From the NCBI GenBank assembly GCA_012862575.1, contig BLSF01000006.1, positions 248,001-312,000 of the forward strand: a stretch of 64,000 bases of DNA, in the 5' to 3' direction. Each line of letters opens with the position of its first letter. Positions within the stretch are counted from its first letter, which is position 1. This DNA is from Parietichytrium sp. I65-24A (Eukaryota; Sar; Bigyra; Thraustochytrida; Thraustochytriidae). A program made the position numbers and the translations under genes. Positions 1-64,000 of this stretch are shown here, piece after piece. The notes beneath the pieces are model-generated. The model saw only the letters and a list, made by a program, of their open reading frames with translations, had not been told where the DNA came from and did no database searches.

Positions 1-1933
1 CCATTGCCAATGGTTCCTGGAAGTGGCGTTGCTGGCTGATTCCTTGCTGCTCTTTCAAAATGTCCAACAACGTTTCCGTGGTGAACTCATTTGCGCACAG
101 GTCTCTCAAGAGATCATTGTCCATCTTCCCGCCAACTAATCGCACTAGCTGACTCAAAACGTTCGAGTCAATTGAGAATGCCTCACTCACTTCGGTGCGA
201 GTCTGCACCTGGGCTTCTGAAGTCTTCTTCTTTGAAGGCTTTTTCCGTGGTGGTTCGGAGGGTGCAAGATATGTCAGTGTTTGCCCTGAATACGTGTTTT
301 GGGGCTGCGCAATGCCGGCATCTTCGTGAATCTTGCTCATTATGTGGCTACCAGATCTCTCACTTCGGTGGGTAGATGCTCTCGAACTCAAACTGACGGC
401 CTCTCCTTCTTCTTCCTTTTCCCCCTTCTGCTCTGTTACCAGCTCCTGTTCTGGTTGAAAGGAGATAAAGTCGTATGACTCTGTTGAAATAATGACTGGC
501 TTGAGATTCTGTTCTTTTGACGAACGTTTGCGAAGGTCATTGTTGATTAAATGATCCTCGAAATCTTCCTCCCGCTTCGAATGCAATTCTGCGCCATCCT
601 TAGACTCGCCTTTTTCCGTTCGGCCGGATGGCTCTTGCTCAGAAGGGAGCTCAATCTCTTCTTGTCGCTCAGAGTGATTCGATGTGCGATTGTTTTGATG
701 GTCGTCGTCCCCAACGTGACTCTGGTTTTCAAATTCATCCGACAAGAATTTTTCATTTGCCACGGCCACTTTATCTTCCCATTCCCAGCCGGATTCCGAT
801 CTTGATTCTGCTTGAGTATCGCCAGGAGTTGGGCCTTCGGTTGTCGCTTCTAATTTACTAGCCTCTGGCGATTTGTCTGCTGGTTCAGGCAAACTATCAC
901 CAGCAGACTCGCTCTGTTCCTGCTCGAGGATGTTTGTCTTGTTTTCTTCTCTCGAGGACGATCTCCCACTGAGTTCTTTCGAGCTTGCGCTGTTTGAGGC
1001 CCTAAATGAAATTTGTCCTGAATGTTCATCAGAGCCTTCACTATGGGAAAGTTTGCCCGTATCAAGTTCGCCGCTCCCAGCTTCAGTGCTGTGGTATGTC
1101 TCGTTCTCCTCCCGAGTCTTGTCTGCTACGCTAGTTTCAGGTTCTGGTTCAGTCTCTGTCAGATGCTCGGGGATATCGTTTTCACCCGCTGGTGACTTGT
1201 CCAGCGCCCCTTCATCAACTTCGCTGTGTTTGTCACGTTCACTCAGATCAGGCTGTCCCCTTTTCGGCTCTCCAGATCGACTTGAGTTGAGCTCTTGTGC
1301 GTTCGAAGGCGTGGTGGCTGCTGAAAGTTCTGCATTGGCTTGATCCGCTACCACGTCGGGCAAACTTGAGTCGTCGGATTCTTGAGGAGCGGTGTTCTGA
1401 TGTGTGGTAGCCTCCAGCTCTGTCGCATCGGGCGACTTCTCTTCTTCCTCTTTGCGATCTTCTTCGTTCAATTCGATAACTCCCGATGCTATAATAGTTT
1501 CCTTCTCTTCATTCCCTTCTCTGTCGTCTGCTGCAGCCGTCACCTCCTCTTGAACACTATGCCCCTGAACCTTCTCTTCCTCCGAGTCATCGGGGTTGAC
1601 TACGGTATCAGGCTCTGGGGTCAGCTGCGCACTATCTCCTCCATCGCCCAGCTCGGGAGTGACATCCTCCGTGGCTTGCCGATCGTCCGCGACACTATTC
1701 CCGCTTTCAGCCTCGGCACTATCATTTGCCTCTGAAGCATCTGTTGCATTCTCCGGTTCAACATTTTCATCCGCCGTCTCCACGACATCTCCCGTGGCAG
1801 TTTCACCCTCTGCTCCAGCGTCAGCCTCCGATCCACCGGCATCTTGTGCATCAGCCTGTCCCTCATTTTGTCCATCTCTTGGCGATGGCGCATCGCTGGG
1901 AACGGCGTTCCCTTCATCGCCCTGATCGTCCAT
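1..1933 (-). CDS. Acidic low-complexity protein, 3' end outside window
   Basis: Reading the minus strand from the ATG at 1931-1933, the frame stays open for 644 codons to the left edge with no stop, so the gene is cut at its 3' end. The product starts MDDQGDEGNAVPSD and is dominated by Glu, Asp, Ser, Ala, Thr and Gln, with few hydrophobic residues. This suggests an extended, disordered protein. From about residue 540 composition changes: a Lys-rich patch (PPRKKPSKKK) is followed by a segment that could fold into helices (VLSQLVRLVGGKMDNDLL, then a LLDILKEQQ stretch). No catalytic motif, signal peptide or membrane segment is seen and I do not recognise the family. It could be a nuclear or cytoskeletal scaffold whose folded part lies beyond the window. 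The antisense open frames over this region are shadows of its GAN-rich codons. Confidence 0.75.
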   Translation of the reverse strand, partial: MDDQGDEGNAVPSDAPSPRDGQNEGQADAQDAGGSEADAGAEGETATGDVVETADENVEPENATDASEANDSAEAESGNSVADDRQATEDVTPELGDGGDSAQLTPEPDTVVNPDDSEEEKVQGHSVQEEVTAAADDREGNEEKETIIASGVIELNEEDRKEEEEKSPDATELEATTHQNTAPQESDDSSLPDVVADQANAELSAATTPSNAQELNSSRSGEPKRGQPDLSERDKHSEVDEGALDKSPAGENDIPEHLTETEPEPETSVADKTREENETYHSTEAGSGELDTGKLSHSEGSDEHSGQISFRASNSASSKELSGRSSSREENKTNILEQEQSESAGDSLPEPADKSPEASKLEATTEGPTPGDTQAESRSESGWEWEDKVAVANEKFLSDEFENQSHVGDDDHQNNRTSNHSERQEEIELPSEQEPSGRTEKGESKDGAELHSKREEDFEDHLINNDLRKRSSKEQNLKPVIISTESYDFISFQPEQELVTEQKGEKEEEGEAVSLSSRASTHRSERSGSHIMSKIHEDAGIAQPQNTYSGQTLTYLAPSEPPRKKPSKKKTSEAQVQTRTEVSEAFSIDSNVLSQLVRLVGGKMDNDLLRDLCANEFTTETLLDILKEQQGISQQRHFQEPLAM

Positions 1934-2972
1934 CGGTGCCACTTTGTGTCAAAGAAAGTCTTCTCGATATAGTATGATGATATGTGATGATATCAATGAC
2001 TCGCACGTCGGTGACGCCTCTCGCGGACGGCGTGCTGACCGCACGATCAGCTATGGATGAAGAAGATCAACAAACAACAAACTGGACCAAGTCCGCGAGT
2101 TCCAGGTTTCACTTGCGACTCGTTCACTGTCTCCGCCAACTTTGAGTGCAGAGCTACAATCATGATGATTAACTTGCACAGCAATCGAGGGTTACTGCAC
2201 AGTTAATGTACCGCCGTAGTGATATTTTTCTAGCTACTTGGGGCCAAGTGTGTGTAAAAGACACCGGAACAATCTGCAGATGGCGGAAGACGAGCGAGTT
2301 CGCAGCTTGTGTGTCGAGAAAATTTCGCGCTTCGAGTTAGTCTGAGGCGGGTGGCGTCGAGATTGGGAAACGTGTTTTGGATGGTCGCGTATTTTTTTGG
2401 GCTCGCGAGGCTCGCGAAACTTCAAAATTTCAGAGTTTCATTTTTCACCGGATCTATTACTTGGGGTGTAGTTGATTGCAAATTTGGAAAGAATTGGGCG
2501 AATAGACTAGACAAATGGCGCTGCAAAAGCAAGACCGGAAAGTGGGCCGTTTGGATTCATTTGATCAGGCAACCAAGTTGTGAGAGAATCACATGATATT
2601 CCAAGCTTACATACGTCACGAATTGGCTTTTTATTCTTCTGGTATAGTCCGGAGCATATCGATACATTCGACATGTGCCTAGGGAGTTATGTTCTGAGAT
2701 AATGGTTGACAATAATTGGATACGCACAGTAAAAACGGTTTAGGCCGCCATCATGAAAAGGAGAGAGAAGATCTATATGCGCTCTGCGTTTTTGAAGCAA
2801 GAGCTCTGTGGAGACGGAGCTTTCAAGTTGAGAGATTGGGTGAGGTGTGCCGGTACATGAGCTGGCTGAGAAGGCTGGATGGATTTTACATATGACAGCC
2901 AGCTCGTCAAAGTTTGGGCGGCGAATTTAAGGGTTCGTTTGCTCGGTGCCGGATTTATAAAGATCAGACAAC
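1934..2972. other. Intergenic, about 1.0 kb
   Basis: This stretch lies between the start of the acidic protein and the stop of the phosphatase gene. Short frames on both strands have no domain, bias or conserved motif. No RNA gene is recognised. It should hold the promoter of the acidic protein and the 3' end of the phosphatase transcript. Confidence 0.6.
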
Positions 2973-3686
2973 CTACGAGAACGAGGCCGCTTTTGCTGGG
3001 GCAATTGATCCAGGACTCCCCAGAGCTTTGAAAGCAGAAGACGACACAAGACCCGCCTCTAACTTTCGGGGCTCCTGTTTCTTCTCTTCCTCCTCATTGT
3101 TTTTATTTACAATGTTCGTGAGCACCTTTGCAGAGTGCAGGCGGGACTGCGGGTGCCGGTCTGCGACGAGCTTCTTTTGATAGTTGCGCAGATCTTCCAC
3201 AAACCAAATGTTTGGGTCCGCAACCTTCCGGCGCTCACGAATGAATGTGATGGCTTGAGTGAGGGTCGCACCGCGCTCCAACATCAAAAAGCCAGCCACG
3301 ATGCTAACGGACCTCGAGATACCTTTCCTACAGTGGACAACTACCTTGCCACCGTTGGCGATGCAGTTCTGGATGAAGTAAGAAGCGGCGGGCACGAAAG
3401 CTGCAAGCGGGGTAAGAGGGATGTAGTACTGGTCTTCTGACAGAGGCTCATCCTTGAGCGGGAGGTTCAGGTACACAAAATCGGAAGGGAAATGAGACTT
3501 GCAAGACTGTGCCGCGCAGTTGATAATATGCGTAATGCCGTGCTTTTTCAAGAACTCCTTGTCCCTGCACGCCCTGTACCTGCTCACGTACACGCCATCG
3601 AAAATGCAACTCATCTCGCCTTCATACCCCAGCCGCACCTTGGCTTCCTCCGCTTTATGCGCGATGTTCGGTACCACTCCCAGCAT
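2973..3686 (-). CDS. Dual-specificity (tyrosine/serine-threonine) protein phosphatase
   Basis: A 237-residue cysteine phosphatase of the DUSP family, which dephosphorylates Tyr and Ser/Thr on protein substrates. The signature HCRKGISRS holds the catalytic Cys (about residue 119) and phosphate-binding Arg (about 125). The conserved LPLKDEP loop supplies the likely general acid Asp near residue 79. N-terminal GVYVSRY and ITHIINCAAQ segments match the family core. I chose the ATG at 3684-3686 because the upstream in-frame stretch (to 4040) has no ATG and encodes only Arg/Glu/Gln repeats from a GA-rich tract, clearly 5' leader. The C-terminal about 60 residues are basic, then Glu-rich, and look disordered. 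No MAP-kinase-binding module is visible, so the substrate is unknown. It most resembles small atypical DUSPs. Confidence 0.88.
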   Translation of the reverse strand: MLGVVPNIAHKAEEAKVRLGYEGEMSCIFDGVYVSRYRACRDKEFLKKHGITHIINCAAQSCKSHFPSDFVYLNLPLKDEPLSEDQYYIPLTPLAAFVPAASYFIQNCIANGGKVVVHCRKGISRSVSIVAGFLMLERGATLTQAITFIRERRKVADPNIWFVEDLRNYQKKLVADRHPQSRLHSAKVLTNIVNKNNEEEEKKQEPRKLEAGLVSSSAFKALGSPGSIAPAKAASFS

Positions 3687-6044
3687 CTTGAAAACCTTCG
3701 TGCTCTTCCTAGCCGCGCCCCACCACCGCTGCCCCACTACCGACTGTCTGCGGACTCGATCTTCGCCTTCCAGCTTTGCAAATCCGCCTCTTCCGACCTG
3801 CCGTGCACTCCAAACACTCCAAACACTGCAAACCCACCCAAGAACGTGTCTTCCAGTGTCACAACGTCCACGCGACTCCTGCCTTTGCGTTGCCGCTTTG
3901 CTGCGTCTCTTTCGACCCTCTCTCTCTTTCTCTGTCTGTCTGTCTCTCTGTCTCTGTCTGTTTATGTGTACGTGGACGTGTGTCTCTGTGACACTGGAGT
4001 TGACGCTTTGCTTTGCGCTCTGCCGATGCCAACTTTTCACTTTTCACTTTGCTCGCTTTGCTCTCTTTTCTCCAGCTGCATAGTACTATCCCACCATTTA
4101 CGCTAGTACTCCGGTGGCTATTTCATTCCATTTTGGCTGTTTTCAGTGTTTTCAGTTCTCATCTGTCTCTATTGTCTCTATCGATGATCTATAGTGATCT
4201 TTAGCGATCTCTAGTGTCTCAGTGTCTAGTGGTCTCGGTCGCCCACGCTTGGCTAGTTGGTGATAAGACTCGGTAAGACCGATTAGGAGGTGACTGTTAG
4301 CTGGTCCCGTTGGTGCGGGTTAGCGGACCGTTAGCGAGAGGGTAAGTTTGTTAGTGAGGACGTTAGGGTAGTGGAGCCCAGCCGGTGGACCTACGATGCC
4401 GGGGTTGTAGTGGCGTGGGTACGGTAAAGGGTAGGAGAGAAAGCGTGAGCGTGCACTCGGTAAAAGGCGCGTTAGGACCTGTGGGATTTGGTTATGCATT
4501 ATGTAAGAGTCGGTCGTAGCGCCGGGTGGCTCGGCGACGGAAGAAAGACTGTTGTATGCGTAACAGGTGAGTATTGACCCCTACTGTCCTGATAGGTAGG
4601 TGCTAGGAAGGAGGGAGCAAGTGCATAGATAGCGGCGATTAGTGTAAACTTTAGTAGTTAGGAGGGGTCCTTGGTCCAAATGTCCACGGATGTCCACGCA
4701 CATAGTACTATGGAAAGTGCTATACTTGCAAGTAGTTATTGGGTGGTGTGCAGATTGTGCAATGTAAAGGAGCTCTCTCCTTCGGGCTAGAAGTTGAAGT
4801 AGGCACTACTACGCCTCGCCAGCTGTCTCTCACTCCCATCTGACTAGTACCTGACTATAAAACGGTATAGCACACTAGTATCATTACGTGGTTTCAGTAT
4901 GCCAAGAATCTCTGAGGGGTCGTGTGGAAGCTAAGCATTATGTTATTTGATCATTAGGACTGGCGTTTTGGGAGTTTTTCCGAGAAGACTACCGTTTCGA
5001 CTGGTGCTGAGAAGCGTCGGACTCTTCAGGGCTCATCCTAATCGTTTTTACTATTAGGCAGTAGAGCATTCGCACCTGCTCATCCCGCTTCAGCTCGCAA
5101 CTTGCTCCATACCCCCTTGCCCTCTAGAAAGACTCCTTCACTCGTATCATAAGGGGAGCATAAGAGGAGTCTCGCACCCACGACTCGTATCCATTGATCG
5201 TAATAACTCTCAGGAACGGATATATTTACTGTGGCGCCTACTACACCCCCAGGCGCGTTTCCTGATTCCCGGAGGAGAGGGAAATCTCAGTTGAGGGGGG
5301 CGCCGGGCACAGAGATGAGTAAAATGGACGTTGGAAGTAGGCCATAGTAATAATAGAGAGTGAGATTATGTGAGATTGGGTGGTTTGGGTCACAGCGAAA
5401 TCGTTTCAAAGTCTTTTCGTTTCCTTTTTGATTGATTGGTTTGATTGATTTTTGTAGTGAAATCGATTGAATAGTTTTGATTGACTGACTGACAGCTTAA
5501 GGAGTGGGAGGGAGTCAAATCAATTCGAATTACTTCTTTTGAATAGTCCAACTTGCGTGCCAGCAAGACTTTCCAGATGCACTCGAAACGTTGACTTGAA
5601 TGACTCGAGTGCTGGACAGTTTCTTTCGGCATGTGAATTCTAGCGTGATTGCTTGGAGCACGTGCCATAGGCGTTCGGGAATTTTGATAGTAGAGCTGTG
5701 TCCCATTCCACGCGCCTTTCGCACCCACGGGACGCGTGTTCATGCACAGTGCATTCCGCCGCGCGGAAGTGGCAAAGTTTGAGATGTGTATTTTTGATTG
5801 ATTTTTTAAAATGAAAATGATCGAAGGCTAATTTAATGCCTTGAGACATGTTATCTCGAGACGCAAAATCCAGATGGCCCAAATTGAATTCATCTGCGAG
5901 AGAATAGTCGACACCTTTCGATGGACCAGACGCTCGCGAGATCAAAGTATATGCTCAGAGTGCGCGACCTTGTGGGAAGCGTGTTGCGAAATCTAATTCG
6001 CGAAGTCTAACTATGCAAGCGTTTCAAAGCGCTTGAAACGCTCT
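3687..6044. other. Intergenic, 2.4 kb, with CT tract and TAG-rich island
   Basis: No gene is supported. The part near the phosphatase start carries a CT/CTGT tract at about 3915-3962 (GA-rich on the sense strand). From about 4205 to 5390 no frame of 60 codons exists on either strand, and the trinucleotide TAG is strikingly frequent: I count 13 in roughly 240 bases after 4200, against about 4 expected by chance. From 5390 to 6044 composition returns to normal. No tRNA or other structured RNA was recognised. Confidence 0.55.
3915..3962. repeat. CT/GTCT simple repeat upstream of phosphatase
   Basis: A pyrimidine tract of CTCT and CTGT units lies about 230-280 bp upstream of the phosphatase ATG. 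On the sense (minus) strand it is a GA/GACA tract. Similar tracts precede other genes in the window. Confidence 0.8.
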
Positions 6045-7267
6045 TCATGGCTTTTCGTCGAGCGACACGATCACAGCTTCGTCATCAGTTGTGCTCACAG
6101 ATCCAGCAACGTGCTGGGCTACAGGCACATTGTCTACTTCTTGAGCAGACGATCCTGATGCTGAAGAGCTGTTGGAGCGTCGTCTTCGGTAGGCAAAGAG
6201 TGCCGCACCGACTCCCACTACAGCTCCGGCACCTGCTGCGCCGGCGATGACACCGACGCTGCTTGCACTTTCGTCCTGCTCGGCATCAGCGTCATCATCC
6301 GCGGAAGTTCCTTGGCGTAACTCATTCGTTGGCGCACTGGTTGCAGATTTAGAAGTTGGCGCGGATGTCGGCAAAATTCTGTCCTCATACTCGAGGTACT
6401 CTCCGAGGCTGAAGCGGTCCTCCAAATCAGAGACATGAGGCTTGACGAGGTTTGCCGCATTGTCAGGGATCGCCGCAGTACTGTTCGCGCGGAACTCTAC
6501 GATAACACTGCCTTCGTAGACGCGAAGAATGGAGATTCGAGATGCGGCCAAACTCAAGCCACTTGCAATCGCTTGCGTCATGAACGTTTTGAACTCGTCC
6601 GAAGTATGCACCACTTGGTCGAACTTTCCATAGGTGAAGCGAAATCGACCATAATAGAATTCGCCGGCAGGGGTGTCTAAGCAGTCCCCGCCATCCCACT
6701 CGCAGTTGTCATTGTTGCAAGCCAGCTCGCACACGCCGTTGCGGAGCTGCAGAACACTGCAACCAGGGGAGCATTCGTAAGGGATATCGGGGGTATTGCC
6801 GCTGTAATCGCTGCTGCTGTAATCGCTGCTGTTGTTGTCGACTTCAGTTGACGAGTAGTCGGAGTATAATTCGTCGCTTTCTTCGTACGTGTACTCAGAG
6901 CTCGAGTATGAAAAATTTGTGTCTGACCCGGTGTACCCCTCGTACTCGACAGTGCCCGTGTATCCGCTGGAGTAGTAACTCTCGTTTCGATTCTCCAAAT
7001 CCGTGTACACGCTGGAGTACTCTGAGTATTCCGTCTCGTTTGAGAGAACAATATCGGTCTCGCCCCTAAAGTTGAACGCCAATCATAAATTGTCAAAATT
7101 AGATATCTTGCCCGACCAGAGCCCAATATCATCGAGGGAGACACTTACTCTGCCACATATTCTTCGCCTTTTCCGAGCTCTGGACGACCGCTCACCTGCG
7201 CAGCTGCTTCGGTCGCAAAGCTCGCGAGCTGAAGCGCCGCAAGAGCGCAGATTTTCCAGGCAACCAT
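6045..7267 (-). CDS. Secreted Tyr/Ser-rich LNR-domain type I membrane protein (two exons)
   Basis: Coding parts are 7149-7267 and 6045-7065 (379 residues). Exon 1 starts at the ATG at 7265-7267 and encodes a signal peptide (MVAWKICALAALQLASFA...). Exon 2 begins after the acceptor CTTTAG. The mature protein opens with about 90 residues very rich in Tyr, Ser, Glu and Thr. One Lin12-Notch repeat follows: a six-Cys pattern ending NDNCEWDGGDC, whose Asn/Asp residues normally bind calcium. After it come a small alpha/beta segment (FYYGRFRFTYGK... SVIVEFRANS), a TSAPTS linker, an acidic stretch, one Gly/Ala-rich membrane helix, an RRRR stop-transfer and a short Ser-rich tail. The Tyr-rich region resembles adhesive or cross-linkable wall proteins, but that is inference. 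The exon 2 frame alone lacks an ATG, which is why the upstream exon is needed. Confidence 0.85.
7066..7148 (-). other. Spliceosomal intron of LNR gene (83 bp)
   Basis: The donor GTAAGT follows the codon fragment GA, and the acceptor is CAACTTTAG. Splicing in phase 2 joins the signal-peptide exon to the LNR frame. The intron contains in-frame stops. Confidence 0.82.
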
Positions 7268-8000
7268 TTGCTCAGGATCTTTAGTTTGTAAACGTGCAAC
7301 AGTCTGACGAAGGTGCGAAGCTGCAATTCGGGTTTGCTTCTCTTTTCACTTCTTTCGATCCCGCTTCAATCTTTGATGGACAAGAGCTTAGTGTTTTCTT
7401 CGAGCGCGTCTAGCATAAAAGAAGTACACCACATCGAAAGACTTGTCTATCCATGCGCCGAGGAGAGCCGGAGGTGTTGGACAGTCTGACTGAAAAGCGA
7501 TGTGGCGCGCTACGTGCTTTCCGCGCCATCCTGCCATCTAATTCTTGACCTACAACCCCCCCAAACTCATGCGGCGCAGGGAACGCAATTGAAGCGCATG
7601 TTTCTTGCATCATAGCATCCACTGTGGCTACTCTGTTTGCATCAACGGACACGTGGAGGTTGAAGGGTCTACTCTCAAGCAGTAAATGGGGATTCAGCAA
7701 TGATCGGGTCGCGCGGCGTGGCAAAGCTTTAACTGAAGAGCAGCAATAATGCCGGGTCATATGCAATACAGAACACGAAAAATATCGCGGCCCTTGTCCC
7801 GTGCATGGCTACCGCGAGCTCCAAGGGCCGCGAGGGATTTACGTAAAGTCCCAAGTCACCACCAAATCACTATGTAAGTAACTAAATAGAAGTAGGCATA
7901 AATGAATTCAAGAACGCGACTGTGCTTGTCTTCAACCGAAACCGAAACAAACATGTACCTTTTACATCCCGCGAAGCGCTTCACCAACCAATCGAAGTTC

Positions 8001-8055
8001 GCATTCACAGTCACATTCACATTCACAATCACATTCACAACCACATTCACATTCA
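8001..8055. repeat. CATTCA/CACATT hexanucleotide microsatellite
   Basis: About nine imperfect copies of a 6-base unit, mostly CACATT. It creates spurious Asn-Val frames on the minus strand. A second short repeat (CCGTGA, about three copies) sits at 8083-8102. Confidence 0.85.
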
Positions 8056-8449
8056 ACAATGACAACATCCAAACTTTCAACGCCGTGACCGTGACCGTGA
8101 CCAAATTGCACCGAACGGATCTTTCTATCATTAGTCCCCAAGTAGCGCTCGCTAACTTGGCGATCCGTTGAGATGTGGCATTCTTGTCGGGCCAGGAGGA
8201 TTGGGCGGCGCGCAAGTGGCGATGTGGCGACGAGTTCGCCTGGATCGACAACTGCGAATGCCAAAGTATTGAGCCATGTAGCCATTGCGACTGCTGGATT
8301 CCTGCGATGAAGATGAATATCTGCGTCCACGAAAGTTCAAGTGCCGAAGGACTCGGTTGGCAGTGTTGATTGAACATGAGCACGATTTGGGTTATAGACT
8401 GACAGGGCAGGAACTGCGCATCGCGTGGTATTTTACATGTTGGCGGTAC

Positions 8450-8457
8450 TGACGTCA
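8450..8457. promoter_or_regulatory. TGACGTCA palindrome (bZIP/CRE-like)
   Basis: A perfect 8-base palindrome that CREB/ATF-type bZIP factors bind in other eukaryotes. It lies about 460 bp upstream of the seven-helix gene. Function here is inferred from the sequence alone. Confidence 0.3.
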
Positions 8458-8913
8458 CCCAGCAGAGTAGCTCTCTCTCAAGGACTCAATCTGATTTTCC
8501 CTCGATGATCGATCGTCTTGAGTCAGAGTTTCCGGCATTATTGCCTTGCAGCAGGTGCGCATACAGTACGGCTGCAAAATTCGTCTGGCGCCTGTGTGAC
8601 TATTTCGATGGCGCTAGGAGCGAATTGCGGGGCAAAAGTTCAAATTTCGATAATGCGCACCGTCAACAAGCGGGTTTGGTCTAGTCTAAACTACGAGAGC
8701 ACGTCCATGTGAAGACAAAGACTCCTGAAACGATTTCCATACTGTCCATTGACACAACGAGGCGCTTCTGCTCGAAACTCTACGCCTTCGTACGGATGAC
8801 GGGATGGGAGTGGCAAAGTTTAAACTAGAGTACGGCGAGCGTCAAGTGACCAGTGAACGACTGCTTGGAGAGCGAGGCAGCCAGTCTGGCAAATCGTTTT
8901 CTGTTCGATCACC

Positions 8914-10053
8914 ATGACGACGTTGATTGTGAACGTGACCAAGCCATGCCTTGGGCCGTGGGAGTGCGTGATCGAAGGCGTTGCAGCGGCATCTTGTTAC
9001 GAGTCGGAGGGCGAGGGGGTAGGCGTTTGCGAGTGCTCTGCTTATTATGGTCTCGAAGGAGATGCGTGTGATCAGCTTTCGGCTCGAACGGCTTTTGCAC
9101 TTAGCTTGGAGATTCTCTTGCTCTTCTTCAATCTGTTCACCCTGAAGCTTTGCTTTCATGTCATTCAGGCATACCGCCAGGACAAAGTGTTTTCGTTGAA
9201 AACAATCAATGCTGCTGCTCTTGTAGTGATCGTCATCACGAGTTGTGTTTTCGTTCGCCTCGCCGCAACAGTTTCTTCCATTCTGTTTTACTTTACGTTG
9301 CACACCCCATTTCAATCGTTCTTGCTAAATGGCAACATATTGTCAATGGGACTCCAGATTTCCTCCACTCTTATGATTCCCCTGGCCTGGATCGAAGTTC
9401 TTCAAGCGAAGATGCAAGTGTCTCGACCTGGTGCGAAAACGGCAATTGCCGCACTTACCCTGAGCATCACTATGTTTGTCATTGCCTTGGTGTCTGTGCA
9501 CCAAATGCAAGGCTCGAGCGCACTGCCCGCAACGGAGCCAGACCTCAACGTAACAAATCAGACTCAGGACCCCGGCTCGGTGATTCTACCGACAGATGAG
9601 TCTTTGCCAACGACAGATGAGAGTGCGCCACAACCTGGGGGGCTCTTGTCAGTCATCATTGTGGGAGGCAATATTGTAGTTCCAATTGTTTACCCGATTG
9701 CAGGCTTGATGCTCGCAAAGAAGCTAGGGTATTTCGGCTCGATGTCGAAGGACACCAGCGACTTCCAAAAAAAGATCGCAATTCGTCGACGACTTGTTGT
9801 GCTTGTCAGTGGAGTGTCGTTGGCGTATTTAGTCAATTTCGTGGGAAGCTTGGCGTTGCCACTCGTTTCTATGAAAAAACATCTGTGGGCCGTCGACGTC
9901 GTGATAAAGAACCTCATTCTGTTTATGTTTACGTTCTCTCACGTTGTGGCACTCAAGTATCTGCTCGACTCCAGCTCGCGCGGAAGGAGCAAACGTCAAG
10001 CAACTTATGTTGCGCCTGGCCCAAGCGCGACGGCGTCGCTGGAGTCCAAATAG
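8914..10053 (+). CDS. Seven-helix membrane protein with EGF-like N-terminus
   Basis: 379 residues, start ATG in the context ACCATGA. There is no cleavable signal peptide. The N-terminal about 55 residues hold six cysteines in an EGF-like spacing (ending GVCECSAYYG... GDAC) and an NVT glycosylation site, suggesting they face outside. Hydrophobic segments follow near residues 59-82, 97-120, 128-150, 155-172, 178-198, 246-268, 295-318 and 330-352, about seven or eight in all. A Pro/Thr/Asp-rich loop with NVT/NQT sites separates residues 200 and 240. A basic RRR stretch precedes the last helices, and the tail is Ser/Arg-rich. This fits a GPCR-like topology, but I cannot assign a family and see no DRY or NPxxY motif. 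It converges on the carbonic anhydrase gene. Confidence 0.8.
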   Translation: MTTLIVNVTKPCLGPWECVIEGVAAASCYESEGEGVGVCECSAYYGLEGDACDQLSARTAFALSLEILLLFFNLFTLKLCFHVIQAYRQDKVFSLKTINAAALVVIVITSCVFVRLAATVSSILFYFTLHTPFQSFLLNGNILSMGLQISSTLMIPLAWIEVLQAKMQVSRPGAKTAIAALTLSITMFVIALVSVHQMQGSSALPATEPDLNVTNQTQDPGSVILPTDESLPTTDESAPQPGGLLSVIIVGGNIVVPIVYPIAGLMLAKKLGYFGSMSKDTSDFQKKIAIRRRLVVLVSGVSLAYLVNFVGSLALPLVSMKKHLWAVDVVIKNLILFMFTFSHVVALKYLLDSSSRGRSKRQATYVAPGPSATASLESK

Positions 10054-10475
10054 TTTTACACGTAAAAACGTAGAGTCGATCAACCAAGAAACGATAGAGT
10101 AAAGACAAAAGTTCAAATGTATTTCGCCCGCTGCTCTTTGTGCCTCTTCACACGTTCTCGCGCAGGTCCATCTCTCCGTTGTCAATCCCATCTTTTAGCA
10201 CTAACACTCTCAGTAATGGACTATCGGTAAATAGATATTTACCGATATTCACTACTAGTAGACACTGTCGTCAGAATGGCGTGGAAAGAGTGAAAAATGA
10301 AGGTGTCGTAGAGTTAAATTTTGTTGTAGTACATATCAATCAAAAACGGAAAGTGTGAGCCGCCTCTCAAACACAAAAGAGTCAAACAAAAGCCAAAATA
10401 ACGATAAACGTGAAGTGAAGTTGTCGAGAGGCGGGCGTTTTCTCTTCTGGCCCCTTCGATCCGCTCCGAAACAAG
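10054..10475. other. Convergent intergenic spacer, 422 bp
   Basis: It lies between two stop codons and should contain both 3' ends. Nothing else is seen except a short inverted TATTTACCGATA-type repeat near 10230-10245. Confidence 0.6.
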
Positions 10476-11135
10476 TTAAGGCTCGATCTCCTTGACGCGA
10501 CCGGTGGCAATGTCATAGACGCCGCCGATGATGGCAAGCTCGCCATCATTCACCATCTGTTTGAGGACGGGGGATACCTGGAGCTGCTTCATTTGAAGAC
10601 GCACGTTCTCCTCCACGGCTTTGTCGAGGTCGCCATCGGCTGCGTCGCAGGCAGGCTGGATATGAAAGTAGAGCGAGCTGATCACGCCAGGAACCGGCTT
10701 GCCGGACTGAGTCGCGGTGACGGCACCACACTTGCTGTGGCCGAGAACGTAAACGACCTTGGTGCCTAGCACGGCGCACCCGAACTCGAGGGATCCCATC
10801 ACCTCGGTCGTGACGCAGTTTCCAGCCACGCGCGTGACGAAAATGTCTCCAAAACCCTGGTCAAAGACGATTTCGACTGGAACGCGCGAATCAGCACAGC
10901 TTAAGAACGAAGCGAAAGGCTTTTGGCCTTTGGTGAGCTCCTTGACTCGGTTCAAGTCGCGGTTTGGGGAGAGAACATCCCCGTTTACGAAACGAGCATT
11001 TCCCTCGCGAAGCATCTGAACCGCATGCTCTGGAGTCTCGACCTCGTGGTCGTGGATTGGGCTTGCAGGCTCCTCGTCGCTGCTGCTGCGAGCGAGTTTA
11101 TCCTTGCGACGGTATAGAGCTGCCATTTTTCTCAT
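10476..11135 (-). CDS. Beta-class carbonic anhydrase
   Basis: 219 residues catalysing reversible CO2 hydration. The zinc ligands and catalytic dyad are clear: CADSRVP gives Cys80 and the Asp82-Arg84 pair, and GHSKCGA gives His133 and Cys136. The core runs from about residue 33 (VETPEHAVQMLREGN) to the C-terminal VYDIATGRV. The length is that of a single-domain enzyme, unlike the duplicated forms known in some red algae. Two ATGs are possible, at 11135 and nine bases on (MAAL). The N-terminus is short, basic and Ser-rich without a convincing signal or transit peptide, so the protein is probably cytosolic or weakly mitochondrial. It would supply bicarbonate for carboxylases or pH balance. Confidence 0.93.
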   Translation of the reverse strand: MRKMAALYRRKDKLARSSSDEEPASPIHDHEVETPEHAVQMLREGNARFVNGDVLSPNRDLNRVKELTKGQKPFASFLSCADSRVPVEIVFDQGFGDIFVTRVAGNCVTTEVMGSLEFGCAVLGTKVVYVLGHSKCGAVTATQSGKPVPGVISSLYFHIQPACDAADGDLDKAVEENVRLQMKQLQVSPVLKQMVNDGELAIIGGVYDIATGRVKEIEP

Positions 11136-12007
11136 ATCTTAGCAACCAGGTTTGAGGAGGAAGTGAGTTTGGTTTTTGTGTTTGATTGAGCTATTGGGGA
11201 AATTTGCTTGCTGCAAAGAGCTCAACAATGTTCTCACCGGCTCACAAACTAGCTCCGAAGATCTTGTGGCCGCTGAAGATTTCAAAAGCAATAAAACTGT
11301 GGTTAGAAGAAGTCCTTGCTTGATGCCACCTTGCCTCCCCTTTGCCTCGAACGAAGCACCTTCCCTGCTCCCGAAGCGCACAATGTGTACTCAGTACGTA
11401 TCGGAGCTGGACCTTTCCTTGCGAAAGACGCGAAAGACAGATAGGTGTGCGCGCAAAAGATCGCCCGCTCTGTGCTCTGCTCTACTCTGCGCAGTTCCTA
11501 CGTTTCGGATCTGGCCTTTTGCCAAAGATCCACCCACCTCCGTGCCTCGAGACTTTTTTGTGCTTTACAACCGATGTCAACCGACAAACATCATGATCGC
11601 CTTGCGGTGAGCAGTAATCATACACAGTTCCTAGCTCTTTTGCAACTGCGCACACTTTCTGGCCATCTCTCGGGGTCAAATTGGAACACACTCCTTGTCG
11701 CCTTCTTCTGACAATTGACAGTGAGCCACAAGCAAAAGAGTCCGCAAGATTCGCACGGTGGTTGTTGCCTGACATCAGACGCCAGACCCCAAAGAGTCGG
11801 CGGAGTGGTGAGTGACCACGGTTGACTGGGAGGAGAGACCAATTCGAGTCAAAGTAAACTCCTTTAGGTGTGTTCCATAGCGACCAAGAAGATGCAGCTT
11901 GATCCCTTTTCATGGATCTTCGCGGTTGGCAGCTGGTTGGCAGGCTGTCTTGGCCACAAATGTCACGGTGTCTGCTCCGGGTCCCGCGCGAGGCTTTCTT
12001 TCTGTCT

Positions 12008-12029
12008 TTCCCTCTCTCTCTCTCTCACA
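12008..12029. repeat. CT microsatellite
   Basis: About nine CT units followed by CACACA. It is GA on the sense strand of the carbonic anhydrase gene but lies about 870 bp upstream of it. Confidence 0.8.
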
Positions 12030-12358
12030 CACGCATTGCACACCATCCAAGCCCCCGAAAACAACAACGGCAACTCACAGTCTAAATTAAAAACAACCCT
12101 AAACCCCTTGATCCAATTTGCAGTTGACTCTTCTTCGATCAACTGTGCGTTTGTGATCTGCTGTTCAAGTTGTATCACATCTTCAACGCTGCCAGCCCTA
12201 CTTGGTCCGAGGTAGGCAGGCAGCTAGACAAGACCAAGACCAACACCAACACCATGACTACCAAGACCAGCCCTCGTCCGCAACCGCGCTCTGCTAAGCA
12301 CCAAGATAGCCCCAGCATAAGGTCGCGCAGGTTGCGAGTCGGACCAGGGAGACATTCT

Positions 12359-12387
12359 AGGAGGAGGAGGAGGAGGAGGAGGAGGAA
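12359..12387. repeat. AGG trinucleotide microsatellite
   Basis: Nine AGG units. The Leu and Pro runs in the antisense frames are products of this repeat. Confidence 0.85.
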
Positions 12388-14803
12388 GTGTAGCGCCTCC
12401 TGGGTGTGCCTGACTCGTCGTCTTCTCTTCCTCACTCTGTGAGAGTCTAACTATCGATCTATCTATCTGTCTATCTCTGACGAAGTTGTTAATCAAAAGC
12501 ATTGTCAGAACAGAATGTCTGAAAATGACCCAGCTCACATCAGACATCAGATACATCAGCTTACTCTGACGATCACGCACGCTTTGCATATCTCTGCACG
12601 CTTTGCTCTCTCTCTCTCTCTCCATTCTTTGCCTTCAGCAACCTCTCACCGACTGGGCTAAGCAAGCCGACTGTTAGTTTTGTGAATTCTGTCAATCTGT
12701 GATTCAAACAACTCCGCTGCCAGTCAATCAATCAATGAATAAAAGGCTTTCCAGACCTTGGCAACCTTGGCACGCCTCGCACTCGTTCGTCAGAGGCTCG
12801 GTGGTCAATGAGCGCCAATGTAAATGCAAATGCATATGCATATGCCCTTGCAGAGTGGAGAGTGGAATTTGGAGAGTGTGAGGCGGCAAGGAGGGAGAGC
12901 AGGGAGGCTGACCAGTCTGACGACGACGACGCTAGTACGCGCAGTTGGTGCCATGGGTTGACGTAGTACGGCTGTGGCCCCAACAACCAGCGCGTCTTCC
13001 CATCTTGCTTGCGCGGCTACTTACTCACTGGCATAGGTTGATTGACCAAGATATGATACTAGTAGCTAGCTGGCTTGATTACTTGGCTCAGCCATGGAGA
13101 CCATGGCGCTCGACGTGTGGGAGGGAAACAAGGATGACTTTTTGTGAGCATGAGAAGCTCTCTTTTCTTGAAATCAATCATTCAGAATTCAGAACATTGA
13201 CAACATCAATCAAAAAGTGTCTGTTTTCGAAAAGATGGCTTACTTTTGTGAAGGTGCTAGGGAGGAGGGTGGAACAATGTGGGAAAGAGGTAAGGGCACA
13301 CGTACTACATATCCCACACGTACTGACAGTGAGTACGGCATCCTAGCTACAGTCTACTCGAGAATAAAATAAATGTTTGATAGGGGAGTGAGGAGGAGCA
13401 GAGGATTAGGAAAGGTGGTAGCTAAAGCTAGCTAGTACACAATGAGAGATTTTGCCGAATTCCTATTTTTTTTTTTGTCTTGTTTTACTGCGCTTTTGAC
13501 TGCCTTCGCGATGCGAATGAAAGGTGCTTTTCGATGCTCAATGCTCAATGCTCAATGTTCTGACGCGTTTTTGTTGTTTCAATCAACTGTAATTTACACT
13601 GAACTCTGAATTATTAATCATTCTGAACTTGACTCGCAAACTCTGAAAAAAACTAGCTCGGCGACTTGTCATGTAATCGAAAGTTTCAGAGAGATAGATC
13701 AGATCCCTCGTCTGCGAGCTGCAGACGACCTCGATGTGACGCGCAGGACCAGGTCCTGCTCTCCTGTTTTCTTGCTTTCCTTTCGGCAACGTCTGAGGTC
13801 TCCTTCGTCTGCTTCGTGTTGGCAACATGTCCCATAGCCTACGACCCGTATCGCTTCCTACGTGATATGACACTTCGCGGGAACCGCACTTGCCGCGCGC
13901 GCAGAGCGACGTAGCAGGCCAGCTCGGGTTCCCAGCGCTTTTTTACAAGGTCGGACGGCAGGAGATGGTCAGCGTCTCTTGTCTTGTACTGAGTACCACA
14001 CTACTCGAGTACCGGTACAGTAGATGCTTCCGGGTCGAAGGAAAAGTAAAGCAAAGATACGCTCGTTCAAGTGAACTCTGTGCGAGACGCGATTCTGGCG
14101 TTGACTTGTGATGCGTTCTTGGGAATATGAGGATGCGCCGCGCAGGAGACAACAGAACTGTTGCGGCGGGAAGCCAAGTTGGGTTGGGCAATTTCAGGTT
14201 GGTCCATGCTGTCGCTCATTCTTCGATTCAAAAAGCCCGTGCCAAGCCATTGACCATTGGAGCCTCTCGCAGTGACCGTTTCTGACAGGGCAATCCAATT
14301 GCACCGGTAACGGCACAGCGCACTGCGGCCACTGCGGCACTTGCCGCACTTGGCAATGGGACATTACGCGTTCTTTTCCCGCTTTCGTCAACTCGAGCAT
14401 GTACCACGATGAATGATGATCGCCAAGAATGCGTTGCAGTGACGCAGCGCACCGTTTAATGGACAAGCGCGTTGGTTTCTCGGTGACACCGCTCGGAGCA
14501 CGGAGGGAATGCCAGTTGGCCGCGAGAAGACGGTCCTCGAGATCCTGCAGATCCTGCCGATCCTGACGATGATAAAGAGACGTTTCTTGCCCAATTGCAA
14601 CCCTTTTTCGAACAAAGGTTTCTCGGTGGTATGCAAAAGTTTGCCAAGTCAGTCAGGGAGCACTTCGAAACAGAAGAGAGAATAAATTAATATCTGTAAA
14701 TGGATGTGAAAGGAAACCGAGAATCGGACAACTTCCAAAACGTTCGTTGAGCTTGTTTTGATTTGATTGGAACAGCAGCAGCTAGCACCGGCACGCCACA
14801 CGG

Positions 14804-14811
14804 TGACGTCA
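14804..14811. promoter_or_regulatory. TGACGTCA palindrome (bZIP/CRE-like)
   Basis: A perfect 8-base palindrome about 450 bp upstream of the RlmJ start. The role is inferred only. Confidence 0.25.
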
Positions 14812-14960
14812 CACGAGGGAGACGCTCCCACGTGGAGATGTTAGACGACGTGGGGTCCTAGGTGGCGCTGTTGGAGCGACCAAGCGCGGCAAGGAAGGAA
14901 CCTAACTGAGCGACGCCACCCTGACCTGCGGAACGCTTGGGAGTGGCATGTGCAATGTGT

Positions 14961-15040
14961 GCCAAAGTTATCCAAAGTTATCCAAAGTTACAAAGTTATC
15001 CAAAGTTTCCAAAGTTATGCCAAGTTAGTTATGATAAGTT
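14961..15040. repeat. Degenerate CCAAAGTTAT tandem repeat
   Basis: Six or so copies of a roughly 10-base unit (variants lose one or two bases), ending in GTTATGATAAGTTATGATG. It lies about 220-290 bp upstream of the RlmJ start and may be part of its promoter or leader. Confidence 0.75.
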
Positions 15041-15255
15041 ATGATGTGTGGCGGAAGAGGAGAGCACTATGAGCCGCGAATGTGAGCCGTGAAGTGTCTT
15101 CTTTGGGAGAAGGTCACGGCGAACGTATTTCGACTTGGTGCTGGCTCGAGGGTGGGTCAATCTGGCGATGGCAAGCGCGTTCTTGGAAATGTAAAAAGGC
15201 ACGGACTTGGCGTTCCCTGAGACGTCGAGCTTATCAGTGCGAGTGCCTCGGAAAG

Positions 15256-16152
15256 ATGGTGCTGTCGTATCGACATGCGTTTCACGCCGGAGGCGTTGCG
15301 GATGTTCTGAAGCACGCTACGCTCGTCTCGTTTTTGAGGCATAAACTGCAAAGTCCCGCGGGGAAGGCGGGCCTCTTGAACGTGGTGGATACTCACGCAG
15401 GGGCCGGGATGTATGATTTCTCTGACAGTATGGCGAAGAAGTTGCGCGAGCACGAGGCTGGAGTCCAGCTTCTTGCAGCCAACGCGAATTTGAGTAAGAA
15501 CCTACACACAGACCTCACGACATACCTAGATATCGTGGAGAGAGGTCGAGGAATTTATCCTGGATCACCGGTTTTTATCTTGGATGCTATCAGGAATGTG
15601 CCAGAGTCGCGGCGCGCTGCAGTCCACCTCTTCGAGCTTCATTCGACGGACCATAGATTGCTGACCGAGAATCTGCCTTCTACGCTCGGGCCCCACAGTA
15701 CCCATATCTACAAGCGCGACGGATTCGCCAGCCTTCCAGAGCTGATCGGCGGCAGTCCCCCTGATTCTGAGTCAGTCATTGTGATAGATCCTTCCTACGA
15801 AATCAAGAGCGACTACGTCAAACTGGAGGCTCTGGTTGGCGCTGTCTTGCCGCGCATCACCTGGCGCTCTTCATTCTTCATATGGTACCCATTGCTGAAA
15901 GGTCGAAGGGAGTCTGAGCTCATGTGTAAACACGTCTGCGACATCGCTGAGGACGCGGGCACTAGCTGGCTGAATCTCTCTTTGCTGTCACAAGACTCTG
16001 CGAAAATGCAGCGTGGCATGTACGGGTCTGGCGTGCTACTTCTCAATGTCTCGCCGGCACTCAAGCAAGATTGTGTGGATGTGCATGAGGCAGTGGCCGA
16101 GAAACTTTCACTCAATAAACGCGGATGGGCTTTAAAGGAATTCTCAAAGTAG
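15256..16152 (+). CDS. rlmJ-like: RlmJ-type 23S rRNA adenine-N6 methyltransferase
   Basis: 298 residues. The bacterial RlmJ family methylates A2030 of 23S rRNA with S-adenosylmethionine. The start is fixed by the conserved N-terminus (MVLSYRHAFHAGGVADVLKH), which aligns from the first residue with bacterial RlmJ, so the longer upstream frame without an ATG is rejected. Further family marks are NVVDTHAGAGMYD (SAM site), the RGIYPGSP segment, and the catalytic block VIDPSYEIKSDY. Bacterial enzymes have DPPYE there, so the second Pro is Ser. No targeting peptide is visible, which leaves open whether it acts on mitochondrial rRNA or elsewhere. In a eukaryote the gene points to an organelle or horizontal origin. 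It is convergent with the WHIM-domain gene, only 121 bp away. Confidence 0.9.
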   Translation: MVLSYRHAFHAGGVADVLKHATLVSFLRHKLQSPAGKAGLLNVVDTHAGAGMYDFSDSMAKKLREHEAGVQLLAANANLSKNLHTDLTTYLDIVERGRGIYPGSPVFILDAIRNVPESRRAAVHLFELHSTDHRLLTENLPSTLGPHSTHIYKRDGFASLPELIGGSPPDSESVIVIDPSYEIKSDYVKLEALVGAVLPRITWRSSFFIWYPLLKGRRESELMCKHVCDIAEDAGTSWLNLSLLSQDSAKMQRGMYGSGVLLLNVSPALKQDCVDVHEAVAEKLSLNKRGWALKEFSK

Positions 16153-16273
16153 CACTCTGGGTCTGCTACATGCATCTTTAAAAGTAAGCCCAAGCAACTT
16201 TTCAAATTTCGTGTTCGTTCTTACGTTCTTGACTGTGCAGGAAGACTTCAAATCACCAGCGTTACTTTTTAAT

Positions 16274-19084
16274 TTATTTCGGCAGCGGAACATCGCTTGT
16301 GCTCTTTGTGGTAGGCATCACTTCTGATGTTTTGCTATCTGTTACAGTTGGTGCCGGCTTCGCTCCATTTGAAGCAGTCACCTGGTTCATGTGATGAAGA
16401 GCTGGGGAGGACTGGCCGTTCGAGATTTCCATTGGTTGCGAAGTCGAGGCAGTTTTCACAGTTGGCGGCGGGTTAATGGTCGCTGCCGCCTGGGCAGCTG
16501 GCGTCACGGAGCTTCCGCCATTTTGTAAAGGTGGAGTCTGAACTGGCGCGGCAGAACCAGTGGTTAGAGGCTTCATTGACGCTGTCCCACTCGCGACAGT
16601 TGGCGTCACGGAGCTTCCGCCATTTTGCAAAGGCGGAGTCTGAGCTGACGCGGCAGAACCAATGGTGAGAGGCTTCGTTGGCGCGGCAGAACCAGTGGTG
16701 AGAGGCTTCGTTGGCGCGGCAGAACCAGTGGTGAGAGGCTTCGTTGGCGCGGCAGAACCAGTGGTGAGAGGCTTCGTTGGCGCTGCCCCACCCGCGACAG
16801 GCCCAGGCTTAGGCGCAGCTCCCACCGTTGGATTTGCTGTTGGCGCCACCGAAGGCATCGTTTCCTTTGCAATACTCGAAGGCTCCGAACTCGGAGAAAC
16901 TCGTGGTTGTTGTACATTTGGCGCGGGCATAATATGTGATTGCGGTGCTTCCTGTCGAGGAACTGCGGACGAGGTTGTCATGGGAGCAGTTTGCGATTGT
17001 AACGAAGCCACGGAATCAGACTCTGGTTTGGCGGGCGACCCTGCCACATGACCAACACCAGACTCCGTGGCAGTATCCTGCCCGAGGCCCTCATTTCGCT
17101 CTTCCTCCAATGCCTTCTGCAATTCGCGCTCTTTCAAACGAAGCTCTCTCTCCTGGGCTTTTCGAAGTTCTTCCTGCTGTCGCTTTCGCTCGAGCCGCTC
17201 TGCCGCCCTGGCTTTTTGCAACTCTTCTCGCCTCTTGTCCTCCTCCTCGCGCAGTTTGCGCTTCTCCTCGATAGCAATCACTCTGTTGGACCGCTTTCTT
17301 GGAGCAACCTGGATGCGATCGAGTTTCTCAGCCCTCGCCTGAGCTCGACGAATATTCTCAGCCTTTTGCTCCATCACACTAAGAATCTCTTTCAATATCT
17401 CCAGCAACGTCTCGTTCTTTCGCTCGTTGTAGTCCTCAAGCTCCTTGACAACGGCTTGGAGACCTTCAAGGTCTTGGGCTACCAATTTCCATTCCTTTGG
17501 CGGAACATCAGGGCCATTCACAACAGGGCGAGCAAGCCCATTCTTGCTCTTTCGCTTGCGAGCTGGACGAGATTCAGTCTCCTCTTGCTCGTCGCTTTCT
17601 TCATCCTGCTCACTTGCTTTGCCCCTCCCACGCTTTCCTCTCTTCTTTGCACTCGCGGTTTTCTTTTGCTTCTTGGATGACTTGGTTCCCTCCTCCTCCT
17701 CCTCGGCTGCCATAGACTTTCTTTTGGACGACGCACGCAAAAGCTCCTCTGCTTGCTCTTGGTCGAAGCGCTGCACCTGGGTCCTCTGCCTGGAACTCGT
17801 CCTCCTTCCAAATTGCAATTCAAGCTCTTTTGCAAGATCTGCATCGCCAGCCTTACGACTTTTTGCTCCTCGCTTTGGAGTCTTCCTAACTGGCTCCGGG
17901 CTTTTCTCTTCAGGCTGCTTCTCTTCTTCACCAGCCGCTGCTGAAGCACCATTCTCTTCGGTTTTCAGATCCGGCTCTTTGGCGACGCTTTCCTCCTTCA
18001 CTTCAGCTTTGACAGCGGCGTCCGATTTTTCTTCATTGGCCTTCTCTGCGTCATGATCCACCGAGGAGGCCTCTTTTTTCTCTACGCTGCTCTCTTGCTT
18101 TTTCTTTTCCTTCTCCTTCAGCTCCAAGTACTTGGCATATTCTTTTTCAGTCTGGAGGGTCTCACGGTAGATTCTGCAGTCTTGGTTGAACTGTGGAAAA
18201 TACCAATAGCGGCGACCCAAATGGTCCTCCCCGATCGGGTCTTGCCTAAGCGACTCGGGCACAAAGGCTCTTAAAGTTTCCCACACAGACTCCTCAGGAT
18301 GCCCATGGGCTCTCCACTCACACAATGCTCGGAGCAACGCTAGTCGTTTACTTGGAGCGATGGTGAGGTAGCCGTCGGGGCCGTCAAAGGGGAGGATGCT
18401 ATCGACCTCCTTCAGTTCTTCTTCGAGCTGAGCCTCAGCAAGCTGCGCAGTTTCATCAGCAAGCCGCTTTCTGCGCTCTCGAGCGGTTTCTTTCTTTTGC
18501 TGCGGTTCTCCCCCTGCTGTGCCTCCATTTCCCTCAGACTCGTCTGGCTTTTCGGTCTCTCCATCCTCGTCTTCATCCTCGTCATCTAGTTCCAAGTCCG
18601 CCTCCGTCGGTGCAGGCTTGCGAATTGGAATCGGCCCAGTCAAGAGGGGCTCCAATAGATCATCCAGCTCCTGAATATTAGAGCGGAACCATTCCCAGTC
18701 CACCGAGTCGGCATCGAAGCCTTCTTCGTTGTTGTTTTCGAAAACCTCCAGGTCATGCGCCAAGTTCCTCCGGTCAACGACCCACATTTTCACCCTCTCT
18801 GAGAGTCGCTGCGTCCACCACTCAAATGGCTGTCTTACCGCACCGGCGCCTCTACTGACTTTGCGGCTCTCGGCAAGCTCCTTTTCGTCCATCAAGAGCA
18901 CCGAATGCACGCAGGACAAAACCTCGCTAGGAGCAGGGTTTCGCAGACCACTTTCCAGCGTTGCCAGCGTGAACAACGGCATCTTAAACTTGTTGCTGGA
19001 CGCTAGCACCCACAACAGCAGCGCCACTTCCGGAACCTCTGCCATCTCCGCCACATCTCCCTCCTGCTCGTTCACCAGCGCCAT
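16274..19084 (-). CDS. DDT/WHIM-domain chromatin-remodelling subunit
   Basis: 936 residues from the ATG at 19082-19084 (the frame extends nine codons further, but only from TTG). The N-terminal 65 residues resemble a DDT/WHIM1 helix bundle (LLLWVLASSNKFKMPLFTL). Around residues 225-300 lies the WHIM region, with SKRLALLRALCEWR and the hallmark DPIGEDHLGRRYWYF. This motif packs on ISWI-type ATPases and is found in Acf1/WSTF/RSF1-like and plant DDT proteins. An acidic Lys/Glu region follows, then nuclear-localisation-like basic clusters (KKQKKTASAKKRGKRG), a Glu/Arg coiled coil at about residues 540-690, and a disordered Ala/Pro/Thr tail with tandem repeats. It is probably a nuclear accessory subunit for nucleosome spacing. 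No PHD finger or bromodomain is seen. It diverges from the EH-domain gene. Confidence 0.82.
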   Translation of the reverse strand: MALVNEQEGDVAEMAEVPEVALLLWVLASSNKFKMPLFTLATLESGLRNPAPSEVLSCVHSVLLMDEKELAESRKVSRGAGAVRQPFEWWTQRLSERVKMWVVDRRNLAHDLEVFENNNEEGFDADSVDWEWFRSNIQELDDLLEPLLTGPIPIRKPAPTEADLELDDEDEDEDGETEKPDESEGNGGTAGGEPQQKKETARERRKRLADETAQLAEAQLEEELKEVDSILPFDGPDGYLTIAPSKRLALLRALCEWRAHGHPEESVWETLRAFVPESLRQDPIGEDHLGRRYWYFPQFNQDCRIYRETLQTEKEYAKYLELKEKEKKKQESSVEKKEASSVDHDAEKANEEKSDAAVKAEVKEESVAKEPDLKTEENGASAAAGEEEKQPEEKSPEPVRKTPKRGAKSRKAGDADLAKELELQFGRRTSSRQRTQVQRFDQEQAEELLRASSKRKSMAAEEEEEGTKSSKKQKKTASAKKRGKRGRGKASEQDEESDEQEETESRPARKRKSKNGLARPVVNGPDVPPKEWKLVAQDLEGLQAVVKELEDYNERKNETLLEILKEILSVMEQKAENIRRAQARAEKLDRIQVAPRKRSNRVIAIEEKRKLREEEDKRREELQKARAAERLERKRQQEELRKAQERELRLKERELQKALEEERNEGLGQDTATESGVGHVAGSPAKPESDSVASLQSQTAPMTTSSAVPRQEAPQSHIMPAPNVQQPRVSPSSEPSSIAKETMPSVAPTANPTVGAAPKPGPVAGGAAPTKPLTTGSAAPTKPLTTGSAAPTKPLTTGSAAPTKPLTIGSAASAQTPPLQNGGSSVTPTVASGTASMKPLTTGSAAPVQTPPLQNGGSSVTPAAQAAATINPPPTVKTASTSQPMEISNGQSSPALHHMNQVTASNGAKPAPTVTDSKTSEVMPTTKSTSDVPLPK
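16649..16780 (-). repeat. 33-bp tandem repeat, four copies, in coding sequence
   Basis: Four almost identical 33-base units encode an 11-residue repeat (AAPTKPLTTGS) in the tail of the WHIM-domain protein. A larger, older duplication of about 100 bp (units near 16500 and 16604, sharing GGCGTCACGGAGCTTCCGCC) flanks it. The near identity points to recent expansion. Confidence 0.9.
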
Positions 19085-20299
19085 TTTCCACGCACGCAAC
19101 ACGGCTCTCAAGTGCTCTCAAAGCAGAAGATTTCAAACCTTCCGCAAAACTCTGACCGTGATCAGCGCAAGCGCACTGCGCAAGCAGGTTGGCGCTCGTG
19201 CGCTGGTATGGTATCAGTAAGGGAAGACTGGCAGTCCGCAATGGGGACAGTGGAGATGGTGCTCGAGTACCCAGCGCGGACACTTTGGAGGCAAGGTGTT
19301 TTTTGAATTCGCGGTGAAGGTAGTCAAGGTAGTCGAGGTAGGCGATAGAATAGATAGAATGGGATCGGAAGGAACGAAAATGAAGCAAGAGAGGGACCAA
19401 ATGAATGAAATCTTGCTCACTGCATGGATCTTGTCTTGTCTTGATTGTCTTGTCTTGATGTCTTGTTTACTTGTATGTGTTCCAATCTCTGTATGGATGA
19501 TCCTGCACTCAGGGTCATCAGGAGACTCAGGAGCTTTAGCTTGTTCTGCTGGTTTTATTTTGTGTTGACGGATGGCATTCTTCTCGTCTTTGCTGCTGAA
19601 AAAGAAAAAGAGAGACTGCAGAGAAAAGTGGTAAAAACTTCCGATGAGTTCAACCTGCGATGATTTCTGAACAAGGGAAAGTGGCTATTGGTATCTTTTT
19701 CACCGGCAGTGATCGCGCAGCGAATGAACGAGCGAGTTGCAACACGAGCAACGCAGAATTTCAAAGTGGTGCTTCGAGGCTGACAAGAAGACACCGATAC
19801 ACAGATGTGAATCAGAGATCAGATCAGGCAGTCACATCTGTCAGTGTCAGTTGAGACATCGCAGTGTAGTTCAACATCAGACATTCCATGAGAATTCATG
19901 AATTCGTATTTCGCACCTCGCAGCAATTTGCAATCAACAGAATGTCACGTTCAGTAAATCAACAGCCTCTCTGTTTGTCTGAACTGTTTTCGTCAGAATC
20001 CATCGCGTTGTGAGTTTTCTTTCAATCTTGAAATCATGTCTAATTTTTCATTGAACAAACAAATTGACTTCGCTGTCAATCAATGAATTTGTCATTCCTT
20101 TTGGTTTTCGTTAGTAAGCTATCGTCGCAGAGCTAATCCATCTTGTACCCTTCCAGCTGGAAGTGTGCGTCCTCGCTAGTGTACGCGCACGTACGTCTTC
20201 AAACCCGCCAATTGCTAAGGCCCACGACGCGGTCGTGACAGCCATATCTACTGCTGTTTCCGGAGTGAAGAACGCAAAGAGAGAGAGATCGGGAAGTGT
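19085..20299. other. Divergent intergenic region, 1.2 kb
   Basis: Shared upstream region of the WHIM and EH-domain genes. It contains TCTTGTCTTGATTG-type repeats near 19430-19470 and GAGAGAGA right before the EH gene start. No gene or RNA is supported. Confidence 0.55.
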
Positions 20300-23200
20300 A
20301 TGATGGAGGGGTCTTCGGGCGCACCAGTGTACGTTCCTACAAGCGATGCAGAGCGCCAAGTGTACGAGCAGGTGCTGCGCAAGGTGAACCCTGGAGGCTC
20401 GGCGGTGTTTAACAAGGATGGCGAAGAGACGATGATCAGAGTGCTGCACAGCTCGGGGCTGCAGAGAGACGTGCTGCGCAGGATTTGGGGCGAGGCTATG
20501 GGAAACCGCAAGGAGATGACATGGAAAGAAGCTTTTGCTATGATTAGATGTGCCGCGCTGGCCCAGGCCGGGAAGCCATTCACGGGCTCCGCCCTGGAGG
20601 AACTCAAGATGGTCCCTTTGATCCCAAGGTTTCAAGAGCTGGAGGCGCCATCGTCAGGAGAGGCAAAGCATCAGGAGCTTCCCAAGTCGAGTGCGAGTCA
20701 GGCAAGCGACCCTGGAACCCCGAAGAGGGCCTCTGGGAAAGGATTCTTTGGTGGGGCGGACGGGGCTGGGCCCCATCCCACCGACTCCCCTTCGGCGGAA
20801 ACGCCATGGACCATGTCCGCAAAACACCGGGCAGAGTACGAAAAGGTGTTTTTGTCGCTGCAGTTGCCAGAGGACAAAAAACTTCGTGATGCTCAGGCAT
20901 CTTCTTTTTTTACACAATCAAAGTTGGACGTGGACTCCCTGCGCAAGATCTGGAATCTTTCGGATTTGGACCGCGATAATGCGTTGGACATCAACGAGTT
21001 CTGCATCGCCATGCACCTCATCATGTGCGTTTCCAGGAAACGGCTTCAACTCCCGAACGAGTTGCCTCAAGAGTTAAGATTACAAGTTTCCCGCCCTGCT
21101 TCCGGGTCGTTTCGGCCAAGCTCGCCGATGCCTGCTGAACCTGCGGCGCACGGCTCAGTACCGGGAACTCCACGCGGTCAAGGAACCCCAGGTCCAGCAC
21201 TACACAGACAGCTTTCCACGCAATCCAATGGCAGTGGCCCTGATTCTCTCCCAGGATCACCCTCGACCTCCGGACGACAGATGAGTGGACGATTTACGGA
21301 GGTGTACAACTATGTGCAAAACGCGTATCCTCAGTCTCAGCCGCAATTGCATCAGCAGCCCCAGGCGATCGTACCTCCTCAAGCCTCTCACCAGCAGAAC
21401 ACGATGCCGATGGATCCCCCGACCCCTCCAAGCGAATTGGGAGAATCTATTTCGGCCATGTCGCAATCCAATGAGCAGATGGCGAATGCAAGTCGTACGC
21501 TTCAGAATGTTTCTTCAGGTATTCACCAGGAGTACTCTCGACTCTTGTCAGAATTGGAGCGGGTGAAAAACGAGCAGTCCGCGCTCGTATCCGAGCTCGA
21601 ACAGGTGACTGCCTCTGTTGCAAAGGAAAGAGAGGCCATTGAAAGCATTAGTTTGGAATTAAGCGGTGCTCGGACCTCCCTCGAGCAAACCCGGAGTGAG
21701 GTCGAGGCCCAGACAAGTGAGCTCCGCGTCGCCCAAGCAGAGCTGAACGATAAGCGGGCAGAGCTACAGCAGAGCAGAATTCAATTGGTCGACATTCTTA
21801 GGGAGAGGGCCTTACTCGCTGCTCAGAAGGAGTCCTTGGAGATATCATCTGCTCAGATTGACTCAGAGCTGGGAGACATTCGACAGATCTCGGACTCGGT
21901 TCAGGCGGCACAACTTACGAGCCCTGCCCCGAGACGACAAGCTCCAACGAGGCGCGCTCCGGCGTTGAGCAGCCCTGCGATCCATGGCGACTCGAACTCC
22001 GTGACCTCAGAGGTTTCGGACGGGCAATCCTTTCCCACCCGTCAAGCTCCTGCATTATCGATGGGAGATGCGTCGAGTAGCACGATTGCACAAGCCTCGC
22101 AAATCTCGGAGAGTCTTTTTCCTGACGCGGAAAATGACGATTTTAACAGCGTTGCAGCGCAGCCATCTGAGGGGCCGCGAAGCGTGATATCTGAAGCGCC
22201 TAGCGACATTTATTCTGAGAAGGCAGATGCGGAGCAGCCGAGCAGCGTCATCGCACAAGCGTCAGAAAGCAAGCCAGATAGTATTGTCTCGGAATCACCT
22301 ATCGGCGGAGTAGACCTTGGCCAGGATGACGCAGAGTCCTCTCACAACCTCACGGCAAGTGCTTTGGGCGCTCCAGAAGATTCTGCCAATACTCTCGCTT
22401 CAGAAACAGACGGTGGCGAACTGAATAGTCTTGCTGCCCAACCTTCTGAAGGGCCAACAAGTGTTGTCTCCGAGGTTCGAGATGACATAGCTCCTGTTCA
22501 GCAACAGGCGGCATCTTTGTCAGCACAACCTAGCAGTGTGCTTGCACAAGCCTCCGAGGGCGAGCCGAGCTACGATGACTTCTCTGAGCAACCATTTTCG
22601 GCTGCAGAGTCCATGGCAGTGGCCGATGAGGAGGCTGCAGGAATGCCTAAGAGTACCGAAGACATTGCGTCCGCCACTGCCGAACCCTCGATGGGAGAGT
22701 CGGCACCATTTGAGACTGCCGCGACCCTTGCAACTCCTCCCGCGATAGACGTCGTTTCGCAATCGTCTGACGCGTCAACCGACGGGGCTCCAGAAGCACA
22801 CGACTCTGCGACACAGAGAGCAAACGAGCCAGCTCTTTCTCCTCCCCTTCGACAAGCACCAACAAGAGCTGCTCCGACTTCAGAAGCTATTCCTTCGCCC
22901 GGAGAAAACCAGGATACACCTTCTGAAGGACTTTCAGATGCTTTGCCACCATCCGCAGTCGGATCGCCTGCGCTTGCGCCGGCAAATATCCTTGAAAGTG
23001 AGCCGTTCATCGAACAGTCATCTCCCGCCTTTTCTCCGCCAACTCGAGCTGCTCCCACGCTGGACGCACCAAATGCATTTGCAGAGGAAAATGGCTGGGA
23101 ACACTTGAGCACGCCCGGGGACGATAACAATGTAGCGGACGAGCCCAAATCAGCTGATAAGGCAGATGCACAAGATTTGGACCGGCAAGCTGCCGAGAGG

Positions 23201-23359
23201 GCTTTTGCCGCCGACGAGGACCCATTTTCTGCACCTCAGGGTGCCTCCAATCCTGATGGCGCACCAGCGTCCCACTCGGCGAACATGGCGGCCGCATTTT
23301 CAGACGCTGGTTTTGACGCTCAATTCGATTTTGACGCGCCTTCCTCCTCGAGCAAATGA
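20300..23359 (+). CDS. Eps15/Pan1-like EH-domain endocytic scaffold
   Basis: 1019 residues. Two EH domains: residues about 14-90 (degenerate EF-hand) and about 168-262, whose loop DLDRDNALDINEF keeps a full calcium-binding pattern. EH domains bind Asn-Pro-Phe peptides of clathrin adaptors. A heptad coiled coil spans about residues 395-535. The remaining 480 residues are disordered, with recurring AQPSEGP, SSVxAQASE and RQAPTRxAPT units. The C-terminus has a DPFSAP motif and an acidic/Phe ending like the AP-2-binding tails of Eps15. This order (EH-EH-coil-DPF tail) indicates an early clathrin-coat scaffold at the plasma membrane. The start is the first of two adjacent ATGs, preceded by a GA-rich leader. 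Yeast Ede1 and Pan1 have the same logic. No ubiquitin-binding UIM or UBA is visible. Confidence 0.88.
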   Translation: MMEGSSGAPVYVPTSDAERQVYEQVLRKVNPGGSAVFNKDGEETMIRVLHSSGLQRDVLRRIWGEAMGNRKEMTWKEAFAMIRCAALAQAGKPFTGSALEELKMVPLIPRFQELEAPSSGEAKHQELPKSSASQASDPGTPKRASGKGFFGGADGAGPHPTDSPSAETPWTMSAKHRAEYEKVFLSLQLPEDKKLRDAQASSFFTQSKLDVDSLRKIWNLSDLDRDNALDINEFCIAMHLIMCVSRKRLQLPNELPQELRLQVSRPASGSFRPSSPMPAEPAAHGSVPGTPRGQGTPGPALHRQLSTQSNGSGPDSLPGSPSTSGRQMSGRFTEVYNYVQNAYPQSQPQLHQQPQAIVPPQASHQQNTMPMDPPTPPSELGESISAMSQSNEQMANASRTLQNVSSGIHQEYSRLLSELERVKNEQSALVSELEQVTASVAKEREAIESISLELSGARTSLEQTRSEVEAQTSELRVAQAELNDKRAELQQSRIQLVDILRERALLAAQKESLEISSAQIDSELGDIRQISDSVQAAQLTSPAPRRQAPTRRAPALSSPAIHGDSNSVTSEVSDGQSFPTRQAPALSMGDASSSTIAQASQISESLFPDAENDDFNSVAAQPSEGPRSVISEAPSDIYSEKADAEQPSSVIAQASESKPDSIVSESPIGGVDLGQDDAESSHNLTASALGAPEDSANTLASETDGGELNSLAAQPSEGPTSVVSEVRDDIAPVQQQAASLSAQPSSVLAQASEGEPSYDDFSEQPFSAAESMAVADEEAAGMPKSTEDIASATAEPSMGESAPFETAATLATPPAIDVVSQSSDASTDGAPEAHDSATQRANEPALSPPLRQAPTRAAPTSEAIPSPGENQDTPSEGLSDALPPSAVGSPALAPANILESEPFIEQSSPAFSPPTRAAPTLDAPNAFAEENGWEHLSTPGDDNNVADEPKSADKADAQDLDRQAAERAFAADEDPFSAPQGASNPDGAPASHSANMAAAFSDAGFDAQFDFDAPSSSSK

Positions 23360-24877
23360 CCAGTCTTCTATATTTTTTCCTCTCCAATTCGAGAAACAAA
23401 AAGTAACGCAATTAGCGCCAATCACCCGTTGCATTTCGTAACCTTGGGCCACCCAGCATCATCTGAGCTTTGGACGTCTAAGAGCAAATGTTTGCTCGAT
23501 TTGACAACTTGACTCCTCGTGTTCACTGAATGAAGAGTCGATTGAAACCGCGGTTGCTTTCAAAAAATGTACGGATTCGCATGTCTAGCAGCGTCCACCG
23601 GGCGTATCCACAGTTCAACAGTCTACAGAATTCAGATGTCTACAGAGAACACAAATAAATTTTCACGACGAACTATTCTCTCATTCCTCCATCTCCGATA
23701 GTGTGCACTCCAACCTTATCGCGAAGCTTATAGTAGTTCATAAGTATCCATAAGTGCTTTCCACACCATTCGTTGTGAATGGGACCGCTCGGACTACTAG
23801 CCCTGAATAATAGAAACCCTATTCATTGCGAGTGTGTGCGCTCTAATGCCAGCTATTAGTAACCCTAGTAGTTTCCCTCGGATACATTAGCAGAGCAGGG
23901 TAGAAAGAGCCTCTAACTAGTAGAGAGAAAGAGCGATGAAGATGAACAGAACAGATCATCATGATTTTTCCAAAACGCAACATTTCTTTCGTGTACAATT
24001 TGTCCACTTTGATTATCATTTATCCATTCATTCATTTACACTCTCAACAAGAACGAAAAAACCCACTCAACCAAAACCAAACACCATGACTCTCAATCTG
24101 AAAGCATGCATGGCGCGCGGAGTCCCCTCTAACAAAAAGCCCAGCGCTCACTCACCCATCACCATTACATTCCATCACCACTAAACTTACCACCAACAAC
24201 ACTACAGTTCCCTCCTCCTCACCTCATACAACCACATCAACCAAACTGCTAGCGTTGCGCTCTGTGCCAGTCTAGGACTCTACTTCCTATCTAGGAGATG
24301 GAGTACGAGCGGGTAAGTAGTGAAGTGAAGGAGGGAAAGAAAGAGAGGTGTGAAAGGTTACTAAGTTTGCGGAAGGAGAGAGGGAAAGGACAAGGGTTTG
24401 ATAGTAAGGCACAGAGCGTTACTGTGTTTGCTGAGTTTGCTGAGTTGTGTTTTTGTTTGTGCTGTGCTGTGTTGTGCTGTGTTGCGCTTGGCGGCCTGTG
24501 CGTTGTGGTGTTTGGAGCACTCCGTCCAGGTGCAGCTGGGCCCTTGGCTTTGCATCTTTTGGTCGCTGAATACACGTGCAGATACCTCTGTTTGTTTGTT
24601 GTTCGTTTGGGAATTTGATTGGTTGTTGATTGGTTGGGTGGTCCTCTCTGTCTCTCTCCCTCTCTTCCTTTATCTCTTTCTTTCTTTCTCTCTCTCTGCG
24701 TGGGACGTCCGTCGGCCCTTTTGCGAGCCCGCGCCTGCGTCAGTGAGACAGTGAGAAAGTTAGAAAGTTAGGCTGCTTGCGAAGCGAACGAGTGCACGGG
24801 TGCGTACGTGAGGTTGGCGTGCTTTGGGCGCTGGCGGCGAGCCAGGCGACATCGTTTCAGGATTGTGGGTGTGAAAG
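23360..24877. other. Intergenic, 1.5 kb, upstream of myosin
   Basis: No gene is supported. About 23680-23935 is a TAG/CTA-rich island without open frames. A CT/TTTC tract lies at about 24644-24700. A GTAAGT at 24313 and a TTTCAG ending at 24860 could bound a 5'-leader intron of the myosin gene, with exon 2 starting 17 bases before the ATG. This is only a possibility. Confidence 0.5.
24644..24700. repeat. CT/CTTT pyrimidine tract upstream of myosin
   Basis: A nearly pure pyrimidine run on the sense strand, about 180-235 bp before the myosin ATG. Most other genes have the purine strand as sense. Confidence 0.75.
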
Positions 24878-27800
24878 ATGGCAGAGCCCGTGAGGCTGAG
24901 AAAGCACGCAAAGGTGTGGGTGCGCGACGATGCTGAAGGGTGGGTTGAAGGAGTGATTGTGGGAAGAGACAAGTCGAAGCGAAAGAGCAAAGGGAAAACC
25001 GGCGGCGACGATGAGGAGTGGATCCTCGTGGAGGTCGAGTCTGGGATTGTCGGTGCAAATAAAGAGATTCGTGTAGTCAACGGTTTAAAGGACTGTGAAG
25101 TGCGGATGGTAGACAACGTGGAGCAGCTCTCCGAGCAAGATGATCTCACAAGATTACTCACCCTACACGAACCTGCCGTTTTAAGCGCGCTTCATGAGCG
25201 GTACTTGGTGGATAAAATTTACACTCGCAGCGGCCGGGTCCTTCTTGCGGTCAATCCGTTCAAGGTACTGAAAGGAATGTATGGATCCAAGGTCGTGAGG
25301 CGATACTTTGAGGCTCAGCCAGACGCCGAGCTTCCCCCGCACGTCTACGCAGTTGCCAATCAAGCATTTAAAGGAATTATGGAAGGGCATGGCTTGAACC
25401 AAACCATTCTTGTGAGTGGAGAGTCCGGCGCCGGAAAGACCGAGACTACAAAAATTTTGATGCAAAGTATCACTCAGATGAGCCAACTTTGGGGTCGCTC
25501 TGGCAAGCAGGCTGTATTCAGTCCTCGCGGCGACTGTAGAGACCTGTCAAGCCGCGTCCTTCAATCAAACCCTATCTTGGAAGCCTTCGGAAACGCATCA
25601 ACCTCAAGGAACGATAACTCATCTCGCTTTGGGAAACTTATTCAGCTCCAATTCTCCGACAAGGACAAGACACTGACCAGCGCGCACATCACTACCTATC
25701 TTCTCGAGAAATCGCGATTAATCCACCAGGCGCGTGGCGAGCGAAACTATCATATTTTTTATGCCATGGTTGCAGGTGCCTCAGATGATCAAGTTTCCGC
25801 CTGGGGTCTCGAAGATCTCTCCACTTTTGACTTCATCTCGGACGAGGAGGGGACTTGGGCGGACCCAGACGGAGACACCGAGCGTTACCGCTCTGCAGTG
25901 CAGGCCATGCGGGTGCTGGGCTTTTCGGAGACGGAGATCAGCAACTTGTTTGGCGTCACAGCCGGAATCTTGCACTTGGGGAATGTCGAATTCGCGCCTG
26001 TAGAGTCGAGCGAGGACACATCCAGGGTGTCTCCCGAAGAAGAGTCCATGATCGCCTGCGCATCTTGTTGTTCCCTACTTGGAATTGATGCTGACGACCT
26101 CGAAAAAGCCCTGTGCAAAAGAATAATCCGGATTCAGGGATCCGCTCGAGATGCGAGCCTGCCTTCGTTTGCCAAGCGCGAGCAGGAAGCTTTCGAGAAG
26201 GCAGTTTCTTGTGAGCAAGCGTCCATTGCCCGTGATGCCCTGGCAATGGCTCTGTACGAGCGTCTCTTTGGCTGGCTCGTCTGGAGAGTTAATTCTAGTC
26301 TCGGGGTTGACAGAGAGTCCGGAAGCGAGGAGCCAGCTTCAAGGATGAAAACTAGAGGCAAATCTAGCCTGCGGGGTTCCAGTTCCCAACCTGCGGAAAT
26401 GGCAAACAGCACGTCCGCGGCGGACCGAGACCCCGACATGCGCTACGATCACGAAATTGGAATTTTGGATGTGTTTGGATTCGAGGTCTTTGAGCAGAAT
26501 GGCTTTGAGCAATTTTGCATAAACTACTGCAACGAACACTTGCAACAGCTCTTTAACGAGTTTGTACTGCACCGTGAGCAAAAGGAGTACGCGGACGAGG
26601 GCATTGAGTGGAACTTTATCAAGTATCCGGACAATCACGAATGCTTGGAGATGATTGAGTCGCGCCCAATGGGGCTGCTCGCTCTCATCGATGAAAACTG
26701 TTTATATCCGCAAGGGAACGATACGTCGCTCGCGAATAAGATGTTCTCCAATTTGCCCAAAGCCTTCGTCCACTTTATGCCGCCAACAAAACAGCAGAAG
26801 GCAAGGGGAGAATTCACAGTTTACCATTTTGCCGGGGAGGTGACTTACTCGATTGATGGATTCAGTCGCAAAAATAAGAACGAATTGCGCCAGGAGGCAG
26901 TGGACTTGGTTCTCTCCTCGGAAAACAGCCTGGTCAAAAAGCTCTTTCCTGCGAATGCGAACGAAGCAGCTGGTGGTGCAGACATCGCAGCTTATTTCGA
27001 CTCGACTTTGGGTTCAACCTTTGCCAAAAAAAATATCCCGTCCTGCGATTCCCCCACGAGTGCAGCTGGCAGCATGTCTCCGTTTGCGTTGCGCGCTCGC
27101 GAAGCGGATGTTGGATCCACTCCGCAAGGACTGCAACAAAAGACGGTGCTTTCTCACTTTAAAAGACAACTTCACTCTGCGCTCAAGAGCATTCGAGCTA
27201 GCCGGACGCACTTTATCCGCTGCCTCAAGCCAAATGACACGAATACGTCGGGAATTTTTGACCGCGTGCGCATTCTCCAACAGCTGCAGTACTCTGGGGT
27301 GATCCAGATTGTGCAAGTCGCGAGAGCGGGCTTCCCGGCGCGGTATTCCTTCACCGAGTTTGCTTCCAGATATGCAATCCTCACCAAGTACCGGTCCCCC
27401 GCGATGGTGCACCGCGCTCTGCACTCGGGAAACACTGACCTTGCCAAGCGCCTATGTAAACAGATTGTCAAAAACGCAGGCCTGGGCATGAAAGAGCACG
27501 CCCAATTTGGGAAAACGAAAGTGTTTCTCCGTCAAAATGCTTGCACAACGTTAGAACTTGTCAAGCACGAAGTGGCTGGAAGATATGCATGTCTCATTCA
27601 ACGAACGTTTCGCCTGTACCGAGTTCTTTGCGAGCTCTCGCAAAAAGCCACCAAGATCCAAAAGGTGTTCCGAGGCTACTGTGCAAGGTACAAGGTAGGG
27701 GAGGTTTTGGAGATTAGGTATGATGCAGCGGTGAAGATGCAAGGGGTGGGAAGAGGCTGGCTAGTCCGCCTGGGGATTCGAAAAGCAAAAGAGAAAGCTT

Positions 27801-28402
27801 TAATCGAGGAGGCTAAAGTGAGACAGCAGCTCAAGAAACAAAAGGCGGATGCGCTGAGGATGTCTCCATCGAAAGATCGAAGGGTTCAATTTGATCTTGA
27901 GAACATCAAGTATCACCAACCTCTCATAGTGTACCCCACAATCGCGGAGGAGTTTGAGGGAGAGAGGATCCGGATGGCAGAGCTTTTAGCTGCCAAGGAG
28001 AAGCAGCTGGCGAGTCCCAGTCCTCAATCTATACTTGTTGAAGAGACTATGCAGCCCAATGCGGACGTGAGAGGCGCGCGAAAAAGAGGAGGTAAGAAGA
28101 AATCTCCGGAGCCTGTTCGAGAGCCCGAGCCTGAGACGCCGTCCTCTGTTCGCAAGGAGCGCGGAGCTAGAAATGGAGGCCGCGGGGTTCGTGTCAAGGA
28201 GATTAAAATTAAGCTTGAGGATGAGTTTGACGACAGCCCGCGGAGTCAAGTCAGCTCCGTCACCACAGTGTCTTCCGGATCCTCAGTCTCCCTCGAAAGC
28301 AACCCATCGTCTCCTAGCAGCCCTTTGAACCCCAGCACGGAAGATGCCGACCCAGTGTCTCGCGAGAGAGCGGAGTCATCAAGCAGCAGTAGTAGTAGCG
28401 AT

Positions 28403-28434
<32 letters not shown>

Positions 28435-28912
28435 CAGCAGTGACAGCAGTGCCGCGGAACCCAACGAAGGCAGCGATGGAGTGAAAAGAGGCGTGTCGAA
28501 GTCAAAATCCAGACCTAAAGCCGCTGCTTTGAAGATCGGTGAAGTCTCCGTCGCTTGGGCGAAAGAGAACATGAAAAACGTGACTGACTCAGCCGGATCA
28601 GTACGGACCACTGCAGCAGCTGGCATGTTTGTGGTTTCGGTTCCTTTGATCTTCATGGTAGGCGGGGTCGACTCTTTTGTGTCGTACTTGTGTACCATTG
28701 TGATGGCTGTGTGGATCTATACACACATTTTGGTGACGGATGAGTCAAAAGCGACGAAAAAGAAGAAGGGAGAGAAGTCGAACAAGGGGAAGAGAGCCTC
28801 ATCGCAACGCGGTGGCAGTGATAGCGACAGCAACAGTGATAGCGGCGACGATGCGGTAAAAGAGGCCGCCGCAGAGCAAACGAAGGAAACAACGACGGCG
28901 AGCGGACAATAA
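24878..28912 (+). CDS. Myosin heavy chain with C-terminal membrane segments
   Basis: 1344 residues. An SH3-like N-terminus (KVWVRDDAEGWVEGVI) precedes the motor. The motor has a P-loop GESGAGKTE (about 181-189), switch I NDNSSRFGK, switch II DVFGFE (about 530), and the actin-side segment HFIRCLKPN. Sixteen residues before DALA sits a Glu, satisfying the TEDS rule without phosphorylation. Two or three IQ motifs (about 902-968, e.g. KIQKVFRGYCARYK) bind light chains or calmodulin. There is no long coiled coil, so it is likely monomeric. The tail is charged and disordered with a Ser run (about 1167-1191), then two close hydrophobic helices (about 1250-1282), then a Lys/Ser/Asp-rich end. These helices suggest an integral anchor to an organelle membrane. 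Class assignment needs a tree. It is convergent with PGDH. Confidence 0.93.
28378..28450 (+). repeat. AGC/AGT serine-codon repeat in myosin tail
   Basis: A trinucleotide run encoding about 20 Ser with two Asp interruptions. Such runs vary in length between strains. Confidence 0.85.
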
Positions 28913-29106
28913 TGAATTTTTTGAATCAATAGTAGTATTGGAGGTGAAAATAATACAATGAATGGATTTGGCCGAACGAATTTCGGTTTTGGGGCATGGT
29001 TCGTTCCCCGCCAGATTTGAGCGAGACATGGAAAACAAACTCGCTTGAAGAACAGCGACAAGATGAGGGAAAACGAAAAATAACTAAAAGGTGTTTCATC
29101 GTCGAT

Positions 29107-30552
29107 TTAGTTTTTGTTCACGCTGAAGAAGCCTGGGCGCTCCTCGCCAAAAGAGATGATACGGGAGCTGATGACTCCGTCCAGCTTGGCCAGCTCCTTC
29201 TGAAGGGAAGAGAGCTCAGCATCTCCGAGGGTGTCAGCAATATCCAAAACGTTGTATGCAATCTCGTTGCGGGAAGTGTTGATCTGCTGGAGAATGTTGA
29301 CTCCGGTGGAACCGAGGGTTGAGGTGATAAGTCCAAGCATACCTGGGACGTTCCTGTTGACGATGCAGATTCTGCGGCTGGAGGTGGTAAGGCGGTCGAG
29401 TTTGGTGGTAGGGAAGTTGACAGAGTTGAGAATAGTGCCGGTCTCGATAAAGTCCATGATCTGGAGAGCAGCCATGCTTGCAGCGTTCTCCTCGGCCTCA
29501 GCAGTGGAGGCGCCAAGGTGAGGCATGATGACAACCTTTGGATGGTCGTGGAGGTGTTCATCAGCAAAGTCGGAGATGTAGCGGCCAGTGCGGTCGCCGG
29601 AGTCGTAGAGGGAGCGCATAGCAGAGGTATCCACAAGCTCTCCGCGAGCAAAGTTAACGATGTGGGTGGTTGGTTTCATGGCCTTGAGAAGGTCAGTGTT
29701 AATCAAGTGGTGAGTCTCCTTCATGTAAGGCACGTGAAGGGAGATGTAGTCGCAGGATTCGCAGAGCTCGCGCAAGCTAGAAGCGCGCTGGAGGATGTGT
29801 CCAGGAAGGCGCCAAGCAGCATCAAGCGAGATTGCAGGGTCGTATCCCATGACATCCATGCCGAGCGCAATGGCGGTCTGAGCGACGCTCGCACCGATGT
29901 GGCCGAGGCCAATCACTCCGAGCTTCTTGCCCATCACCTCGCGACCGACGAAGAGCTTCTTCTCGGACTCGACGCGTTTCTTCACCTTGGCAAAGTCGCT
30001 CTCCTCCTCGACGATCTTGTGCACGTGGCCGATACCGTCCACGATACCACGGGAGGCAAGGAGAAGACCGCACACAGCAAGCTCCTTGACAGCATTGGCG
30101 TTTGCACCAGGGGTGTTGAATACTGGGATGCCGCGCTCGGTCATGGCAGCGACATCGATGTTGTTGGTGCCGGATCCGCAGCGAGCGATGGCGCGCACGG
30201 AGTCAGGGATGTCCGCGCTGGACAGCTTGTGGCTCCTGAGAAGCACCGCATGGATCTCCTCGTTCTCGGACTCCTCGGACTGCATGGCCAACGGAGAGTA
30301 CTTTGCTGCCGGGAACTTCTTCAAGCCTTCAGGCGAGATCGCGTTGAACGTTCCGATGTTGAACTTTGGCCCGGTCCTCTCTGGCTTGGCATCTGCCGCA
30401 GGCACGTCCAGGCCTGCCTCGCGAGCCTTGGCGTCTGCCAGCAGCTTCTCCAGCATCTTGATCTCCTCGGCGGCGGACCCGAAGCTGCGCACGCCCTTCA
30501 CGCTCTGCGCGCGGGCTGCGACTGCCGATCTCCTCAGCATGCTAAGTGCCAT
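29107..30552 (-). CDS. serA-like (PGDH): D-3-phosphoglycerate dehydrogenase
   Basis: 481 residues. It oxidises 3-phosphoglycerate to 3-phosphohydroxypyruvate with NAD, the first step of serine synthesis. The substrate domain carries CGSGTNNIDV and the Rossmann domain carries GLGHIG (about 215-220). The catalytic set is visible as NFARGE (Arg), a Glu in ISDFADEH, and MPHLGAST (His). A C-terminal ACT domain (about 405-481; IVNRNVPGMLGLIT... ILQQINTSRNEIAYNVLDI) indicates serine feedback control, as in the E. coli and fungal types. The first 30 residues (LRRSAVAARAQSVKGVRS) are Arg/Ser/Ala-rich and acid-free, so mitochondrial import is possible. A CT-rich leader (GA on the sense strand) begins about 60 bp upstream of the ATG. 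The large antisense frame here is a codon-bias shadow. Confidence 0.94.
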   Translation of the reverse strand: MALSMLRRSAVAARAQSVKGVRSFGSAAEEIKMLEKLLADAKAREAGLDVPAADAKPERTGPKFNIGTFNAISPEGLKKFPAAKYSPLAMQSEESENEEIHAVLLRSHKLSSADIPDSVRAIARCGSGTNNIDVAAMTERGIPVFNTPGANANAVKELAVCGLLLASRGIVDGIGHVHKIVEEESDFAKVKKRVESEKKLFVGREVMGKKLGVIGLGHIGASVAQTAIALGMDVMGYDPAISLDAAWRLPGHILQRASSLRELCESCDYISLHVPYMKETHHLINTDLLKAMKPTTHIVNFARGELVDTSAMRSLYDSGDRTGRYISDFADEHLHDHPKVVIMPHLGASTAEAEENAASMAALQIMDFIETGTILNSVNFPTTKLDRLTTSSRRICIVNRNVPGMLGLITSTLGSTGVNILQQINTSRNEIAYNVLDIADTLGDAELSSLQKELAKLDGVISSRIISFGEERPGFFSVNKN

Positions 30553-30676
30553 CTTTCCTCGTCTCTGTGCTCCTTTCGCGCGCTCGCTCTCCTCCGCTTG
30601 CTACTATCTCTATCTCTCTCTGTCTCCCTATTCGGCAACTGCCCACTCACTCTCTTTGTCTTTTGTCTTTTGTCTC

Positions 30677-30755
30677 GTTCTCTCTAGAGACTCTCTCTCT
30701 CTCTCTCTCTCTTGTGTCTATCTATCTATCTATCGATCTATCCATCTGTGTCTCA
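30677..30755. repeat. CT then CTAT microsatellites in PGDH leader
   Basis: Thirteen or so CT units, followed by TCTA repeats. On the PGDH sense strand they read GA and TAGA, 125-200 bp upstream of the ATG. Confidence 0.85.
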
Positions 30756-30935
30756 GAGAAGGTTAGCAGAGAGTTGGCGGACGATAGGCGACGTGTACTG
30801 AGTGCCAGCACGAACGCATGTGTCTCAGGATTCATCCTTTCACAAGATGAAAGTGAAAGTTTGTCGGATTGTTAACGTATTGGCCTGTGTTGTTTATAAC
30901 ACTGGCCGACGTTACTCACTGTCAGGAGCAGCGTT

Positions 30936-31062
30936 GTTTGCTTGTTTGTTTGTTTGATTGTTTGTTTGATCTCTATCTCTCAATCAATCAAAAGAGTGAG
31001 TGATTGTTTTGTTTGTGATGTTTGATTGATTGATTGTTCGTTTGTTTGTTTGTTATCGTTTG
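30936..31062. repeat. GTTT/GATT tetranucleotide repeats
   Basis: Interrupted runs of GTTT, GATT and CAAT units. The same TGATTGATTGA words recur in other spacers of the window. Confidence 0.8.
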
Positions 31063-33319
31063 ATTGAGAATGTTTGGTTGTTTCGTGTGATTGATTTTGA
31101 TGGTTCGATAGCTGGATAGGTTGATAGACTGTTGCGTTTGGCCTTCCGTGCAAGTTCCCAGCTCCTTGAATCCAATCGTCTGTCAATATCTGTCATCAAT
31201 GTCATGCGACGAGCGAGCTACGTCCAGCTGTCCAGCTGTCGTGACGGCACTTTGGCTTCTTTGGCTTGCGGGCCTATGGCTCGCAGACGCAACGCAGGTA
31301 ACTGGCAGAACTGTCAGAGCGACGCTAAGAGAACAGGGAAGAAGCTGGTGAAATTGGTGATGCTGTGCCACAACATGCCACAACGCTTTCACGCATCGAC
31401 GTCTGCGAAAATCGTCAAACGGAGAGTGCGGGGAGAGGCTAGGCGATAGCGCGATCTCGAGGAGTTTGATGGACCGTGAATGATGTTTCCCTCTATGAGC
31501 GAGTAAGTGTTCTGAACTGTACAACATTGTAAGTTCTTACAACTCTGTGATTCTCCAATTCTGAAATATTCTGAAATCCCGTTGCACGCTGATGCACGCT
31601 TGGGGCTCAGCTGGGGATAACTTGCCATTTAGCGAACGAAAGAGCGTCGCGTGGTTTCTTCGGGGAAATTACAGCGGCGAAGACAAGAATTTCTTTCGTC
31701 CCCAACTTTGATGAAGGATAGACCAATGGATCTTGCGCTAACTTACTCGTGCATTTGCAAGGTCTCGATGTCTGCCTTTCTTTTCTTTTTTTCTCCACGT
31801 GGACGCCTATTTCTTTTTCAAGAGTGCTGCTTGTCTTGTTGTCTTCTGTTGAGTGAATTGACGTGGATCAATCAATCAAAACAGACATCAGTCAAAAAAA
31901 TGTGATTTCGAACAAAGTCGAGATCCACTCGTAGCTCACACCTGACTATTAGTGCGCACCAGCCACTCTCTTATGCGTTTCTCATAGTGCACAACCCGCC
32001 TCTCCTTGCGGCTCTGAGATCGCTAACGATAAAGCTATTTAGGGTTAGGTGTCAGGAACAGGACCTCTATTAGCTTCAGGCGGTAGTACAGCTGGCGCTG
32101 CATATTAGAACGGAAAGTTTACACGAGCAAATGCTAGCAAGTACTAGACTATCCGCGTAAGGTCCGTTGGGTCGAGGTGTTCTTGACGACTAGAAGTCGA
32201 CTAGACATTTCGAAGGAAAAGTTCGAAACAATGTTTGTGAATCTGAATCTGTGAGGAGCTTAAATACACGTCACACCTCACGAAGATGCGCTTAGTCTCG
32301 TAACGCATAGTGTCAGAATACTCTCAGAATAGCTCGGCAATTTGGGCACCAAATAATACAAAACGCAACACTCGCGTTGCGGAAATGTGTGGCAGACGAG
32401 AACGCATCGACAGACGCTTTCGGAAGGGTACTAGCGCGGGTTTTAGGGCGCTCAAGCGGAAGATACTTACCTGAGAATGCTCATCAATCAAAATCAAATC
32501 ATGATTTCTGAAGTTGCAAACATGGGTGTTCTGTGCTCAACTTCTTTTTAGACAAGAAGAAGGTACCGGTACTGAGTACAGTAAACCTTTCGCTGACCTC
32601 TTGCCACGCGATTCGATTCGATTCGTCGCGGGCCGCGGGCCGCGGCGCGAAACCGTCTGTTGCTGTACTGTACTAGCGTCGGCAATGATGCCGCACACCG
32701 GCTTTAGCTGCACCGATTTTGAGGCGGCTTCTCGCCGAAAACGTCGCCGGGAAATCGACGTCGAACTGGTCCGGGGTTAGGTTCAAAATTCGTCATTTGG
32801 GACGTTTCGGGACGCGTTGAAAAAAAATTCGGTAGTTTGTACGGCTTGCTCAAGATCCTGCTGTTGATCAATCAATCAATCTATCAGTCTTGAATCAATC
32901 AAACGTGAGCAAGATCACGCAAGCAAGATTGTTTGCTTCCAAAGCTGCGGGGTGGAAACGAGAGTCAAAGGCATATGCACATACGCAGTAAAAGTCGAAA
33001 AATCAAGAGTTTACTTTTTTAGTAGTGCTGTAGGTAGAGGAGTTTCTCAGAGCAAGAAACCGTTGTAGAGCGCAAAAAGTGGTCAAACGAAAGGTGAATT
33101 TCATCATGAGACACGTAAAGACGCAGCAAACAAACCAGAATACAAGCTAAAAAAACAATTTCCAAACGGAGCAAATCGCCCGCGGTTCAGCCTCCCCGCA
33201 ATTAAAACAAGCTCCAAACACTCACTCACCACCCTTTTCCAATTTGAGGATCACGCACACACACAGCTGTTCGTCAGTTTTCCCCTCAAACGCCCCCGAA
33301 GGAGCAACAAATGTTTCGT

Positions 33320-34189
33320 TTAGGCCTGAAGGGCGAGGACGTCGTATTCCTCGAACGCGAATCGCGCCATGTGCACACCTAGCACGAGTGCGCCGTTAGC
33401 AGGAAATCCACGCAAAACCGCAGGGAGCCAGCCGTTGAAGAGCCCGCGGGGGCCCTCGCGGCGCAAAACCCAGCGAAGAGTCTCCAGCGTAGAGAACTTG
33501 CCTCCGTAGACTTGCTTCCGGGTCTTCAGCACGTCAACTGGGAACACCACCGCCCATGCGAGAGAACCGGCGATTCCACCTCCTAGAGCGGAGTGCATCA
33601 GCGTGTGTGACGCGCTCTTGTTTTTGTCAAAGGCAGCGACCTTGTCGAAGTAGGTCTCCATTGCCCCGAAAAACAAAAAGTAAAAGGGAATGTCGCGCAT
33701 CAGCAGCGGCGAGAGGCCGTAAAAGAACCCCCGTGGTCCGGCTTCCTTCATGATCTCTTTCGCGAGAAGGAGACCGGAAGGCCGGGTGGCGCGCGTCTGC
33801 TGACGGACCTTGATGACTTCCGCAGGGCAAATGCAGACGGCTGAGAATGCTCCGGTCATTGCTCCGAGCAGAGCCTGGTGATGATTCGCCGTCTCAACAC
33901 CTTTCTTCCCGAGACGATTCTCAAGCTGGGAGCGAAGAAAAGAGTTGACGGTCCAGACAACCACGTTCTCTGTCATGGAGCTCGCCAGCGCTGCATTAAA
34001 CCCTTTAAAGAGTGCCTTAAAGCCCTCCTTCCGCACGGTGGCGCTTGCACAGGCCCAGGGGCCCATGCGCCTCATGCCTACATCGTTGTTTCCGGCTTGA
34101 AGCCGTGCCTTGACTACGTCAAAAGGCTGTCCTGCGGAGATGCAGCATACAGCTCCGAAGGCTCCACTTGCAGTTTCACGGATGTCCAT
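33320..34189 (-). CDS. Mitochondrial carrier family (SLC25) transporter
   Basis: 289 residues, the usual size of a carrier, with start ATG at 34187-34189. Three repeats each carry the P-x-D/E-x-x-K/R signature after the odd helix: QPFDVVKARLQ, CPAEVIKVRQQ and FPVDVLKTRKQ. RGLFNGW and RGFFYGLSPLLMRDIPF match the even-helix ends. Such proteins exchange metabolites across the inner mitochondrial membrane. The pattern RDIPFYFLFFGAMETYF and overall similarity suggest the amino-acid/acyl-carnitine (SLC25A15/20/29/45-like) branch. The substrate cannot be fixed by eye, because the contact residues on helices 2, 4 and 6 were not compared. A TGACGTCA palindrome lies about 735 bp upstream. Confidence 0.92.
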   Translation of the reverse strand: MDIRETASGAFGAVCCISAGQPFDVVKARLQAGNNDVGMRRMGPWACASATVRKEGFKALFKGFNAALASSMTENVVVWTVNSFLRSQLENRLGKKGVETANHHQALLGAMTGAFSAVCICPAEVIKVRQQTRATRPSGLLLAKEIMKEAGPRGFFYGLSPLLMRDIPFYFLFFGAMETYFDKVAAFDKNKSASHTLMHSALGGGIAGSLAWAVVFPVDVLKTRKQVYGGKFSTLETLRWVLRREGPRGLFNGWLPAVLRGFPANGALVLGVHMARFAFEEYDVLALQA

Positions 34190-36342
34190 TCCCAATTCGT
34201 CGTCTTGGCGCAGCTCAGCAGAGCTACTATTTCAACCTTGCCTCTTCCGGAAAACCCCATGCAGCCTCTACACGCACGCAACCTCTCCAACCGTTCACTC
34301 GCTCTTCCAGCAACTCAAAGCAATGCCAGCTTCTATCTGCTTCGAACCGCAAATCGAGCTCGGCGCTCTTCGAAATCGACACTTGATACTCGACACTCGA
34401 CACTCGGCGCTCGGAGGTGGCTGTTGCTCACTTCGCAACGGACTTTTTCGCCAGCACTGTTCTCTGCGCCAACACCAATTCGCACGATGACTTGCTCGCT
34501 TTATCAATCGCACAATCGCTCAAATGCTTTTAAAAGCTCAAAAGCTCCTGCCTTGCACTCTCTTTCTCTCTTCTCTTATCGCTCTTGTCGTGTGCAACAC
34601 GTGTCTCCTTTCCTTTGTTACTCGTTGAGTTCGGGATTTGCCTTTCCCTCTTTCGCGCGCCCTTTTTCCACTCAATACATCGGGTACTACTGTTTATCAT
34701 AACCAAGACCTACATGGCGCGGAGGAGGCCTGGGTCGCCGAGTGCGCGGAGGAGGCCCCCCAGAGACGCTCTGACGAGGGGAATTTAAGTCTGGAGCGGG
34801 TCTATGGGCTATAAATGTGTGGAGAATGAGGACGTGTGGTTTAATAATGAGGAGGTGAGCAGCCTTTTCTGGAGAATTCTTGGATGACGTAATTTCGTCC
34901 TGCCGAGGTATGCAGGAGGCTGACGTCATCAATCCTGTTGGCCACTGAGAGTCGCACCAGCATCGCTACCGAAATACATAAAACCACATAGCACTTCAGC
35001 TAGTTTGCGGTGGGTATTGTGCTCACTACTACAGTTTACAATAGCGGGGCAACGCAAATCTTTTGGAGATTCGCGACCTCACGTGGGGCGTGTCCACATA
35101 AGAGCACTTACTTCATTAGCTAATCGCCCCCGCCCGGAGGAGTCGCCCGGTCACTAATAGCCATTCAGCTTAAACCATAAGTACGGGAAACGATCGCACC
35201 CAAACAAGCGTTCCGCAGATCGAGTCCTAGCGACGTTTATTCAAATGCTAGCTTGTCGGGAAGGTGAACGAGTTGAAGACAAGCTTTTTTCAGCGATGTG
35301 CCAATTTTGCCAGTCGAAAGTATTGTTCGCTTCTACGATGTCACAGTGGTAGTCCACTCGATAGCATGGGACTCTACGAGACCACTGGGGTCATCTCACG
35401 TCACCTCCTTTCCATCACAGTAGACTATGGTTCTCGGTAGCACTCGGACAAGTCTACTTTTTTACGAGCAAGTTTTTGAATTTTGAGAAGATCGATTGCA
35501 ATTTATTATTTATTATAAGTTAGAGCGAGCAGGAGCAGGAAAAGAAAGAAAGAAAGTAACTTACAGTTAAGCATGATTCTTTGCTCTTCACGCGGCGCAT
35601 ATTTATTTTACATGTTTTTTTTGACGCCAGAAAGGCACGCCTCCAAATCCTGGAGACGGGACTAGAGCCGGTGCCAGCCGAAGCCACTGAGCGTCCACCC
35701 ATCGACGTCAACTTTGAAACGGCGACCAGCATCTATATCTAAGCTGTCTCTAGCTAGCTCACCTCGACGGCGAAGATGACGAGGTTTTTCTCTGTTTTCT
35801 CGCTCATTTTACGCGTCCCGCCATAATCGTCTCGCACTGGTGTGCGTATGCTTTCATGCTTTTATGCTTTTTTATGCCTTGGGTTATTGTTATACTTTGT
35901 GCTTTTGGCTTTTGCTCAGGGGTCATTCGTGCTCATTCGTACTCATCCGAGCCGCGAAGAGCTGATTGTCTGGGAAATAGGGAAACAGGGAAGCAGGAGC
36001 GAGGACGTGGGCGCGGGGAGACGGCTGATCGCCGGCCACTGTTTTGAAATTGTGGAATTTGGAAAATTGCGAAAATGAGGCGCGGTACTCAGTACCAGCC
36101 TGTGTTTTTCTAGCGACCAAGTACCCGAATTCAGAATTTTACCTCGAAAGACGCTCTAGGAGTTGGATTAAATATTTGAATTTTGAAAATGCCCACTAGT
36201 ATCCCAAATGCGGTTTAGGAGGGTCCTCGAGTACACCCAAAGCGCTACTCGAGTCCCATGCATCGCGAACTGAGGGGAAAGCTTCATTTTGAGGAGCGAG
36301 CAACGTTGGTGTGGTTTGGGGAATCAGAATTGTAAAGCGAAA
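34190..36342. other. Divergent intergenic region, 2.2 kb
   Basis: Upstream region of the carrier and of the orphan gene. About 34935-35500 is a TAG/CTA-rich island without open frames. TGACGTCA occurs at 34921-34928. Frames near 34200-34700 and 35842-36078 show no support. No RNA gene was recognised. Confidence 0.5.
34921..34928. promoter_or_regulatory. TGACGTCA palindrome (bZIP/CRE-like)
   Basis: The third perfect copy in intergenic DNA of this window. The role is inferred. Confidence 0.25.
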
Positions 36343-37338
36343 ATGGCTCAGAGCGAACAGCTGACGTTGTCTGGCGCAGCAGAATGTTCGTTTGGGACTG
36401 CATTCTCTACGTTGTTGCATATTCTGGCGTCTGCTCGCAGCGAAAAGTCTGTGGGTTGGTCGCGCAGGACCGGCGAGAGGGCGCTGCATTGGGCTGCCAT
36501 TGTCGAGAGCGCGTGGGACCCTAGCTCGGCGGTGTTGGAGAGGCTTCAGATGGCAGCGAAAGAGATCGCCAAGTCGCACATGATGGAGTTTCATGCGGAT
36601 GCAAAAGTGTATCCGGTCCTCGCAGACCCGGCTGATGCTGATGTTATTGTGCGAAACGCGAGGCGGCAAGTGCTCAGGGCCGTACTCGACTCGATGTTTG
36701 TGAGGGATAAGGTTAGGCTTTGGGCTGCGGAGGAGTACGAACGCCAGCCGGGCATTGGGACGGAGGCACTGGAAGAAGACCGCGCGGAGATCGAGAAGGC
36801 AAAAGCTGTTCTGGACCAGCATAAGGAGCTTCTGGGAAAGATCAACGTACTGTCACTGGCGAAGGGCATCGACAAGTACCCGACCCTGCGGGATGGCTGG
36901 AAGAGAAAGTTTGCGTACGGATGCTTTGGCGCAAGCGACGTCGAAGCATTTACCTTTGCATGCGTCGAAATCGCGCAAAATCACACTCCGCTCACGGAAT
37001 CACAACAAAATATTATAAAGTGGATGGCAGAACTTCTTGTCGAACACGCTCAGCCTATCGTGTGGGCGCTAGGTCACGAACAGCTGGAGATACTCTCTTG
37101 TCACAACCTTTCTTTCGCGGCTGCTTATTTGTCCAGCTTGTTAGTGGTCCTTCATGAAGCCTGGCGAGAGCGAGACCTCGACAAAGGTGGTCAGCCAGAC
37201 TCTCTCACAAGACTTCTCGGATTGGCGGCTCGCTCCGGATGGACCGGGCGACTAGTGTTCAGAACGCTGCAGCTTTCCAAAAACCGAGAATTTTCTGACG
37301 TCCTGCTCGAGCGTTTGCAATCAAATCCTGCCGCCTAG
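36343..37338 (+). CDS. Hypothetical all-helical protein
   Basis: 331 residues from ATG 36343. The frame extends 18 codons upstream, but only from TTG. Composition is that of a soluble globular protein: balanced charges, Leu/Ala-rich amphipathic helices, no signal peptide, no membrane segment and no low complexity. A short acidic helix (EALEEDRAEIEKAKAVLDQ) interrupts two helical blocks. The C-terminal half has a possible repeat-like hairpin pattern (LLVEHAQPIVWALGHEQL, ... FAAAYLSSLLVVLHEAW). No catalytic signature is visible and I do not recognise the family. HEAT-like or FANC-type helical scaffolds are conceivable, without evidence. Codon use and length make it a credible gene. Confidence 0.75.
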   Translation: MAQSEQLTLSGAAECSFGTAFSTLLHILASARSEKSVGWSRRTGERALHWAAIVESAWDPSSAVLERLQMAAKEIAKSHMMEFHADAKVYPVLADPADADVIVRNARRQVLRAVLDSMFVRDKVRLWAAEEYERQPGIGTEALEEDRAEIEKAKAVLDQHKELLGKINVLSLAKGIDKYPTLRDGWKRKFAYGCFGASDVEAFTFACVEIAQNHTPLTESQQNIIKWMAELLVEHAQPIVWALGHEQLEILSCHNLSFAAAYLSSLLVVLHEAWRERDLDKGGQPDSLTRLLGLAARSGWTGRLVFRTLQLSKNREFSDVLLERLQSNPAA

Positions 37339-37728
37339 GGCCAACGCCTATACCTCAGTGCTCGACGCATTCCCTGTACATATTTTTTAAAATCTGATTT
37401 GACAATTGTGGTGTACGCACCCCCTTCCTCGACATTAGTTTCCCGTCCCGGTGTTTACACCAAGGCCGTTTGCCTGTCTTCGACACCGTACCCTGTGTCA
37501 ACGACAACTATGCATCCTCGAATTTCGTCCTTCGCGCAATTGCTCTCGCTTTTCGAATTCTGAACTCCGAATTCTGTTCAATTCATGCAAAGTGCAACTC
37601 AGTGTGCATGCGCGTGCATGCTGTCGAGGTGCGTTGGTTTTCGTTCCTCTTCTTATAGTTTGTTAGAAAGATTGTAGAGGTTCAGCCCCACATGTCTGAA
37701 TGAATGAGGAGGTTGATTAGGTGAACGA
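37339..37728. other. Intergenic spacer, 390 bp
   Basis: It lies between two co-directional genes and holds the end of the orphan transcript and the start of the J-domain gene. An AATTCTGAACTCCGAATTC repeat lies near 37553-37577. Nothing else is seen. Confidence 0.55.
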
Positions 37729-39129
37729 ATGAAAGAAGGAAAGAAAGTGCGAGCAAAAGGTTCAAGACTCCACATTGAAAGGGTCTTGGCAATACAGCGA
37801 AGATCGACTGCGATGCGAATGCTGCAATGTCTGTGCAGGAACGCCAGGTCGGGAGCACGTCGATTGACAGCAAAGCGGGCTCTGCGAGGAGGTTTAGGGG
37901 ACAGGCTTGGAGAGAGAACCGTGGCCACAGAACGGCCTCGATGGGACCCGGAAACAGAGGTCGTGGCGGTGCCCTTCGAGCTCGATGAGCAACAAGCGCT
38001 TGGGCTACTGCGTATGCATCTGAGAGAGGATATGGACGAGGAAGGCTGCGAGCTGCGCGAGGAGACCGTGTCTGCTCGGATGGTCCCTTTCGTTGCGTTT
38101 AAGGGCAGACTGCGGGTCGTGTTTGATGGGGAAGTGGGCTATACCACGTACTATCCGTGGGCAAACGACGAGGAAACCCTTTCCCGCACGAACTGGTTCT
38201 CGCGGGAAGATATCGAGATCCCTCCAATCCCTTTGCATTTTGCGGAATGTATGATGTATGGCGGTCTCGAGCTCAATCGAAGGCATGTGGAATCATGTCT
38301 GCGACCTCAAAGTCTTCGCAAATCTGTATCGGTCGCAGAATTACACGTTCCTCCGGACTGCATGTTTGAGAGTTTTGATGCAAGCGCAACATACTCCTTC
38401 CATGTATTGAACAAACAGATGGAGGCAAAGAGCATCTCGCGCGCAAATGCCTTTCTACAAGGTCAGCCAAACTTGGAGTTTTTAGAGTCACGCCGACCGC
38501 CATTTCTACTTGACGAATATAAAGCCCGACTATGCCCCGCAGACGTCAGCCGCGCACCAGACAAAGTGCTTGCAGAGTTTCTGAGGTGGAATGTCGTAGA
38601 CGCCAGCATTCATCGGGGTGGCTTGTGCTACTTGCCAGCGTTTGTGGTGCGGTATCGCGTGCGAGGTATTCTCCTAACTGGGATTGTGAACGGATACGAT
38701 GGTAGAGTATTTGGAATTCGCGGAAGACAAAAACGCTGGGAGCTCGAAAATTCTCAAGCCCTTCAAAATATGGAGAGGCTGCATGAAGCTAAACTCGTGC
38801 GAAACCCAGTCTGGGAAGATGCCTTCAAATCTCAGTTTTGCCCCGAAACCTTTCGCAGGGAGAAGGCTAGAGAAGAACAACGCCAGAGGGAAAAGAAGCA
38901 AAGCCGCCCAAAGAACCGTTCGCTTGCAAACTTAAACGTCCTCGGGCTCACGCCGTCTGAATCGAGGCAACTTTGCCGAAGTGACATTGTTGCTGCCTAC
39001 AAGAGACAAGCCTCTCTCCTCCATCCCGATCGTCACTTCAACAAGCCTCACGCGGAGATGCAATTCTACAGTGACCAATTCCTTCTCCTCCAGAAAGCCT
39101 ACGAGGAGCTTCTCGTGAGCTACCCATAG
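37729..39129 (+). CDS. Protein with C-terminal DnaJ domain
   Basis: 466 residues. The last about 65 residues (from LNVLGLTPSES) form a J domain with the HPD motif in LLHPDRHFNK, which stimulates Hsp70 ATPase. J domains are usually N-terminal, so this order is uncommon. The first about 65 residues are rich in Arg, Lys and Leu without acids after the first few (RMLQCLCRNARSGARRL), typical of a mitochondrial presequence. Either ATG 37729 or the later MRMLQ could be the start. The middle region (80-390) is unfamiliar, with GRLRVVFDGEVGYTTYYPW and YLPAFVVRYRVRG segments that look like beta structure, then an Arg/Gln/Lys coiled stretch before the J domain. A mitochondrial Hsp70 co-chaperone acting on a bound client is the best guess. 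Confidence 0.85.
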   Translation: MKEGKKVRAKGSRLHIERVLAIQRRSTAMRMLQCLCRNARSGARRLTAKRALRGGLGDRLGERTVATERPRWDPETEVVAVPFELDEQQALGLLRMHLREDMDEEGCELREETVSARMVPFVAFKGRLRVVFDGEVGYTTYYPWANDEETLSRTNWFSREDIEIPPIPLHFAECMMYGGLELNRRHVESCLRPQSLRKSVSVAELHVPPDCMFESFDASATYSFHVLNKQMEAKSISRANAFLQGQPNLEFLESRRPPFLLDEYKARLCPADVSRAPDKVLAEFLRWNVVDASIHRGGLCYLPAFVVRYRVRGILLTGIVNGYDGRVFGIRGRQKRWELENSQALQNMERLHEAKLVRNPVWEDAFKSQFCPETFRREKAREEQRQREKKQSRPKNRSLANLNVLGLTPSESRQLCRSDIVAAYKRQASLLHPDRHFNKPHAEMQFYSDQFLLLQKAYEELLVSYP

Positions 39130-39595
39130 AAAATCCTTGGCATTTGTCCCAGCTAGGTGGAACACGTCTTCTTGAGCTCAGCACCTCAACACATGGGCAA
39201 TCATCTAATTTTCAAGTCGAGGAACTGTAGCCAACAGCTATTGCGCCGGGCCCTTTTTGGAAGCGTTCAATGAGTAGTTTACCTTCTGATTATGACCGCG
39301 TACATGGCTGAAGCGAGTTGAAGATCGCTGTACGTCCATCTTACCATGCCAGAGGCCAAGTTTCAGCGCTCGTTTCCTGCACTGCGGTTGTGGATCGCTG
39401 CACATTGTTGAAAGTGCATCGAGATCCTCGTTGGAGCAGCTGCTGAAGAGAAAGGACTTGATGAGCAAAATTTACTGTACATATTTTATTTTTCCTTCTT
39501 TATTGGACAGTGAGACAATAGACTGTGAATCACGAAATAGAACACGGTTCGGTCCATGGTTGAACTTGGTCAGAGTGAACAGATTTTGTCTGGAT
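39130..39595. other. Convergent intergenic spacer, 466 bp
   Basis: It holds the 3' ends of two converging genes. No gene or structured RNA was recognised. Confidence 0.55.
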
Positions 39596-42500
39596 TCACG
39601 CCCTTGCATCGTGTACCATGTTCCACAGCTGCTCGCTGCTGTCCGTCTTTTGCCTTTGTTGGTACCTGCGGAAGGCCGCGCCAACGGCGAGAACACTGAG
39701 GCCTGCAGCCCCAGCAATGCCTGCAATCATAGCAGTGCTCGAGCCGGAGTCCGACGAATCAGAGGAAGCCTCGTAGCTGGCGCCGAGTACGCTGACATTA
39801 TCATCATCTGATTTCTTGAGCTGTTTTGCGAGCTCCGCAGCACCAGCGCTTGTCTGCAACATCTCTTGGATCTTGCCCTGAATCACGTTGTTGATGCGAT
39901 AAATCACAACCAAATTGCCAACTTCGTCCGCGAAAGCACGTATCATAAACAGCTTACGACCGCATTGGACGTTGCTTAGGCTAGTTTTGCGCCCGACAGT
40001 GCGTTCCAATGCCTCGCATACTTCAGACAGGAAACTTGTGGTAGTGTGCGTGGCCTCGTTAAAAACTATCGAAGAAAACCGAAGGTCATTGACCTTGTAG
40101 CTCTGCGCGACCTCTACTCCGTTCACATGCACCGATTCTCCCATCGACGAAAATGACGGAAGCGCCTGGAATATCGAAGTGGCGTCTGATGCAACCTGAC
40201 TGGACCCTGTATTTGCTGCGCTTGCGGATGCTTCGTTTGAGTCGCTGAAGATGGCGTAAAACTTGATCTTGTAGAGGACTGCGTGACTCACAAGAGCGCG
40301 CGAGCGCTTGGGCGCATCGACTGCTGTGCTCTTCCTGTCCAGGCCCTCTCCCAGCGCACGGGTCTCCCGTTGCTGCCTCAACAGCCTGCTACTTGGGCAA
40401 GCGTAGCCAGCATGCTGATTCTCTCCACCCGCGGTGTAGGTATCATCTTCGCAGGTGTAAAGGTTGCATATTCCCGTGTCAAGATCCAATCCCCAGACCG
40501 TGCAAGGGGTGCCCTCGCTCTCTATGAATGTGCATAAAAGCCCGCAAGTCGCGAGAAGAGATTCATCATCATCCTGATCATAGAGATCTGGGCAACCTAC
40601 TTTGAGATTGATTGCGTAACCGGTTCCTGATTCGACCCATGATCCATCTGTGTCAAACTGGCAACCGCAATATTCGTCTGCTTCGAGGTCCTGTTTGTTA
40701 AACTGAAAGTTTGCTTCACAAGTAGGGAGTTTGTTCCGATGAATAACTGGCTCCTTACCCGATGGGCATTCCGGAAAGCAATAGCTTGGTTCGGGGTCTG
40801 TTGAAGTCGGCCACGCAGTTGGCCAAGCTGTAGGCCAAGCCGTCGGCATTGAAGTTGGGGCTCCCGAGGTGGTCGGCTTTGGAACTGTTGGGGTTGGAGC
40901 AACTGTTGGCATCATTGTTGGTTTCCCCGTGTGCGGAGGCTGTGACTTGGTTGGTGCCTTTGATGGCGTATTTGTTGGCGCCTTGGTGGGTGTTTTGGTA
41001 GGGGAGTCTGTGGTAGGGGAGTCTGTTGGCTTGCTTGTGGGAGCTTTGGTGGATGGTGAATTTGTGGGATTTGAAGTGGTCGCGACTGGGGATGGGGTTG
41101 GGGAATCCGTTGGGTAAGTCGTGACGGGAGCTTTCGTAGGCCCAAAGGTCGGCTTCTGCGTCGTTGGAGTGGCTGTTGGCCATTGAGTCGGCGTACCTGT
41201 AGGAGAGCTCGATGGGGAGGCTGTTGGCGTGGAAGTGGGCAAATTAGTGTGTGGCCAGACATACTTGAGGACCGCGCTCATGCCTGTCTCTGCTTTGCAT
41301 GTGAGCATTGCAGAGCACGTCATCGGCTTGCTGTATTGTATGAAGCGGAGTGACTTTGTGAAGAGAGGGCTATGAGATTCCGCAGGAAATTCGATCGTGT
41401 TGTTGCAAAGCGTGATTGTCTCGGGAAAGGCAATGTAATCCACCCAACTATCTTCGTTCCCGGCCTCGCTTTGGTACTGCAAAGTCACACCAGATTGGCA
41501 CGTGGACAATGAGGTCGGCAACGAATCCAGCGAAGATACGCAGCCGCTCAGTCCTGCGCTGATTTTGGCGTAGAAGGAATCAACCGCGTCATCCCATCCA
41601 AATTCTTCAGCCTCGTCGGTGCAAATTTTGATCTCCGTTGCATCCGAGGACTGCAGCTTGCAAAGCGCCGACTCGAGGTTTCCAGTCTTGAAATTTTTGA
41701 TGCATTGATTTGTGCTGATGAACGGAAAGGAGTACTCGGCGCAAAAGTCTTTGTAGCAGTCATAGAGAGAGGCTTGGCTAACTCCCTCGCCGCACAGCTT
41801 TTGCGCCATCTTGAGGATCTCGTTTTGTTCCCACAGATGCTCTACACCATCGCAGGCTTCCACGACACCAAGGTGATGCTGATAAGAGTTGATCATAGCC
41901 TCCGAAGAGTAGTCCGTGAGCGAGTTGGTGGCGCAGAAACCGTTCACCTCAGCGCGAGAGGTGCTGTACAGGTTGTTTGGCTCCACGAGAGCGTCAATGT
42001 TGAGACGGTAGTTTCCATACTGGTTCTTCTTTGGATTCTTGGTTCCTGTACATCGGATCTGGGCTTGTATGGAGGTTGCGGAATCGTATGCTAGCCACAC
42101 AATGTCAAATAGCCCAGATTCGGTGACGCGGCTCCAGCCGGTAACCATGGCAGTGTTCTGGCCCTCACCGCTGTATGTCCAGGAGTCATCATAGTCGGAC
42201 CCTGCAATGCAATCGGATGCAGTGATGGAGTAATTTCCAGTGCTGGTAACCATTCTTGCCTCACGGATGACACCACGCTCCTCCTGCCGAATCCAGAATG
42301 CAAAGGTGTCTGCCTGGTACATGAGCAGCCAGGCTTCGCTTGCACTAGAGCTTGGCTGGCACGGCGAACCGTCCTTCCAGAATGCCGAGTACGACCCTTC
42401 CTTCCATTTGCACAAGTTGCCGTCGTGGTCGTAGGTTTTTTGGCACGCGCTTTTCGTGATTGCACACTTTTCGTCGACGTCACGAGCGTCGCAAAGCCTC

Positions 42501-43342
42501 CAGGAGGTGTAGGTTCCATCGAAGGAGATGCAGTTTGGATCACCGTAGCAAGCGCAGGTGAGACAACACGAGGATTCTACACTCTCCTTCTCGAATGCCA
42601 ACTCGAGCACTAGCTTTGTATCTTGAAGAAGGTCCTCAGAATGCATAGCCTCGCATCGATCGGACGAAGTCATGACACCGTATTCAGGACAAAAGGCGGC
42701 TTGCAGACCTGCAGTTCTGGAGTGCGACGCTGAGAGGTCAACCGTCTGGCAGGCCTCGGTTTGCCGTGTGTCGCTCAGCGGGCAGCAGCTGGCAAATTGT
42801 GGAATTGGCACGTTCTCGTAGTTGTCAACAGCAGTGAGCATCATAGCATCGGTTCCGCAGAGTGGGGCAGCCCCGCATGTTTCAACCTCAATGCTGCTGA
42901 ACATACTATCAATCCAAACTTGCTCCGCTCCCAGCGCATTGGCCAGACCTTTCTCAAAGTCGTCCACGTTGTCGTCAGAAAAATAACTTGCATCCATCTC
43001 CATGTAGGCACGGCCTTCGACCACGCCTGTCGTTGCCGAGGAGGACTGAGCTGCGGTCACCTCATCCGGAAGGACGTATCCCCGAAAGCCGCACTCCGCA
43101 GTCTCGATGTCGTACACACAGTCAAGGCCGCCACATAGATCCGGAAGCCCGTTGTAGTCGCTGCAAGCGGAGCAGAATCCAGTCAAGGTCCCCACGGAGA
43201 GTCTGTAGCCCCATGCACATCCCGACGCATCAGCCTTGCATGATGCGGTGGTCGAGTGGTCAGCGCAGTCCGCGGCGATGCGGTTCACCAGAGTGGCAAG
43301 CGTGCCGCCGACTCCGGCCACCCACAAGCTCTTGTAATGCAT
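39596..43342 (-). CDS. Large secreted surface protein: Cys-rich, VWD-like, Pro-Thr linker, membrane anchor
   Basis: 1248 residues from ATG 43340-43342. A probable signal peptide (LWVAGVGGTLATLV) is followed by a Cys-rich ectodomain. At about 258-330, CACYGDPNCISFDGTY starts a von Willebrand factor D-like module (typical: CxxxGDPHxxTFDG) with many paired cysteines. Residues about 700-850 are a Pro-Thr linker (PTxxPT units with Ser, Ala, Lys), expected to be heavily O-glycosylated. A second Cys-rich module follows (about 855-985). Then comes a Cys-poor alpha/beta region (about 1015-1170, SEA-like in feel), one Gly/Ala-rich membrane helix (about 1196-1218) and a short basic tail. It is likely a plasma-membrane or wall-linked adhesion protein. 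Its C-terminal anchor resembles that of the LNR protein at 6045-7267. PT linkers of this type are common in stramenopile surface proteins. Confidence 0.85.
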   Translation of the reverse strand: MHYKSLWVAGVGGTLATLVNRIAADCADHSTTASCKADASGCAWGYRLSVGTLTGFCSACSDYNGLPDLCGGLDCVYDIETAECGFRGYVLPDEVTAAQSSSATTGVVEGRAYMEMDASYFSDDNVDDFEKGLANALGAEQVWIDSMFSSIEVETCGAAPLCGTDAMMLTAVDNYENVPIPQFASCCPLSDTRQTEACQTVDLSASHSRTAGLQAAFCPEYGVMTSSDRCEAMHSEDLLQDTKLVLELAFEKESVESSCCLTCACYGDPNCISFDGTYTSWRLCDARDVDEKCAITKSACQKTYDHDGNLCKWKEGSYSAFWKDGSPCQPSSSASEAWLLMYQADTFAFWIRQEERGVIREARMVTSTGNYSITASDCIAGSDYDDSWTYSGEGQNTAMVTGWSRVTESGLFDIVWLAYDSATSIQAQIRCTGTKNPKKNQYGNYRLNIDALVEPNNLYSTSRAEVNGFCATNSLTDYSSEAMINSYQHHLGVVEACDGVEHLWEQNEILKMAQKLCGEGVSQASLYDCYKDFCAEYSFPFISTNQCIKNFKTGNLESALCKLQSSDATEIKICTDEAEEFGWDDAVDSFYAKISAGLSGCVSSLDSLPTSLSTCQSGVTLQYQSEAGNEDSWVDYIAFPETITLCNNTIEFPAESHSPLFTKSLRFIQYSKPMTCSAMLTCKAETGMSAVLKYVWPHTNLPTSTPTASPSSSPTGTPTQWPTATPTTQKPTFGPTKAPVTTYPTDSPTPSPVATTSNPTNSPSTKAPTSKPTDSPTTDSPTKTPTKAPTNTPSKAPTKSQPPHTGKPTMMPTVAPTPTVPKPTTSGAPTSMPTAWPTAWPTAWPTSTDPEPSYCFPECPSGKEPVIHRNKLPTCEANFQFNKQDLEADEYCGCQFDTDGSWVESGTGYAINLKVGCPDLYDQDDDESLLATCGLLCTFIESEGTPCTVWGLDLDTGICNLYTCEDDTYTAGGENQHAGYACPSSRLLRQQRETRALGEGLDRKSTAVDAPKRSRALVSHAVLYKIKFYAIFSDSNEASASAANTGSSQVASDATSIFQALPSFSSMGESVHVNGVEVAQSYKVNDLRFSSIVFNEATHTTTSFLSEVCEALERTVGRKTSLSNVQCGRKLFMIRAFADEVGNLVVIYRINNVIQGKIQEMLQTSAGAAELAKQLKKSDDDNVSVLGASYEASSDSSDSGSSTAMIAGIAGAAGLSVLAVGAAFRRYQQRQKTDSSEQLWNMVHDARA
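40795..41241 (-). repeat. Pro-Thr codon repeat region
   Basis: A degenerate repeat of PTxxPT codons in the surface protein, including three adjacent AWPT units near 40801-40848. Length variation between alleles is likely. Confidence 0.8.
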
Positions 43343-44897
43343 TCTCTGCCGTGCACTGTCCGTCGCCCTTGCGTGATCTCGTCGAGTTCAGGAGCCTCTT
43401 CGCGCAGTTGGCTCCTTGTTCCAGGCTTTGTGTTGCACTTCCCCTGGCTGGTTTTGGCTTTACTCGAGTCACACTGCACACTGCTATCCGCACAAAGACC
43501 TATGCCGCCCTTGGACCGACAGTGTGACAGGCATGCAACGAAAGGAGCCTACCTCAGACAGCGGAAAGAGTATTGTTTACTCACTGTCAAACTGATCGAC
43601 ATCTGAGCGAGGGAGATATCCCTTGGGCGAGTGTGTTTTTTGGGCGAGCCAACACCTTGCTCCTAGCTTCATGCTACGCCATGTGCCCTCCTTCTCTACT
43701 CGCATTGCGGTGAGAGGTGTCTTCTCGTTGTGTACTCCGCCATTCTGAAGGAATAGTACCTTACAGTAGTCCACTTTCCTGGGGCCATTTAATTTAGTTG
43801 AATATTGATTTTATTATTATGGGCAGCCGCAGTCGAATATTTGGCCAATGTGTCAATGCACAAACACTTCCTCTTGCCATTCCTCCCTCGCCGTCATGCG
43901 TAAATTCAATCATCAAAAGATGTTGTTTATTGAAGAAGAAGGCTTCTTGAACGATCTAATTCTTTCACCTCACTGGACTTACCTCTTCCGCGTAGCCCTC
44001 TTTAAGCCTTTATACCTGCGTGCATGGCGTGCATTCTTACTTATGTGGATAAATACCGCTATCGATAGTTTGCACACATTTTTGCACCGAATATATATCC
44101 AGTAAGGTGCTATGGAGAAGTCTTACCTGGACCGAGATTACGTGCGCTTTCCGCCCTTATCGGTCCCACGCTCGCCAGCGAGTGGAATGGTTTATTTCGA
44201 ATTTCGCAATCTTGTAAATCTTGTTTATAAATAGAAACATTGATGACTGTGACTGTGAGTCAGCGCCACGCGTCTCTCGGCTCGGCAGGGCCATTCTCTT
44301 CGGATATTTTGACTACGTGCCCGCCCAGGACGTGGCTTCATCCTGAGCCGGGCGAACATGCCTCCGTTCGCATGAGGGAATCGCAAATTCGAATTTTGAG
44401 AAATCATGAGATCGCGCCGTGCTGCAGGCATAGTCCCGGCTAGTGGGAGAGTAGCTTGCACAAATGGTGTGCAGCGCGGCGTTCATGATCATGTCGGACG
44501 AGATGGGAACGGCGTGGAGGGGGGCTGACTTTTGCTGCGGAAGATATGCTTGCTTTTCCTACAGTGGCCAAGAACACAAATTTGTGGAATTTGGGATTTA
44601 TACTTCTTCTCCGGCGGCTGTGCGCAGACTTTGATGTTCCCAGCTATCCAAACTACTCGAGAGTATGTTATAGCCATGTATAACAAATAGGCTAGTAGTC
44701 GTCACTCGAAACGGATTTGTTCAGATTTGAATTTTTCGTTTCGATTGTTTGCCTCGCAGGAGAAGAGCTGTTCTCCTTTGTTCTTAAATAAACAGCTTCA
44801 AGAAGAGCTTCTTGCTGTTGTTGTTTGGTGTACAGTTGGTGGGTCATCGAGTTTCTTAAATTTGTTCATTGGTGGATTTTCTCTTCTATTATGTTAT
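43343..44897. other. Intergenic between surface protein and transposon, 1.55 kb
   Basis: Only short frames without domains. It holds the surface-protein promoter. No RNA gene was recognised. It ends at the left inverted repeat of the transposon. Confidence 0.5.
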
Positions 44898-44925
44898 CCC
44901 GACCCAGAAAAAAACTCCGGCTTTT
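44898..44925 (+). repeat. Left terminal inverted repeat of transposon
   Basis: Reads CCCGACCCAGAAAAAAACTC then CGGCTTTT. The first 8 bases match the right end perfectly. The rest matches with two small gaps and a few changes. Confidence 0.8.
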
Positions 44926-44971
44926 TCTACGCGGTTCACAGAAGTAAGCCGTGTTCTTCGATCAATATTCT

Positions 44972-47900
44972 TTACTGTTCAAATGCCCCCGTGCCCACCC
45001 GCCTCCCCGTCTCCACGTCTTCATTTGCATGCAGGGAATCATTCGTAAGTTCGTCTTCTTCCTCGGTGTTGTTAAAATCGAGTGTTTTTGGATGCTTCAA
45101 ACGTCTTCTCTTCCGCCTTGATGCCATTTCCGCAGACGATGGCAGAGCTCCCGCAACATTGACCTTTTGAGGAGTATGCTCCTCTCCTGAACTAAACGGT
45201 GCCCCATATTTGCATTTGGAATTCATGCAAGGACTCAAACCCTTCTCCGGGAAGCCGCCAAAAACACTTTCCAACCGCGAATCATGAAATACTTGAAAGC
45301 AGGACTTGTTGCCCCACATCTTGCGAGCGCATATGCACAATGGTACTCCCCCACATTCTTTGCACCAATGATTAGTAGCAAACGCTCTCCGGTGTGAAGC
45401 GTGGCCGATACCTTCGTTTCTCTCGCAGTAGGTGCAACACAGCCAGCACGACATTTTAGCAGGTTGCCCAGAAGAATCTTTTGGGATTGCAGATGGCGCA
45501 TGAGGTGATGCAACAGAAGATAATTGTCGCAGGAAAGCGGCATCTTTGGAGTTGAGCACGCTCGCTCTCGAGGCTGCAGAGCTCTTGCACTTCAAAATAC
45601 TCTCACTGACAGCCTCTACGCGCCGCTTGTGCTCCAAGTTGTTGATTGGGTCAAAGACTTGATTGTCGAGCATAGGAACCACTTTGATTTTATCTCCCTG
45701 CACCGGCGCGGTCACGCTCTGAACAGGCGCGGTCACGCTCTGAACAGGCGCGGTCACGCTCTGAACAGCCTCGTCGGTGATCCTCCAAAGATAATGACCG
45801 AGAATTGTTGAGTTCACGCTCAACAAGCAACGTTGCAGCGATGCCCCAGTGTTCAATTTATTGCGAAAGTCACGTGCTGACCTCAGATTGTCCAATGTGC
45901 CGTCTGCCGCCATGCCTAAAATAGATAGCGTGCGCCTTGCATTGAGACAAGCTGTCAGTATAACTCTCAGAAGAAGACGGGCAACTGGTGAGATTTGGAA
46001 GGCTTTAAATCGAACGGCATTCAACATCTCCGACTTCTGATGTGTATCCCACTTCGTTATGTTCCAGTGGTGAATTAGCCTCGGAACCAGCCTTCTTGCT
46101 GGTGGAAGAAGAGTTCCCCTTCTCCTTACCTCGTTTAAGATCCCGAGTGCAAGGGCTCGCTGATGTTTTATATGAATAGCTTCAATTCTCCAACCTGTTT
46201 GGAAAACCGACAGGTCCTTGTCACTCGGCATGGGCACATTTGTGTCCCACACCCACTTCATATAAGTGTCGCCCACAAAACCGACCACAAATGCCAAATG
46301 GGCAATCAGCACAGGCGCAACTCGAACCCGAACAACCCGGATGATTTTCCTTACGCCATTGCTTGGAATCGCGCTCGCATTAATGTAAAAGACGTCCTGA
46401 ACGCCACTGGCGGTATGTTGCAAAATTTGACAGCGATGGGATTTGTCTGGGACGAGCGATGTGAAACGCTGCCGGACATTGTCCCAGTCCTGAGAGTGTG
46501 GGTCCAACACGACAACCGAGTACGTACCGAACTTGTTTGCAATCATCTCCTGTTCAGCGACAGTTTTCGTTGAAGACATAGTCTTAATCTCCAATGCGGC
46601 GGTCACACATCCCCAGGGCCGGTGTTCCGTGGACCGTGCGTGGTTTCGCGCTTTTTCCAAGGCATTCATGATTCTCTTGCGAGCATCTGGTGTTAAATTC
46701 GTGTCTTGCAGTCCATGTATGATAAAATCTCGAGAGAACATGTCGACACTGGGTAGTGCAGCTTCACATTCGTTAGGTTGGAAAATGATGAGACCATCAA
46801 CGGAGGTGCAGTGACTCGGAATTCCCGCTGCATGCATGAGACCAAATTCTCGTACGCTACCCACGTGTGCAACCAATTTCCTCGAAAGAAGCCAGTCTGG
46901 GAAAATCGAGACCACGTTAGCTTCGTTCACGGAACCGATTTGTAACGACTCCATATCGCGCAGCGGGTGCAGAAGAGAAGCGGCGAGACAGTTGGTCAGC
47001 ATGTTTTTAGACGTGGAATTTAGGATGAGTGAAACAAGCATAGCTTTGTTCTTGCTCGACAGATTCCCTATTCCAAAGCTCTGTGCGATACGTTTCAAAT
47101 TTTCGATTGTGTGCGACTCCAGATAAGATTGTGTAAGCGGACCAGTGAATACCTTCTTCAACTTGACGTTGCCCTCTCGAACCTCAATGCAAATGTCCTC
47201 CTTGATCTGCAAGGTCTCCATCAAGACTCTTGTGCTCTGAGCAACAAGGGTGGGGACATACTCGCTGGGTCCGGGATGCTCTAATCCCAATAAACGCAGG
47301 TTAATGCACAATGCGCTCAGAACACGCACCAGCGCAGTGCTTGTCACTCGCCCAAACCTCATCACAAACCAATCTTGACTCCGTTGGGTCATGGTAAGCA
47401 GCACCGACCTTTGCAGAGTCATGTGCCAAACATCCTCTGCAACTTGTTCGGCATATTCTGCGGAAAGTTCTTCAAATGGGACATTTTCTGGAAGATATTG
47501 CCTTGCTGGTGCAATAGGTTCCCATACGCTCTGGTGGGAGTAAGCAGAGCGACTGTGAACGCAGTATGTCCATTGATTCGGGCGAACTCGAGGATCACTA
47601 GAGTGCAGCAAGGCCACGTTCTTCTTGCCATCAGCAAACGCAAGCGCATACACTTTAGAATCTCCGAGCCTTCGCTCGGCCCAATAAGCTGCCCGTGGTT
47701 GATCCGGAGATATAGTTCCCCACTCAGGAAGGTTCTTAATAGAAGTCGGAGGATAAGCAAATGGGAAGCCACAAGACCTCCTGTGTGTTCCAAAAACAAC
47801 AATATTCTTGTCGCGTAGGGATTCCGTGAGCCGTGAGGAATTGTAGCCCCTGTCAACGGCCAGAGAAAAAACACGTCGTTCTGCTGGGGCCCATGTATCT

Positions 47901-48553
47901 CGCTCCGTTAAAATCGGATCAAGAGTGCGCAGCATCTGCTCATCATTTGCCTCGGATGAAGGATACGCCCGAATAGTCTCAGACAGGATCAGCCCAGACC
48001 CTACCGAGCCACAACAATCAATATGAACGCCAGCCCCCTTTTCCCGCAAGTATTGATGCATGAAGGCATATTTTCTCACCACCAGCGACGAAAATCTGAC
48101 GAGATCCTCGTCAAGACTCAGTGTTGTGGCGCTCGTTAGAAACATTTTGCAAGAAAATTTTGCAAATGCATCCAGAGCGTTATTCACTGTGAGATAACCA
48201 GCGCTCATGGTGGATGGTACTGCATAATCAAGAGCCGTTTTGCGAGCATTATTGCGCAGCCTTCTTGAAGAGGTCTCCACCATTGGACCTTTCCGCTTGC
48301 TCCCATGGTCACTTCGAGGCCAGATGCAACCCATCAGTTGACGGAATCGAGCCTCTGTTAGAATGCTGCCTTTTGAAATGTTTGATTCAAATTCTTCAAA
48401 AAAGTCCTTCACACTGAAAGAATGAGCGCAGATGTGGAGGATATTGGTCACGAGCAATGAAAATTCAAATGTGTCAGTTCGTGGGAGCTTTTGCTTTGCC
48501 AAATTCACTGTGACCAACTGCAAAAGATGATCGTATATTCCTGTTCCATTCAA
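44972..48553 (-). CDS. piggyBac-like transposase with internal SAP and YqaJ nuclease domains (main part)
   Basis: 1193 codons are given; the frame is open from 48595. Residues are numbered from the TTG codon at 48551-48553. DDE core: LSLDED (Asp148), LAVDRGYNSS (Asp234) followed by GTHRRSCGFP, then ALAFADGKKNV, and finally HHWNITKWDTHQ (Asp836), the equivalent of piggyBac YNxxxGGVDxxD. These are the usual piggyBac steps, but about 450 residues are inserted before the last Asp. The insert holds RSQDWFVMRFGRVTS (391-405), a SAP-like helix pair (476-512), VNEANVVSIF, TSVDGLIIF (Asp586) and ALEIK (Glu655, Lys657). This is the YqaJ/lambda-exonuclease pattern with D-(E-x-K) metal ligands. C-terminally come three SVTAPVQ repeats, a Cys/His domain (1036-1090, CKECGGVPLC... 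CFQVFH) as in piggyBac, and a basic RRKRRR signal. Confidence 0.88.
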   Translation of the reverse strand: MNGTGIYDHLLQLVTVNLAKQKLPRTDTFEFSLLVTNILHICAHSFSVKDFFEEFESNISKGSILTEARFRQLMGCIWPRSDHGSKRKGPMVETSSRRLRNNARKTALDYAVPSTMSAGYLTVNNALDAFAKFSCKMFLTSATTLSLDEDLVRFSSLVVRKYAFMHQYLREKGAGVHIDCCGSVGSGLILSETIRAYPSSEANDEQMLRTLDPILTERDTWAPAERRVFSLAVDRGYNSSRLTESLRDKNIVVFGTHRRSCGFPFAYPPTSIKNLPEWGTISPDQPRAAYWAERRLGDSKVYALAFADGKKNVALLHSSDPRVRPNQWTYCVHSRSAYSHQSVWEPIAPARQYLPENVPFEELSAEYAEQVAEDVWHMTLQRSVLLTMTQRSQDWFVMRFGRVTSTALVRVLSALCINLRLLGLEHPGPSEYVPTLVAQSTRVLMETLQIKEDICIEVREGNVKLKKVFTGPLTQSYLESHTIENLKRIAQSFGIGNLSSKNKAMLVSLILNSTSKNMLTNCLAASLLHPLRDMESLQIGSVNEANVVSIFPDWLLSRKLVAHVGSVREFGLMHAAGIPSHCTSVDGLIIFQPNECEAALPSVDMFSRDFIIHGLQDTNLTPDARKRIMNALEKARNHARSTEHRPWGCVTAALEIKTMSSTKTVAEQEMIANKFGTYSVVVLDPHSQDWDNVRQRFTSLVPDKSHRCQILQHTASGVQDVFYINASAIPSNGVRKIIRVVRVRVAPVLIAHLAFVVGFVGDTYMKWVWDTNVPMPSDKDLSVFQTGWRIEAIHIKHQRALALGILNEVRRRGTLLPPARRLVPRLIHHWNITKWDTHQKSEMLNAVRFKAFQISPVARLLLRVILTACLNARRTLSILGMAADGTLDNLRSARDFRNKLNTGASLQRCLLSVNSTILGHYLWRITDEAVQSVTAPVQSVTAPVQSVTAPVQGDKIKVVPMLDNQVFDPINNLEHKRRVEAVSESILKCKSSAASRASVLNSKDAAFLRQLSSVASPHAPSAIPKDSSGQPAKMSCWLCCTYCERNEGIGHASHRRAFATNHWCKECGGVPLCICARKMWGNKSCFQVFHDSRLESVFGGFPEKGLSPCMNSKCKYGAPFSSGEEHTPQKVNVAGALPSSAEMASRRKRRRLKHPKTLDFNNTEEEDELTNDSLHANEDVETGRRVGTGAFEQ
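45705..45767 (-). repeat. 21-bp tandem repeat, three copies, in transposase
   Basis: Three identical 21-base units encode SVTAPVQ three times in the linker before the Cys/His domain. Identity of the copies indicates recent expansion. Confidence 0.92.
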
Positions 48554-48914
48554 CCACCATGCAAGGTGGGCTGTGAAGGAATGCTTGTTGTCTTTCTAAT
48601 ATTTCTGAGGACGAAAATTGCATTTCCAATGTCTCAGCGTTCTTTCGAATCTCATCTAAACCTTTCAAATCACTGCCCAAGATGTCCTCGTCAACAGACA
48701 GTTCAAACGAATCCGGCACATCCATTGGCGCCCATTGTCCGCTCACAAACTCCCCTGCTTCAAGAGGACCTACCTCGTAAAACAGAGGGTCGCACACCTC
48801 CTCGTCTTCCGAATCATCTGAATCAGCAAGAAGTTCTGAACCACTCGGGAATCCACCGAGTTCGTCCAGCCAGCTGGCGACTCCGCCTGTCGGCTCTCCT
48901 TGTACTGCAGCCAT
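48474..48914 (-). CDS. Acidic N-terminal part of the transposase, different frame
   Basis: 146 codons from ATG 48912-48914. Residues 1-110 are acidic (ADSDDSEDEEVCDP, LSVDEDILGSD), like the N-termini of piggyBac transposases. The frame overlaps that of the main part over 48474-48595 and is offset by one base. No GT-AG intron of the size used in this genome fits the overlap. Either one base was gained or lost, or the ribosome shifts +1. Which of these applies cannot be settled from the sequence. Confidence 0.7.
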   Translation of the reverse strand: MAAVQGEPTGGVASWLDELGGFPSGSELLADSDDSEDEEVCDPLFYEVGPLEAGEFVSGQWAPMDVPDSFELSVDEDILGSDLKGLDEIRKNAETLEMQFSSSEILERQQAFLHSPPCMVVEWNRNIRSSFAVGHSEFGKAKAPTN

Positions 48915-49486
48915 GATCGATCTTGTTCGCTACAGCATACCAACAGTCCTCGAGTACACTCTCTCTCCGCGGATTTCGAGAAGAAGCTGAACAGATCGCC
49001 ATATCTTTTTTCTCCAAGTTCATGTGATCCTCGAGAAACGCTCTAGCTAGGCGAAAGTGAAAGGGGGTACTCTAACTTCAATGTTGACGTGCTCTCCTGT
49101 CTCTCCTGGCATTTTGCATGATAAACCGTTTGCGGTAGTTCTCCCGCCTTGAATATTCTTGACTGACATTCTTCCTCACATAAAATTGTTCACACCCCAT
49201 GAAGCACGCCTTCAAATTTCAGAAAACTAACCTCTCCTCGCGGACAAACTGATAAAATGGAGCATAAATGTCATGAATGATAGATAATTGGAGACTCTTG
49301 ACTAAAATTAGAAGGACTTATCTTACATTGTGCTGTCTTCCACCTCTTCCACCCCACAAATTATTCTGAGAGGACGCCATCGACCAACCAAAATTTGAAA
49401 ATTTTGAAGATGTTTTTGAGCTGATTCCTTTTGTTCGTTGTGAGTAGTGTAAATTTTAAATTTGAGACGTCCAAAATAAACTCCGG

Positions 49487-49514
49487 CCAAAAGGCGGAGT
49501 TTTTTAGGGTCGGG
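49487..49514 (-). repeat. Right terminal inverted repeat of transposon
   Basis: On the minus strand it reads CCCGACCCTAAAAAACTCCG then CCTTTTGG. Just inside, AAACTCCG and CGGAGTTT (49478-49501) form a short hairpin, a feature lacking at the left end. Confidence 0.8.
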
Positions 49515-49777
49515 GTAAGCTTCTTTCTGTGATGAGGGAGCTCGTAAAATGTCTGATCTCTTCTCTTGTCCTGTCCTCTGTCCGGTTTATTTGTCTTATC
49601 AATCAGATGTACGTGTACGTACGTACTCACTAGAAAGGCTTTCCTTCACACGCACTTCTGTACTATTCGTGAACAGCCCACCCAGACTCTGCTTCTGGAT
49701 GCTGTTTTCTGCCCCAGGAGCAAAGACAGTGAGACAGCATGATGTTATCCACAGCCAGCCAGTATGTTCATTCAGTG

Positions 49778-50872
49778 TCAAGGAGCATATTTAGAAAGAA
49801 ATGCTTCCACGTCTTCGACAGTGTTAACGCTCGTAAACTGTGTAGTTTCCATGATCGGTGATCCCTTCAAGATGGCCTTCGCGAGTGGCGTGAGTACACT
49901 GCCGCCAATTTCGACAAAGTGTACGCTGGACCCGTCCTCGCTGCAGAGCTTGGCCGCCGCGGAAATGCACTCCGTCCAACGCACGGGCGCGGCCAATTGC
50001 TGCACAGCCAGCCTGCTCAACGTCTTGGCATCAGTCTCCGGCTGCGCGGTAACATTCGATACAATCGGCACCTTAGCATCGCTCCATCGCACGCTCTGCA
50101 CTGCATCTTGCAGCGCGTTCTCTGCAGCCGCCATCACCGCGCAGTGAAACGGCGCGCTCACATCGAGCGCGACGGCCCTCCTCGCTCCAAACTCCTTCTT
50201 GGCAATCATCTCCGCGCGCTCCACCGTCTCCTTCCCTCCGCTAATCACCGTCTGCATCGGGCCATTCTCATTCGCCACCTGGCACACATTCCGCTCCGGC
50301 GGCACCTTCCCGCGCATCTCCTCCACCGCGCGCGCGCACGCTGCTTCCGCGTCGCGCACTTTCACCGGCATCAGCGCCGACATCTTGAACGTCCTTCTCC
50401 CATCTCCATCTCCATCTCCATCTCCACCATCTTCTATTGCGAACACAGAATTGCTCGCCGCCTGCATCGCCAGCCCGCGAGTGCGTAGCAGCCTTGCGCA
50501 CGCGCGTACATCTATGGTTTCCGCCGCGAGGGCGAGCGCGGCGAACTCTCCGACGGAGTGTCCGGCGGCCATTGTGAGGTGTCCGCATTGCGGGATGGCG
50601 CATCGGATGGCGTGCCAGATTGCCGCGGAGTGCGCGAGCACGGCAGGCTGCGTGTTGGCCGTGTCGCGCAGCGCGTGTGAGTCGCAAAGTGTACGCGCGC
50701 ACCAGTCCGCGGACGCGCCTGCGTCGGAGAGGCCCTGGTCCACGGCGGACAACGCGTCCCGCGCACGGCTGTGGGTGAAATGTCGAGCGATCTCGACGCC
50801 CATGCCCGCGCGCTGCGAGCCCTGCCCGGGGAACAGCGCCACCAAAGCGCGGCGGGGAGGTGCGCGCGGCAT
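49778..50872 (-). CDS. MCAT (fabD-like): Malonyl-CoA:ACP transacylase
   Basis: 364 residues. It moves malonyl from CoA to acyl-carrier protein for type II fatty-acid synthesis. The fold is marked by FPGQGSQRAGMG at the N-terminus, NTQPAVLA, the nucleophile elbow GHSVGEF (Ser106), APFHCAVM (catalytic His) and the C-terminal VHFVEIGGSVLTPLAK. A five-unit Gly-Asp repeat (about 149-158) lengthens a surface loop and comes from a hexanucleotide microsatellite. The N-terminal MPRAPPRRALV is short and basic, hinting at mitochondrial import, so a role in lipoate and mitochondrial fatty-acid synthesis is likely. A plastid version would need a longer transit peptide. The gene is clearly richer in G+C than the neighbouring transposon. 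It is divergent from NADK2. Confidence 0.93.
   Translation of the reverse strand: MPRAPPRRALVALFPGQGSQRAGMGVEIARHFTHSRARDALSAVDQGLSDAGASADWCARTLCDSHALRDTANTQPAVLAHSAAIWHAIRCAIPQCGHLTMAAGHSVGEFAALALAAETIDVRACARLLRTRGLAMQAASNSVFAIEDGGDGDGDGDGRRTFKMSALMPVKVRDAEAACARAVEEMRGKVPPERNVCQVANENGPMQTVISGGKETVERAEMIAKKEFGARRAVALDVSAPFHCAVMAAAENALQDAVQSVRWSDAKVPIVSNVTAQPETDAKTLSRLAVQQLAAPVRWTECISAAAKLCSEDGSSVHFVEIGGSVLTPLAKAILKGSPIMETTQFTSVNTVEDVEAFLSKYAP
50401..50427 (-). repeat. CATCTC hexanucleotide repeat in MCAT gene
   Basis: Four to five ATCTCC units that encode Gly-Asp pairs in MCAT. The repeat unit keeps the frame on any length change. Confidence 0.9.
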
Positions 50873-51855
50873 CAGAGACGTACGCCGTGCGTATGTATGC
50901 GTATGTATGCGTACGCGGGTGTACGATATGAGTCAAGCTTAAGTCCATGGGGAGAGAAGATGTGAGTGGGAAAAAAAATAAAAAGTATTGAAAGTCAAGA
51001 GAGGATGGGATTTTTTTGGATTTGGAAGATTTTTGCGTTGCAGAATGTTGCAGAGATTTGCAGACAAGTGGAAGTGTGGTTTGTGTTTGTTTGGCCAAGT
51101 GTATTCTTGTTTCTGGCAATGCAGATAATGAAGATGATGTTTTTATAATACGATGGGGATAGACTTGACTTGGATGCTCAGGAGTTGCGGGCCGGCCTGT
51201 GCGAACTCGATTGGACGAGTCGTAGGTCTGGCCACGGAGTCTTGATTGATAGTCTGTCTAGTAAAGTATTTTCTGCGGTTTTGGCCACATGTGTGTCGCG
51301 TTTCATCCCCCACTGTCAACTTCGAAATGCGCTGCACAAGACAAACGCTTCTTTCGCTATTGGTGTGCAGAATGTGAAGGAAACGCAAGTAAACAAATGC
51401 CCACGAAATGCTTCGCAGTCGTTTCTCAGAATCAACCAATCGCATCTCGGCAATCAATAATGACACCAAAAAGATATTTGCGAAGTCGGTCGACGGGAAG
51501 GAAACCCATCGAGCTTCTTCTATCTGCGCATAGCCACAAATAGGCATACCGGACAAGAGTTGGCATCGCGGAATCTTGCGACGCACAAACGGTGGCATTC
51601 CCTCAAGTCCGTTGCAGAAGAAGAGCAAGAAAAAGTACTAGAACGACTTGGAAGGTACAGAGCGAACTGCCCACGAAAAAGGAAAAACAAAAAACGAGAA
51701 GAGAGGCGAAGAGTGGAGAGCGCGAGGACACACGGGAGCGAAGGCGAGAACGATATCTATAACTTGTATCATCAAGCAAAGCGACACGAGGGAGAGACAG
51801 TAAAGAGGAGATCCCATCGAGGCCGAAAGAGCAAACAGACACACAGACACACACA
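50873..51855. other. Divergent promoter region MCAT/NADK2, 983 bp
   Basis: Short GTATGTATGC repeats near 50888-50922 precede MCAT. The 170 bases before NADK2 are purine-rich (GAGAGG, GAGGGAGAGACAG). The longest frames here are unsupported and overlap. Confidence 0.55.
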
Positions 51856-52950
51856 ATGCCCACGAGAGGGCTGCTCTCGCGGCTGGACAAACTTCGCTCG
51901 CTGCGCAGAGTCCTCGTGGTCTCGAAGCGGACTCGGTGGGAGTTTGCTTCCTCCAGATTCGGCGACCTGAGCGGGAGCTCGCTGGAGGCGCTGCTTAGAG
52001 TGAAGGGCTTTCCCGTGGAGCGCATCTCCAAGGCACACCAGGCGCACGTGGACTCGCTCGATGCCATCATAAGGGCCATCCAGCGCCGCGGAGCAGACGT
52101 GCGCCTGGTGAGAGCGCCGGCGCTGATCGCTTCGGACTTGGACAATGTTGATTGCGTGTTCACCGCGGGAGGAGACGGAACAGTGCTGGAGACCGCGGCG
52201 AGGATCAAGTCAAGCGACATCCCTGTAATCCCCATCAACACGGACCCCACCCTTTCGTTTGGGCATCTATGCTCTTTTAAACTGCGCTCGGGGCAGTCAT
52301 TCGATCAGGGCGTGCTGGACAAGCTTCGCAGAGGGCTGTACAAACCCATGTACCGCTCCAGGGTGCAAGTCAAGTTCATGTCGAAGCAAGAGGAGTCACC
52401 GTTTTTAGGGCTCAATGAAGTTTTCTACGCTGAGCGAGATGCAAGCCGGCCAACTGTGCACGAGACGCGCATTCCGTCGCTGTTTCCACAGGGCGTTGTG
52501 CAGCGAAGCAGTGGCGTTATACTTTGCACCGGGACAGGGAGCACGGGGTGGATGAGTAGCTCGAATGTAGTGCATCGGATAGACGTCGGGAGGGTGTACA
52601 ACGCGATGAAGCAACTAAAGGGGGATGCCGTGGCAAATTTGACACCGGAGGAGCTCGATGGGATCACTGAATTAATCAATAAAGAGGCTGTGTTCGATCC
52701 CACGAGCAAAGAATTGCAGTACTGCATGCGGGAGCTTGTCCTCAACGGCTGGTACGGCAAGCACGACACGCCGCTGTCACACCACCCAAAACATGGATTT
52801 ACGCAGTCCATGACACTCCGTTCGCTAGCTTGGGACGGCGTTCTCACTTTTGATGGCCTAGAATCACACGATGTTCCATACGGGGAAACGATGGAATTCT
52901 CTATTGCGCCAGAGTCCAAATCACTGTGCACCATTCAATTTGATACGTGA
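51856..52950 (+). CDS. NADK2-like: NAD kinase, mitochondrial NADK2 type
   Basis: 364 residues. It phosphorylates NAD (or NADH) at the 2'-hydroxyl to make NADP(H). The nucleotide motif AGGDGTVLE holds GGDGT (105-109). The next block NTDPTLSFGHLCSF is the signature that separates mitochondrial NADK2 from cytosolic NADK and bacterial PpnK. GLNEVFYAERD and GTGSTGW correspond to the conserved NE/D and GSTA-type segments. The first 25 residues (LLSRLDKLRSLRRVLVVSKR) are basic and amphipathic, fitting mitochondrial import. Start ATG 51856 follows a purine-rich leader. Mitochondrial NADPH would support fatty-acid synthesis that also uses MCAT next door, although the proximity may be chance. It is convergent with MTHFR. 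Confidence 0.9.
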   Translation: MPTRGLLSRLDKLRSLRRVLVVSKRTRWEFASSRFGDLSGSSLEALLRVKGFPVERISKAHQAHVDSLDAIIRAIQRRGADVRLVRAPALIASDLDNVDCVFTAGGDGTVLETAARIKSSDIPVIPINTDPTLSFGHLCSFKLRSGQSFDQGVLDKLRRGLYKPMYRSRVQVKFMSKQEESPFLGLNEVFYAERDASRPTVHETRIPSLFPQGVVQRSSGVILCTGTGSTGWMSSSNVVHRIDVGRVYNAMKQLKGDAVANLTPEELDGITELINKEAVFDPTSKELQYCMRELVLNGWYGKHDTPLSHHPKHGFTQSMTLRSLAWDGVLTFDGLESHDVPYGETMEFSIAPESKSLCTIQFDT

Positions 52951-53315
52951 ATAGGCCCGATCGAATAGAGAGACCGTGGATTCTATTTTTGTCTTGATGG
53001 AAGTAGTGCGCATCTGTAAAGCTATAGATTTCCCCCTTCCTTGTGTAATTTGATTGGATTGTATTGGACGGGATGAAATTTGTCTTGGGTTGGCATAAAA
53101 CAGTATAATTAACTTCCCTTCAAAAATTTCTGAATTCTGGTCTTTCAATAGCAAACATAAACTAACCAAGGCGGAAGTGCACATTGCATTCGTCAAGCGC
53201 TTCAAAAGCACAGCTAAAATACTGCACCTTGTTTGCAGAATCTTGACGCGACGCCATTACAACGCAAGTTAAAATGAAAAAGAAGAGAAGAGTAGCACCG
53301 CCACATCTCCGAATC
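52951..53315. other. Convergent spacer NADK2/MTHFR, 365 bp
   Basis: It holds both 3' ends. No gene is supported, and only a weak GATTGGATTGTATTGG repeat is seen near 53050. Confidence 0.6.
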
Positions 53316-55391
53316 TCACTTCTCCTTCTCCAACTGGGACCGCAGCTTGAGCAGCTGACGGTAAAGATACGCATTTTCCCGCTCCAAAACATCGACTCGA
53401 TCGCGAAGCTGCGCTGGCGTCATGTCATCCGAAATGATCTTTTTGAACACATCAAATATGTCGCTTGACTCAGACACGTAGTCGTTGTCAACAATATTCA
53501 CTAGGTACCAGGTGTCGTGAATCTCGCGGAGAGTGCGCGACGCCTTCTCGCTTTCAGGCGAAGGCAGCGCGCCACTCTCATCTTGTGTGTAGATGGCTGC
53601 CCAAGAGGAAAGCCAAAGCTCAAACGCCTCGTCTTTCCAGACCCGAAAGCTGTCGGTGTCCACAACCGTTGGTTGTATAATCTCGCGACCAGGAAACACA
53701 GCCCAAGTCACAGCATTCACCCTCCCGGCGCGGGACTCTTTCTCCTCCATGAGTTCTTCCACCACAGAGTCTTTTCGAAGCTTGATGCTCTCGCTGCGAG
53801 TCGCTCTCCCTCGCGCATAGTTCTCCGATTGGTCACCGAGAATGTCAATATGCTCTTCACCCGCAAAATTGATCGCATGAAACGAAATTCGGCCCTGGAA
53901 CCCCTTTTCTCGCATAGCACTCTTGAGCCTAAACCACTTGTCCGGCGAGCAAAAGAACTCCACGTAAGCTTTTTGAAAGCATACCCCGCCAGCTCCACCC
54001 CAGCCGAATCGCTTGTCAGATGATGGAACTCCGTTCACTTTGGGCTGACTGTTGATCGTGAGAAACCCGTGCTGGTTGATCCAGCAGAGACTCTCCGCAA
54101 TAGAATCGGTCTCTAGTGCCAATCCTTCGTCACACCACGGCAAATGGTTGATTTCGCCCTGCATGTAGCGAACGAAAACGTTCGCGACATCATCTGCGGT
54201 CTGAGGCTTTCCCCACATCTCCACAAGGTCCACATTCGAGCGTTTCTTCTCGGCCAAATAGTAATCACTAAGTTCAAAGGTGGTTGCACTTCGTGCGTCG
54301 CCCCAACGCCCATTTGGAAACTCTTCCCAGGTCGAAGTGCGTGACAGGTACGACGAATGTCTGTGAGCCCAGAAAATTGGGCGGACTTCCTCGCGGTCGC
54401 GAATGATACCACGAAAAGGCAACTCGCGGGTGCGCATGTGCGAGTCGTCTCGAAGTCCAAGCCGGGAGAGAATGGACGCCACGCTGCTCGCAAGATTAAG
54501 GGTGAAAAAGTGGATAGCTTGCGATTCACATCGCAGCAGAGCTTCGCATTGTTGCACGGCGACCTCCACGCCGTACTCCCGAACGTCTTCGTCATTGTCT
54601 TTTATTTTTCCGAGTTTAGCGCTTACATCGGGGGGGACGTGCGGCCGAGCCCACGACCGAAACTTTTGAAATGACGAGTAGTTCTGGATTGGCGCATAGC
54701 CAGGAATAATTGGCACTCGGATGCCTGCTTCTCTGCAGCGCCGTTGAAACCCCAGGAATACCTCTGGGTCGTAAACGAATTGGGTGATGACAAAATCTGC
54801 CCCTGCATCCACCTTGTCTTTGAGCCGTTGCAGGTCCAGTTCCCGAGCCTGGTCACTCGGGGGAAGATACTCCGAATTCCACGAGCTGGTGTGCACTTCA
54901 GGGTACCCCGCCACTCCGATACAAAAATGGCTGCCGTGCTCCGCTCTGATAAGGTGAACAAGCTCCACGGCATTCTTGAATCCGTCGTTACAGGCTTTCC
55001 AAGCGCGACCACTGCCCTCGGTTTGCTGGCCCGCGGCGAAGTGGGAGGAATCGCCGCGCAGTGCTAAAATGTTTTCTATTCCAGCAGCACGTGCATTCTT
55101 CAAGACGCGTATCAGATCCTCCCGGGGCAAGTGGCACGTCAGGTGTAGCAAGACGTCAATCCCGAGCTGCTTTTGAATTTTTCCGCCGATCTGCAGCCAC
55201 AAGCTCTCGTCCTTGAAACCCGAGCGCCATGTAATCGACACAAACGTTGGCTTGAGTCTCTCATTCATTTCTGCCACCCTGTGGAACAAGTTATCTTCCC
55301 CATCCCTAGTTTTCGTCGGGAAAAACTCGAACGAGATGCACGTCTGACCCTCATTCCTGCACCGTTCCAGCAGCGTCGCTATTTTGGTCAT
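53316..55391 (-). CDS. MTHFR: Methylenetetrahydrofolate reductase
   Basis: 691 residues, the full eukaryotic length. It reduces 5,10-methylenetetrahydrofolate to 5-methyl-THF with an FAD cofactor, feeding methionine synthesis. The N-terminal TIM barrel (about 1-300) starts with SFEFFPTKT (catalytic Glu) and continues with FVSITWRSG, HLTCHLPRE, LALRGDSSH and DFVITQFVYD. The C-terminal half (about 335-640) is the eukaryotic regulatory domain that binds S-adenosylmethionine in animals and fungi (FWAHRHSSYLSRTSTWEEFPNGRWGD region; NFAGEEHIDI; WAVFPGREIIQPTVVD). The last 30 residues form a short coiled coil (RVDVLERENAYLYRQL), which suggests dimer contact and is not a standard end. Whether it uses NADH or NADPH cannot be read from the sequence. 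Start ATG 55389-55391. Confidence 0.95.
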   Translation of the reverse strand: MTKIATLLERCRNEGQTCISFEFFPTKTRDGEDNLFHRVAEMNERLKPTFVSITWRSGFKDESLWLQIGGKIQKQLGIDVLLHLTCHLPREDLIRVLKNARAAGIENILALRGDSSHFAAGQQTEGSGRAWKACNDGFKNAVELVHLIRAEHGSHFCIGVAGYPEVHTSSWNSEYLPPSDQARELDLQRLKDKVDAGADFVITQFVYDPEVFLGFQRRCREAGIRVPIIPGYAPIQNYSSFQKFRSWARPHVPPDVSAKLGKIKDNDEDVREYGVEVAVQQCEALLRCESQAIHFFTLNLASSVASILSRLGLRDDSHMRTRELPFRGIIRDREEVRPIFWAHRHSSYLSRTSTWEEFPNGRWGDARSATTFELSDYYLAEKKRSNVDLVEMWGKPQTADDVANVFVRYMQGEINHLPWCDEGLALETDSIAESLCWINQHGFLTINSQPKVNGVPSSDKRFGWGGAGGVCFQKAYVEFFCSPDKWFRLKSAMREKGFQGRISFHAINFAGEEHIDILGDQSENYARGRATRSESIKLRKDSVVEELMEEKESRAGRVNAVTWAVFPGREIIQPTVVDTDSFRVWKDEAFELWLSSWAAIYTQDESGALPSPESEKASRTLREIHDTWYLVNIVDNDYVSESSDIFDVFKKIISDDMTPAQLRDRVDVLERENAYLYRQLLKLRSQLEKEK

Positions 55392-56137
55392 TCTCTTCCT
55401 CGCCCTCCGACACCAACTCTGGCTGGCAACGCACCCCTAACCAATTCCGTACTCCTTTCCCAGAGGCGGCGGAGGCGGCCGACGCTGGCTCTGGCCTTCT
55501 TTGACGCGACACTTGGCGCTCCTTCAACGACGTGTACGTGTACGTGTATGTCTGCACAGTCCGCACAATATGGAAGATCTGTCAGCGCAAGACTCAGCTT
55601 ACAATCGAAAGTGGCTCTGACATCCGAGTTAAAGTTTTAGTAGTAAAAGTAGTAAAGTAGTAAAGTAGTAAAGTAGCAAAGCGTGGAAGGAGGGAGGGAG
55701 ACTCGAGGGACTTGTAGACTGAAGAGAGATTTATGAGTGAATATCGTGAATGCGAATCGACTGCGAAGATGTGGAGATGGTTGGAGGTCTCGGTCATCAT
55801 TTGCGATTGGAGCCGCGTGGGATTTGAGAGCGCGGTGTTGTTTGGCGGTCGGTAGCAGATGTGATTGTGATGGTCGCTGCTTGAAGTTGGGTTCATGTTG
55901 TACTCTTGAGATGATTGAGCTTTCTTTCGGGTTCTAAACGTCAATGTTGTGAGCATTTTGCCACAGAGGACCGGAAACTAGCTTGGATGAGCTTAGCAGC
56001 TGTGTGACCTGCTATGCTCTGTCCAGTGCAGCTGCAGAAAAAGGCAGGTCGAACAGAATGATAAGAACAAGAGTGATTTGTGGTCAGTCCTATAAAATAC
56101 AGGAAAATAGAAAAAGAAAAGTGAATGCAACTGCAAT
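55392..56137. other. Intergenic, 746 bp
   Basis: The MTHFR promoter and the end of the SOD-like gene. It contains TAGTAAAG tandem units at about 55637-55676 and an ACGTGT repeat near 55531-55549. No gene is supported. Confidence 0.55.
55637..55676. repeat. AAAGTAGT tandem repeat
   Basis: Five imperfect copies of an 8-9-base unit (GTAGTAAAG) lie 245-285 bp upstream of the MTHFR start. Confidence 0.8.
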
Positions 56138-57295
56138 CTACTGCATCTGCATAAAGAAGGTGCATGCCAACAAGGAGAACGCAGAGAATATGTTGCTGTT
56201 GGCAGAGGAGGGCGATTCCGCTTGAACGTCTGTGGACAGCGTGAGTTGTGAGGTGTCTGAACCTAGTCCGCATACAGCGCGGCCAATGATATCAGATGCC
56301 TCGTCTTCTGACTTGCGAATCACCAATGCACGGCCAATCACGGCTCCCAAGTCTGTGCTTGCGAGCCCTTCCTTGGTAAAGCTGTTCTCGAACTTTCCGT
56401 TTGCATCGGCTTCAAGCGTGGTGAGAGAAAGTCCGACTGCAGAGCTAACATCGAACTTTGCTCCAAGAGACTCTGGTTCATTCAAAACATCTCCGTACTC
56501 TGTAAAATGGATGGCATGCTTGGCGCTTGCGTCCAAGCCTTCTAGAAGAAGCTTGAGTTTGACGGTTTTGCCTTCTGCCGTGGTGGTCTGCTCGAGCAGA
56601 GCCCGGCCGGAGACCGTGTGAGTATCCTTGGCATGGAACCTACAGTACGATTTGGTCACCATAGGAAGCGAGACCACCGCGGTTTCAGACGTTCCTGCAC
56701 TACGACCAATGACTCCAAATGCGTACACAGAGCCGGCGGATCCGTATCCGTTTGGAAGACCGTCGTCCTCCATCTCGTGAATCAGGACCGCTCTGCCAAT
56801 GATGGACTTGCTCGGGTGCGACAATGACATCTTCTCTTGCCCATAAGTATTCACGGTTTCAATTTTGCAATCAGCATCGGCCTCGAGGTTACCCATGTCT
56901 CCGGATTGGCGCACGTAAGACGGCGGCATACCGTGTGTGCTGTCGTTTGTGCAGTTCGAAGTCGCGGCCTCATCGTCGTCGGTGATAGGATCGTTGCAAA
57001 AGGAGATGAAGTGAAAGCCAAGAGACTCGAGGCTATCGATGTCGTATTCATCTCCAAACTGGTGCACGTGAAACCCGTGTTTTCCAGCAGTGATTCCGGT
57101 TGCGCTCACAGTTACGGTCATGTCACCCTCCTCTGTTGCCTGCTCAAAGGTGACAGACCCGGAGACTCCAGGACAGGAGCCAGCATCAGCAGCAGGAGAT
57201 ATCATCAAAGGTGCAGTGGCTTTGAACTGAGCATTTGCACCAGCCATGAGGCCCGCGCCGACCGCGGCCAGAAACACATCAGTACCAACCCTCAT
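56138..57295 (-). CDS. Extracellular double-domain Cu/Zn superoxide dismutase-like protein
   Basis: 385 residues from ATG 57293-57295. A signal peptide (VFLAAVGAGLMAGANAQ) marks this start, and the longer upstream frame has no ATG support. Domain 1 keeps most Cu/Zn SOD ligands: GFHVHQFGD (His46/His48), GFHFIS (His63), STHGMP (His71), SGDMGN (Asp83) and VLIHEM (His120), numbered as human SOD1. The fourth zinc ligand (His80) is Gln. Domain 2 keeps the fold marks (HAIHFTEYGD, IIGRAVCGLG) but lost His48 (Thr), the zinc loop and His120 (Arg), so it should not bind copper normally. The C-terminus is hydrophobic after a small-residue stretch, like a GPI-attachment signal. It probably removes superoxide, or just binds metal, at the cell surface. 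Confidence 0.85.
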   Translation of the reverse strand: MRVGTDVFLAAVGAGLMAGANAQFKATAPLMISPAADAGSCPGVSGSVTFEQATEEGDMTVTVSATGITAGKHGFHVHQFGDEYDIDSLESLGFHFISFCNDPITDDDEAATSNCTNDSTHGMPPSYVRQSGDMGNLEADADCKIETVNTYGQEKMSLSHPSKSIIGRAVLIHEMEDDGLPNGYGSAGSVYAFGVIGRSAGTSETAVVSLPMVTKSYCRFHAKDTHTVSGRALLEQTTTAEGKTVKLKLLLEGLDASAKHAIHFTEYGDVLNEPESLGAKFDVSSAVGLSLTTLEADANGKFENSFTKEGLASTDLGAVIGRALVIRKSEDEASDIIGRAVCGLGSDTSQLTLSTDVQAESPSSANSNIFSAFSLLACTFFMQMQ

Positions 57296-58491
57296 TTTCA
57301 GACTTTTGCAACAACGCCGCTTCAACGTGTTCCTCCGGACACGAAGCTCTCTCCTCGCCAATGGCTGCGAACGCGATCTGGCGCAGGTCCACGGTCGATC
57401 TCGCTGCGCGGCTTTCCCCACGTAGCACAATATCGCGACTGCCCAATTGGACCGCTCTGAATGGACGTTGGATAGTTTAGTGATCTGATCCAACTCTGGT
57501 GACTACAAGAGTTGGCAGAATGAAGGATTGGCAGAATCAATCCACTACGGGGGAGGCGAATGAGAGGGGGCTCTCGGGTGATTTCCGGGGCGAGCGAGTG
57601 TGCTGCTCACACAGTAGCTACAACGTAGCAAGACGTGCACAATGCACAGCAGAAGTTCTGTGGCACATGCCAACTTTTGGAAACTCGATACTTGTGTTCA
57701 CTCACTCCCTCTCCTTACTCTGCTTGCACATTTGCACATTTCCTCTCCGCCTGCTTACGGTCAATGTGTAAGAGGATGTAATTGGCGCTTGCATAGTACC
57801 ACTCATTGCACAAGAGAGTAAACTATGATACCAATGGGTACACCTCTTGCGACCTGCAAGCCTCCAACACAGCTTGGAGATAACTTACTGATAGTTTAGA
57901 GTTTAGAATCAGGATTTCTTGAAGATGACCTGAATCGTTCTCTACCGAGAAAGTGTGCTCTGGAAAGAGTATGGATCGCAGTCAGTCAATCAAACCAAGT
58001 TGCCAAACTATTTGCTCTCTCCTATTTGTAAGTTATTGCGTGACTCGGAGCGGCTATAGTATTCACTAATAGTACTATAAGCCGAGTGTGCACGGGTAGA
58101 GATGAAGAAGTGTGTAAAAGTTTTCGGAGCTGGTGGATCTTCACTACCAAGACTACCAAGGGAGATTAAAGTAGCCGTAGGAGTTGGGGCAATTGGCGCA
58201 ATGGACACGCGCACAAGTTGTTCGATGGATAAAAAAGCAAAGATTTAAAGGGAAGGCTTCCGTGAATGCCGAATGCCATGACAAATCGTGCGGCTCCGCA
58301 AGAGAAGCAAGAGATATAAGTATTGGTTTGGTGGAAAAATCATCCCATGGCTGAAGATGCTGCAGGCGGGGAAGCAAGAGCGTTGGGCAGTTCAACCAAA
58401 CGCGTTGCAATTTGGAACCAACATAACGAAACAAAAACAAGGCAAACATGAACAAACAACAATTCGTCTCCCTATCCTGTCTTTTTTCTCT
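57296..58491. other. Intergenic, 1.2 kb
   Basis: It lies upstream of the SOD-like gene and downstream of the GPR107-type gene. The segment 57780-58090 is TAG/CTA-rich with no open frame and contains a long imperfect hairpin. No gene is supported. Confidence 0.5.
58043..58087. repeat. Imperfect palindrome (hairpin)
   Basis: The left arm ACTCGG...CTATAGTA pairs with the right arm TACTATAAGCCGAGT across an 11-base loop. One 5-base bulge and a single-base bulge interrupt the stem. It could be an RNA hairpin, a protein site or the remains of a mobile-element end. Confidence 0.6.
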
Positions 58492-59907
58492 TCACGGATT
58501 TTGCGATGCGCCCTGTCGCCGAGATGCTGTCATTTCAATACTATCGGCCAGGCCAAACTCGGACCGGTGTTCATCTTCATAAAACATGTCTCGATCAAAA
58601 GGATCGTCATCATCGTCGAAGTCGCCTTCACTTGCCGTCGAGGAGGGCACCTGCAAGTAATCCGCTCTGGGAACAGGCCTAAACCACATCGCGACAATGA
58701 TGTAAAATGCTATACTAGCAACTTCCTTGGAGACAAACTCCACGTAATGAAATTTGAAGTTGACGGAATTGCCGACCAGAAAGGCAATCACTCTGGTGAA
58801 ATAAATGTAGCACAAAACCAAAAAGTAGAATCGGCGGAACTGACGCAACTTTGAGAGCTCCACGGCGTACTTGCCGTTATTTTTGCTCTCCTCAAGACGG
58901 TCTTGCAATCTCTGAATGTTGGAAAACAGCGGGAGGGCAACTACGAAGCAGCATATGATGTCTATAAGCTGAAAAGTATTTCGCCAGTTCATAAACGCCG
59001 TGCTTCCGCGCGGAAGCTCTTCGGCAACAATCAGGGCGATGTTGGCGATCAACTGCAAAGGAAGGATTGCGATCAATATGCGTTTCTCGCGATCATCCAG
59101 CGCAGGGCGAACGAGGGACCATCCGGTGCCGAGCAAAATTACTACCACAAAGAACATGAGGGCTTTCAGGGCCTTCAAGAAATGCGACAATGCATCCCAA
59201 AGCATTCCGGTTCCGTACACTTTGACATAGTGCTGATCAATAGATGTTGCGAACCCGGCAAAGACCTTTAGGATCATAAACGCCGTAAGGAGATGATGAA
59301 TTTTGTGCACGTTTCCTTGCAGAGCATTCTTGCGTAGAAGCTGGACCCAAGCAACCAAGAGGCCAAGGTCAACGAGCGCAAAGAGGAGAATGACCACCGG
59401 AGGAGTTGACCCGGCACTGAGAAACCCATCCGGGTTGCGCATGTGGGCGGTGAACTCGAATGACACTGCGGCGTCGGGTCCGCAACTGACGTAGAAAATC
59501 TCATATATGCCTTCGTTATCGCTAGTGATGACAAAGTCCTTGGTGGCCTCTTTCTCCCCGTGAGGCTTGAACTCAATCGTCGCCAGAACGTCGAGGTCTT
59601 TGTCGTCAAAAGGGCAAGTTCTCTCCGCGGTCTCGTAATTCTCCTGCACTACTGTGTGGTACTTGTCTAAGATACTCTGTTCACTCGTGGCTCGAACCAC
59701 CATAAACCCGGCTCGCGTCTCGCCGACATTTTCAGCAAACTCAAAATTGCTCACCTGCACATTTAGCGTCCCCTTCTCCACAAATGCGAACGCTTCCACC
59801 GAGTACACTCTCCTGCTGTCGCCAGTCGCCTTTAGCTCGACCACCGCCGCGCGGCATTGCAGCGCTGCGAGCTGCAACGCGAGCGCCAGCCAAGCCCCCG
59901 GCCGCAT
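58492..59907 (-). CDS. Lung seven-transmembrane (GPR107/GPR108-like) protein
   Basis: 471 residues. A signal peptide (MRPGAWLALALQLAALQC) and a lumenal beta-rich domain of about 145 residues precede seven membrane helices between about 165 and 425, followed by an acidic cytosolic tail (DDDDPFDRD). The layout and the RNPDGFLSAGSTPP...LLFALVDL entry, HKIHHLLTAFMILK and NWRNTFQLIDIICC segments match PF06814 (GPR107/108 in animals, CAND-type in plants). Members reside in Golgi and endosomal membranes. A lumenal beta-barrel of the GOLD type was described for the animal protein. Start ATG 59905-59907. G-protein coupling is unproven for the family, so trafficking is the safer role. Confidence 0.9.
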   Translation of the reverse strand: MRPGAWLALALQLAALQCRAAVVELKATGDSRRVYSVEAFAFVEKGTLNVQVSNFEFAENVGETRAGFMVVRATSEQSILDKYHTVVQENYETAERTCPFDDKDLDVLATIEFKPHGEKEATKDFVITSDNEGIYEIFYVSCGPDAAVSFEFTAHMRNPDGFLSAGSTPPVVILLFALVDLGLLVAWVQLLRKNALQGNVHKIHHLLTAFMILKVFAGFATSIDQHYVKVYGTGMLWDALSHFLKALKALMFFVVVILLGTGWSLVRPALDDREKRILIAILPLQLIANIALIVAEELPRGSTAFMNWRNTFQLIDIICCFVVALPLFSNIQRLQDRLEESKNNGKYAVELSKLRQFRRFYFLVLCYIYFTRVIAFLVGNSVNFKFHYVEFVSKEVASIAFYIIVAMWFRPVPRADYLQVPSSTASEGDFDDDDDPFDRDMFYEDEHRSEFGLADSIEMTASRRQGASQNP

Positions 59908-60871
59908 GCTCCGGAAATTACTTGCGATCGTTCCTCACCGGGAGATTAAATGATGCACCCCACTGATACTCCCTTTTTCCCGTTGGCCCCCGGGAGATGC
60001 AGAGAAGCAGAACTCAATGCACGCTACTCGGACTTGCAATCAGCGACAGCTCTTGCGCAACGTTCACAGTCCAGTACACCAACTTGCGAGAGAGCTTTGA
60101 CCCAATAGCAGCTAGCCTCTCAAAAGCAAGTGTTGTAGGTGTAGTGAGCGCCTTCTATTTCGCACTTGCGGTGAGGATAGAAAAACCAGTCAATGATTCC
60201 CGCCCTTCTTACTCTTTGAGCCCAAACTCTATTTTAATCTGTCGCGGACTGGTGGTGAACACAAGAGCGTGACCGACTTCGTGCAAACAGGTCCGTCCGC
60301 CGGTCGCCACTTGCGCACTGCAGCTGCCCCAACTCCGCCAAACACTGCTGATCTTCGCCCCGTCCGAGCACCCACAGCAGGAACTTGTCAAGTACGTGCG
60401 GGTCAAAACCTTTTCCCTGTGCTGCTCGTTCCTTCGTCTCAGCATGTCTCAGCACTCGGAGAGACAGATGGATATAGCTGCTCCTCAAACTCACTATATG
60501 ACATTCAGGGCGTACAGCGCGTGTAGGCGAAGGCCTGAGAGTCTCCCAGAAGCGCAGGCATCTGTAAGCAGATCAGTCTATCTATCCATCATTATCCATC
60601 CATCGACGTTAAAAGCCCAAGTTACCGTGGCAGTGATCGACGCTGACCTCGAGATCTGAATGAATGCCATTTCGCAACGCAAACGAAAGACCAGCGTCGA
60701 GCAGTTGGACCGGGAAGAAGAGTAAGAGAGTTGCGGATGCTCTGATGCTGGACTGGTTGGCAAATTTATTGTTGTTCATGAAACGAAAGAACGAGAGATG
60801 TGGGCTGAAGATTTTTTTTTTTTGCCGAAGACTGGCTTGCAACTGGAACAACTGAAACAGATGTAGAGCAA
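59908..60871. other. Intergenic, 964 bp
   Basis: The promoter of the GPR107-type gene and the 3' end of the fucosyltransferase. Frames of 60-90 codons on both strands overlap and have no support. Confidence 0.55.
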
Positions 60872-62525
60872 TCACCATGTAGTATGCGGACTAGACGCGT
60901 CCTCCCAGATGGACGGGTGCTCTGATTTGTAAATCTGCCCCTTGAGAGGCTTTTTCGAGTATGTGCGAACTCGGTCGCGGGGAATGTCACCGGTATACTT
61001 GAGCGTGTGGAAGTAAATTTCTGTGTTCGGGGCCTGGTAATACCCTCGGAGACGAAAAATGTAGGACGAGAAAGTAGATTCCAGGGTGCCCGCAAAGAAA
61101 CGGCCGAGAGCACAAATAACTTGCTCGATACAACCTTCCAGCTTACGTGGAATCTCGACTCCAGTAAGGACATTCCCACCCCGCGCAGTGAAAAAATCCT
61201 GCCAGGTAAAGATCTCGTAGCCTGCAGCGGTGAAAGGGCTGAAATAAGTTTGCGGGTTACCCTCGTCTGTGGCGATATAGATCCTTTCTTTCGGCTTCAA
61301 AAGAGGCTGGATATTTCCGAGTGTCTCTTCTGCAGACAAGAATACCTCCTTGTACTGCAGGTCGTTCCGGCGAACGTGCAGGGCTGAATATTGAAATGGT
61401 TGAAGCTAGCTCGGACAATAAAGAAGCATATCAGTATCATGATGCGAGATCAGCTATAGCAAGAAAACAATAAAAAAGACTTACCCAACGAATGACCCTC
61501 GCAGCAATATCAAATACGATCGCTCGGTAATGTACATTATCCCGGAGCATTCTCTTGTAAGACCTCGAGAGTGCCTCGTCAGCGAACGCGACAATCGTGT
61601 TAACCTGAACCAAGTACCGATAATCCTCATTGTCCTTGCAGGAAGGAAAACCAAGGACTGGTTTCATGTTGATTGGTGCACCAAGCTCGACGACGCGTCT
61701 GTGGTGAGTAAAGTCTTTTGGGACACCTTCCGGGAACTGTTCTGTCACTGCTTTGATCGATGGATGGAATATGACATATGACAATGGTGACCAACCCAGG
61801 TTAATTTTCGTGTCAGTGTTTTGAGATTTTACCCAGTTCTTGTACTCTGCTTTGCCAGCGGACCGCTGCAAGTCTGCAGAAATCAAGGAAGGTGGAAGAT
61901 TCAAGTTCGACCCCTCACGCCTCACAAATTCCTCCGCACTGATAACTGGGACTGCGGCCATGATATGCTCCATGTCAAAGAATTCGCTGTACTTGGTGAC
62001 GCGATCGTCTGAAGGCTCTGGCTTCATGCGCGCGAAAGGGCCAAAGTCAATGAGATAAAATCCTTCTGGCGGCGGCAGGACCAGAACACGTCGAGTCAGC
62101 CACGCCATGATGACAAAATACTCAAACGCCATGCGAATGTTGTTGAACCCGCCACAGTCAGAGAGGAACACCAAGTACCGATCGCCCTCGAGCGACGGCA
62201 TTCTCTGCAAACCGGTGTTTGCGAGAGCATCAAGCTTCCAATAGTATAACTTCGATTGCAGCGCCGAAAGCGAAAGCTCGTTTGCCAAGAGCCATTCCTG
62301 CACCATGCCTTCTGCGTTCTTCTCTCTCTGTAAAACATTCCTGCTCTCGACTCCGCGAAGCACAGCCGCCGGCTCCGACACTTCCTTCAGCGGCGTGGCC
62401 GCTCCAGCTGCAACCCCGCCTTGAGTCCTATAGTTGTGGTACGCAAACGTTATGCAGAGCCACGCCAGTACGAACACCAGTAGCTGCTGCCACGACGTGG
62501 TGCGCTGCTGCGGTTTGGCGCCCAT
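60872..62525 (-). CDS. GDP-fucose protein O-fucosyltransferase family (two exons)
   Basis: Coding parts are 61485-62525 and 60872-61405 (524 residues). The start is ATG 62523-62525 (MGAKPQQRTT); the frame upstream has only TTG. A single helix near residues 13-30 (LLVFVLAWLCITFAYHNY) makes it a type II membrane protein of the ER/Golgi. The donor-site pattern of the family is present: LSDCGGFNNIRMAFEYFVIMAWLTRRVLVLPP near residues 120-150 in pieces, and ALHVRRND right after the splice junction, whose Arg residues contact GDP-fucose. The second exon also holds YIATDEGNPQTYF and the ending FAGTLESTFSSYIFRLRG. It probably fucosylates Ser/Thr of secreted or surface proteins. EGF or TSR targets are not excluded, but the sequence looks closer to the broad plant/protist group. 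Confidence 0.9.
61406..61484 (-). other. Spliceosomal intron of fucosyltransferase gene (79 bp)
   Basis: Donor TGG|GTAAGT in phase 0, acceptor CGAGCTAG|CTTCAACC. This acceptor joins the frames so that the conserved HVRRND motif is read. The later TTCAG and CTGCAG acceptors would lose the frame or the motif. Confidence 0.75.
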
Positions 62526-62618
62526 CCCGTCCTTTCCTCCCTCTCCCAAAGTCTACCGCGCCAAATAGCTATCGCTGACTGGCTAGACTAGCTGGCTAGC
62601 TGCTGTGCAACTCACGCC

Positions 62619-62650
<32 letters not shown>

Positions 62651-62998
62651 TTAACGTTGTCGTTCACCTCGAAACCCACACTGATGCACTTCGCGGACTT
62701 GAGCTTGGTCTTCTTTCGTCTGATTTGCTGTTATAGCATCTAACCTCGTGCTCCAGCGTTCACTACGGTGTGCTGCTGGTAGATAGTCAATACCGGTAAG
62801 AGTTGAGCCAACTCATGTTGGACGACTCGGAATTGAGAAATGCAAAAGTTGGATGATCGTGGCTCGTCCAACCAAGTGTCGTCGCAGATTGTGCAGGCGG
62901 GTATGAACGTTTTGTGAGAAAGTTGAAAGATGTTACACCAGTACACATATATATATATATATTGCATGTCTTCAGATTGAAAAGCATGAGTCAGTGCT
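62526..62998. other. Intergenic, 473 bp
   Basis: The fucosyltransferase promoter with a CT13 tract, an AT microsatellite at 62947-62961, and the 3' end of the SLC35F-type gene. A GCTAGCTGGCTAGCTG repeat lies near 62582-62603. No gene is supported. Confidence 0.6.
62619..62644. repeat. CT13 microsatellite
   Basis: A perfect dinucleotide run, GA on the sense strand, 94-119 bp upstream of the fucosyltransferase ATG. Confidence 0.92.
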
Positions 62999-64000
62999 TC
63001 AATGGTCCCGACTGAGTGAAGTTGCCACGAAACCTGCAGTCACCAATATGGCCCCGGACAGGGTCATCAGTGGGGGAGGGTGGTCTTTTACGATTGCTTC
63101 GACAATTGTTGCGAGTGGGATGGTCATTGCAAGTCCCACGCTGGTGATGGTTGGCGTGGTGAGGAGCACCGCTCTGGCAAACAAGTAGTCCGAGATAACG
63201 TTGTTAAAAATACCATTGACGACCAGCCCAGAAAAGATGGAAAGTGTCAGAGCCGACAAGGATTCAACCCCGGTGAAGTGGAACAAAAGTACGATTGGGG
63301 TCAGCACAACGCAGTTGACCAACCCCACAAACCCAAAAACAAGGGCCATATCTGCTGTCGAGTCTCCACCTGGGAAGAGCTTCTCTATAAGAAGGGTGTA
63401 GCACGCGTAGAAAAAAGCGCCAAACAAAGTGGCAACGTCCCCACCCAAGACTGACTCGGAGGCATCGCTGACTTGGGCCAAATCCGCCACAGGTGAGTCC
63501 GTTGAGGGCGGTGACTTGTTGTCTTGGAGCCCGACCATCACCGTTCCCCAGACACATGCCGCAACACCAAGTATCTTCCTGAACGTGACTTGCTCGAGCT
63601 TGAAGAGCGAGCCGAGTCCCAAGCTGTTTATGTGCAATAGGTTGGAAGATACTATCAGTGCCAATTATCCGCTGAAGAGTAATTTCGTTTCGAGCAACAT
63701 GAAGAAACTTACGTAAACACGACGGACATTCCACTTAGAATAGTACTGCTCGTCACACTGGTATGATGAAGCCCAAAGTTATACAAAAAGTTGGCAATGA
63801 ACCAGAAAGGGCAGATGATGCATGCTCCCCTGAAAATCTCCTTCATGCTCTTCTTTGAAACATCTCCGTCACCATACCGAACCGCAGCATCGTTGTGCAA
63901 GACAGATCTGACGCTGCCCGTGAGCACAGCCATCGGCAAGAGCAGCATGAACATATTCGTCGCAATATATGTCAGGAAAAACGGAGCGCTCAATTTACCT
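62999..64000 (-). CDS. SLC35F-type drug/metabolite transporter, 5' end outside window
   Basis: Exons are 63713-64000 (open to the right edge, start missing) and 62999-63623. The visible part has about eight membrane helices in the DMT fold. The segment NFLYNFGLHHTSVTSSTILS followed across the splice by LGLGSLFKLEQVT closely follows SLC35F3/F4/F5 proteins. The start at a TTG is not accepted: the frame continues upstream (GKLSAPFFLTYIATN), as expected for the family's PFFLTY motif in helix 2. A disordered loop with Ser/Asp/Pro lies after helix 5 (DNKSPPSTDSPVAD). SLC35F members sit in endomembranes, and thiamine transport was shown for animal F3. The substrate here is unknown. Confidence 0.88.
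63624..63712 (-). other. Spliceosomal intron of SLC35F-type gene (89 bp)
   Basis: Donor TTTAC|GTAAGT, acceptor AAACAG|CTTGGG, phase 2, recreating a Thr codon between VVFT and LGLG. The family similarity continues smoothly over the junction. Confidence 0.85.

Follow-up and report, generated by a model that had tools for sequence, protein, structure and literature searches.

A piggyBac-like transposase with a putative lambda-exonuclease/YqaJ-type nuclease lodged inside its catalytic region

Can one open reading frame encode a cut-and-paste transposase and, nested within its catalytic domain, a second nuclease? The question is raised by a 1193-codon ORF in the 64-kb stretch of DNA analysed here (the window), which a first-pass annotation had described as a piggyBac transposase whose second and third catalytic Asp are separated by a YqaJ nuclease. 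All the blocks named in that description are present, and in the order given: LSLDED (residue 145), AVDRGYN (232), GTHRRS (255), DGKKNV (308), QRSQDW (390), RFGRVTS (399), SVDGL (584), LEIK (654), WNITKWD (830) and the Cys/His domain (1036-1090). Both domain junctions are crossed by this single open frame without a stop, and the probability that a given frame of 1193 codons is open is about 5e-25 when the stop frequency is taken from adjacent non-coding DNA. Profile scores, motifs and both sets of active-site residues support well the proposed combination in a single protein. We consider it very probable that the architecture of the ORF is that of a piggyBac-like transposase containing a lambda-exonuclease/YqaJ-type nuclease. 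By its sequence the ORF is a variant of a piggyBac-like transposase, with its function assigned by prediction. The first-pass annotation had looked to Pfam DDE_Tnp_1_7 and YqaJ for confirmation; neither matched, whether the whole protein (to E<=1) or five pieces of it (to E<=10) were searched. No other Pfam transposase family and no relevant NCBIfam model matched the 1193-codon protein either. The curated Pfam models miss both parts, and purpose-built profiles detect both.

A profile of four piggyBac sequences gave 17.7 bits with the protein from which the YqaJ stretch had been cut out and 14.9 bits with the whole protein, compared to at most 5.6 bits in 1000 shuffles and at most 1.0 bits in 217 natural ORFs. 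The stretch containing D148 and D234 stood above all shuffles both with this four-member profile (1000 shuffles) and with piggyBat (500 shuffles; z 7.5 for residues 130-290). The D1-D2 piggyBac pattern, which like the motif-I pattern below was composed after the sequence had been inspected, was absent from all 20000 shuffles and present in both reference transposases tested. Similarity to T. ni piggyBac alone was not significant in the catalytic region, PGBD3 showed no significant similarity, and PGBD4 showed none outside its CRD. With a profile of T. ni piggyBac and piggyBat only, the cut piece scored 2.2 bits and was beaten by 2 of 1000 shuffles. Under looser gap settings against piggyBat, the scores of the whole protein, of a larger cut core and of residues 200-325 were reached by 1, 1 and 2 of 1000 shuffles, respectively. 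DDE_Tnp_1_7 strongly matches three reference transposases, unlike this protein; it had no match in four bacterial genomes or in 14 control genomes, and that comparison is hence uninformative. D836 is assigned by motif alone; the block at residues 830-870 is not significant by itself, and the GG usual ahead of the third Asp of piggyBac is absent. Therefore, the DDD triad is complete only if that assignment holds.

The likeness to T. ni piggyBac, piggyBat and the PGBD proteins lies in the DDE/D core with LSLDE, D-x-x-Y-N-S...GT-x-R and, by motif, W/Y-N...D, and in the C-terminal CRD, at a level of sequence similarity under Pfam detection. At the C-terminus, the Cys/His domain is similar to the PGBD4 CRD (z 7.7, with 0 of 1000 shuffles as high). 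It was not significantly similar to T. ni piggyBac or PGBD3, an hhalign comparison of the C-terminus with the T. ni CRD gave a probability of 6, and the piggyBat stretch compared contains no CRD.

For the nuclease, we used a profile of 28 phage and bacterial-genome proteins, 27 of them distinct, in which lambda's own exonuclease was entered three times; Pfam YqaJ was found in all five of the profile proteins scanned. This profile gave 16.6 bits when the SAP-like stretch was removed, 15.9 bits when it was kept and 13.1 bits with the whole protein, and the best control among 500 shuffles and the window's other ORFs of at least 150 residues reached 4.8 bits. None of 20000 shuffles of the protein contained the motif-I pattern found at residue 390, which 24 of the 28 exonucleases carry. 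With the inserts cut out, the best matches were exonuclease phrog_149 in PHROGs (E=0.035), an annotated exonuclease beside an erf gene in 50,697 phage records (E=0.009) and LHK-Exo in a sequence search of the PDB (E=0.44). The YqaJ piece alone matched two phage records at E<=10. Without motif I, the nuclease scored 3.9 bits with its inserts cut (3 of 1000 of its shuffles were higher) and 0.8 bits uncut.

Like lambda exonuclease, LHK-Exo and YqaJ (PF09588), this stretch has motif I QRSQDWFVMRFGRVTST, G-x-x-x-E, S-x-D-G, E-x-K and a Q helix, followed by the same pattern of strand and helix. Residues Q390, W395, R399, T404, G540, E544, K657 and Q709 are invariant in a 17-row alignment. R399, E544, D586, E655 and K657 correspond in order to R28, E85, D119, E129 and K131 of lambda exonuclease when matched by motif, with SxDG placed by hand. 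We take these lambda residues to be catalytic, as metal-binding residues and a 5'-phosphate-binding Arg. Unlike lambda exonuclease, the stretch has about 90 extra residues, the SAP-like helices among them, between motif I and the Glu and about 60 between SxDG and ExK; it also differs from lambda exonuclease and YqaJ in being embedded in a transposase and in falling below the Pfam cut-off. When the YqaJ stretch was modelled and compared with the PDB, the top three of 206 matches were LHK-Exo and lambda exonuclease (probability 0.92-0.96, E 0.16-0.28) and the fourth had a probability of 0.08. This fold match is not independent, because the alignment behind the model (pLDDT 52) contains lambda-exonuclease relatives. 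A full-length structure model made without an alignment was meaningless (pLDDT 34), and its PDB matches were disregarded. The balance tips slightly towards a nested nuclease that is catalytically working; the architecture together with a working nuclease of some kind is, we judge, reasonably probable.

Table 1. Positions in the window of the ORFs, predicted domains and element ends discussed in the text
Feature	Residues	Position	Strand	Remarks
Transposase ORF with putative nested nuclease		44972-48553	minus	1193 codons, TTG start
Acidic ORF		48474-48914	minus	146 codons, other frame; no Pfam match
piggyBac-type catalytic core	123-330	47564-48187	minus	D148 (LSLDED), D234 (AVDRGYNSS...GTHRR), insertion-domain-like strand LLHSSD
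lambda-exonuclease/YqaJ-type nuclease	388-745	46319-47392	minus	R399, G540xxxE544, S584xD586G, E655xK657, Q709
SAP/Rho_N-like helix pair	478-515	47009-47122	minus	between nuclease motif I and G..E motif
Last piggyBac block WNITKWDTHQ	830-870	45944-46066	minus	presumed third Asp D836; motif order, N/D/Q matches by eye
C-terminal Cys/His domain, piggyBac CRD-like	1036-1090	45284-45448	minus	
Whole element, about 4617 bp		44898-49514	minus	inverted terminal repeats; CCCGACCC to inverted copy GGGTCGGG
Left-end terminal inverted repeat, 5' of gene		49489-49518	minus	outer bases TTAC
Right-end terminal inverted repeat, read inward		44894-44925	plus	outer bases TTAT (other strand ATAA)
Left-end quasi-palindrome AAACTCCG...CGGAGTTT		49478-49502		bp 13-37 from end

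The SAP motif of the earlier description fared less well. A helix pair does lie within the nuclease, and its SAP identity is suggestive only: it rests on a match to Rho_N below the family cut-off (E=0.019 with pieces, 0.079 with the whole protein), rivalled over the same residues by weak matches to DUF3475 (0.07), TAF (0.099) and a PHROG of unknown function (0.11).

It had further been proposed that the nuclease replaced the insertion domain of piggyBac. Visual comparison places the segment VYALAFADGKKNVALLHSSD (residues 301-320) opposite KMVYLLSS, where the T. ni insertion domain ends, in a motif-based match whose score is not significant; the accessible part of PMC7351741 assigns V414 and L416 of T. 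ni piggyBac to that domain. The nuclease starts about 70 residues past this strand. Because it follows a strand of the insertion domain that looks retained, the nuclease probably does not replace that domain, and replacement was rejected. The aligned strand and the later start of the nuclease point to an insertion into the loop leading to Y439-N440 of T. ni piggyBac. Where T. ni piggyBac has roughly 20 residues, this protein would then have about 510, of which the nuclease makes up some 360.

Terminal inverted repeats enclose the ORF, with a palindrome near the left end, as in the piggyBac superfamily. Local alignment of the two terminal repeats scored 21, compared to a maximum of 15 among 5000 shuffles, and the 12-mer TTAYCCCGACCC occurs in the window at just these two sites with up to one mismatch allowed. 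An inverted repeat as good as the left-end palindrome was found in 15 of 2898 overlapping background stretches of 60 nt. According to the accessible part of PMC7351741, the CRD dimer of piggyBac binds the left end of its transposon at bp 17-33, and the element's palindrome resembles that kind of site. The ends of the element start with CCC adjoining TTA, again as in piggyBac. Unlike piggyBac, there is no exact TTAA on either side; in this single copy the outer bases, read inward, match TTAA at three of four positions at each end without an exact duplicate. The best tblastn match to a second copy in the 64-kb window had E 2.1, i.e. none was found, and scans of the window for Rfam families (gathering scores) and tRNAs gave no match. 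Because the terminal inverted repeats of a single 4.6-kb element and its left-end palindrome surround the ORF, the element, judged from these repeats, is one transposon and not a nested pair. The locus is best explained as one copy of a piggyBac-like cut-and-paste DNA transposon in an intron-poor eukaryote.

The ORF holds over the range first reported, 44972-48553; the true N-terminus of the transposase probably lies outside it, because a 146-codon acidic ORF, overlooked earlier, lies upstream in another frame. This acidic ORF probably encodes the transposase's N-terminal part, with an intron, a frameshift or else an error linking the two frames. A search for an intron at the 5' frame break gave too many candidate joins to pick one. 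With its 5' part in another frame, this copy of the element may be dead.

YqaJ ORFs are known to travel with eukaryotic ISL2EU transposons (accessible parts of PMC4482050 and PMC9179366). In these, YqaJ has an ORF of its own next to that of a PHIS-type transposase, A|AT|T serves as target, and the role of the nuclease is given as unknown (PMC4482050, in part). The present element is likewise a eukaryotic cut-and-paste element bearing a YqaJ-type nuclease. It differs in that a single ORF encodes the nuclease within a piggyBac-like transposase, the ISL2EU transposase being compared by description only. Such a free-standing ORF could be the donor if a YqaJ gene from another element had been dropped into a piggyBac gene, by nested insertion or by an assembly join, and the GC3 of 0.55 in the middle part against 0.45-0.47 in the two piggyBac catalytic parts is a slight difference in codon use that would fit. 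However, the frame is open over both junctions, two 120-nt stretches at the chosen junctions have no word in common, direct or inverted, longer than 7 nt, and the terminal repeats enclose the whole gene. We regard this origin as very improbable; nested insertion in particular was rejected on the single frame and the lack of long junction repeats. The DDE part might instead come from another eukaryotic superfamily and share DxxYNS...GTxR and a Cys-rich tail with piggyBac by chance, as the missing Pfam DDE_Tnp_1_7 match, the non-significant T. ni catalytic similarity and the missing exact TTAA duplication would allow. This is improbable given that no other Pfam transposase matched, that residues 130-290 and the Cys/His tail exceeded all shuffles against piggyBat and PGBD4, respectively, and that the CCC ends adjoin TTA beside a left-end palindrome. 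Even less probable is a domesticated host gene retaining old transposon ends. The single copy in the window, two active sites that look intact and imperfect TTAA flanks as in an old insertion speak for it, but recognisable inverted repeats on both sides and the upstream frame break fit a transposon copy better.

If the piggyBac-like transposase does carry a nuclease, what might the nuclease do? Cut-and-paste transposons are generally considered to rely on the host for donor-site repair, and gains in copy number are usually credited to that repair. Since YqaJ ORFs travel with ISL2EU transposons, such a nuclease may serve transposition. We postulate that the DDD site would nick, hairpin and open the ends in the piggyBac fashion, while the nuclease would be held above the flanking DNA by its position at the insertion domain. 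Opening of the hairpins would leave 5'-phosphate ends, onto which the nuclease would load to degrade 5'->3'. On the donor side, the 3' single strands so exposed would channel the break into homologous repair with the sister copy as template; the element would thereby be restored and its copy number would rise, whereas ordinary piggyBac donor sites are religated seamlessly at TTAA. Donor-end resection is a tentative assignment of the nuclease's role, with the odds against it. It is rather unlikely that the full scheme applies, i.e. a piggyBac-like lineage whose two-site enzyme combines DDD excision with a working 5'->3' exonuclease that resects donor ends so that homologous repair copies the element back. 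If it did, a cut-and-paste transposon would replicate by using a protein of its own to direct repair, the opposite of the scarless excision of piggyBac. Were resection alone true, the donor-site repair step would belong to the element, which could be tested by a one-residue change.

The architecture may also be right with the nuclease fold catalytically idle or confined to DNA binding; as an extension of the insertion domain it would hold on to flanking or target DNA, with the SAP-like part aiding the binding. Lambda and LHK exonucleases work as toroidal trimers, which are hard to reconcile with a piggyBac dimer. In an idle domain one would expect the presumed metal-binding residues and the 5'-phosphate-binding Arg to have been lost, but these are kept. 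The insertion domain of piggyBac does touch the flanks of target DNA according to the accessible part of PMC7351741. We give this alternative a minor yet appreciable chance. In a transposase with its own resection nuclease, the uptake of a second enzyme into a loop would bear on piggyBac as a genome tool. To our knowledge, a DDE transposase loop absorbing a whole second enzyme would be new.

Relatives of the protein or its parts, and with them the same domain order, were not found in viral contigs, bacterial and archaeal genomes or plasmids, nor was the whole protein found in phages; a two-row alignment query found no piggyBac relatives in viral contigs. Because these collections are viral, bacterial, archaeal and plasmid and not eukaryotic, they say little on how common the architecture is. 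No piggyBac-YqaJ protein was found in the literature covered, which lies outside Repbase and most subscription papers; PMC13289751, in its accessible part, only filters out piggyBac and YqaJ domains. The protein appears to be a piggyBac-type transposase with a virus-type nuclease lodged inside, seen here in the one copy available, a combination that we did not find described. The accessible part of PMC5822658 presents Teratorn as piggyBac fused to an entire herpesvirus-like genome whose genes are separate, and describes no nuclease fusion protein. Teratorn is comparable in that a piggyBac-like transposase and viral genes share one mobile element.

Both terminal inverted repeats and the palindrome were absent from the first-pass annotation. 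The flanks of the element read TTAC and ATAA instead of two TTAA.

The first-pass annotation had read piggyBac blocks and a YqaJ-type nuclease block in one frame, and this reading holds. The ORF is open without a break for 1193 codons (chance for a given frame about 5e-25 at the local stop frequency), a single frame crosses both domain junctions, and the profiles built for the two parts both scored above their controls. The Pfam families proposed for checking it, DDE_Tnp_1_7 and YqaJ, were silent, with no transposase or nuclease family found when the protein was searched whole (E ≤ 1) or in pieces (E ≤ 10), but the four-member piggyBac profile and the exonuclease profile described below did match. 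The surrounding window is eukaryotic and intron-poor, with genes including MTHFR, myosin, an EH-domain protein, Cu/Zn SOD and a GOST/CAND6-7 membrane protein.

Features of the window and their coordinates
Feature	Position	Strand	Remarks
Two-part ORF	44972-48553	-	1193 codons
Left end of element	inward from 49518	-	TTAC-CCCGACCCTAAAAAACTCCGCC
Right end of element	inward from 44894	+	TTAT-CCCGACCCAGAAAAAAACTCCGGC
Acidic ORF	48474-48914	-	146 codons; just upstream of two-part ORF, another frame
21-bp unit, 3.4 copies	45698-45768		VQSVTAP repeats in two-part ORF
ORF adjoining element	39596-43342	-	1248 codons; PT disordered-repeat match E = 0.33, no real Pfam match
945-codon ORF	16274-19111	-	KIAA2026 helical-domain match below that family's cut-off
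33-, 66- and 102-bp tandem repeats	16495-16805		in 945-codon ORF
GOST protein	58492-59907	-	seven-transmembrane, CAND6/7 N-terminal domain

Residues 130-290 resembled piggyBat with a z of 7.5, none of 500 shuffles being as good, and their score of 63 exceeded that of every one of 217 natural ORFs (at most 52). With looser gaps, the piggyBat score of residues 130-325 was reached by 0 of 1000 shuffles, and those of the larger core, the whole protein and residues 200-325 by 1, 1, and 2 of 1000, respectively. T. ni piggyBac alone showed no significant similarity to the catalytic region, and a two-member piggyBac profile was weak (2 of 1000 shuffles scored above the ORF piece). The four-member profile (T. 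ni, piggyBat, PGBD3 and PGBD4) gave 17.7 bits without the YqaJ stretch and 14.9 bits with the whole protein; among the controls, 1000 shuffles reached at most 5.6 and 217 natural ORFs at most 1.0. Its match starts ahead of the first Asp and runs up to GTHRR (residues 123-259), and the Cys/His domain (CRD) is a second, separate match of this profile. Compared alone, the CRD was similar to PGBD4 (z 7.7, 0 of 1000 shuffles as good) and not significantly to T. ni or PGBD3; the piggyBat sequence compared stops short of its CRD. The third block, WNITKWDTHQ, resembles T. ni YNQTKGGVDTLDQ convincingly by eye and is not significant alone. The VQSVTAP repeats follow the catalytic part and precede the CRD.

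Alignment of the nuclease part with 16 exonucleases left eight invariant columns (Q390, W395, R399, T404, G540, E544, K657 and Q709). SxDG lines up when placed by hand; MAFFT shifted it a few columns. The lambda equivalents by motif of R399, E544, D586, E655 and K657 are R28, E85, D119, E129 and K131, which we take to be catalytic and phosphate-binding residues. The exonuclease profile (28 proteins, 27 distinct, lambda's protein included three times) gave 16.6 bits for the stretch with inserts cut out, 15.9 uncut and 13.1 for the whole protein, against 4.8 for the best control. Most of this score comes from motif I: the remainder without it, inserts cut, scored 3.9, which 3 of 1000 of its shuffles exceeded; hhalign (probability 53, E 1.4e-4) covered residues 388-414 only. 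Cutting out the inserts placed phrog_149 (exonuclease) first in PHROG (E = 0.035), matched an exonuclease adjoining erf in one of the two phage records hit (E = 0.009), and gave LHK-Exo as the sole PDB sequence match (E = 0.44). With inserts kept, PHROG returned only an unknown-function family on the SAP-like stretch (E = 0.11); the whole protein matched no phage record at E ≤ 1 and only an unrelated PDB entry (E = 1). The SAP motif claimed earlier is no more than suggested, the Pfam matches there, in the search with pieces, all being weak: Rho_N (E = 0.019, residues 478-515), DUF3475 and TAF. As for the YqaJ fold, a model of residues 375-772 built with the exonuclease alignment ranked LHK-Exo, lambda exonuclease and LHK-Exo as the best three of 206 PDB matches (probability 0.96, 0.92, and 0.95, respectively; E 0.16-0.28; fourth match 0.08). 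However, its pLDDT was 52, and the match is agreement rather than independent proof, since the alignment includes relatives of both.

It had also been proposed that the nuclease replaced or grew out of the insertion domain. In T. ni piggyBac, according to PMC7351741, the insertion domain (372-433) lies within the catalytic domain (263-457), and V414/L416 and Y439/N440 touch the hairpin. By eye, T. ni KMVYLLSS aligns with KKNVALLHSS (310-319) and T. ni YN with WN (830-831), blocks separated by roughly 20 residues in T. ni and about 510 in the ORF. The nuclease follows the first of these blocks, so from this alignment it seems to occupy the loop after the insertion domain rather than the insertion domain's place. 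That a nested insertion or a misassembly made the two-part ORF is unlikely: the frame does not break at either junction, the longest direct or inverted word common to the two 120-nt junction stretches that we chose is 7 nt, and terminal repeats surround the whole gene. Codon use differs little among parts of the ORF.

These terminal inverted repeats were absent from the first-pass annotation. The two ends aligned locally with a score of 21 (best of 5000 shuffles, 15), and TTAYCCCGACCC has no further occurrence in the window even when one mismatch is allowed. They thus delimit an element of about 4617 bp, within which the two-domain gene lies. At the left end, a quasi-palindrome, AAACTCCG...CGGAGTTT, spans bases 13-37; an equally good inverted repeat was found in 15 of 2898 overlapping background stretches. 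A left-end palindrome of T. ni piggyBac (bp 17-33) is described as bound by a CRD dimer (PMC7351741). An exact TTAA duplication was not found at the flanks, where each side agrees with TTAA at three of the four positions and differs at the one adjoining the repeat; decay or a different target may account for this in a single copy. The acidic ORF is probably the N-terminus of the transposase. An intron or a frameshift may join it to the main ORF, or the frame break may be an error. This copy may be inactive.

Lambda-type exonucleases require 5'-phosphate ends and digest 5'→3'. The piggyBac reaction, as outlined in PMC7351741, runs from nick through TTAA hairpin and 4-nt TTAA overhang to transfer and clean donor religation. 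Hairpin opening would give 5' ends suited to the nuclease on donor and transposon, and a position at the insertion domain could hold it over flanking DNA; it might then resect the donor ends, and homologous repair would restore the element. Such resection with homologous repair ranks first among the roles considered for the predicted nuclease, as a tentative proposal that we regard as rather doubtful; flap trimming after integration or a purely DNA-gripping function would come next.

ISL2EU elements are already known to carry YqaJ as a separate ORF (PMC4482050 and PMC9179366), whereas here it lies inside a piggyBac-like transposase. No piggyBac-YqaJ fusion protein was found in the literature searched, a scope outside Repbase and most subscription journals. 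The architecture, a piggyBac-like transposase with a predicted built-in YqaJ-type nuclease, has been seen once, in this copy.

Seven bacterial records, from sources as different as Streptomyces, Oceanobacillus and Shewanella, share 2481 bases with phage lambda at 100% identity, and three of the seven contigs are about 48.5 kb, the size of lambda. Public assemblies contaminated with lambda DNA look like the source. For a Nanosynbacter MAG the identity is 97%.
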